Assembly (NCBI GenBank): GCA_020438215.1
Contig: JAGQUX010000025.1
Span: forward strand, 1-35,384
From: Armatimonadota bacterium
GTDB lineage: Bacteria; Armatimonadota; Fimbriimonadia; Fimbriimonadales; Fimbriimonadaceae
Length of the DNA stretch: 35,384 nucleotides
Direction: 5' to 3'
Shown piece by piece: positions 1 through 35,384 of this stretch. The first letter of the stretch is position 1; each line of letters opens with the position of its first letter. Below the pieces are notes generated by a model, which did not search any database, was not told the origin of the DNA, and was given only the letters and a program-made list of their open reading frames with translations. The position numbers were made by a program, and so were the translations under genes.

Positions 1-1572
1 GTTGATCCTATTTTTGAGGTGGATGATGCTCTCTGGTGGCCGAATGGATATGGTGAGCCAGTTCTCCATGACCTTGTCGCCACTCACGAATCGGGACAGA
101 AAGTTGAGCGAAAGATAGGCTTGCGAACGGTGGCGCTTCGTCGGGAGCCGGATGAGCATGGCACCTCATTTGAGTTTGTTGTTAACGGAAAGCCGATCTG
201 GGCGAAAGGTGCGAACTGGATTCCTCATGATGTGTTCCTTTCTCAAGCGAAAGGTGTGGAACTAGAAGAATCACTCACTGCATACAAAAAGCTGGGGATG
301 AACATGCTCCGTGTGTGGGGAGGAGGCGCATATGAATCCGATGAGTTCTACGATCTGTGTGACCGGCTTGGGATCTTGGTCTGGCAAGACTTCCCCTATG
401 CATGCAGCTTCTATCCCGATGACGAAGAAGCGTGTGATTTCGCGGAAATCGAGGCGGAAGAGCAGATCAAGCGGCTACGACACCGCGCTTCGCTGGCAAT
501 CTGGTGCGGAAACAACGAATGCCGCTCCATGTGGTACGGAAACTGGGCAGGAGAAAAAAGGCCGCCCAGATTTTACGGAGAGCGCATTTATGACGATGTT
601 CTTAAGGATTGCGTCGAGCGACTTGATCCTACAAGACCTTATGTCGAGTCCAGTCCGCTACTGACAACTCAAATGCAGCCCGACGCCACTCTTCATAGCG
701 ACGATCATTACTGGGATGTGTGGCATGGGCGCGGGGATTGGGTGCATTACCGCGAATCGAACACCAGGTTTTCGAGCGAGTTCGGATTCCCATCGAGTTG
801 CTCTATGGCAACTTGGAATCAATGGGTTTCGCACCCCGAATCACCAAACGACTTGGGTGTGCGGTGGCACGACAAAACCCGAAAGCCATGGGAGGTGTTC
901 AGGGGGTTGGTGGAGATTCACTATCCCAAGGCAGAGACGCTCGATGACTGGGTCTACACATCCCAAATGAATCAGCGTGATGCCATGCGAGCGGCGATAG
1001 AGCACTACCGACTGAATCCGGCTTGCGCGGGTGCTTTGATTTGGCAGGCAAACGACTGCTGGCCATCGCAAAGCTGGGCAATGGAAGACTATTCGAGGGT
1101 GATGAAACCGGCAGGGTTCGAACTCAAGCGGCTGTTTGCTGATGAACTGATCGCTTGGGATGGTAGTGAATTTCGCTTGATCGGAGCGGGAGAATTACAG
1201 ATTGAGTGGTTGAACGTAGACGGGGAGGCATGTGAGCATGAGCGGGCCGTTTTCATGAGGGCACTTGTGGAAGGCAAGCCTTGGTTGGATCGCTATTCAA
1301 CCGTCGGTGAGCCGAAGGACATCAAGATTGAGCCAGCTGTTATTGAGTTGCGAATTTCGGACGGAGCAGTACTGTTTACCTCACGCGGGTATGTGCATGA
1401 TTTAGTGCTCTATCCCGACGTTTTGTCTCTTGGCTTTACGCACAAGGAGCTTGGCATCAAAGGCTCGCCGGCGGTCAGCGGAAAAGATGTCAGCATCGAG
1501 ATCCTGAGCCATTGCCAGGTATGGACGGCCCGTTCGCTTGCTGGCGAGCATAAGATCGTTCAAATGAGTTGA
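1..1572 (+). CDS. Beta-mannosidase (GH2), C-terminal part, 5' truncated by window edge
   Basis: The frame is open from base 1, so the true start lies upstream; the GTG at 19 is only the first in-frame start-like codon. The visible 523 residues cover the end of the GH2 sandwich domain, the catalytic TIM barrel and C-terminal beta domains. GH2 beta-mannosidases hydrolyse terminal beta-mannose and are usually about 800-850 residues long, so roughly 300 N-terminal residues are missing. The conserved NRVWGGG-like strand appears as MLRVWGGGAYE. The acid/base Glu is in WCGNNE (codon 517-519), and the nucleophile is probably the Glu in SSEFGFPS (codon 778-780). WQANDCWPSQSW near base 1040 is the usual late-barrel Trp motif. 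I assign mannosidase rather than galactosidase from the WCGNNE and RVWGGG pattern; the substrate is inferred. Confidence 0.9.
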   Translation, partial: VDPIFEVDDALWWPNGYGEPVLHDLVATHESGQKVERKIGLRTVALRREPDEHGTSFEFVVNGKPIWAKGANWIPHDVFLSQAKGVELEESLTAYKKLGMNMLRVWGGGAYESDEFYDLCDRLGILVWQDFPYACSFYPDDEEACDFAEIEAEEQIKRLRHRASLAIWCGNNECRSMWYGNWAGEKRPPRFYGERIYDDVLKDCVERLDPTRPYVESSPLLTTQMQPDATLHSDDHYWDVWHGRGDWVHYRESNTRFSSEFGFPSSCSMATWNQWVSHPESPNDLGVRWHDKTRKPWEVFRGLVEIHYPKAETLDDWVYTSQMNQRDAMRAAIEHYRLNPACAGALIWQANDCWPSQSWAMEDYSRVMKPAGFELKRLFADELIAWDGSEFRLIGAGELQIEWLNVDGEACEHERAVFMRALVEGKPWLDRYSTVGEPKDIKIEPAVIELRISDGAVLFTSRGYVHDLVLYPDVLSLGFTHKELGIKGSPAVSGKDVSIEILSHCQVWTARSLAGEHKIVQMS

Positions 1573-1594
1573 TCCTCGTGGTAAGTAACCAACA

Positions 1595-1609
1595 AACGCT
1601 TACAGCGTT
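1595..1609 (+). other. Short stem-loop upstream of the LVIVD gene
   Basis: AACGCT and AGCGTT form a perfect 6-bp stem with a TAC loop, 12 bases before the start codon at 1622. It follows the beta-mannosidase stop by 22 bases. No T-run follows, so it is a weak terminator candidate. It could equally be a leader hairpin for the next gene. Confidence 0.4.
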
Positions 1610-1621
1610 GGAAAGATAATC

Positions 1622-2731
1622 ATGATTTTCAATGCCGTGTTCGCCGGGCTAATACTTGCCCCTGCGCCAAGACTTCTCTGGCAGCAGCCATTTCCTACTT
1701 CGACTCCCTTGGCTATCAAAGCAGACCCCAAGAGGAACTACGTTTATATTGCGCTGAAGGAAGGAGGGGTTGCCATCATCCGAACTAACGAAAAGGGAGA
1801 ACGCCCTCAAGTTGTTGAGGGAATCCCGCGTAAAGACTTTGGTGGGCTTCAGACCACGAACCTCATTGTTGATGAGTACCGTCTGTTTGTTAGCTTGGGA
1901 GACTTCTTTTCTGGCAACGGCGACTTTGCCGGGGTTGCCGAGATTGACATTTCTACGCCCGAGAGTGCAAAGGTTCAGAAGATATGGAAATCGTCAGCCA
2001 AGCTAAAGGGTGCGACTATGCCGCTTGTCGCCAACAACCGTTTGTTTCTTGCCGCAATGAATCACGGTGTCTTTGCTTTTTCTAATACTGAAATCAAGCC
2101 AAGTGACCAACCATCTCAAATCATTTTGGATCGGAATTTTCCTAAGTCGAATCCCAATTCCGTTCAGGAGCCTAACTCGCGGGGGATTGCCGTGAAAAGT
2201 GATTTGCTTTTTGTCGCCCATGATGCCGGTGGTCTTCGGTCTGTGGATATTTCTGATGAGGGTTTTGGGCAGGAAATCGGCAAATATGTCAATCAAGGCT
2301 TGAAAGGGAAGCAGTCGGCTTACAACAATGTTGTGATTGATGGCGACCTTGCCTACTGCGCTATTGACTATGCCGGAATGGAAATATTAGACATTTCAAA
2401 TGCCAAGGAGATCAAGCAGGTTGCGTGGTGGAACCCTTGGAATGCTCAATCGAATTCGAATACTTGGTTCAATAGCCAGGGGCATACTAACCAGCTAGTC
2501 TTGGATCGTAGTACCAAGCGTGTGTATCTCTCTGCTGGGGATAGCGAGCTTCAAGTGATTGATGTCAGTGACTCCCGTTCGCCTAAGCTGGTTGATAAGT
2601 TCGGGATGCCGAAAAACAAGCAAGGTGCCTGGGGAATTGATGTCAAGAATGGGGTTGCTTATCTCACATATATTCGTGCTACGGTTCCATTCCAAGGGAC
2701 ATGGGCGGGGCTGAAAGCAATTCGACTTTAG
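1622..2731 (+). CDS. Exported LVIVD-repeat beta-propeller protein
   Basis: The protein has 369 residues and starts with a short hydrophobic stretch (residues 2-14) that looks like a signal peptide or anchor. The body carries LVIVD-like units: LFVAHDAGGLRSVDISD, AYCAIDYAGMEILDIS and LSAGDSELQVIDVSD. Each is a strand pair ending in a DIS or DVS turn followed by a variable name or value phrase. This family folds as a beta propeller and is found in secreted or surface proteins; no enzyme activity can be read from it. The ATG at 1622 is preceded by GGAAAG at a reasonable distance. It converges with the minus-strand gene ending at 2763, and the 31-base gap has no visible terminator. Confidence 0.75.
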   Translation: MIFNAVFAGLILAPAPRLLWQQPFPTSTPLAIKADPKRNYVYIALKEGGVAIIRTNEKGERPQVVEGIPRKDFGGLQTTNLIVDEYRLFVSLGDFFSGNGDFAGVAEIDISTPESAKVQKIWKSSAKLKGATMPLVANNRLFLAAMNHGVFAFSNTEIKPSDQPSQIILDRNFPKSNPNSVQEPNSRGIAVKSDLLFVAHDAGGLRSVDISDEGFGQEIGKYVNQGLKGKQSAYNNVVIDGDLAYCAIDYAGMEILDISNAKEIKQVAWWNPWNAQSNSNTWFNSQGHTNQLVLDRSTKRVYLSAGDSELQVIDVSDSRSPKLVDKFGMPKNKQGAWGIDVKNGVAYLTYIRATVPFQGTWAGLKAIRL

Positions 2732-2762
2732 TCCAATCGAATTGCATTCAAATCAATAGACG

Positions 2763-3635
2763 CTACTTCGGGCCGAGCCAAAACATCGTGAATGGATCCA
2801 CTTGATTGCCGTTCTGCTTTCGGGTGGGGAGCCAGGCAATCGCTTCTGTCTTATTGAAATCCGAGCGCGGATGAGCGACGACCGCCCCATTCGCAATCGT
2901 AAATGTCCAATTGCGGAGCATCCGAGCACCCTCTTTGACTTCCACAGTATAGGTTCCCGCCATGCTTGGGAGATCCTTGACTGTGATTGGGTTCCGATTT
3001 GCGCGCATCAGCGGCATTTCAAAGCGGCTGTATCCTGGCCCGTTGGGATATCGCTTGGGATCTGTGGCGACCACGGTAGCCCCTTTCTTGATCGTTGTAG
3101 TGATGATTTTCTCTTTGCCCGTGAGTTCATGCTCAGCGACCCAATAGGTAAGGATCAAATCTTGACGGTAGCCATCATCGGGGCGATGCTTGAGAAAGGC
3201 GTAGTCTTTCCAAGGCCCGACCATTTTCCAGGTCACTTTCGGATCAAGAGGGTCGCCATTGCTTGTCTTGGTAAGCGTGAATTCAAACTTACCGGCGAGG
3301 GCATCGTTCACATAGACTTCAATGGTGCGCTTGCCATCGGTTGTGCCGAGAGGCTGACTAGATTTCGTTGCGCCGACTTCAGCGAAAGAACCTGCACGGA
3401 CAGCCATATGGTCGCGGAACTCTGTTTCCCCGAGCACTTGATCACCGCTCTTGATGACGCATTTTGTCTTGAACTGTTCTGACGGTGGAAATGCAATCTG
3501 CATCGTATTGATGCGAACCATCGGATCGGCCCCTTGGAGAAAGAATGATGTTCTTTCCAAAAAGCTATTGAAAACAACGCGTGGGGCAGGGGTGGATTGC
3601 GTAATCGCGGCACAAAGAAGCATGGAAACAGTCAT
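2763..3635 (-). CDS. Exported protein of unknown function, paralog 1
   Basis: This is a 290-residue protein that I do not recognise. A short signal-like N-terminus (MTVSMLLCAAITQ) is followed by a beta-rich soluble body. It is about 60% identical by eye to the product of the next gene upstream, including the shared blocks TPAPRVV, MQIAFPPSEQFKT, GDPLDPKV, MAGTYT, HPRSDFNKT and MFWLGPK. Starting at 3635 aligns it with its paralog and places GGTGA just upstream; an in-frame ATG at 3668 would add 11 residues but lies within the leader hairpin. The MAGTYTVEVK segment near the end resembles bacterial Ig-like or carbohydrate-binding sandwiches, which is only a guess at the fold. Confidence 0.75.
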   Translation of the reverse strand: MTVSMLLCAAITQSTPAPRVVFNSFLERTSFFLQGADPMVRINTMQIAFPPSEQFKTKCVIKSGDQVLGETEFRDHMAVRAGSFAEVGATKSSQPLGTTDGKRTIEVYVNDALAGKFEFTLTKTSNGDPLDPKVTWKMVGPWKDYAFLKHRPDDGYRQDLILTYWVAEHELTGKEKIITTTIKKGATVVATDPKRYPNGPGYSRFEMPLMRANRNPITVKDLPSMAGTYTVEVKEGARMLRNWTFTIANGAVVAHPRSDFNKTEAIAWLPTRKQNGNQVDPFTMFWLGPK

Positions 3636-3658
3636 GGTTTCACCAATAGAATTTCTGC

Positions 3659-3676
3659 AGCGGAACATCCTCCGCT
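3659..3676 (-). promoter_or_regulatory. 5'-leader stem-loop, copy 1
   Basis: AGCGGA and TCCGCT pair over 6 bp around a 6-base loop, 23 bases before the start codon at 3635. The same architecture precedes the paralog at 4655. Stem positions 5 and 6 differ but stay paired (GA/TC here, AG/CT there), so the pairing is conserved by compensatory change. It would lie within about 10 bases of the mRNA 5' end if the TATGCT at 3689-3694 is the -10 element. Confidence 0.5.
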
Positions 3677-3688
3677 TGTTGTAATCGT

Positions 3689-3694
3689 AGCATA
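3689..3694 (-). promoter_or_regulatory. Putative -10 element for paralog 1
   Basis: TATGCT, within the shared TTATGCTA block, sits 12 bases upstream of the leader hairpin, at the same place as in the paralog's leader. No convincing -35 hexamer was found at 16-18 bases; TTGGCC is only 14 bases away. The call rests mainly on conservation between the two paralog leaders. Confidence 0.4.
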
Positions 3695-3726
3695 AGTCAG
3701 ACGTTTCAGGCCAACTGTGAGAAACA

Positions 3727-3750
3727 GGTTGCTGGCTCGGTCAAGCAACC
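3727..3750 (-). terminator. Weak terminator-like hairpin after paralog 2
   Basis: GGTTGCT and AGCAACC form a 7-bp stem around a 10-base loop, about 30 bases after the stop of the gene ending at 3780. On the minus strand it is followed by TGTTTCT, a poor T-tract. It would separate paralog 2 from paralog 1, which has its own promoter-like element. Confidence 0.45.
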
Positions 3751-3779
3751 CTCTTCTCATTATGTGAACCAGACGAGGG

Positions 3780-4655
3780 CTATTCCTTTGGGCCAAGCCA
3801 GAACATAGAGAACGGGCTCACATGACTTTCAATTTGAATTCGACCAGGCAGCCAGGAAAGGTGAGATGTCTTGTTGAAGTCGGAGCGTGGATGGGACACA
3901 AATTCACCACTTGCAATGCTAAACGTCCAATTGCGAAGCGATCGAGTGCCATCTTTCACCTCAATCGTGTAGGTGCCAGCCATGCTTGACAAGTCCTTAA
4001 CTGTGTAAGGGTTGTTGTTTGCCCGAACGAGTGGCAGCATGATTTGGCTATAGGCGAGCCCATAAGCACGAGCCTTTTCATTTTTAGCGATGACGGTTCC
4101 GCCTTTCTTGACAATCGTCGTGATTTTGTTGTTGGGTGCGCTCAGTTCGTAATTCGCAACCCAGTAAGTGAGTAGCAAATCTTGGCGCGATCCGTCATCT
4201 GCTTTGTGCTTCAGAATAGCAAGATCCTTCCACGGCCCGACGATTTTCCATGCAACTTTGGGATCTAGCGGGTCGCCGCCCGTGCTTTTGGTGAGCGAGA
4301 AGTCAAATTTGCCAGCGAGGGCTTCGTTAACGTACACCTCGAAGGTTCGCTTACCACTGTTGGTGCCTAGCTTTTGAGTGCCTTTCTTCGCGCGTACTTC
4401 CGCAAAAGCTCCTGCTCGAACGGCATTTTCATCCCAGAACTCTGTTTCCCCGACGACAGTTTCGCCCTCTTTGATCACGAGCCGGGTTTTGAATTGCTCA
4501 GAAGGAGGAAAAGCAATTTGCATCATGCCAATTTCGACAATCGGCTCAGGACGATCGAGATAGAAGATTTGGCCATCCAAAAAGCTGTTGATCACAACTC
4601 TTGGTGCTGGCGTCGTTTGATTGATTGCGGCACAAAGGAGTAAGGAAAGAGACAT
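3780..4655 (-). CDS. Exported protein of unknown function, paralog 2
   Basis: This is a 291-residue protein of unknown function and a close relative of the product encoded at 2763-3635. It has a signal-like N-terminus (MSLSLLLCAAINQ) and then the shared beta-rich body with MQIAFPPSEQFKT, GDPLDPKV, MAGTYT and MFWLGPK. The start at 4655 is supported by GAAGG seven bases upstream. The two genes stand in tandem on the same strand, each with its own promoter-like TATGCT and leader hairpin, so they look like an old gene duplication that included the control region. No catalytic motif was seen. A secreted structural or binding role is possible but not shown. Confidence 0.75.
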   Translation of the reverse strand: MSLSLLLCAAINQTTPAPRVVINSFLDGQIFYLDRPEPIVEIGMMQIAFPPSEQFKTRLVIKEGETVVGETEFWDENAVRAGAFAEVRAKKGTQKLGTNSGKRTFEVYVNEALAGKFDFSLTKSTGGDPLDPKVAWKIVGPWKDLAILKHKADDGSRQDLLLTYWVANYELSAPNNKITTIVKKGGTVIAKNEKARAYGLAYSQIMLPLVRANNNPYTVKDLSSMAGTYTIEVKDGTRSLRNWTFSIASGEFVSHPRSDFNKTSHLSWLPGRIQIESHVSPFSMFWLGPKE

Positions 4656-4676
4656 AGATTGACCTTCAAAAAAATT

Positions 4677-4696
4677 AAGCGAGAAGATCCTCGCTT
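4677..4696 (-). promoter_or_regulatory. 5'-leader stem-loop, copy 2
   Basis: AAGCGAG and CTCGCTT form a perfect 7-bp stem with a 6-base loop, 21 bases before the start codon at 4655. It matches the hairpin at 3659-3676 in position, loop size and outer stem sequence, with two compensated base-pair changes. Confidence 0.55.
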
Positions 4697-4707
4697 GTCA
4701 TCATTCT

Positions 4708-4735
4708 AGCATAATTCACGGGAATTTGAGTTCAA
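4708..4735 (-). promoter_or_regulatory. Sigma70-like promoter for paralog 2
   Basis: On the minus strand TTGAAC (4735-4730) and TATGCT (4713-4708) are separated by 16 bases. The -35 overlaps the TGA stop of the upstream GH43 gene. A small inverted repeat, AATTC and GAATT, lies in the spacer and could be an operator, but it is short enough to be chance. Confidence 0.5.
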
Positions 4736-5664
4736 AGCTTGGAGAGTGGGTGTGCCTTTACGCCTTCAAATGTTTGCTTGACCGGAAGGATGTTCCCATC
4801 TTCATCAAACATCAGGCGATCTAGGCAGACCACCCGCGCATTGGCATCGGTTTCTTCTAGCGGGCGACGGTGATAGCAGATCACATATTCATCCGTACCA
4901 GGGAGTTGGAGCACGGAATGGTGCCCGGCTCCCTTTGCCACCGTCGGATCGGTGCCGAGGATTTTGCCAATCCGCTCAAACGGGCCGGTGGGAGATTTTG
5001 CCCGTGCATAGGCAACACCATAAGTGGAGTTCCCCCAGCCGCCTTCTGACCACATAAAGACGTACTCGCCTTTGCGCTTGAGCATGAAACTCCCTTCTAC
5101 GTAACCTTCAGGGGTGATCTCTTTGAATTCGCCTTCGGTGTGGAGCATCTCCTTAGTCAGCTTGACAACATTGGCGTGCTTCCATCCTCCGTAATACAAG
5201 TACGCCTGGCCGTCGTCATCTAGGAAAGCCATCGCATCAATCGGTTGCGCGCCATTGATATTCTCTTTGATGAGCGGTTCGCCCAAAGCGTCTTTGAATG
5301 GCCCGCCCGGGTGGTCGCTCACCGCAACTCCGATTCCTGCTCCATCCCCCGCGCTGAAATACATAAAATATTTGCCGTCTCTTTCAATCACGCTGGGTGC
5401 CCAGGCGGCTCGATTGGTGCTCCATGGGACATCTTTGAAGTCAAGAATTCGTCCTTCTCGGTGCCAGTGCACCAGATCGGGTGAGCTAAACGCTTCGTAG
5501 AACGTTTGCTTTTCGTAAGGGGCGGAATAGGTGGGGTAGACGTAATATCGCCCCTCAAATACATGAATTTCCGGGTCGGCATACCACCCGGAGAAGATCG
5601 GGTTGCTGGAGGTTTGGGGTTGCTGGGTGATCATGGCGGCAATGGCGATCAAGAGAGAGGACAC
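4732..5664 (-). CDS. Secreted GH43-family glycosidase
   Basis: This 310-residue five-bladed propeller glycosidase is of the arabinanase/xylosidase type. The three expected acidic residues are visible: the general base Asp30 in WYADPE, the pKa-modulating Asp143 in PIDAMAF, and the general acid Glu190 in YVEGSFM. The hydrophobic N-terminus (residues 2-13) is a probable signal peptide, so it likely acts outside the cytoplasm on plant-type polysaccharides; the exact substrate cannot be read. The start is GTG at 5664, 16 bases after the DinB stop codon, so it is the last gene of the minus-strand operon. A copy of its first 17 codons survives at 6418-6468. An internal ATG at codon 11 is a possible alternative start. 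Confidence 0.85.
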   Translation of the reverse strand: MSSLLIAIAAMITQQPQTSSNPIFSGWYADPEIHVFEGRYYVYPTYSAPYEKQTFYEAFSSPDLVHWHREGRILDFKDVPWSTNRAAWAPSVIERDGKYFMYFSAGDGAGIGVAVSDHPGGPFKDALGEPLIKENINGAQPIDAMAFLDDDGQAYLYYGGWKHANVVKLTKEMLHTEGEFKEITPEGYVEGSFMLKRKGEYVFMWSEGGWGNSTYGVAYARAKSPTGPFERIGKILGTDPTVAKGAGHHSVLQLPGTDEYVICYHRRPLEETDANARVVCLDRLMFDEDGNILPVKQTFEGVKAHPLSKL

Positions 5665-6195
5665 GTTTTGATTTTAGCGTCTAATTGTCCTCGGTTTCGT
5701 GCCCGAACATGTGCCGCACAGAATAGATCTGCCCGGTATGGTAGGCGATGTGGAACGCTTGGTAATTGGCGAGTGCGCCCCAAGTTTCCCAGTGGCTTTC
5801 AACTGAATCTTCCATCGCGTGGCTGGCTGCCACATCGCGACATGCGCTAAAGATATTCTCTAAATCATCGATAATCGACTCGACATTGAGATCTGCGACA
5901 AACTCTTTTTTGATGTTGACCGTGAAGTAACGTATTTGCTCATCGAGAAGAACACTCTGGACTGGCAAATCGATTGTTTGCACCGCCTTAGACTGACAGA
6001 AAACGTGGCTCACCAAGCCATAAGCAATGTGTCCAGCGATCTCTCCAATGCTGAGAAGGTTGGTATGGGGACGTCGCCAGAGATCTTCGCGTGGCGTGCC
6101 TTCCAGCGCAATTTTGAGTTCAAAAAGGCCAGTATCCCACACTTGGAGGATGGGTTCGATATTGGTCATGGCGTATGCCGATCTTACCAATCATG
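5614..6195. repeat. Tandem duplication unit A
   Basis: This unit contains the 5' end of the GH43 gene, the whole first DinB gene and the junction with a remnant of the 218-aa gene. It matches 6418-7000. Over the 489 bases of the DinB gene I count about 21 mismatches, roughly 96% identity. Similarity falls sharply just beyond the TTACCAATC at the right edge and the TTGGGG at the left edge. Confidence 0.85.
5681..6169 (-). CDS. DinB-fold putative metal-dependent protein, copy 1
   Basis: This 162-residue protein belongs to the DinB/YfiT four-helix-bundle superfamily. The expected His triad is present: His47 in GEIAGHIAYG, and His140 and His144 in AFHIAYHTGQI. Family members bind a divalent metal, and many are thiol-dependent transferases (bacillithiol or mycothiol S-transferases); the function here is not known. 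I chose the ATG at 6169 because it matches copy 2 exactly; the ORF could extend upstream to 6190, but that part lies outside the conserved unit. It differs from copy 2 at five residues (61, 65, 66, 105, 106), none of them in the His triad. It is followed by the GH43 gene. Confidence 0.8.
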   Translation of the reverse strand: MTNIEPILQVWDTGLFELKIALEGTPREDLWRRPHTNLLSIGEIAGHIAYGLVSHVFCQSKAVQTIDLPVQSVLLDEQIRYFTVNIKKEFVADLNVESIIDDLENIFSACRDVAASHAMEDSVESHWETWGALANYQAFHIAYHTGQIYSVRHMFGHETEDN

Positions 6196-6366
6196 TGCGC
6201 ATGGTGGCGGCAAAACTTTTTCAAATTGGAACGGGTTTGTGTCGATGAGAAGCCTTGGTTCGTCCCCGTCCAGAGCAAAAATCTTGCCCTTTTCGATGAG
6301 GATCGGTCGCCCCTGCTGATCGTGACAAAGATGCGCTTCTTTATCTACGTACCAGAATTCGAGGGT
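6184..6366 (-). pseudogene. C-terminal remnant of a 218-aa-family gene
   Basis: In the minus-strand frame ending with TAA at 6184, about 60 codons encode a match to the end of the protein encoded at 6989-7645. Both contain DQQGR, ILIEKG and a final PPP...DW; I count 28 identities in the last 45 residues. A stop codon at 6367-6369 cuts the frame and there is no start, so the rest of the gene is gone. It lies directly upstream of DinB copy 1, just as the intact gene lies upstream of copy 2. Confidence 0.8.
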
Positions 6367-6468
6367 CTACAACTTTGAATATAAAGACATCTGTTCTGCG
6401 GACACATTCAAGCGGACTTGGGGTTGCTGGGTGATCATGGCGGCAATGGCGATCAGGAGAGAGGACAC
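6367..6468 (-). pseudogene. Remnant of the GH43 gene 5' end
   Basis: The GTG at 6468 begins the same 17 codons as the intact GH43 gene at 5664, encoding the signal peptide (MSSLLIAIAAMITQQPQ). At 6418 the sequence switches to unrelated DNA, and the frame ends at TAG (6369-6367) after 33 codons. One extra base lies between the DinB stop and the GTG compared with the intact copy. It may still be translated as a 33-residue secreted peptide, but no evidence supports a function. Confidence 0.75.
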
Positions 6469-7000
6469 GCTTTTGATTTTAGCGTCTAGTTGTCCTCGGT
6501 TTCATGCCCGAACATATGTCGCACAGAGTAGATCTGCCCGGTGTGGTAGGCGATGTGGAACGCTTGGTAATTGGCGAGTGCGCCCCAAGTTTCCCAGTGG
6601 CTTTCAACTGAATCTTCCATCGCGTGGCTGGCTGCCACATCGCGACATGCGCTAAAGACACTCTCTAAATCATCGATAATCGACTCGACATTGAGATCTG
6701 CGACAAACTCTTTTTTGATGTTGACCGTGAAGTAACGTATTTGCTCATCGAGAAGAACACTCTGAACCGGCAAATCACTTGCTTGCACCGCATTGGACTG
6801 ACAGAAAACGTGGCTAACCAAGCCATAAGCAATGTGACCGGCGATCTCTCCAATGCTGAGAAGGTTGGTATGGGGACGTCGCCAGAGATCTTCGCGTGGC
6901 GTGCCTTCCAGCGCTATTTTGAGTTCAAAAAGGCCAGTGTCCCACACTTGGAGGATGGGTTCGATGTTGGTCATGGCGTGTTATGATCTTACCAATCTTG
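6418..7000. repeat. Tandem duplication unit B
   Basis: This is the second copy of the unit at 5614-6195. It carries the truncated GH43 start, DinB copy 2 and the junction with the intact 218-aa gene. Confidence 0.85.
6486..6974 (-). CDS. DinB-fold putative metal-dependent protein, copy 2
   Basis: This 162-residue protein is 157/162 identical to copy 1, with the same His47, His140 and His144 metal triad typical of the DinB/YfiT superfamily. It starts 14 bases after the stop of the 218-aa gene and is therefore in the mqnA-containing operon. Because both copies keep intact frames, and most substitutions are either silent or away from the triad, both are probably expressed. The biochemical role is unknown. 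Damage-inducible DinB proteins of Bacillus gave the name, but the term should not be read as a DNA-repair function. Confidence 0.8.
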   Translation of the reverse strand: MTNIEPILQVWDTGLFELKIALEGTPREDLWRRPHTNLLSIGEIAGHIAYGLVSHVFCQSNAVQASDLPVQSVLLDEQIRYFTVNIKKEFVADLNVESIIDDLESVFSACRDVAASHAMEDSVESHWETWGALANYQAFHIAYHTGQIYSVRHMFGHETEDN

Positions 7001-7645
7001 TGTGCCCGGTGGAGGAGCAATAGCTTCAAACTGCATGTCATTGGTATCAAGAAGAAGCTTTTGTGAATCATTGTCGATCGCGTAGATACAACCCTTTTCA
7101 ATCAGAATTGTTCTGCCTTGCTGATCCCTACCACGAGCTGGCCCATCGGAAGAATCAATCACGAAATGATCTGCGGCGATGCCTTTTGAATAGCCAAAAG
7201 TAGCAAAAAATGATTCTATCCAATTGTAAACAATGCGATTTAGTGGGCAATAGTTTGTTGCATAAGATTTTATCTTTTTAGCATTGACATTGAGATTTCC
7301 GTACCAATCAAACTCTAGCACTCTGCCAGGCTGAGCGCTTTCACTAACTTCTATTGCAGAGAAGTAAGGCGGCTTACTCACACAAATATGGGCTGGGTGA
7401 GTCCATATGTTTCTTTTTCGGGGCTTTTCGGGATAAATCCTAAGAGCAATATACTTACCATCGCGACTCATCGTAGCTCTTTTCACTGTTCCTTTAATCC
7501 ACTGCCCATGCTCAAAAGTATCTATGTCTGTATGCCAAAGAATCATGCGACACATCTTGGTTGGGCCACGCCGAAGAATTACACATATCGGAGCATCATA
7601 GGCAAAGAATGCACTGAGCCGAGCGGGCGGCGGAGGAGTTGACAT
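6989..7645 (-). CDS. Conserved hypothetical protein (WHTD...GQW family)
   Basis: This 218-residue protein has no function that I can name. The N-terminal half contains ILRRGPTKMCRMILWHT, then TFEHGQWIKG and MSRDGKYIALRIY. I recall this pattern from uncharacterised proteins in planctomycetes and myxobacteria, but I have not searched for it. The C-terminal half has DQQGR and ILIEKG, strand-rich, with an aspartate-rich stretch near the end. There is no signal peptide or membrane segment, so it is probably cytoplasmic. It starts 2 bases after the mqnA stop, so it is cotranscribed with mqnA. A related C-terminal remnant lies at 6184-6366. Confidence 0.65.
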   Translation of the reverse strand: MSTPPPPARLSAFFAYDAPICVILRRGPTKMCRMILWHTDIDTFEHGQWIKGTVKRATMSRDGKYIALRIYPEKPRKRNIWTHPAHICVSKPPYFSAIEVSESAQPGRVLEFDWYGNLNVNAKKIKSYATNYCPLNRIVYNWIESFFATFGYSKGIAADHFVIDSSDGPARGRDQQGRTILIEKGCIYAIDNDSQKLLLDTNDMQFEAIAPPPGTQDW

Positions 7646-7647
7646 AA

Positions 7648-8469
7648 CTACGTACTCGCCGGATTCCGTCCCCGAACGAACTTCAATTGCTTTGCCGATG
7701 AAACAAGCCCATGCTCCACTAGCTTCTGGGCATACAATTCGAGTCCCTTCTTCTCCTCCGAGCCGAGCTCAAACTGGATGCAATCGGTCAGATATCGCTC
7801 AATAAGGTCGATGCTCCAAGCCGACTCCATCTGAGCGTAACGCACAACTTCTGGCCAGTTTCCTGAAAGAATCGAGCCTTGCTGGGCGGCATAGTTGAGC
7901 CAGTACGCCAGCTCGCGATCCACACCACTTTCTCCCGTCCAAGTTGCCCACACAAACGGCAGCCCTGTGTGATCTGTCCAGGTTTCGCCCAAATCCATAA
8001 TGCGAACTCCCGGCATTTGCGCGGTCATCCCCCGGTCGCCAATGATCACGCAGGCATCAGCCACTTCCAGCATCTGGTTGATGTCCGGCGGCATTATGAT
8101 CGTCTTGGGTTTGACGTCGTGAATCTCACTGAGAAGAATTTGGGTGAGCGCATTGCTCGTCATCGAGCTTTCATCAAGGGCAAGCGTTTTGATTTGAGCA
8201 AAAGGCACTCGCGAGAACATTCGCACGCTCTCAACCGGGCCATGACTCGCGATGCAGACGCCATCAATGATCTCACGATCTGGGTTCTGAATAGCCTCAA
8301 TGCTGCTGACAAGGATTGCGCTCACTTGCCCGGATTCCAGGCGAGCGGGTAACGCGCTGGGGACATCACAAAGAACATCAACGGGTGAACTCGAACCCTG
8401 CGATTCAAACCACCAGATGAGCGGAGCCGCATTGACATACGGCACTGATCCCACGCGAAAGCGCTTCAT
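7648..8469 (-). CDS. mqnA: Chorismate dehydratase MqnA (futalosine menaquinone pathway)
   Basis: MqnA converts chorismate to 3-[(1-carboxyvinyl)oxy]benzoate, the first step of the futalosine route to menaquinone. The 273-residue protein opens with the family signature GSVPYVNAAPL. It has the periplasmic-binding-protein-like two-lobe fold, with LPARLESGQVSAILVSSIEA, LALDESSMTSNAL and the ACVIIGDRGM segment. The expected GLPFVWATWTG block is also present. The size is normal and there is no signal peptide. It sits between a methyltransferase (2-base gap) and the 218-aa gene (2-base gap). Its presence agrees with a menaquinol-oxidising alternative complex III encoded divergently from this operon. 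The rest of the pathway (mqnB to mqnE) is not in this window. Confidence 0.9.
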   Translation of the reverse strand: MKRFRVGSVPYVNAAPLIWWFESQGSSSPVDVLCDVPSALPARLESGQVSAILVSSIEAIQNPDREIIDGVCIASHGPVESVRMFSRVPFAQIKTLALDESSMTSNALTQILLSEIHDVKPKTIIMPPDINQMLEVADACVIIGDRGMTAQMPGVRIMDLGETWTDHTGLPFVWATWTGESGVDRELAYWLNYAAQQGSILSGNWPEVVRYAQMESAWSIDLIERYLTDCIQFELGSEEKKGLELYAQKLVEHGLVSSAKQLKFVRGRNPAST

Positions 8470-8471
8470 GA

Positions 8472-9212
8472 CTACTCGGATTCTACGCTATGCGGTTTAC
8501 GGGCGACGGCGACAACGCTGCTCCCCCAAGGCAGAGTGCCCTTTTCAATGCGCTTGGCTTCCCAATCCATGAGTTTGAGAAGCAACTGGTTTGTGCTATT
8601 GCTTACCTGGGGAAGTTTAACTTTTGCTGGGCCACGGTGCAACTTTTCGAGCAATCGGCGGAGGATGACAACGGGGAAGAGAAGGAAAACAGAATAGGTG
8701 AGTTTGACCGGCTCTAAGCCTGCCTGAGTAAGGAGATCATTGACTTGCTTTTTGGTGTAGCGGCGGTAGTGCATCAGGGCGACATCGTGCGGCCCCCAAA
8801 GCCAAGAAAATGCTGGCACATTCATGATGAAAACCCCGCCTGGCTTGAGAGTGCGGGCTATCTCGCGGACGGATTTGTGGTCGTCGTGGAGGTGCTCGAT
8901 GGTATCGAGCGACACAACGCAGTCAAAAACGCCTTCTTGGAAGGGTAGACGTTGAGCATCCGCCTGAGTCAGAGGCTCCAAGCCACGTTCTTTGCAGAAT
9001 TCAAGCGCTACATCAAAGTAGTCGGCACCGACTGTCGTCCCGAGCTTCTGCAATTCGCTGAGAACAGCACCCGTCCCACATCCTAAATCCAGCATGAAGG
9101 GGTCTTTGACGGCGTGTTGGCGAACCAGAGAAAGTGCTAACTCGCGGCGAGCAACGAACCACCAATAGCGATCTTCCAGGGATCGCATTTTTGCGTATTC
9201 TTCATGGTTCAT
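8472..9212 (-). CDS. SAM-dependent methyltransferase, class I
   Basis: This 246-residue Rossmann-fold methyltransferase has motif I at residues 41-50 (LDLGCGTGAV), an acidic ribose-binding region after VGADYFD, motif II around FDCVVSLDTIEHLHDD and motif III near LKPGGVFIMNVP. The N-terminal RYWWFVARRE segment is typical of methyltransferases in cell-surface or lipid glycosylation clusters. The neighbouring GT2 gene overlaps it by 11 bases, so the two are translationally coupled. The substrate is unknown. I considered UbiE/MenG, because mqnA follows, but the sequence resembles the generic Methyltransf_11 type more. Confidence 0.8.
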   Translation of the reverse strand: MNHEEYAKMRSLEDRYWWFVARRELALSLVRQHAVKDPFMLDLGCGTGAVLSELQKLGTTVGADYFDVALEFCKERGLEPLTQADAQRLPFQEGVFDCVVSLDTIEHLHDDHKSVREIARTLKPGGVFIMNVPAFSWLWGPHDVALMHYRRYTKKQVNDLLTQAGLEPVKLTYSVFLLFPVVILRRLLEKLHRGPAKVKLPQVSNSTNQLLLKLMDWEAKRIEKGTLPWGSSVVAVARKPHSVESE

Positions 9213-9948
9213 GGCGCAGTTTCAGCCGCCCCTTTTTGCCCCATGTCCGGAGCCGAACCAGTTCGCCGAGCATTCGCGGGCCATCACGCATCAGGACAAC
9301 TTTTGAACCCTCTTGGTGCGACCACCGGATTGGTACTTCGGCGATTTCATAGTTCAAATCCCGGGCGATCATCAGGCTTTCAAAATCGAACCCAAAGCCA
9401 TCGAGTTTGCACCGGGAAAAAACATCCCGCGCCACATCGCGGCGGAAGAGCTTGAAGCCGCATTGTGTATCTTTAATACCGCGAACTGCCATTAATTGAA
9501 CAGCGGTGTTGAATGCTCGTCCCAAAAACTCTCTGTACCAGGGCTGGCGAATTTCCAGGTTACTGTCCTTGAGTGGGCGCGATCCGATTGCGATATCATC
9601 TCCCGCTTCGATTTTGGGCCAAAGCTTTTCGATCTCTTCAATCGGGGCGGCGAGATCGGCATCACTAAACAGGATGAAATCGGCGTCTTGTTCGATCATG
9701 CCTTTGCGAACAGCGTAACCTTTGCCTCGGTTAGGGTGATACTCGTTGAGTTCAAAGCCTGGATTGTTCGTCGCGAACTGGTTGACGATCTCACCCGTGT
9801 TGTCTTTTGATCCGTCGCTGATGACAACGACTTTCCAGGTGTAATCCACGGTCGAGAAATACTCCGCCAATCGCTCCAAAGTGGGGAGGATACGTTCGGA
9901 TTCGTTATAAGCCGGGATGATGACGGCTAATCGCGGAGTCGTTGCCAA
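9202..9948 (-). CDS. GT2 glycosyltransferase, polyprenyl-phosphate glucosyl/mannosyltransferase-like
   Basis: This 248-residue GT-A fold enzyme has the nucleotide-sugar-binding start VIIPAYNESERI, the SDGSKDNTG loop and the metal-binding DAD in FSDADLAAPIEE. The later GIKDTQCGFKLFRRD and FGFDFE blocks are characteristic of ALG5/DPM1-like enzymes, which move glucose or mannose from a nucleotide sugar to a polyprenyl phosphate at the cytoplasmic face of the membrane. It has no C-terminal membrane domain. It overlaps the methyltransferase gene by 11 bases and follows the phosphodiester glycosidase by 12 bases. The acceptor and donor are inferred, not shown. Confidence 0.85.
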   Translation of the reverse strand: MATTPRLAVIIPAYNESERILPTLERLAEYFSTVDYTWKVVVISDGSKDNTGEIVNQFATNNPGFELNEYHPNRGKGYAVRKGMIEQDADFILFSDADLAAPIEEIEKLWPKIEAGDDIAIGSRPLKDSNLEIRQPWYREFLGRAFNTAVQLMAVRGIKDTQCGFKLFRRDVARDVFSRCKLDGFGFDFESLMIARDLNYEIAEVPIRWSHQEGSKVVLMRDGPRMLGELVRLRTWGKKGRLKLRHEP

Positions 9949-9960
9949 GACTTGGCGAGT

Positions 9961-10818
9961 CTACCGCCCGTAGCGAAATCCGTCGGCAATTCCGCGCGTC
10001 ATGCCCATGCTTTGTGTGTCGCGAGTACGCTGAACATAGTCGCGGAAGGTTTGGTCAAGCGGGTCACCTTTTTCGACCAGAAACAGAGTCGAGAGCGGTC
10101 GATACGGACTGACCTTGACGCTACCCATGTAATAGAGCAGGCTTGATCCGCCGCCGTCCATTGCCACCGCTTCGTTGCATCCTCGTGATTTGAGAGCGCG
10201 CCCTAGCTCGGAAAGCGTGATAGAACTATCGGTTGCAACCATCACAAGTTTGTTTTGGTCGGTAATGCCCAACCCAGTTCGGCGAGCATTGCCCCAGATT
10301 CCCGCATCGCGGAAGCCTTGCGCTCTGGGGTTGGGAGCGACTTCACCGTGATCGACGACTCTGATCATTCCGCGGAGCGCGTAACGATACTTGAGGTAGT
10401 TGAATTCCTCAAATTTTGGTGCGTTTTGGATAGAAACTTTGCCGTACCAATCCACGCAGAGCACCGAGCCGCGTTGCCCCCAAGCCACTTGCTGGCCATC
10501 AACGATGACATCGGCGACGGGCTGTTGGTTTTCAAAAGCGAAGAATGTTCCCGTGATGGCGGCGACCGGTTGTTTTTCGCCAATGGTGTCCCACATGCGT
10601 GTCAAGGCGGAGTTGTAGTGTGCAGTCATCCGCACGCCTTCGCGGTTCATATCCACTTGCACGGCGTGGAAGTTCGCATTTCCGTGTTTGAACTTGTAAT
10701 AAGCGTAATTGGTGGAGTCCTGCGCGATCGCCGAGGAAGATAAGAGCAGACAGTAGGTCGCGGCAATCCCGATGCGGGTTCCTATGCCGATCTTGGTTTG
10801 AGGCTGTCTGGTCTTCAT
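9961..10818 (-). CDS. Exported phosphodiester glycosidase-like (NAGPA domain) protein
   Basis: This 285-residue protein has a signal peptide (a basic start, a hydrophobic stretch around residues 15-30 and a possible cleavage site after SAIAQ). The core has AAITGTFFAF, then RTGLGIT and AVAMDGGGSSLLYY, the hallmark of the NAGPA/DUF2233 family, whose founding member removes GlcNAc from a phosphodiester. Bacterial relatives are exported and often act on cell-wall or exopolysaccharide phosphodiesters; the substrate here is unknown. It is the first gene of the minus-strand operon, with AGGGG 13 bases before the ATG, and it is divergent from the respiratory operon. Confidence 0.85.
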   Translation of the reverse strand: MKTRQPQTKIGIGTRIGIAATYCLLLSSSAIAQDSTNYAYYKFKHGNANFHAVQVDMNREGVRMTAHYNSALTRMWDTIGEKQPVAAITGTFFAFENQQPVADVIVDGQQVAWGQRGSVLCVDWYGKVSIQNAPKFEEFNYLKYRYALRGMIRVVDHGEVAPNPRAQGFRDAGIWGNARRTGLGITDQNKLVMVATDSSITLSELGRALKSRGCNEAVAMDGGGSSLLYYMGSVKVSPYRPLSTLFLVEKGDPLDQTFRDYVQRTRDTQSMGMTRGIADGFRYGR

Positions 10819-11014
10819 GGCTTTGAATTATCCCCTATATCTATTGTCGTTTGAAAGTGTTGTGCGGTTCACCCGCAATATGCACGTTTTTGTCAAAAAA
10901 GGGAACGCAGTGAAATTGCCGGACGTATAGAAATTTTTCCCCAAATGTTTGGGTCAACGTGCCCCTTCCATCTTGACATTCGCACCATGAATCAGGTTCC
11001 CTGTAGCTACCCCA
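10819..11014. promoter_or_regulatory. Divergent control region between the NAGPA operon and the respiratory operon
   Basis: These 196 bases separate two divergent operons. A TTGACA faces each way: at 10973-10978 on the plus strand, and on the minus strand within the A-rich stretch near 10885-10890. Neither has a good -10 at 16-18 bases, so the promoters are uncertain. A perfect inverted repeat, CCCAAA-TG-TTTGGG, lies at 10940-10953 and could be a regulator site. The region is A/T-richer than its flanks. Confidence 0.4.
10940..10953. repeat. Palindrome in the divergent promoter region
   Basis: CCCAAA and TTTGGG are separated by TG. Its position 20 bases before the plus-strand TTGACA makes an operator possible. 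No regulator gene is nearby. Confidence 0.4.
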
Positions 11015-12958
11015 ATGGGTGCGGACTCAGGCGATAAAGCCGTCATTACCGACTCTCGAAATTTCAACGAATCGAGTCATAGCGTGGATCAGCAACGATC
11101 CGGCGCCGACCCGAAATTTTCTCAATTTCTCTGGGGATTGCTTGCTTTCACTGTAATTGTTCTTCTTTTCGGAGCGTTTGTACGCGCATCAATTTCGGGT
11201 GATGGTTGCGGAACCAACTGGCCGCTTTGCGGCGGTGATAGCGTGATTCCCATCGCACCGAGCCTGAAGACGATTATTGAATTTTCTCACCGCACTACTT
11301 CCGGTTTGCTTTTGCTTGGAATCGTTGCCGCAAACTTGATGGCCCGGAAGCGATTCGAAAAAGGTCACGCAGTGCGCCGAGTTTTGATGGGGTCGCTGGC
11401 TTGCACTCTCGTTTCTGCTTTGATTGGCGCCGCGTTAGTGAAAGGCGCTTGGGTGACTTATGATGTTTCTACAGCCCGCGCGATCTTCATGCCGGTGCAC
11501 CTGGTCAATAACTACTTCCTATTGGCATTCCTGACACTCGGCGCGTTTTGGGCTGGCGGTGGACGGATTGGCTCGTGGAAGAACCAAGGCACAGTCGCGA
11601 GTGCATTGAAGCTCACTTTTGGTGGGATGTTTGTTCTGGGAATGACCGGTGCGATCTCCGCAATGGGCAAGACTGCTTTTAGCCGTGAATTGGAAGGTAC
11701 CTCGGGGTTCATTGAGCGGCTCAATATGCACGTTGGGGAAGTGGCTCATCCTCTGCTCCGTGGCGGTGTACTTCACCCGATCATCGCGACATCCGTGGGA
11801 TTACTTCTGGTGTGGGCTTGCTCATTCATCATGCAAGAACGGCCCGATCCACAAGTCCGGAAATGGGCTTCGGTTTCTATCTGGGTGTTCATGGTGCAGT
11901 TCGTCTTTGGTGTGATCAACTTGCTCATGAGCGCGCCAGTTTGGATGCAAATTTCTCACCTTGCCTTGGCAGTTGGCAACTTCTGCGCTTTGGTGATGCT
12001 GAGTGCATACGCGCTTCAGCACGCAGGGCGTGATGTGGAATCGAAGGATGAAACGTTTGCTACGGAATCTGCTGAGCCACGCAAGCTGAGTGAGGTGATT
12101 GCCGATTACGTTGCTCTCACCAAACCGCGAGTGATTTCACTTCTGCTTTTCACCACAGTTGCCGCGATGTTCATTGCTGCGGGTGGTGGGGTGAGCATCT
12201 GGCTAGTGATCTGGGTTTGTATCGGCGGATATATGTCGGCGGGAGCGGCAAACACCTACAACATGGTTGTTGAGCGCGACCTTGACCTCGCAATGGAACG
12301 AACCAGCCATCGCCCGACGGTGGGGAATCGCATCACAAATCGTGCGGCCCTGATCTTTGCGACGACTTTAGCGGTCGGCTCATTTGTCGTCCTGAGTCTA
12401 GCCGCGAATGTGCTGAGCGCTTCGATGGCGCTGGCAGGGTTGCTGACTTACGTTTTCATCTACACGCTCTGGCTCAAACGGCGCACCTGGCAGAACATTG
12501 TGATTGGTGGTGCGGCAGGCGCATTTCCTCCACTAGTTGGGTATGCGGCGGTCACGGGCAAACTTTCTCCGCTCGCTTGGTTCCTCTTTGCTTTGGTTTT
12601 CGTTTGGACTCCGGTTCACTTTTGGGCGTTGGCGATTTTGATCAAAGATGATTACGCAAAAGCGGGCGTTCCGATGCTCCCGGTAGTCAAGGGGGATCGA
12701 GTCACCGTGATCCAGATTACGGTTTATGCGGTGTTGACCGCAATTGTGTGCGTGGTGCCACTTTTGACTGGAGAAGCCGGCGGGGTGTACGTTATTGGAG
12801 CGGGTCTTCTGAACCTTGGATTGTTGGCGTATAGTTTGCGCCTTTTACAAGATTTCTCCCGTCAGAAAGCACGCGCTTTGTTCAAGTATTCTATGCTGTA
12901 CTTGGCCTTGATCTTCGTTGTCATGGCCATTGACCGAGTGGGGGCAGTGCACGGATGA
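11015..12958 (+). CDS. ctaAB: Heme A synthase (CtaA) fused to heme O synthase (CtaB)
   Basis: This 647-residue protein fuses two heme-modifying membrane enzymes. Residues 35-335 are CtaA/COX15, which oxidises heme O to heme A; His92, His162, His254 and His315 lie in its helices, and the extracellular Cys pair is Cys65 and Cys72. Residues 360-647 are CtaB/COX10, which adds the farnesyl group to heme B; its prenyl-diphosphate motif is at 413-434 (NTYNMVVERD...ERTSHRP), and the second loop is around residues 482-510. The order is reversed relative to the pathway, with the later enzyme first. It opens the operon that encodes the heme A-using oxidase. The ATG at 11015 has no clear Shine-Dalgarno. 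Fusions of this kind are known in some phyla, including Thermus. Confidence 0.93.
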   Translation: MGADSGDKAVITDSRNFNESSHSVDQQRSGADPKFSQFLWGLLAFTVIVLLFGAFVRASISGDGCGTNWPLCGGDSVIPIAPSLKTIIEFSHRTTSGLLLLGIVAANLMARKRFEKGHAVRRVLMGSLACTLVSALIGAALVKGAWVTYDVSTARAIFMPVHLVNNYFLLAFLTLGAFWAGGGRIGSWKNQGTVASALKLTFGGMFVLGMTGAISAMGKTAFSRELEGTSGFIERLNMHVGEVAHPLLRGGVLHPIIATSVGLLLVWACSFIMQERPDPQVRKWASVSIWVFMVQFVFGVINLLMSAPVWMQISHLALAVGNFCALVMLSAYALQHAGRDVESKDETFATESAEPRKLSEVIADYVALTKPRVISLLLFTTVAAMFIAAGGGVSIWLVIWVCIGGYMSAGAANTYNMVVERDLDLAMERTSHRPTVGNRITNRAALIFATTLAVGSFVVLSLAANVLSASMALAGLLTYVFIYTLWLKRRTWQNIVIGGAAGAFPPLVGYAAVTGKLSPLAWFLFALVFVWTPVHFWALAILIKDDYAKAGVPMLPVVKGDRVTVIQITVYAVLTAIVCVVPLLTGEAGGVYVIGAGLLNLGLLAYSLRLLQDFSRQKARALFKYSMLYLALIFVVMAIDRVGAVHG

Positions 12959-13025
12959 AACTAGAAGTTTTTGTCAAGTTAGCACGAGCCTGCTCATTTG
13001 TGCAAAGATCGGAGGATATATAGCT

Positions 13026-13832
13026 ATGGCTCAACTTTTTCGTCCAGCCGCGAATTCGATTGCAACGGCGAGCTTGCTCATCGGTGCATCGTTGCCCGTT
13101 GTTGCGCTGTTTTCAGGTTCGCAAATCACGCGAAGCCCAGCCAACACGAAGGTGAAAATGCCACTCGACCAGCCGGTGCCGTTTAGCCACAAGCACCACG
13201 TTAAGGAGCTGGGAATCGACTGCCGCTACTGTCACAGCACAGTAGAAGAGCAAGCGAATGCGTCCGTGCCTGCCTCGGAAGTCTGTATGTCATGCCATAG
13301 CCAAGTCTGGACAAACAGCCCGATGCTTGATCCGGTTCGCACAAGCTACGAAACCGATACGCCGCTCAAGTGGAACAAGGTGAACGTTGTCCCTGACTTC
13401 GTTTACTTCGATCACTCCATCCACATCGCGAAGGGGATTAGCTGTAATAACTGCCACGGTGCAGTGCAAGAAATGCACATCACATGGAAGGGTCAAGCGT
13501 TCCGAATGGCGTGGTGTTTGGACTGCCACAAAGATCCGGCGAAGTTTATGCTGGGCACCGACGGTGAGCAACTGGGAGCCGCCGAAGCTGGTGACGATCA
13601 TAGCCACGACGAGGGTTCGGTCAATGCCAAAACCCCGAAAGAACAAATTTTTGCGATCTACCGAAAGATTGCGGCAGGCGAAAAGCTGACTCCGCAAGAG
13701 TATCGACTATCCCGTGGGCAAAGCCAGCTCGTACCGAAGGATGATATCCACAAGGGCTACGGCGAAATGCGCATGGAAGACAGAGAGATTAAGAAGGAGA
13801 TGCTCTCGGACTGCTACGTGTGCCACAACTAA
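13026..13832 (+). CDS. actA: Alternative complex III pentaheme cytochrome c subunit ActA
   Basis: ActA is the multiheme cytochrome c of the menaquinol:cytochrome c/HiPIP oxidoreductase (alternative complex III). The 268-residue product has an N-terminal signal-anchor (residues 10-30) and five CXXCH sites starting at Cys66, Cys87, Cys140, Cys164 and Cys263, the number expected for ActA. Nearby His residues (FSHKHH, FDHSIH) can supply distal ligands. The start at 13026 is chosen because GGAGG lies 10 bases upstream and a transmembrane signal follows; the open frame extends further upstream into ctaAB. A His/Asp-rich stretch, DDHSHDEG, lies near residue 192. It is followed by actB after 35 bases. 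Confidence 0.93.
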   Translation: MAQLFRPAANSIATASLLIGASLPVVALFSGSQITRSPANTKVKMPLDQPVPFSHKHHVKELGIDCRYCHSTVEEQANASVPASEVCMSCHSQVWTNSPMLDPVRTSYETDTPLKWNKVNVVPDFVYFDHSIHIAKGISCNNCHGAVQEMHITWKGQAFRMAWCLDCHKDPAKFMLGTDGEQLGAAEAGDDHSHDEGSVNAKTPKEQIFAIYRKIAAGEKLTPQEYRLSRGQSQLVPKDDIHKGYGEMRMEDREIKKEMLSDCYVCHN

Positions 13833-13867
13833 GCGCACATTGATTGTTGAGGACGAAACGCGAAAAC

Positions 13868-16800
13868 ATGGACGAAGTCAAGATCGACCAAAAGGGACTC
13901 TCTGATATCCGGATGTATAAAGGCCTGGATCATCTCAACGAATCCGAAGAGATGAAGGTCTTCCTGGAAGACGAGTTCCCGCACCGTAAATCAATGCCGC
14001 TCAATATGGATCGGCGTTCGGTGCTGAAAATGATGGGTGGTGCCGCCGCACTTGCAGGGATGACCCTGACAGGTTGCCGCTACCAACCTCAGCGCAAGAT
14101 TGTTCCGTTTGCTCGGCAACCAGAAGGTGCCAGCGCAGGGGCGGAAAAGCATTACGCGACAATGTTCAGCCTGGGCGGATACGCGATGGGTGTCCTTGCT
14201 CGGCAAATGGATGGTCGTCCGGTGTTCCTGGAAGGGAACCCGCTTCACCCAGCCAGCCAAGGCAGCATTGATGCGAAAACCAACGCGTCCGTTCTCGGTG
14301 TTTACGACCCCGATCGTCTGAAGTATCCGCAGTTCCGTAGCGATACTGCTAACTGGAACGAAGCTTACGAATCCATCCGCAAGGAACTCAAAGATTCTGT
14401 AGATGGCTCTGGTGTTGCGATCCTTTCTGATACTGTCGGTTCACCGACACTCGCCCGCGTTGCTGGCGAATTCATGAAGAAGTATCCGAAAGCGCAGTGG
14501 TTCCAGTACGAAGCGGTCAATCGCGACAATGTTCATCGCGGTGCGAGCCTGGCTTTCCAGCAAAACGCGAGCTTCTATTACAGCCTTGACAAAGCCGACG
14601 TTCTCGTCAACCTCGATTGCGATCTGTTGATGAGCGGCCCGGCTTCGGTTCGCTATAGCCGAGATTTCTCGAATCGTCGTAACCCGGAAGGGAATATGTC
14701 GCGCGTTTACTCGTTCGAGGCATTCCCGACCACAGTTGGTGCGGCGAGTGATCACCGAGTTCCGGTTAAGCCCAGCGAAGTGAAAGGGATTCTCCTGGCG
14801 CTTTGTGCCCAGGTTGGAGTTCCGGGGGCGGCTTCGGTTTCGTTGCCGGCTTCTGTTCCGAAAAACGTTTTCGATGCGATGGCGAGCGATCTCGTCAACG
14901 CAGGCGCGAATGGACTTGTCACCGTTGGTGATCACCATGACCCCGAAGTTCATGCTGCCGCCCTTGCTTTGAACCAGCATCTGGGGGCATTTGGAACCAC
15001 GGTTACAGTAACCAATCCGATTTTGCCAATGCATTCGGATCACGGAACTGATCTGGCGAATTTGACCGCCGCAATGGCGAACAACCAGGTTCGGATGCTG
15101 ATCATCCTGAATGCGAACCCGGTTTACGAAACTCCATCGGATATCGACTTTGCAGAGCTTCTGACTAAGGTTCCAACCAAGGTTCGTTTGGGCTTGTACC
15201 ACGACGAAACTTCGAAGGAATGCGATTGGCAACTTCCTGCGAGCCACTTCCTGGAAACCTGGAACGATGGCTTTGCCTACGATGGCACCTATACTCTGGG
15301 TCAGCCGCTTCTTGAGCCGCTCTACGATTCTCGTTCGGCGATGGAATTGATGGCTGCCTTCACGGATGTTGAGACATCTGGTGAAGACCTGGTTCGCAAA
15401 ACGACCGCTAATGCTGGCGTTACTGCTGCTGATTGGAAAATTCGCCTTTCTGAAGGCGTGGGAACCAGCGCGGCACCGGCGCAGAATCTTGCCGTTACCG
15501 AAGGCTTGCTGAGCCTGATTCGACCCGCGGCGGGCGGAAATGGCATGGAATTGATGATCCTGCCTGATCCGTACATCCACGACGGGCGATTTGGCAACAA
15601 CAACTGGCTACAGGAGCTTCCGCGACCTTTGACCAACATTGTTTGGGATAACGCACTGTTTGTGAGCCGCGCGACCGCCGATAAACTCGGCATCGTTCCT
15701 CCGGGCAAGCAAAAGACTTTCGCTGGCACCCCTTACTACGGGGCCGCCGATATGGCGAAAGTTACTGTTGGGGATCGCACGCTGGAAGTTCCGGTTTGGA
15801 TCAATTTGGGGCAAGCAGACGATGTTTGTGTTCTTCACCTTGGTTACGGTCGAGATACTGGCGGAGAATTTGCCAAGATTCACAAACTTGGCTATATCGG
15901 CTCCGAAGTCACTGCTGGTGGTTTCAATGCCTACGAACTTCGCACTTCGCAAAGCCCGGACATCATTTCTGGTGTTTCGGTCGAGAAGCTCAAGAACAAG
16001 AGTTACGCGATTGCCACTACGCAGCACCACAACACGATTGACGTCAGCATCGTTGACAACGGTCGTGATCTGATCCACGAAATGACGCTGGCAAGCCTGG
16101 CGGCATCTCATGGCGGTGATCACGCTGAAGGTGAGCATGGCGGCGAACATGGAGAAGGCACTCACGGTGCGGTTCTCCACGACACCGAATTCGGTGAGCA
16201 CGGCAATACCAAAGAGGACATGTCGTTCTACACCGGTGAGGATTTCAAAGACAATCCGAAAGACAACTACCAGTGGGCGATGACCATCGATCTCAGTCTG
16301 TGTACTGGCTGTAACGCCTGTACCAGCGCTTGCCAAGCGGAAAACAACATTCCGACTGTGCAAAAGCAAGAGGTCATGCGGGGTCGCGAAATGCACTGGA
16401 TTCGCGTGGATCGCTACTACAAAGGCACCGGCGAGAGCTTGGATACAAACAATCCTCCGATTCGATTCCAGCCCGTTGCTTGCCAGCAGTGTGAGCAAGC
16501 TCCGTGCGAGCCGGTCTGTCCGGTTGCGGCAACGGTGCATAGCCACGAAGGCATCAACCAGATGGTCTACAACCGCTGCGTTGGTACTCGATACTGCTCC
16601 AACAACTGCCCGTATAAAGTGCGACGATTCAACTTCTTCCACTACAGTCAGCGCGCTGACCAAGTGCCAGTGATCCGAATGCTGCAAAACCCAGACGTCA
16701 CGGTTCGTTTCCGCGGGGTCATGGAGAAATGTACGTTCTGTATCCAGCGCATCAAGCACGCGCGGGTTGCCGCGAAAAAAGACGGTCGCATGATCGAAGA

Positions 16801-17002
16801 TGGCGAAGTGCGAACGGCATGTCAGAACGCATGTCCGAGCCAAGCGATCATCTTTGGTGATAAGCGCGATCCGAAGAACATGGTTTCCATATCCCGAGCG
16901 AACAAACGCAACTACTTGTTGCTGGAAGAGCTCAATACTCGACCGCGAACCACATATCTGGCGCGCGTCTCTAACCCGAACCCGACTCTGGAGGGCAAAT
17001 AA
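13868..17002 (+). CDS. actB: Alternative complex III iron-sulfur subunit ActB (B1-B2 fusion)
   Basis: The 1044-residue product has a twin-arginine start (MDRRSVLKMMGG, Arg49-Arg50) ending in a lipobox-like LTGC at Cys70. A molybdopterin-oxidoreductase-like domain (about 80-740) follows; in ACIII this domain lacks the cofactor. A C-terminal ferredoxin-like domain carries four cluster motifs: Cys812/815/818/822, Cys872/875/880/884, Cys904/910/914, and Cys955/958/985/989. In the third, the position expected to hold a Cys is Thr in CVGTRYC, which fits the [3Fe-4S] cluster known in ActB. A His/Gly-rich linker with seven His in 33 residues separates the halves. The ATG at 13868 is preferred to an upstream TTG at 13844. 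Its stop overlaps the actC start. Confidence 0.95.
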   Translation: MDEVKIDQKGLSDIRMYKGLDHLNESEEMKVFLEDEFPHRKSMPLNMDRRSVLKMMGGAAALAGMTLTGCRYQPQRKIVPFARQPEGASAGAEKHYATMFSLGGYAMGVLARQMDGRPVFLEGNPLHPASQGSIDAKTNASVLGVYDPDRLKYPQFRSDTANWNEAYESIRKELKDSVDGSGVAILSDTVGSPTLARVAGEFMKKYPKAQWFQYEAVNRDNVHRGASLAFQQNASFYYSLDKADVLVNLDCDLLMSGPASVRYSRDFSNRRNPEGNMSRVYSFEAFPTTVGAASDHRVPVKPSEVKGILLALCAQVGVPGAASVSLPASVPKNVFDAMASDLVNAGANGLVTVGDHHDPEVHAAALALNQHLGAFGTTVTVTNPILPMHSDHGTDLANLTAAMANNQVRMLIILNANPVYETPSDIDFAELLTKVPTKVRLGLYHDETSKECDWQLPASHFLETWNDGFAYDGTYTLGQPLLEPLYDSRSAMELMAAFTDVETSGEDLVRKTTANAGVTAADWKIRLSEGVGTSAAPAQNLAVTEGLLSLIRPAAGGNGMELMILPDPYIHDGRFGNNNWLQELPRPLTNIVWDNALFVSRATADKLGIVPPGKQKTFAGTPYYGAADMAKVTVGDRTLEVPVWINLGQADDVCVLHLGYGRDTGGEFAKIHKLGYIGSEVTAGGFNAYELRTSQSPDIISGVSVEKLKNKSYAIATTQHHNTIDVSIVDNGRDLIHEMTLASLAASHGGDHAEGEHGGEHGEGTHGAVLHDTEFGEHGNTKEDMSFYTGEDFKDNPKDNYQWAMTIDLSLCTGCNACTSACQAENNIPTVQKQEVMRGREMHWIRVDRYYKGTGESLDTNNPPIRFQPVACQQCEQAPCEPVCPVAATVHSHEGINQMVYNRCVGTRYCSNNCPYKVRRFNFFHYSQRADQVPVIRMLQNPDVTVRFRGVMEKCTFCIQRIKHARVAAKKDGRMIEDGEVRTACQNACPSQAIIFGDKRDPKNMVSISRANKRNYLLLEELNTRPRTTYLARVSNPNPTLEGK

Positions 17003-18462
17003 TGGCAGGGCATACTCCCATCGATAAAGACCTTCTCACCGGAGACCATTCGTACGAGACGCTGGATGCGGCAATCGGCGATATTGTCCTGGATTCCACA
17101 ACCCACAACAAGCCGGAAGTGAAGCTCCCGGGCGGCATTAAGTCCAGCCCGTGGCAGTTGATGTTCGGATTTGGGTTCCTGTTTGTGAACATCCTTTTGA
17201 TGTCACTGACCGTTCTCGTTTTCAACGGGATTGGGGTCTGGGGGAACAACCAGCCAACAGGTTGGGGCTTTGACATTGTCAACTTCGTCTGGTGGATTGG
17301 GATTGGTCACGCGGGAACGCTGATTTCGGCGGTTCTTTTGCTTCTCCGGCAGAAGTGGCGCAACTCAATCAACCGCATGGCAGAAGCCATGACGATCTTT
17401 GCCGTTATGTGCGCGGGTCTCTATCCGCTTCTGCACACAGGGCGACCTTGGGTGGCGTATTGGCTGTTCCCGTATCCGAACATCACGGGGATGTGGCCAC
17501 AGTTCCGCTCGCCGCTGGTCTGGGACGTCTTTGCGGTCAGCACCTATATGACCGTTTCGATCCTGTTCTGGTTCGTCGGTTTGATTCCTGACTTCGCAAC
17601 CCTCCGCGATCGAAGCCGCAAGCGCGTGTCGCAGGTGGTTTACGGAATGCTGAGTTTGGGTTGGCGCGGTTCGGCTAAGCACTGGCACCGATACGAGCAC
17701 GCCTCGATAATTCTCGCTGGTCTTTCGACTCCGCTCGTTCTTTCGGTTCACACGATCGTCTCCTTCGACTTTGCGATGGGCATCGTGCCCGGATGGAACG
17801 TGACGATCTTCCCGCCCTACTTTGTTGCGGGTGCGGTCTTTGCTGGTTTTGCGATGGTTATCCTCTTCGCGATTCCGCTCCGCAAGTTGTACAAGCTGGA
17901 CACGATCATCACCGATAAGCACTTGGATTGGATGGCCAAGGTTATGCTCGCCACCGGTCTGATCGTCTTCTATGGCTACATCATGGAAGTGTTCTACGCC
18001 AAGTACAGTGGTGTTGAACCGGAATTGGCACTCTTCCATAACCGGATCAGTCTTTCCGAAGCTCCCTATTCGTGGGCGTTCTGGATGCTGATTCTCACCA
18101 ACGGGATTATCCCGCAGCTAATGTGGTCGCCAAAACTTCGTCGATCAACGTGGGCATTGGTGACGGTTGCCGTGAGTGTCAGCATTGGTATGTGGTTCGA
18201 ACGGTACGTGATCATCCCGATCTCACTGACCCGCGACTACATGCCGGGCGCATACGGTTACTACACGCCAACCCTTTGGGATTTCGGAATGTTCTTCGGA
18301 ACAATCGGCCTGTTCATCTTCTTGATGTTCCTCTTTGTGAGGTTCCTCCCCATGATCAACATGTTCGAAATGAAAGAGTTGCTCCATCAGATGAAACACG
18401 AGCAAGGGCATGACGACCACGCGCCAGGACATGGCGATGCGGTAGCGGAGGAGGCGCACTAA
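17002..18462 (+). CDS. actC: Alternative complex III membrane subunit ActC (NrfD/PsrC family)
   Basis: This 486-residue integral membrane protein has about ten hydrophobic helices between residues 50 and 460. It belongs to the NrfD/PsrC family, whose members bind quinol near the cytochrome/Fe-S side; in ACIII it is one of the two large quinol-site subunits, with ActF. WWIGIGHAGTLISAVLLL and the HRYEHASIILAGLSTPLVLS segment are typical. The hydrophilic C-terminus is His-rich (HEQGHDDHAPGHG). The ATG overlaps the actB stop by one base and its own stop overlaps actD the same way, so translation is coupled. Confidence 0.93.
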   Translation: MAGHTPIDKDLLTGDHSYETLDAAIGDIVLDSTTHNKPEVKLPGGIKSSPWQLMFGFGFLFVNILLMSLTVLVFNGIGVWGNNQPTGWGFDIVNFVWWIGIGHAGTLISAVLLLLRQKWRNSINRMAEAMTIFAVMCAGLYPLLHTGRPWVAYWLFPYPNITGMWPQFRSPLVWDVFAVSTYMTVSILFWFVGLIPDFATLRDRSRKRVSQVVYGMLSLGWRGSAKHWHRYEHASIILAGLSTPLVLSVHTIVSFDFAMGIVPGWNVTIFPPYFVAGAVFAGFAMVILFAIPLRKLYKLDTIITDKHLDWMAKVMLATGLIVFYGYIMEVFYAKYSGVEPELALFHNRISLSEAPYSWAFWMLILTNGIIPQLMWSPKLRRSTWALVTVAVSVSIGMWFERYVIIPISLTRDYMPGAYGYYTPTLWDFGMFFGTIGLFIFLMFLFVRFLPMINMFEMKELLHQMKHEQGHDDHAPGHGDAVAEEAH

Positions 18463-19067
18463 TGTCACACGGTCGCGATACTTCGCCGAAGCCGTACGCA
18501 GTGGTTGCGGAGTTCGATTCGCCGGAAGCTTTGCTGGAAGCAGCAAAAACGGTTCGCTCGAACGGCTACCGAGACATGGACGCTTACTCGCCGATGCCTG
18601 TCCACGGCTTGACCGACATCATTGATTTCAAAGATGACAAGCTCGGTTTTGTTGTGTTCGCGCATGGCGTGATGGGATTCCTGCTTGGTTACGGCCTGCA
18701 ATGGTGGACAAGCACCGGCTTCAATTTTGGTGGAACTTGGTTCCAGAACACCGGTCTGAACGGCTACGCACACAACGTGGGCGGCAAGCCGCTCTTTAGC
18801 TATCCGGCGTTCTTCCCACCGGCATACGAATTGACCATTCTTCTCGCCGCATTTGGGGCAACTTTCGGCATGATCGCCTTCAACGGTTTGCCGAAGCCGC
18901 ACCATCCGGTGATGAATGCGGCATGTATGGCGCGCGCAAGTGCAGATCGCTTTGTGCTTGCGGTCGAAGCCACCGACCCGCGATACGACGAAGATGAAGT
19001 CTTTGAACTCATGAATACTCTCAATCCGCTTTCTGTCGAGCGAGTTTGGACGGAGGAAGGCTACTAA
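18462..19067 (+). CDS. actD: Alternative complex III membrane subunit ActD (DUF3341)
   Basis: This 201-residue protein matches the ACIII ActD type. A soluble N-terminal domain opens with YAVVAEFDSPEALLEAAK and includes DAYSPMPVHGL. Two membrane helices follow (about 66-83 and 120-143), then a C-terminal tail ending in VERVWTEEGY. ActD has no cofactors and contacts ActB and ActC in known structures. It shares a one-base stop/start overlap with actC before it and with actE after it. Confidence 0.92.
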   Translation: MSHGRDTSPKPYAVVAEFDSPEALLEAAKTVRSNGYRDMDAYSPMPVHGLTDIIDFKDDKLGFVVFAHGVMGFLLGYGLQWWTSTGFNFGGTWFQNTGLNGYAHNVGGKPLFSYPAFFPPAYELTILLAAFGATFGMIAFNGLPKPHHPVMNAACMARASADRFVLAVEATDPRYDEDEVFELMNTLNPLSVERVWTEEGY

Positions 19068-19816
19068 TGAAGCGCACTTCTCTCTGGTTCGGATTGGCTT
19101 TTGCGACTTTCGCGCTTTCGGGTTGCCACTTGGATATGTGGATTCAACCGAAAGTCAAAGCGCAATCTGAAAATGACTTCTACGCTGATGGGCGCGGGAC
19201 TCGTATGCCCGTCGAAGGCACGGTGGAATTCGGAAAACCGAAGCTGGACGAAGCGTTCTACACCGGATATGAAAACGGCAAAATGGTGAAAGAGATGCCG
19301 GTTCCGGTCACTGCCGACTTGATCAAACGAGGCAAAGATCGCTACGACATTTTCTGCTCGCACTGCCACGGTGCCATCGGTGATGGCAAGGGCATGATCG
19401 CTCAACGCGGATTTGAAATGCAACGACCAATTGGTAACTACCACACAGATCGCTTGCGCGAAATGCCGGTCGGGCACTTCTACGATGTCATTACCAACGG
19501 CTACGGAACGATGTATCCGCAAGGGCCACGCATCAAACCGGCTGATCGCTGGGCGATTGTTTCGTACATTCGCGCTTTGCAACTCAGTCAGTACGCTCCG
19601 TTCGGGGCTTTGAACAACGAGCAGCGCGGGCAACTCGGAGTGAATTTTGCTGAACCGATGCCGAACGGGCCTCTTTTCCCCGCCAAGGGGCAAGCGGTGG
19701 TACCCGAGATGGCTCCTGAGCAAATCTTAGAGCAAGGTCAACCGGTAGACGAAGTTAGGGGCATCCCAGCTGAACCTGCTCCTGAGCCAGCTCACGCTGA
19801 AGGAGGCGCACACTAA
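19067..19816 (+). CDS. actE: Alternative complex III monoheme cytochrome c lipoprotein ActE
   Basis: This 249-residue lipoprotein has a lipobox ending LSGC at Cys20. Its single heme c site is CSHCH (97-101), with Met149 in YGTMYPQG as the likely axial ligand. ActE passes electrons from the ActA/ActB chain to the outgoing cytochrome or the oxidase. The start is set at 19067, where ATG overlaps the actD stop; an in-frame upstream start at 19046 would spoil the lipoprotein signal. The C-terminus is a Pro/Ala/His-rich tail (EPAPEPAHAEGGAH). Confidence 0.93.
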   Translation: MKRTSLWFGLAFATFALSGCHLDMWIQPKVKAQSENDFYADGRGTRMPVEGTVEFGKPKLDEAFYTGYENGKMVKEMPVPVTADLIKRGKDRYDIFCSHCHGAIGDGKGMIAQRGFEMQRPIGNYHTDRLREMPVGHFYDVITNGYGTMYPQGPRIKPADRWAIVSYIRALQLSQYAPFGALNNEQRGQLGVNFAEPMPNGPLFPAKGQAVVPEMAPEQILEQGQPVDEVRGIPAEPAPEPAHAEGGAH

Positions 19817-21030
19817 TGGACAACCATGTCGAATCAACAGAAGCCCCGATGACAAAGCTGAACCAGATTCTGATGATGCTCGCGGGCATCTTGCTGGTTG
19901 GCGGCATCGCTCTAGGAGCGATGGGAATGGGCGGTGGCTTGGATATGGCCAAGATCGCGCCGAGCTATATGTTCGCGGCGGCGTTCTGGGGTCTGGCGAC
20001 CATTGGTTGCTTTGCTCTCAAGCTCCTTTTCCACATCACCCGTGGACGATGGGGAACCCCGATCCTGCGCGTTTTTGAATCTGGCGGGAACCACATCATG
20101 TTGGTGCTTGCGTTCGTTCTGTTCGCAATTCCGGTGTTCGTACTGAAGGATCAGTACTACGCTGGTTGGCTCCATCCAGATCCAGCCGACGAGATCATTG
20201 CTCGCAAGGCTTGGTGGCTGAACGAAACGTTCTTCCAAATTCGCCTGGTGATCTACTTTGCGGTCATGGTGGTCTTCGGATACCGACTGCAAGCGTGGCT
20301 CCGCAAAGAAGAAAAGACTGGCGATAAGCGATTCTCTGATCTTCGGAACAACTGGGCCGCACCAGGAATGGTTCTCTTCTTCGTGATCATGTCGTTCTTC
20401 ACAACCGACGTGTTCATGTCGATGGATCCGCACTGGTACAGCACGATCTTCGGATTCTGGTTTGCAGTTGGATCTGCACTCACTGCACTTTCGATTGCGG
20501 TGATGATCGCTGTCACTCAGCGCGACAAAGCCCCGTTCAAGGGTGCTGTCGATAAGCTGATGATGAACGACTTCGGGAACTTGCTCCTCATGCTCATCAT
20601 GATTTGGGCGTACTTTAGCTTCTCCCAATTCTTGATCATTTGGAGCGGCAACCTTCCGGAATTCATCACGTTCTATCTGCGCCGAGTGCGCGAAGGTGGA
20701 TTCGCCAATGTGGGTCAGGCCCTGATCCTGTTCCACTTCTTGGTGCCGTTCATTGCGTTGCTCTCGCCGAGCTTGAAACGGTCGAAATTTGGTTTGGCAT
20801 TGATCGCTGGTTGGATATTCGCGATGCGCATCGTGGATATCTGGTGGATTATCATGCCGTACTTCCGTAAATCGGCAATGCCGCAACCGATGGATCTCGG
20901 TATTTGGATGCTCATTGGTGGAATCTGGCTTGGCGTCTTCGCATGGCAACTTTCGAAGAATCCTCTGCTGGTCAAGGCGCATCCGTATCAACACAACCCT
21001 GAATTGAAGGAGGCAACTGAAAATGTCTGA
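19816..21030 (+). CDS. actF: Alternative complex III membrane subunit ActF
   Basis: This 404-residue integral membrane protein is the second NrfD-like subunit of ACIII and an ActC relative. About ten helices span residues 18-390, with the ActF blocks FTTDVFMSMDPHWYST, YFSFSQFLIIWSGNLPE and RIVDIWWIIMP. In family structures ActF helps form the quinol or proton-conducting membrane part. Its ATG overlaps the actE stop by one base, and it overlaps the next gene by 8 bases. Confidence 0.92.
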   Translation: MDNHVESTEAPMTKLNQILMMLAGILLVGGIALGAMGMGGGLDMAKIAPSYMFAAAFWGLATIGCFALKLLFHITRGRWGTPILRVFESGGNHIMLVLAFVLFAIPVFVLKDQYYAGWLHPDPADEIIARKAWWLNETFFQIRLVIYFAVMVVFGYRLQAWLRKEEKTGDKRFSDLRNNWAAPGMVLFFVIMSFFTTDVFMSMDPHWYSTIFGFWFAVGSALTALSIAVMIAVTQRDKAPFKGAVDKLMMNDFGNLLLMLIMIWAYFSFSQFLIIWSGNLPEFITFYLRRVREGGFANVGQALILFHFLVPFIALLSPSLKRSKFGLALIAGWIFAMRIVDIWWIIMPYFRKSAMPQPMDLGIWMLIGGIWLGVFAWQLSKNPLLVKAHPYQHNPELKEATENV

Positions 21031-21469
21031 TCACCACGATCCTCTCGACGATCGCGATTTTGATGTCCTAGAAGAGCTTGGCTACGAGCCAGTCGATATC
21101 AACGCGTCTGGGAAGAATGTCTTTGCCAATTTTGCGGCAGTGTTTGTGTTCTTCCTGGCGATGGCGGCGGTTTCGTGGTACTTCCTCGTTGCCGTTGACC
21201 GATCCGACTCGCTGACGATCAAGACTCCACCTCAGCAAGAGCGTCCGCGCGTGCCGGAAGCACCCGCACCGCTTCTTCAAAGCAACATCACGGCTCAAAA
21301 AGACATGGTGATGCTTCGCCGCGAGGAGAATGAAAAGCTCAACGCGCTTGAAGTAACGGAAGATAAGAAGGCTGTCAAGATTCCGGTCGATCAAGCGATG
21401 GATATCTTGGCTGAGAAAGGGTTGCCGACTCGCGCTAATGCGGGCACACCGGAGGATTACGGAAAATGA
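21023..21469 (+). CDS. Small single-helix membrane protein of the ACIII-oxidase cluster
   Basis: This 148-residue protein has one membrane helix (about 33-56), a short His/Asp-rich cytoplasmic start and a periplasmic tail. The tail ends with a segment (EVTEDKKAVKIPVDQAMDIL, then AEKGLPTR) that I recall as a common ending in small proteins encoded between actF and sco in several phyla. Its function is not known. An assembly or stabilising role in the ACIII-caa3 supercomplex is inferred from position only. It overlaps actF by 8 bases and sco by 4. Confidence 0.75.
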   Translation: MSDHHDPLDDRDFDVLEELGYEPVDINASGKNVFANFAAVFVFFLAMAAVSWYFLVAVDRSDSLTIKTPPQQERPRVPEAPAPLLQSNITAQKDMVMLRREENEKLNALEVTEDKKAVKIPVDQAMDILAEKGLPTRANAGTPEDYGK

Positions 21470-22350
21470 CAAAGCGTCTTGCCCTTGCAATGCTCGCTTT
21501 GATGACCGCCGGAATCTCTTCAGCGCAGTTCTACGGCAACTATGATGAACTGCCGGAGATCGGTTCTCGCCGTGTTTCGGTGAGTTCAACCAACTCGCAA
21601 ATCCGTATTGACCAAAAGCTGAATACGGTGATTCCTGATGACATTACTTTCACGGAATCGACGGGTAAGAAGGTCACGACGGGTGAACTGTTTAGCGAAA
21701 AGCCGACGATCTTGCTCATGGTGTTCTTTGAGTGCGCGGGTGTCTGCACCACCGAACTCAACAGCCTGACCGATGCAGTCAAGGGCATCAATAAAGAAGA
21801 TGTTGGCGATATGTACAACATTGTGGTGGTCTCCATTGACCATTCAGAGTCCGCTGACCTCGCTGCATTGAAGAAGCAAACCTACACAGGGATTTACGAT
21901 CGCCGGGGAACAGACGATGGCTGGCGATTCGTGGTCGGTGATGAAAAGAACATCAACTCTCTGGCCCACGCGGTCGGATTCAAGTTTTATCGCGATCCGG
22001 CGAACGGTCAGATCACACACCCAGCTGGTTTGATGGTAGTTTCGCCGCAACGACGCTTGACTCGCTACTTCCTTGATGCGAAGTACGACTCCATGCCGCT
22101 CCTGCTGGCTTTGGAAGATGCGAAAGTTGACAAAGTTGGTGAACGCGACAACGTTTCTAGCTGGATCAACTGCGTCAACGTGGACCCGCTCACCGGGAAG
22201 CGATCGCTGAACATCATGAAGGCGTTGCGCCTCGGTGGAATCCTCACCCTGGCGGGCTTGGTTGTTTCAGTCGTGATGATGAACCGGAACAGCGCACGCA
22301 AAGAACGCAAGAAAACGAATTCTGATAATACGGAGATGACAGAAGAGTGA
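21466..22350 (+). CDS. SCO1/SenC-family copper chaperone
   Basis: SCO proteins deliver copper to the CuA centre of cytochrome oxidase subunit II and are thioredoxin-like. This 294-residue protein has a signal peptide (1-20), the CXXXC copper site Cys90 and Cys94 in FFECAGVCTTEL, and the distal His185 in GQITHPAG. A C-terminal membrane helix (about 255-272) is followed by a basic tail, an unusual anchor position since many SCO proteins are anchored at the N-terminus. It is encoded directly before ctaC, whose CuA site is the expected target. Its stop overlaps the ctaC start. Confidence 0.93.
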   Translation: MTKRLALAMLALMTAGISSAQFYGNYDELPEIGSRRVSVSSTNSQIRIDQKLNTVIPDDITFTESTGKKVTTGELFSEKPTILLMVFFECAGVCTTELNSLTDAVKGINKEDVGDMYNIVVVSIDHSESADLAALKKQTYTGIYDRRGTDDGWRFVVGDEKNINSLAHAVGFKFYRDPANGQITHPAGLMVVSPQRRLTRYFLDAKYDSMPLLLALEDAKVDKVGERDNVSSWINCVNVDPLTGKRSLNIMKALRLGGILTLAGLVVSVVMMNRNSARKERKKTNSDNTEMTEE

Positions 22351-23456
22351 ACTCAGGACTATTCAATCTGATTGCAAGTGGGATATTCCAATTCCCGCTG
22401 ATGCCGGAGCAAGCATCGGAAGGAGCCGCGCGCTATGACGCGTTGTTCCTAACGATCTCAGCTCTGACCGTTCTCTTTACCGTCATCGTTTACGTTTTGG
22501 TTGCGGTGTTGGCTGTTCGATATCGCCGAAGCGCGAAGATTGATCGCTCAAATCCAATGACCCACAGCACGATCCTGGAAGCGATCTGGCTTGGGGTTCC
22601 GCTGGTATTGGGACTAATTATGTTCGTGTGGTCTGCGACCAACTTTATCAAGGTTCGCACAATGCCGAAGGAAGGCAAAGAAATCTTTGCGATGGGCAAG
22701 CAGTGGATGTGGCACTTTGAGCACCTTGACGGGATTCGTGAGAATAACGAACTCCACGTTCCGGTTGGTGTACCAATCAAGATGACGATGATCTCGCAGG
22801 ACGTCATCCACTCTATGTATCTCCCGGCGATGCGGGCGCAGTACCACGTCGTTCCTGGACGTTACACCCAACTTCAATTTACGCCGACCAAAACGGGCGA
22901 GTATCTGATCCTCTGTGCAATGCACTGCGGAACTCAGCACTCCGAAATGGTTGGCAAGTTGATCGTCCTATCGGAAACGGACTATCAGAAATGGCAAGAC
23001 AACGGCGGAAACCGATTCCGACCATCGCCGAAGACCATGGAAGAAGCTGGACGATTGACCTTTAACGAACAGGGTTGTGCGAACTGCCACACCAATGTGG
23101 ATAATCCGCGCGCCCCAACAATGCTTGGTTTGATGGATAGCAAGCGAACATTCACCGATGGAAGCTCGACAATTGCCGATGCTGACTATGTTCGCGAATC
23201 AATTCTGAATCCGGAACGCAAGATCACGGCTGGCTGGGAGAACATTATGCAGTCGTATCACGATCAGCTGACGGAAGAGGAAGTGATGCATCTTGTCAAA
23301 TACATTCAGTCCTTGTCTGGAGTGAAAGGTGACTATGAAAAGTCAGAGTTCCCCTCTGATCCACAAGCCACCCGTAAGCTCAATACGACTGACTCTGCCA
23401 ACCGCGAGCAGAGTGCTGGTGCGGCCCAGTTCCAACAGACGCCGAATAGTAAATAA
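22347..23456 (+). CDS. ctaC: Cytochrome c oxidase subunit II with fused cytochrome c (caa3 type)
   Basis: The 369-residue product contains a two-helix hairpin (about 33-97), the cupredoxin CuA domain (105-212) and a C-terminal cytochrome c domain (225-335). CuA ligands are His155, Cys190, Cys194, His198 and Met201 ([12 protein letters not shown]). The heme c site is CANCH (244-248), with Met311 as the likely axial ligand. The fused heme lets ACIII pass electrons directly to CuA. The start is a GTG at 22347 overlapping the sco TGA; GGAG lies about 11 bases upstream. There is no strong N-terminal signal peptide apart from a short hydrophobic start. Confidence 0.95.
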
Positions 23457-23467
23457 AAGAGAAGACA

Positions 23468-25168
23468 ATGAGTAGTACGGTCGTAGAAACAACTCCCAAA
23501 GTGGAGCCACAGGTAGAGAAGAACTACCTGAACGCTGACCACACGATCAAGTCGTGGCTGTTAACCACAGACCACAAACGGATAGCCGTTTTGTACTTGA
23601 TTTCGGTCACGGTCATGTTCTTCTTTGGCAGTGTGGCGGCAGCACTCATCCGATATGAGCTGACTGCACCACGCGGACTTCTTCTGTCTTCGGAAGCATT
23701 CAATAAGACGTTCTCTGCACACGGCGTCTTTATGGTCTTCTTCTTCCTGGTCTTGGCAATACCTGCCACGCTCGGGAACTTCTTGGTGCCGATTCAGATT
23801 GGGGCGAGGGATCTTGCCTTCCCCAGATTGAACTTGCTGAGTTGGTATCTCTATACCATTGCGGCGGTTCTGGTTCTCATTTCCATGTTTATGGGTGGGG
23901 TCGATGCTGGTTGGACGTTCTACACACCTTTGAGTAGTACGTATTCCAACACGCAGATCACCCTGTGTTTGGTCGGGATCTTCATCAGTGGTTTCTCCTC
24001 GATTGCTACGGGTGTCAACTTCGTTGCAACGATCCACAAAATGCGCGCCCCAGGGATGACCTGGTTCAAGCTGCCATTGATGATCTGGAGCACCTACGCA
24101 ACCTCGGTCATCGTTCTACTTGGTACCCCAGTTGTTGCTATCACCCTGTTCTTGGTTGTGGTTGAGCGAGCCTTTGGCTTCGGAATCTTCAGCCCCGAGC
24201 TGGGTGGTGACCCGGTTCTGTTCCAACACCTTTTCTGGTTCTATTCTCACCCTGCGGTCTACATCATGATTCTGCCGGCAATGGGGATTATCAGTGAACT
24301 CATCACCTGTTTCAGCCGCCGCGAGATCTTTGGTTACAAATTTGTTGCCTTCTCCTCGATGGCGATTGCAGGGATCGGCTTCCTCGTCTGGGGCCACCAC
24401 ATGTTCATCAGTAGCCAGTCGGTGTACCAAGGCATCATTTTCTCGTTGATTTCCTTTATTGTTGCGGTTCCGTCCGCGGTCAAGGTCTTCAACTGGTCTC
24501 TCACCTTGATGAAAGGTTCGGTTCACTTTTCAACACCAATGATTTACGCGCTCGGATTCCTCGGGCTGTTTGTGATTGGTGGCTTGACGGGCCTGTACCT
24601 CGCATCAGTTGATACCGACGTCCACCTGACTGGTACGTACTTCATCGTTGCTCACTTCCACTACGTTATGGTGGGTGGGACGATCATGGCGTTCCTGGGT
24701 GGAATCCACTTCTGGTGGCCGAAGATGTTCGGACGCATGTACTCAGAGTTCTGGGGCAAGCTTTCCGCGATTATCGTCTTCGTTGGATTCAACTTCACAT
24801 TCTTCCCGCAGTTCATCCTCGGTTACCTGGGGATGCCGCGACGATATCACCTTTACTACTTCGCTCCGGAGTGGCAGGTGTATCACATCATGTCGACGCT
24901 GGGCTCCAGCATCCTCGGTATCGGGTTTGTGCTTCCGGCGATCTATCTCACCCACAGCTTGGTGAAAGGTCGCAAGGCAGAAGCGAATCCGTGGGATGCC
25001 CGTGGCCTGGAATGGGAATACACGAGTTCACCTCCGATTACTGAAAACTTCGCGAAGACGCCAGTCTTCCGGGGCAAGGTCTACGATTACGACGCAGTAG
25101 CAGATGCTGCGAAGTATGAAGGCGAAATTGAACCTGTCATTGAAGGCAAAGGAAGGACAAATGTCTGA
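23468..25168 (+). CDS. ctaD: Cytochrome c oxidase subunit I, A2-type
   Basis: This 566-residue heme-copper catalytic subunit reduces O2 to water and pumps protons. The low-spin heme ligands are His85 and His398. CuB ligands are His261, His310 and His311, and the a3 ligand is His396. Tyr265 is the crosslinked Tyr. The motif around the first CuB His is YSHPAVY (259-265), not XGHPEV, so this is an A2-type enzyme, in which Tyr and Ser are thought to take over the D-channel Glu role. It starts 11 bases after ctaC with AGAGAAG upstream and overlaps ctaE by 8 bases. Confidence 0.95.
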
Positions 25169-26066
25169 TCATACGCATCATCACGACGACGAGCACGATC
25201 CGGTCTATTTCCAATACGAACAGATCGATCAGCAACAGGAAACCTATGTCCTGGGGATGTGGTCATTCCTGGTCACCGAGGTTCTGTTCTTTGGTGCCTT
25301 GTTCATGCTGTACATCATCTATCGGTGGAAGTTCCAAGACGACTTCTATCTGGTGCATGAGCAGCTGAACTGGAAACTGGGTGGCCTGAACACGGCTGTC
25401 CTGCTCTTCAGCTCGTTTATGGTCGCGGCGGCGGTTCACTACGCTCAAAAGAAGCGGAAGACGCAACAACTCATCTGTCTTGGGATTACTCTGCTCTGTG
25501 CCTTCATGTTTATGATGGTTAAAACCAAGGAGTACGGGGACAAATGGTCGCACCACTTGATCCCGAACAAAGCGTTCTCCTACGGTGAGCATCACGGTGG
25601 TGGTGGCGAACTCGGCGGTCAAGGTGAGCACGCGGCTGTCTTGCCAAATGGTGGCAAGATCACACTTGCTTCTGGTGCAACCAATATGGGTGGCGAAGGA
25701 GCTTCCCACGATGAGTTTCAATATCATCCGGGCAATGGAACGATTGCTCCCCAGCCAAGAGAGAAGCCTGCCTTCCTCAAGTTCCTTGATGGAGTTTTTG
25801 CCCCACTTGATATGCCTGAAAAAGAACAGCATGGAAGCCCCGAGCACGCTCGGTTATTCCTCAGTTTGTACTTCTTGATGACCGGGCTCCACGGGGTTCA
25901 CGTTCTCGTTGGGATTATCGTGATCAGCGCTTTGATGATCTTGACGATCAAGAAAGCACCAACGATTACGGACTACATTCCAACGGAAATGGTCGGACTG
26001 TACTGGCACTTTGTTGACTTAGTCTGGATATTCTTGTATCCCCTGTTTTATTTGATTCCGAAGTAA
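25161..26066 (+). CDS. ctaE: Cytochrome c oxidase subunit III
   Basis: This is a 301-residue subunit III with conserved helices ([42 protein letters not shown] and [18 protein letters not shown]). The start at 25161 follows GGAAGG and overlaps ctaD by 8 bases; an in-frame start at 25104 would enter ctaD. A hydrophilic segment of about 80 residues (141-220), rich in Gly and His, lies between two helices and is much longer than in most subunit III proteins. The N-terminus is also His-rich ([10 protein letters not shown]). It has no redox cofactor and stabilises the catalytic subunit. Confidence 0.92.
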
Positions 26067-26070
26067 GAAA

Positions 26071-26484
26071 ATGGCAACAGCACAACACGATCACTCGCAC
26101 AGCCACCACATCATTCCGATGCCGGTGCTGATTGGGAACCTGGTACTCCTTGGTTTCCTGATGGGGGCAACCATTTGGGCGGCTCAGTCTTTGCCAGCGA
26201 TGCTTCACAGTTCTGGTTTGCCGGATGCGCAAATCTCGCTGATCATGAACATCGTTGCTTTGACGATTGCCTTTCTCAAGGCAGGCTTTGTCATTGCGAT
26301 CTTCATGGGAGTCAAGTACACGACGAAACTGGTCAAGCTCTACGCGATTGGTGGTTTTGTCTGGTTCTGCTTGATGTTTATCATGTTTGCCGACTATGCC
26401 ACCCGTCCGATGGAGCCGGTGCATGGTTGGGAACCAGAAATCCCGTCGGCACTGCCACGAAACACCTCCGAAATCCCCGACTAA
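26071..26484 (+). CDS. ctaF: Cytochrome c oxidase subunit IV, prokaryotic type
   Basis: This 137-residue protein has a His-rich start (ATAQHDHSHSHH) and three membrane helices, with the COX4_pro-like pattern LTIAFLKAGFVIAIFMGVKY in the middle. It is the final gene of the respiratory operon, 4 bases after ctaE. Its TAA overlaps the stop of the convergent plsC-like gene by two bases. Confidence 0.88.
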   Translation: MATAQHDHSHSHHIIPMPVLIGNLVLLGFLMGATIWAAQSLPAMLHSSGLPDAQISLIMNIVALTIAFLKAGFVIAIFMGVKYTTKLVKLYAIGGFVWFCLMFIMFADYATRPMEPVHGWEPEIPSALPRNTSEIPD

Positions 26485-27182
26485 TCGGAATTCGGTTCGG
26501 AATCAACTTCCCCGGCTTCATTTGAAGTCGGGGAAGTTTGTTTTTGGGGTTGTCCGGTCAAGGCATGAAGCTCGGCATTAATCCAACTCATGATCTCCTC
26601 AGCTGACGCCTTGGGAGGAAACGATTTGGGTTCGCCCCAGTTTGCGTGGAGAGAGGCTCGTTTGCGGCGCATCTTTGTTTCCCCAAACGGCATGAGAGCA
26701 TCGGTGCCGCTGATCCCCACGCATTGACAAGTCACGCCTGTTTTGCGGACGATCAGTGAAGAGCCGGGTAGGAGTTCTCGGAGCAATCCATCTTCGCTCA
26801 GTTGCCCCTCTGGAAAGATCACCACTGCGCGACCATCTTCGATGAGGTCAATCGCGGTTTTAAGTGCGCCTTTATCCGCGCTCGACTGAGTGACAGGGAA
26901 CGCTCGAAACCATCTCACGAGCTTTCCCAAGAATCCCATCGTAAATAAGTCGCGGCGCGCCATGAAGTGCACGGGACGGCGACAGGCGAATTGAACTAGA
27001 ACCGGGTCAATATTGGAAATGTGGTTCGAGAAGATGAGGAGCCCCCCGCGCTTAGGAGTTCTTCCGCGATTTTTGTAGCTCATAAACCCGCCGTACACGG
27101 CAAAAATCAACCAAGCTAACACCTTGATCACCGGGAGGAGGATCACCAGTGCGCGGGAGTGGTGTAGCTCGGGCCGCTTCAT
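26481..27182 (-). CDS. plsC: PlsC-like lysophospholipid acyltransferase
   Basis: This 233-residue membrane acyltransferase probably converts lysophosphatidate to phosphatidate. It has an N-terminal helix (about 11-32) and the catalytic HX4D motif His54 to Asp59 in FSNHISNIDP. FPEGQLS at 123-129 is the phosphate-binding motif, with Gln and Leu where Thr and Arg are usual. It is coupled to purN by an ATGA overlap. The last 20 residues (PQKQTSPTSNEAGEVDSEPN) are low-complexity and are encoded by the DNA that also forms the terminator of the opposite operon. Confidence 0.85.
   Translation of the reverse strand: MKRPELHHSRALVILLPVIKVLAWLIFAVYGGFMSYKNRGRTPKRGGLLIFSNHISNIDPVLVQFACRRPVHFMARRDLFTMGFLGKLVRWFRAFPVTQSSADKGALKTAIDLIEDGRAVVIFPEGQLSEDGLLRELLPGSSLIVRKTGVTCQCVGISGTDALMPFGETKMRRKRASLHANWGEPKSFPPKASAEEIMSWINAELHALTGQPQKQTSPTSNEAGEVDSEPNSD
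26505..26545 (+). terminator. Rho-independent terminator of the respiratory operon
   Basis: AACTTCCCCG and CGGGGAAGTT form a 10-bp stem, extended inside by a G-T wobble and CTTC/GAAG around an ATTT loop. TGTTTTT follows on the plus strand. It lies 21 bases after the ctaF stop but inside the 3' coding end of the convergent minus-strand gene. A T-rich run is not found on the other side, so it should work mainly for the plus strand. Confidence 0.85.
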
Positions 27183-27763
27183 GAAAGTAATTGTCGGATG
27201 GCTGACGGATAAGCCTCGTGCTCTAATTCAAGGACGCGGGTGGCTAGCGTTTCTGGGGTGTCATATGGCTCGACCGGGCAACGGAGTTGCAGGATTGGGG
27301 CACCTTCGTCGTATTGCTCGGTAACGTGGTGGACTGTGCACCCGGATTCGGCTTCCCCAGCTGCGATCACGGCTTCATGGACATGCATTCCGTACATCCC
27401 CTTGCCGCCGAACTTAGGGAGCAAAGCGGGGTGGATATTGATCACGCGATTGGGGAGCATTTGGAGCACAGGTATCGGGAGTAGGAAAAGGAATCCCGCT
27501 AAAGCAATGAGTTCGATTCCGTTTGATTTCAGTACGTCTAAGAGGGCTTCGGCATAGCCGTCGTCTTTGGGGTTGAGGACGCAGGTTTCGACATCCATTT
27601 CCTTCGCTCGCTCAAGCGCGGGTGTATTGGGTCGAGTGCCAATGACGAGAGTGGCTTCGGCGGGGAAGTCAGGGGACTGGGCGTGTCCGATCAGGTTCGC
27701 CATGTTGGAGCCGCGCCCCTTGCCGCCGACCATGATCGCCATTTTCACCCGCTTTTGGCTCAT
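27179..27763 (-). CDS. purN: Phosphoribosylglycinamide formyltransferase PurN
   Basis: PurN transfers a formyl group from 10-formyl-THF to glycinamide ribonucleotide in purine synthesis. The 194-residue form has the GKGRGSN nucleotide loop and the catalytic triad Asn109, His111 (INIHPALLPKFGG) and Asp152 (VTEQYDEGAPI). I chose the ATG at 27763 because it gives the normal length; the open frame continues upstream to 27838 into the DUF2961 gene. No clear Shine-Dalgarno is seen. The stop overlaps the plsC-like start. Confidence 0.9.
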   Translation of the reverse strand: MSQKRVKMAIMVGGKGRGSNMANLIGHAQSPDFPAEATLVIGTRPNTPALERAKEMDVETCVLNPKDDGYAEALLDVLKSNGIELIALAGFLFLLPIPVLQMLPNRVINIHPALLPKFGGKGMYGMHVHEAVIAAGEAESGCTVHHVTEQYDEGAPILQLRCPVEPYDTPETLATRVLELEHEAYPSAIRQLLS

Positions 27764-27788
27764 TTCAGGTTTAGTTTGGCAAATCCGC

Positions 27789-28937
27789 TTAGATGATTGG
27801 GTCGTTATCGGGATTGCGCCTTTCTGTGCCCCAGACATGATCTAAGCCGAGATCCTTGCGGAAAGATTCTCGCCAGCGGAGTACGTCGTTCGGGGTGGGG
27901 CGAACTTGGGGTCGCCGTTCTGCCGCCGGGGGCATCCCGGGAAGAACCTGGGACGGTCGATCTTGGTACCAATACGCCACCGATGCCAAATCCAGGTTCA
28001 AGCAGTTCGCATGACCGTGTTCGATACTCGCATGGAGATTGAACTGGAACCGGATGGGGTCAGTTGGGTGGAAGCGGTAGACATGGTGCCTTCCCAGCCA
28101 ACCCCAGCGTGGATCATCATTGCCCATTCCGGGGGCGTAGGCGATTCCGAAATGCGGGTGGTCAAACAGCTCATCTGGTGACCAGGCGGTGTTGAAGTAA
28201 TCCTCCGTCCCTGTGCCGTGGAGCCCGGGCCATGCCTCGCCATCAATCAGGAACATATCATCCCCCTCGCCATACCACATGGGGGATGAGTTGTTGATGT
28301 AAAAGTTCACCCCGACAAAGTGGCCCTTCCCTTCCGTGGCAACCCAGAGGTAGTTACCATCATTCGTAGGGTGCTTTTCGTAGGGGCCAAAGGTGGCCCA
28401 CTCGTTTTCTCTCCCAACTTCGCAGGTGGTGAGCTCTTGGTTGTACCAAGCGTGGAAGAGGCCAATGTCGTGCGGAACCTCGGTGGCTTCGTAATCAACA
28501 TAAAAGTACAGCCGCTCAACATCTACGTTTCCTTGATTCACGAGTTCAATCTTTGCGCCCTTCCGGTAAGGCATTGGGAAATAGCAGACCAAGGCTTTAC
28601 CCCCGCGGGGAGCTGCCGCTAGCCATGGGGAAGAAAAGAGATATGTTTCGCCCCACCCCTGCCCAAAGAAGTCTCCGATCGGAGCTTCGACGGAGGGTTT
28701 ATCGGAGCCGTCCCAGTACGCACGGATTAGGATATCTTTGCGGTGCCATTCGCTTTTGCAGGCAATTGTAATCCAGATGTGTTGCACCACCCCGGAGCCT
28801 GTGGCTTCCATGATGATGACTTTCTCTCCCGCCGGGAGTGTCCAATAGTCATCATTGCCGCCGGAGGTGTCGTAGCTACTGGTTCGGAGCGAACGCCCGT
28901 TCGTGATTCGCGCAATATCATGGTGCGACCAATCCAT
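27789..28937 (-). CDS. DUF2961 / GH172-family protein
   Basis: This 382-residue protein has the GH172 (DUF2961) signature: GEGDDMFLIDGEAWPGLHG then TGTEDYFN around residues 223-249, with an N-terminal half starting SSYDTSGGNDDYWTL and ATGSGVVQHIW. Known GH172 members act on fructofuranosides and arabinofuranosides and form jelly-roll oligomers. There is no signal peptide, so this copy is cytoplasmic. It ends 26 bases before purN and starts 35 bases after the cyclase stop. The substrate is unknown. Confidence 0.88.
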   Translation of the reverse strand: MDWSHHDIARITNGRSLRTSSYDTSGGNDDYWTLPAGEKVIIMEATGSGVVQHIWITIACKSEWHRKDILIRAYWDGSDKPSVEAPIGDFFGQGWGETYLFSSPWLAAAPRGGKALVCYFPMPYRKGAKIELVNQGNVDVERLYFYVDYEATEVPHDIGLFHAWYNQELTTCEVGRENEWATFGPYEKHPTNDGNYLWVATEGKGHFVGVNFYINNSSPMWYGEGDDMFLIDGEAWPGLHGTGTEDYFNTAWSPDELFDHPHFGIAYAPGMGNDDPRWGWLGRHHVYRFHPTDPIRFQFNLHASIEHGHANCLNLDLASVAYWYQDRPSQVLPGMPPAAERRPQVRPTPNDVLRWRESFRKDLGLDHVWGTERRNPDNDPII

Positions 28938-28972
28938 GCGCTCAGTTTGCCTGACTCAAGCGGCAAATCGCG

Positions 28973-31162
28973 CTATTTCCAGCTCATTTGATACGCGCCC
29001 GACCAGTCGTCATCGGGTGGAAGTTCAATGAAGTTCTCACAGCGGGTGTGGAGGATTCGCGCGGGTCCGTCTTCAGGATCAAGCGCAACGACCTTTGCAA
29101 ACAGATCGCGTGCCTTCACCCAATCCCGCGCGAGATAAGCCTCGGCGGCTGCGTTGTGCATTTCAACCAACTCGACTTGCTCGGGGGTTGCGTGAGCTTT
29201 GATGGCAAGCGGTTCGTAGATTGGCTCTGGCTCTTCGCGATTGAAGACGCCAACAACATCCACCATGCGAGCAAGGATTTCATCGGATGCTTCCAAGTAC
29301 GTTTTGTTGCTGATGAGGATGTTAGTCCCGTAAAACTTGTTGAGGCTCTGCAATCGGCTCGCGAGATTCACCGAGTCACCGATGACGGTGTAGTTCATCC
29401 GGCGCTTGTTGCCGACATTGCCGACGATCACATCTCCGGTTGCAATTCCGAAGGATGCGGTCAGGATGGGACGACCTTCTTCGCTCCATTCAAAGTGCAT
29501 ACGCTCTAGCCCTTTGAGGGAGTGGAGCGCGCATTTCACCGCCACAACAGCGTGATCACTGGTGATGGTGGGTGCCCCCCAAAACGCCATGACGTCATCG
29601 CCGTTGAACTTATCGAGCGTGCCGCCGGTTTCCAGGATCTCGTTGCTGAGGACTTCCAGATATTCACCGAGAACAGCGATCAGCTCTTCAGGCGGGAGCT
29701 CGTGGCTGAGCTTAGTAAAGCCGACGATATCGCCAAAGTAGGTGGTGATGTGCCGCCTTTCGCCCCCGAGCTTTGCTTCTCGTCCGCTAGCAATCAGGGT
29801 GCGGGCATATTCGCTCGGGACGAGCTTTTCTAGAGAGCGAAGACTGGCTTTGAGAGTCTCCACCGAGCGGGAGAGATCATCCACTTCGCGGATACCGGAG
29901 CGGGGAAGCGGCGACTCATCCAGGTTCAATTTTCGGATTTTTGCTGTCTCCTGGGCGACGCGGGAAAGCGGCTTAGCAACACGCTCAGCAAAGAGATAGC
30001 TGATCAATATTCCGAAAGCAAGAGCAAGAATGCCGAAGGTGATAAAGAACGCGGCTGTTTGTTTGCGGCTCGTCAAGAAGTCATCCTGCGGAGCAACCAC
30101 AGCCATTACCCAGCGGCTGTTTTCTATGGGCAGGAATCCACCTAGATAAAGCTTTCCATTCACCCGGAAGCGAATGAAATCGACGGTTGAAGAGGCTCGA
30201 CGTGATGTGCTGGAGAGCATCCCCATAACTTCGGTCAGGGTTGGCTCTTCGAGTTCCTGGACGGTTGCAAGTCGGGGCTCACCCTGATCGGTGACAAGGA
30301 GTTTTTGTCCTTGCGGCCATGCGATGACTCGCGGCTCGCCATCCAGCCCGTATTCAGCGAGGAAAGCGTATCCATCCTGACCAACTTTGATGGTTTGCAG
30401 GAATGCGCTCATTTCCGGCAGGGTGAGCGAAATTGAAACTGCTCCCCGGAAATTGCCGTTCCGATCTACGATTGGAGTCATGCAGGTGAGGCCCAGCACG
30501 GAAGCACTGGTGGAGCGCACGCCGCGAATCACTTGGACGGGAGACCAAACCGTTTCAGAATTCTCTTTGCACCTTTCGTAAGTGATGTCGTCGCGTAAGT
30601 CGAGATCGCTTTTGTCTGCCGCTTCGCTAGGGATCAGGCGATCCCCGAATGGGATGAATTGTTGGCGGGTTTTGGATGCTCCCGCCCCGCTTAAAGTTTG
30701 AACGCGAACACCTTCGGCCGGGCTCTGGAAAATCTTGACCGCTTCGCCGGTTGTGTCGAGGATGAGTGAACTGGAGCCGTACTGAGGATTCACCCTCATC
30801 ATCTCATACATTTGGGCGGCGTAAGAAGGGAAGGAGTTCGAGGTGAGATTTCGGGTCGTTCCTTCGATATGCTGCGCTCCACTCCCGATCGAAACATCCA
30901 CCAAACTGGGGCGAACTAGCCCGGCAAGGAACTTCACCTCTGATTCTGTTTGGTCGATCAGGGAATCAACACGCCGGTCGATGAGGTTGGAGGTTTGGAC
31001 AATGACCCGTCGGGAGAGGTCATCAGCAGCGATGCCGGCTTGCCAGTAAGTAAAGAGCCCGACAATGAAGATGGTGAAGAAGATGACCGTGGTCATCCGC
31101 AGGATAATGACGGAACGGAAACTGAGGTTGAGTCTTCTCCTTTTCCGTCTGATAATTCCCAT
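28973..31162 (-). CDS. Membrane adenylate cyclase (class III) with extracytoplasmic sensor
   Basis: The 729-residue product has a helix (17-40), a large extracytoplasmic Cache-like sensor (about 45-365), a second helix (370-392), HAMP (392-445), a class III cyclase catalytic domain (466-640) and a helical C-terminus with one TPR-like repeat (665-705). The metal-binding Asp478 and Asp522, the adenine-selecting Lys518 with Thr592, and the transition-state Asn599 and Arg603 are all present, so cAMP is the likely product. The start follows the MFS-HEAT stop by 3 bases, so the two are cotranscribed. The sensed ligand is unknown. Confidence 0.92.
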   Translation of the reverse strand: MGIIRRKRRRLNLSFRSVIILRMTTVIFFTIFIVGLFTYWQAGIAADDLSRRVIVQTSNLIDRRVDSLIDQTESEVKFLAGLVRPSLVDVSIGSGAQHIEGTTRNLTSNSFPSYAAQMYEMMRVNPQYGSSSLILDTTGEAVKIFQSPAEGVRVQTLSGAGASKTRQQFIPFGDRLIPSEAADKSDLDLRDDITYERCKENSETVWSPVQVIRGVRSTSASVLGLTCMTPIVDRNGNFRGAVSISLTLPEMSAFLQTIKVGQDGYAFLAEYGLDGEPRVIAWPQGQKLLVTDQGEPRLATVQELEEPTLTEVMGMLSSTSRRASSTVDFIRFRVNGKLYLGGFLPIENSRWVMAVVAPQDDFLTSRKQTAAFFITFGILALAFGILISYLFAERVAKPLSRVAQETAKIRKLNLDESPLPRSGIREVDDLSRSVETLKASLRSLEKLVPSEYARTLIASGREAKLGGERRHITTYFGDIVGFTKLSHELPPEELIAVLGEYLEVLSNEILETGGTLDKFNGDDVMAFWGAPTITSDHAVVAVKCALHSLKGLERMHFEWSEEGRPILTASFGIATGDVIVGNVGNKRRMNYTVIGDSVNLASRLQSLNKFYGTNILISNKTYLEASDEILARMVDVVGVFNREEPEPIYEPLAIKAHATPEQVELVEMHNAAAEAYLARDWVKARDLFAKVVALDPEDGPARILHTRCENFIELPPDDDWSGAYQMSWK

Positions 31163-31165
31163 TTT

Positions 31166-33526
31166 CTATCGCTTAGGATGATTCTCCGCTTTTTGCATGT
31201 AGATGATCCACGCAACGAGGAACCCTTCTTCTATCGGTTGATCGGCTAATGCCCTTAATGAATACGCTTCGCCATTCAGTTTCGTTGTGTTTTCGGCGAG
31301 GGTTTTCAGCGCGTCTGCTTCATTCCCGACCGAGTACAACTCGAGCGCACTTTTGAGGATACTGTCCTTTTTAATCTGAGTGCGCGATTTTTGTAGAATC
31401 TGAGTGTCGCGAGCGACCGCATCCATTGCAAAGATGCGATAGGTTTGCGCTTCGACACCAACTAATCGGGCTACACCGAGGAGGCATCGTCGCCGCTTAG
31501 CTGCACCGATTGCACTTTCGGCGGCGGTGAGGATTGCGGGGATATCTTCTCGGGAACCCACCGCGCCTAGTGAGTATGCGACTTCTGACGAGCCTTCGTC
31601 TTGGAACCACTCGAGGGCTTGACGGATATTGGGAGCGAGTTCCACGATCTCAAGCTCAGACACAGCCTCGGCAGCGGCTATGCGGACGCTGGGGTGTTGA
31701 TCGAACAGGGCGTCGGCATAGTAGTCGGGGTTGTTGGCTTCCATCATCCGGAGTGCTTGGATACACGCACGACGCAGATCAGGGTCACCGGGTTTTTGGG
31801 CTTGTTCAGCTAGCGCATCAATTGCGGCCGGCTCTCCGAGGCGACCGAGGGCTCGCGCGGCGGCACGCCGGAAAATCGGGCTGGGATCATCCAGGAACTT
31901 GACGAGTACGCGAACGCTCTCTGGATTTTTTGCCCATCCAAGCGCGACCAGTGTTTCCTCTTCGACAAGTTCGGGCTGAGACTCGATCAGGTCGATCATG
32001 GCTTGAGCGGCTTCGGGAGTGCCCACGTGCCCGAGCGATTCAGCGGCTTGACGGCGTACTTTCGGGCTTGGGTCTTGGAGGGCGGAAGCAAGTTCCACGG
32101 TCGCAAGTGCCATCTGGGATTGCCCTACAGCTCGTACCGCAGATTCTCGCGCATCTTCACTTTGGCTGGATCGCATTCCGCGAAGAGCCTTGACCCCTTT
32201 CGGGCGAATACTGACAAGGGATCGGAAGGTGGCGCGGATGCTGGTGGCGCCCGCTTCTCGAACAGGGATGAGGCTGAGCATCGCTGCAAACCGAAAGACC
32301 ATGGTGAGAATGAAAATCCACTTATACGCCCACTCCACGCCAAGCGGCGCACGGAGATTTGACATGAGGAGTGATCCCGCCATTGGGGCGACGAACATCA
32401 TCATGGATTGAACCGTCAGGGCTGTGGCAAGGTAGTCAGCGCGTTCTTCTGGTTCGCTGGTGGCCAGATAAAGGTTCATCTGACTGGTGGCAACGCCTGG
32501 CCAGAAGATTCCGGGGAGGATATGTCCGCTAATTAAGATGACCGCATTCCATATCCCTAGGGAAGGATTCGTGAATATCCACATCAGCGGGGTGATGCTC
32601 AGCCCGGCAGTCAACAAAACCAGGATCGGCTTGTTGCCGTATTTGTCTGCCAGGTAGCCCCAAATGCGAACGGTGAGAATCGTGCCAATTGAGAAAGTGA
32701 TCCCAGTGAGTTGGAGCACCGTGAACGGCATATCCAGTGATTCCAATGCGTAGGCGGAGAACAGGTTTCCGGCAAAGCTCTGCCCGAGGCAGAACACGCC
32801 GATAAAGAACATGACTTTGCGGAAGTTCTTATCTCGCCAAGGAGTGCGGACAACGTTGACGATCCCGCTGAGTTTGGCGGGCTTTGGGTTCTCGCGGACT
32901 GTGTCCTTCATCCGGAGATAAAAGAGCATGCTGACAATCGCACAGGCAAACCCGATTGCAAAGACGATTGTGTAGCCGACGTGCTCGTTGGGTGTGTCTT
33001 TGAACGTATCGAGAATGCGACCGCCAACGAGGCCAGCAATCAATCCGGCAACAGTAGCAACCAGGCTCCGATTACTAAAGAACCATCCGCGATTGTTCTC
33101 GGGGATGATTTTGCCAAGCCATTCGTTATAGATAGGCCCGACAAGTTGGATGGCAACCGATGCCATCCCCACACAGCCGATGAGCATCACTAGCTTGGCT
33201 TGGTTATTGAACGGCAAGAAGGGCAGGAAAACCAGCGGAAGATAGAGCAGTCGCCAGATCCACCCCCCAACCGCGATGTAATTCTTGAAAGACTTCTTTG
33301 ATCGCCCGAGAACTGCACCTGGAATTTGGAGCAAGCCCATCAGAGCCGGGACGGCGCCGACAAGTCCAACCCAAAAGTCAGATTCCGGCCCACCCAGGTA
33401 CTTGATGAATCCAACAATGATGGCGCCACCAAACAGCGATACAAACGCGTTGGCAAATGCGTTATCAATATTTGCCGAGCGGAGAGTATTCAGCGTATCA
33501 AGGCGGCTGGTTTGGATTTCAGGCAT
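31166..33526 (-). CDS. MFS transporter fused to C-terminal HEAT repeats
   Basis: The 786-residue product joins an MFS-type transporter domain of about 12 helices (20-425) to HEAT repeats (about 450-700) and a helical tail. The linker RYLADKYGNKP-like loop appears as GYLADKYGNKP near residue 290. Repeats with the PSPKVRRQAAESLGHVG, PSPIFRRAAARALGRLG and PSVRIAAAEAVSELE pattern are typical HEAT units. The transported substrate is unknown; the soluble repeats are likely cytoplasmic and could bind a partner. GAGGAG lies about 14 bases before the ATG. The cyclase gene follows after 3 bases. Confidence 0.9.
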   Translation of the reverse strand: MPEIQTSRLDTLNTLRSANIDNAFANAFVSLFGGAIIVGFIKYLGGPESDFWVGLVGAVPALMGLLQIPGAVLGRSKKSFKNYIAVGGWIWRLLYLPLVFLPFLPFNNQAKLVMLIGCVGMASVAIQLVGPIYNEWLGKIIPENNRGWFFSNRSLVATVAGLIAGLVGGRILDTFKDTPNEHVGYTIVFAIGFACAIVSMLFYLRMKDTVRENPKPAKLSGIVNVVRTPWRDKNFRKVMFFIGVFCLGQSFAGNLFSAYALESLDMPFTVLQLTGITFSIGTILTVRIWGYLADKYGNKPILVLLTAGLSITPLMWIFTNPSLGIWNAVILISGHILPGIFWPGVATSQMNLYLATSEPEERADYLATALTVQSMMMFVAPMAGSLLMSNLRAPLGVEWAYKWIFILTMVFRFAAMLSLIPVREAGATSIRATFRSLVSIRPKGVKALRGMRSSQSEDARESAVRAVGQSQMALATVELASALQDPSPKVRRQAAESLGHVGTPEAAQAMIDLIESQPELVEEETLVALGWAKNPESVRVLVKFLDDPSPIFRRAAARALGRLGEPAAIDALAEQAQKPGDPDLRRACIQALRMMEANNPDYYADALFDQHPSVRIAAAEAVSELEIVELAPNIRQALEWFQDEGSSEVAYSLGAVGSREDIPAILTAAESAIGAAKRRRCLLGVARLVGVEAQTYRIFAMDAVARDTQILQKSRTQIKKDSILKSALELYSVGNEADALKTLAENTTKLNGEAYSLRALADQPIEEGFLVAWIIYMQKAENHPKR

Positions 33527-33740
33527 GCAAGTGGTTGGTCTTGCTCCTCATTCTGGCTGTTTGCCCCCAGGTATCGGAACCCTGCACCGAGTAAGGGAGA
33601 CCAATGCCGAAAAAGTTGGGACGATTGGATTTGAACTTGAGGAATGATGATTCTTTCAGGTTTTGATCGAAATATTGACAACCAAAAGCAAGATAGTGAA
33701 TTATCTTGCGAGAAATAAGAACTGAGTTTAGGGTGAGAAA
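33527..33740. promoter_or_regulatory. Divergent intergenic region upstream of the MFS-HEAT and rhomboid genes
   Basis: The region holds no gene; the overlapping ORFs are short antisense frames. TTGACA at 33675-33680 points toward the rhomboid gene but lacks a good -10 at 16-18 bases. A perfect 7-bp inverted repeat follows it (separate entry). GGGTGAG ends about 4 bases before the rhomboid ATG and serves as its ribosome binding site. Confidence 0.4.
33689..33708. repeat. Palindrome upstream of the rhomboid gene
   Basis: CAAGATA and TATCTTG are perfectly inverted around a GTGAAT spacer, 20 bases in all, starting 8 bases after the plus-strand TTGACA hexamer. This is the usual place for an operator or a 5'-leader hairpin. 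Confidence 0.5.
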
Positions 33741-34952
33741 ATGATATTTCCTTATCGCGCAAAGAATCCACCGGAGAATTTCCCTATTGTCACGATTGTT
33801 CTGATCGTGCTGAACATCGCCATATTTGCAGCGACATCCGATGGATGGATGATCCGAGAGGACATTGCCCATCTTTGGGGTTTGAAGTCCACAAACATCG
33901 GGCAAGGGACGATGTTCACCTCCATGTTTCTGCACGCGGACTGGTTCCACTTGCTCGGGAATATGTGGTTCCTCTATCTGTTTGGGTTTGCGGTGGAAGG
34001 CAAGCTGAAGTGGCTGAAGTTCATTATCCTTTATCTTGCTGCGGGTGTTGGCGGAGACTTACTCTATATGGCGATGGCATCAGGTGGGTCTGGTGACATC
34101 CCGGGGATTGGTGCATCGGGGGCGATTATGGGATTGCTGGGAGCATCGCTTTGGATGTTCCCGCATGGCAAGATCAATGTCTTCTATTGGTTCGGGATTG
34201 TCTGGATCGGCGTTTGGGAATGGCCGATTTGGGGGGCTGCGCTTTACTACTTGGGACTTGATGTAATTGGGGCAATGCTCCAATTGAGTCTATTCGATGG
34301 AGGCGGAACGAATCACCTTGCCCACATCGGGGGCGCCTTGGGCGGGTTCCTATGCGCTCTTCTATTAAGAGTCAAGCGCGATGACGAATATGTGAGTGAA
34401 GCGAAGAGCACCCTGGCAGAAGCGAAGGATTTGAGCATGCTCACGCGAATCCAATTGCGTGACATGTGTAGTGTCCAGCCGGATGATTCGTTGCTTGCGC
34501 ACCACTGGATGTATAAGAGTCAGCAATCTCCACCGGTGACCGATGAGTGTATTCAGCACTTTATGAAGCATCTTCCCAATATCGTCAGAGAAGGTGATGG
34601 GGCAAGTGCGGCGGCTTGCGTTGCCGGATTGATTGACCAAGGGACGGTCTTTGACAACAAGGTTTTGCTGGATTGCGCGGGGGCGGCAGAGAAGTCTGGA
34701 GCGACAAGCCCCGCGATTAAGCTGCTCACCACAATCCGGAATTCGCAGCACGCAACCAGTGATGATCTGGAAACGGCGACCTTCCGACTGGCTTCTATCT
34801 ATGAGCAGTGGATGAACAACCCCCACAAGGCCCTGGAGTTGTTTCAGGAATACCAGCACCGGTGGCCAATGAGTCCCATGGAATCGGTCGTTCGGCAGAA
34901 GATTTCTGTTCTCACTCAAAAAGTGCAACAGGCACCCCGAAACCCCTACTAA
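33741..34952 (+). CDS. Rhomboid-family intramembrane serine protease with helical C-terminus
   Basis: This 403-residue protein has a rhomboid domain (about 15-212) with the catalytic Ser126 in GIGASGA, His195 in NHLAHIGGALGG, and the family HXXXN motif His70 to Asn74. The C-terminal half (about 235-395) is hydrophilic and helical with TPR-like character (ETATFRLASIYEQW). Rhomboids cut transmembrane substrates within the membrane; the target here is unknown. The GTGAG just before the ATG supports the start. The next genetic element is an rRNA operon. Confidence 0.9.
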   Translation: MIFPYRAKNPPENFPIVTIVLIVLNIAIFAATSDGWMIREDIAHLWGLKSTNIGQGTMFTSMFLHADWFHLLGNMWFLYLFGFAVEGKLKWLKFIILYLAAGVGGDLLYMAMASGGSGDIPGIGASGAIMGLLGASLWMFPHGKINVFYWFGIVWIGVWEWPIWGAALYYLGLDVIGAMLQLSLFDGGGTNHLAHIGGALGGFLCALLLRVKRDDEYVSEAKSTLAEAKDLSMLTRIQLRDMCSVQPDDSLLAHHWMYKSQQSPPVTDECIQHFMKHLPNIVREGDGASAAACVAGLIDQGTVFDNKVLLDCAGAAEKSGATSPAIKLLTTIRNSQHATSDDLETATFRLASIYEQWMNNPHKALELFQEYQHRWPMSPMESVVRQKISVLTQKVQQAPRNPY

Positions 34953-35001
34953 TCACCTCAAAAGGCTAGGCACGCAAAGATTCAAGACGAGGAAAAAGTC
35001 G

Positions 35002-35018
35002 GAAAAGGCGCGCTTTTC
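35002..35018 (+). terminator. Weak terminator-like hairpin after the rhomboid gene
   Basis: GAAAAG and CTTTTC form a 6-bp stem with a GCGCG loop, 49 bases after the rhomboid stop. No T-run follows beyond the stem itself, so termination efficiency is uncertain. Confidence 0.3.
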
Positions 35019-35041
35019 TGCCCAATCTGTCATGGGACCGG

Positions 35042-35070
35042 TTGACTTCTGAAAATGGACCGCCTATAAT
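35042..35070 (+). promoter_or_regulatory. rRNA operon promoter, near-consensus sigma70
   Basis: TTGACT (35042-35047) and TATAAT (35065-35070) are separated by exactly 17 bases, about 180 bases upstream of the 16S 5' end. Transcription would start near 35077. This is the strongest promoter visible in the window. Confidence 0.88.
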
Positions 35071-35076
35071 TTCCCT

Positions 35077-35249
35077 TGCCTCCGGTTCTGGAGGACGCAC
35101 CTTGAAAGCTCAATAAGTTGTGAACAGCCGATTCAACAGCCGGCGACGAGAAATCGTGTGACCGGCAGACAATCAAGCAACACAAGCATTAACATGCTAG
35201 CAGTTGTCCCTAAACATAGTTTGACAAGCTCAAACGGGGAAAAACATTT
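35077..35249 (+). other. rRNA leader with stem-loops
   Basis: The leader contains CCTCC/GGAGG at 35079-35094 and a GCCGG/CCGGC hairpin at 35139-35166, with an inner ACGA-GAAA-TCGT stem. It also has AGCAT/ATGCT at 35185-35198 and GTTTGA/TCAAAC at 35219-35235, just before 16S. A boxA-like CTTGAAAGCTCAATAA at 35101-35116 resembles rRNA antitermination sites, but the match is loose. Processing would cut near the last hairpin. Confidence 0.55.
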
Positions 35250-35384
35250 TCTTCGGAGAGTTTGATCATGGCTCAGGACGAACGCTGGCGGCGTGCCTAA
35301 AACATGCAAGTCGAACGAGAACTTCGGTTCTAGTGGCGAACGGCGGAGTAATACATGAGCAACGTGCCCCAAAGACTGGGATAT
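35250..35384 (+). rRNA. 16S ribosomal RNA, 5' part
   Basis: AGAGTTTGATCATGGCTCAG at 35257-35276 is the conserved 16S start (Escherichia coli positions 8-27), which places the mature end near 35250. The following GACGAACGCTGGCGGCG and ATGCAAGTCGAACG are universal. Variable helix 6 is very short, AGAAC-TTCG-GTTCT at 35318-35331. The gene runs off the window, so only about 135 bases are present. The sequence GTGCCTAAAACATGCAAG and the later CAACGTGCCCCAAAGACTGG suggest Armatimonadota, by memory only. Confidence 0.97.

Follow-up and report, generated by a model that had tools for sequence, protein, structure and literature searches.

Gene content and domain architecture of the locus

The window analysed here, a stretch of 35,384 nucleotides from a Fimbriimonadaceae genome of the phylum Armatimonadota, carries on its reverse strand a gene for a major facilitator superfamily (MFS) transporter with C-terminal HEAT repeats (hereafter MFS-HEAT), followed by genes for a sensor cyclase, a GH172 glycosidase and two further enzymes. 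The features are as follows.

31166..33526 (-): MFS-HEAT gene, 786 aa (open reading frame, Pfam MFS_1 and HEAT_2, AlphaFold2 model)
32273..33505 (-): 12-helix MFS domain, aa 8-418 (AlphaFold2 helices, MFS structural matches, K/R-rich loop 6)
31181..32239 (-): C-terminal HEAT solenoid, aa ~430-782, predicted to be cytoplasmic (HEAT_2/HEAT/HEAT_PBS, AlphaFold2, PDB profile matches)
31163..31165 (-): 3-base spacer AAA between the MFS-HEAT stop and the cyclase ATG (sequence reads TAG AAA ATG)
28973..31162 (-): membrane sensor adenylate cyclase, 729 aa (open reading frame, Guanylate_cyc 3e-15, invariant catalytic residues)
30077..31045 (-): extracytoplasmic Cache-like sensor region, aa ~40-362 (dCache_1 3.4e-8, below the Pfam cut-off; AlphaFold2)
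29837..29992 (-): HAMP linker, aa 391-442 (HAMP 3.5e-4, below the Pfam cut-off)
29243..29767 (-): class IIIb cyclase catalytic domain, aa 466-640 (alignments, residue check)
27789..28937 (-): GH172 (DUF2961) alpha-D-furanosidase without apparent signal peptide (DUF2961 3e-76; PDB 4kq7, 8ah3, 7v1v)
27179..27838 (-): purN-like formyltransferase (Formyl_trans_N; PurN equivalog slightly below cut-off)
26481..27182 (-): plsC-like acyltransferase (PF01553; downstream in some genomes)

A preliminary description of this DNA had recognised a 12-helix transporter with a C-terminal cytoplasmic HEAT solenoid and, 3 bases later, a sensor cyclase. Both genes, their coordinates and the TAG AAA ATG junction are confirmed; the GH172 gene, which belongs to the group as its third member, had been missed. 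Divergent from MFS-HEAT lies a gene for a rhomboid-domain protein (33741-34952, +), and a few other genomes have genes for related rhomboid proteins upstream of MFS-HEAT.

In the 786-aa MFS-HEAT protein, Pfam identifies MFS_1 (5e-19) and HEAT_2 (3e-32), with the repeats assigned to PF13646 and PF02985. In the AlphaFold2 model (alignment of 47 sequences, mean pLDDT 93.4), residues 8-418 form 12 membrane helices and residues ~430-782 a solenoid of helical repeats, whose profile has PDB matches to alphaRep and HEAT proteins. Residues 7-427 align with MFS transporter structures at Z 30-34 (VIA-align), so that the superfamily signature and the 12 helices are found by Pfam, AlphaFold2 and structure alignment, and we are sure of the MFS fold of the modelled protein; a role as a solute transporter is predicted. 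The only strongly basic loop is K/R-rich loop 205-232, after helix 6, which, together with the 12 helices, places the C-terminus in the cytoplasm. An assignment of the substrate class from structure was rejected, given that YegT, SPNS2, MdfA, SotB, MCT and G6PT tie; the structures aligned at Z 30-34 comprise nucleoside, lysolipid, sugar-phosphate, drug and monocarboxylate carriers.

The cyclase model contains a beta-rich region between two membrane helices, for which the dCache_1 score is 33.7 bits vs. a curated cut-off of 45, hence the designation Cache-like. All six catalytic residues (D478, K518, D522, T592, N599 and R603) are intact and invariant in an alignment of 17 ortholog sequences. 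They comprise the features of class IIIb, namely, two metal-binding Asp, the adenine Lys, Thr at the second adenine position, and the transition-state Asn and Arg, which, given established knowledge of class III cyclases, we take to predict ATP as the substrate and subclass IIIb; accepting this reading of the residues, the product is predicted to be cAMP. The best catalytic-domain alignment is with Pseudomonas aeruginosa CyaB (PDB 3r5g; 38% identity over nearly the full domain), and identity to Spirulina CyaC (1wc0) is ~33%, again over nearly the full domain. Like CyaB and CyaC, the window cyclase has the adenine Lys, and Thr in place of Asp, whereas the guanylyl cyclase Cya2 (PDB 2w01) has Glu where the window cyclase carries Lys. 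Unlike CyaB and CyaC, it sits in the membrane and has a Cache-like sensor outside the cytoplasm, a HAMP linker and a helical tail at its C-terminus. The Thr of class IIIb cyclases is merely thought to predict regulation by bicarbonate (PMC3383692).

The GH172 protein combines the DUF2961 domain with a catalytic Glu pair, E224 and E245, spaced 21 residues apart, plus D246. The pair of alphaFFase1, E270/E291, has the same spacing (PMC8605356), and the equivalents in DgGH172c are E233/E254/D255 (PMC10115798); the known activities of GH172 enzymes are cleavage of alpha-D-fructofuranosides or alpha-D-arabinofuranosides (PMC8605356, PMC10115798). Because its N-terminus is polar, the enzyme is probably cytoplasmic and in need of an importer.

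Linkage of the cyclase and MFS-HEAT genes across genomes

Defining cyclase orthologs as full-length proteins scoring >700 bits to the profile, we identified them in 26 genomes of 11 genera. Six weaker matches (in G012, G156, G169, G030 and G147, and a second one in G159) were left out as paralogs, and none of these is near MFS-HEAT. Among the 26 genomes, 24, representing 11 of the 11 genera, encode MFS-HEAT within 3 kb of the cyclase, and in 20 (G000-G008, G014, G022, G023, G029, G032, G149-G151, G157, G159 and G162) the cyclase is located immediately downstream on the same strand. G029 was counted as adjacent although a contig end splits the pair, the MFS contig reaching the cyclase N-terminus and the remainder ending another contig. 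Wherever the junction of an adjacent pair is intact (19 pairs, that of the window included), the genes overlap or are at most 67 bases apart. The four further pairs, all <3 kb, are on the same strand in G148 and G160 and convergent in G010 and G158. There are two exceptions: G017 retains both genes ~110 kb apart, and G011 has the cyclase without MFS-HEAT. The window's own genome encodes four class III cyclase domains, so that a chance neighbour would be a cyclase in well under 1% of cases. The pairing is thus beyond chance, and the preliminary description, which had suggested that the two genes could form a transport-sensing unit, stands insofar as the pair is conserved.

The GH172 gene adjoins the cyclase in 16 of the 26 genomes (6 genera) and is unlinked or missing in the other 10, and purN, used as a control neighbour, does so in 10 of 26 (2 genera, the only two in which the purN-like gene is downstream). 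The cyclase-GH172 pair is intact where MFS-HEAT is inverted (G010, G158) or missing (G011), which suggests that the closest functional tie may be that between these two.

In a tree of 59 MFS-HEAT proteins (a quick tree with SH-aLRT support and no bootstraps), those from cyclase carriers form a single group (SH-aLRT 100) of 25 carriers and one non-carrier, G161, which comes from a 77%-complete genome. The pattern is explained by one gain and one loss, or an assembly gap, and indicates that the pairing arose once.

Conserved adjacency could reflect shared expression only, with MFS-HEAT a housekeeping protein, perhaps of the cell envelope, whose transcript the cyclase and GH172 genes joined without a common pathway. 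The presence of plsC and purN downstream in some genomes speaks for this reading. However, the adjacency of the cyclase survived in 11 of 11 genera despite turnover of the other flanks, which suggests more than a bystander, and we consider this explanation rather unlikely, although the wider distribution of MFS-HEAT described next speaks in its favour.

MFS-HEAT is older than the cyclase

With E <1e-40 as the threshold, 211 of 291 Armatimonadota genomes encode MFS-HEAT, in most cases in a single copy. It is found in 80 of 85 Fimbriimonadaceae genomes, most of these without the cyclase ortholog. MFS-HEAT is thus phylum-wide and far older than the cyclase, and the origin of its HEAT tail therefore does not lie in docking the cyclase. 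In protein pairs matched for MFS identity (0.38-0.46), HEAT identity is 44.4% inside the cyclase clade vs. 48.2% outside; the pairs compared are related, and the difference is a hint only. Co-constraint of HEAT and cyclase was accordingly rejected, the HEAT part being less, not more, conserved in the cyclase clade, and these sequence identities hint that the tail is under no extra constraint where the cyclase is present. A later recruitment of the tail by the cyclase would be compatible with these observations.

The preliminary description had proposed that the HEAT domain meets the cyclase or another regulator. As the reason for the tail, docking of the cyclase does not hold, given the 211 of 291 genomes and the identities above. 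In its full form, the proposal is a physical unit in which the HEAT tail binds the cyclase and the state of the transporter gates cAMP synthesis. HEAT solenoids bind proteins, the genes are adjacent, both products are predicted inner-membrane proteins with cytoplasmic effector domains, and transporters of the NTT-HEAT type precede, or are fused to, cAMP-binding domains (PMC5381601). Against these points, HEAT predates the cyclase, persists without it and is not more conserved in its presence; the cyclase occurs alone in G011 and far from MFS-HEAT in G017, and it carries a sensor region of its own. On balance, we regard direct gating as improbable. The preliminary description had also named rarity of cyclases next to MFS-HEAT homologs as evidence against its proposal: such neighbours are indeed rare phylum-wide, but not inside the one clade. 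The observation is therefore true, whereas its interpretation is half right, being supported in part.

The neighbours of MFS-HEAT vary by lineage, and in some lineages none is conserved. In families f3 and f5, MFS-HEAT closes a same-strand run of cdaA (encoding c-di-AMP synthase), ybbR and a GNAT gene (L068:3232-8107; also L066, L070, L074 and L078). In family f12, it directly follows, and sometimes overlaps, rodA in six genomes (L158:2776-6538; also L155 and L144), with secA divergent alongside in five. In family f2, a putative lipoprotein of ~240 aa, with no Pfam match, is encoded directly upstream in 10 genomes (L071:4945-5685 and relatives). Among the fetched loci, only one class III cyclase was found near MFS-HEAT outside the carrier clade, in G098 (L141:6286-7830). 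It starts 47 bases downstream on the same strand and runs off the contig, and its architecture differs (Guanylate_cyc, AAA/NB-ARC and TPR).

The RodA and CdaA contexts are tied to cell-wall growth. These placements of MFS-HEAT, after rodA in f12 or after cdaA-ybbR-GNAT in f3 and f5, together with its phylum-wide and mostly single-copy occurrence, count in favour of a housekeeping role and hence of shared expression only.

MFS-HEAT could also be an exporter of the second messenger that its neighbour synthesises (cAMP here, c-di-AMP in f3 and f5). Two different lineages place the gene beside an adenine-nucleotide cyclase, and the MFS pumps MdrM and MdrT have been linked to the release of c-di-AMP by Listeria. 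However, neither neighbour is beside MFS-HEAT in most genomes, and each placement is a single evolutionary event, so that export appears very improbable. A broader reading, in which MFS-HEAT is a general Armatimonadota platform coupling transport state to nucleotide second messengers, would draw on three separate placements, beside the adenylate cyclase (the Fimbriimonadaceae clade), CdaA (f3, f5) and the AAA-type cyclase (G098); we give it little credence.

HEAT-less MFS proteins of the same family occur in G016 and G027 (439 and 461 aa; L046:5854-7173 and L055:1705-3090). Beyond Armatimonadota, a search of 84,980 species for MFS-HEAT was read at its 80 best places, for organism names only, and the distribution given here is that within the phylum. 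A Fimbriimonadaceae-type MFS-HEAT gene (48% identity) is also present in JADZEW010000021.1 (L182), titled as a Methanoregulaceae archaeon, which is probably a mislabelled assembly.

Proposed function of the operon

On the basis of the observed gene content and domain architecture, the intact active sites and a conserved linkage that arose once, we prefer, tentatively and at somewhat less than even probability, a co-expressed uptake-and-sensing operon whose cyclase detects a periplasmic ligand by itself and is coupled to the transporter by shared expression and a shared ligand. Such an operon, presumably transcribed as one unit, would have been assembled once, in the ancestor of one Fimbriimonadaceae clade. 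The ancient MFS-HEAT protein would move a small solute across the inner membrane, presumably inward, while the Cache-like domain of the cyclase would read a periplasmic ligand, leading to cAMP synthesis inside the cell. The cytoplasmic GH172 enzyme, where present, may cleave an imported alpha-D-fructofuranoside or alpha-D-arabinofuranoside, and the substrate of the operon is probably a furanosyl sugar; because MFS-HEAT persists throughout the phylum with no GH172 gene in its vicinity, the two proteins need not share a substrate. cAMP would act through separate cAMP-binding proteins, for which the window's own genome offers five candidate domains of the cAMP-receptor type. The coupling of transporter and cyclase would most likely proceed via shared expression and ligand, presumably without direct contact, and the HEAT tail would serve an older partner.

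Comparison with known systems

A literature search found nothing relevant on MFS-HEAT fusions, the function of which is apparently undescribed in the literature searched. A protein-binding tail on a transporter, kept phylum-wide, offers a way into the question of how transport and regulation are joined, and the operon would specifically link a sugar hydrolase and a transporter to cAMP, in bacteria with little-studied cAMP signalling.

The closest published analogue is the association of NTT-HEAT transporters with cAMP-binding proteins. NTT-HEAT and NTT-HEAT-cNBD proteins are multi-helix transporters with C-terminal HEAT repeats, some of which have a gene for a cyclic-nucleotide-binding protein only a few bases downstream, and a link to adenylate cyclase was suggested by Major et al. 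2017 (PMC5381601). The window protein likewise joins a multi-helix transporter to C-terminal HEAT repeats, but the transporter belongs to MFS_1, not to the NTT/TLC domain PF03219, for which it has no match up to E 10; a PF03219 search of its relatives gave zero matches, but the control genomes were likewise without a match, so that this outcome does not establish absence from the relatives. Furthermore, the window neighbour, a class III cyclase, is predicted to make cAMP, whereas the NTT neighbour binds it, and no downstream or fused cNMP-binding domain (cNBD) was found on the window contig. Unlike NTT-HEAT, the MFS-HEAT fusion is spread through Armatimonadota. Together with NTT-HEAT-cNBD, this would make two cases, from different transporter families, in which a transporter with a HEAT tail is linked to cyclic nucleotides.

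The combination of GH172 with transport also has a counterpart. In Bifidobacterium dentium, a cytoplasmic GH172 enzyme is encoded beside a putative sugar importer (PMC8605356). That operon contains an ABC importer and a LacI regulator, whereas the window operon contains MFS-HEAT and the adenylate cyclase.
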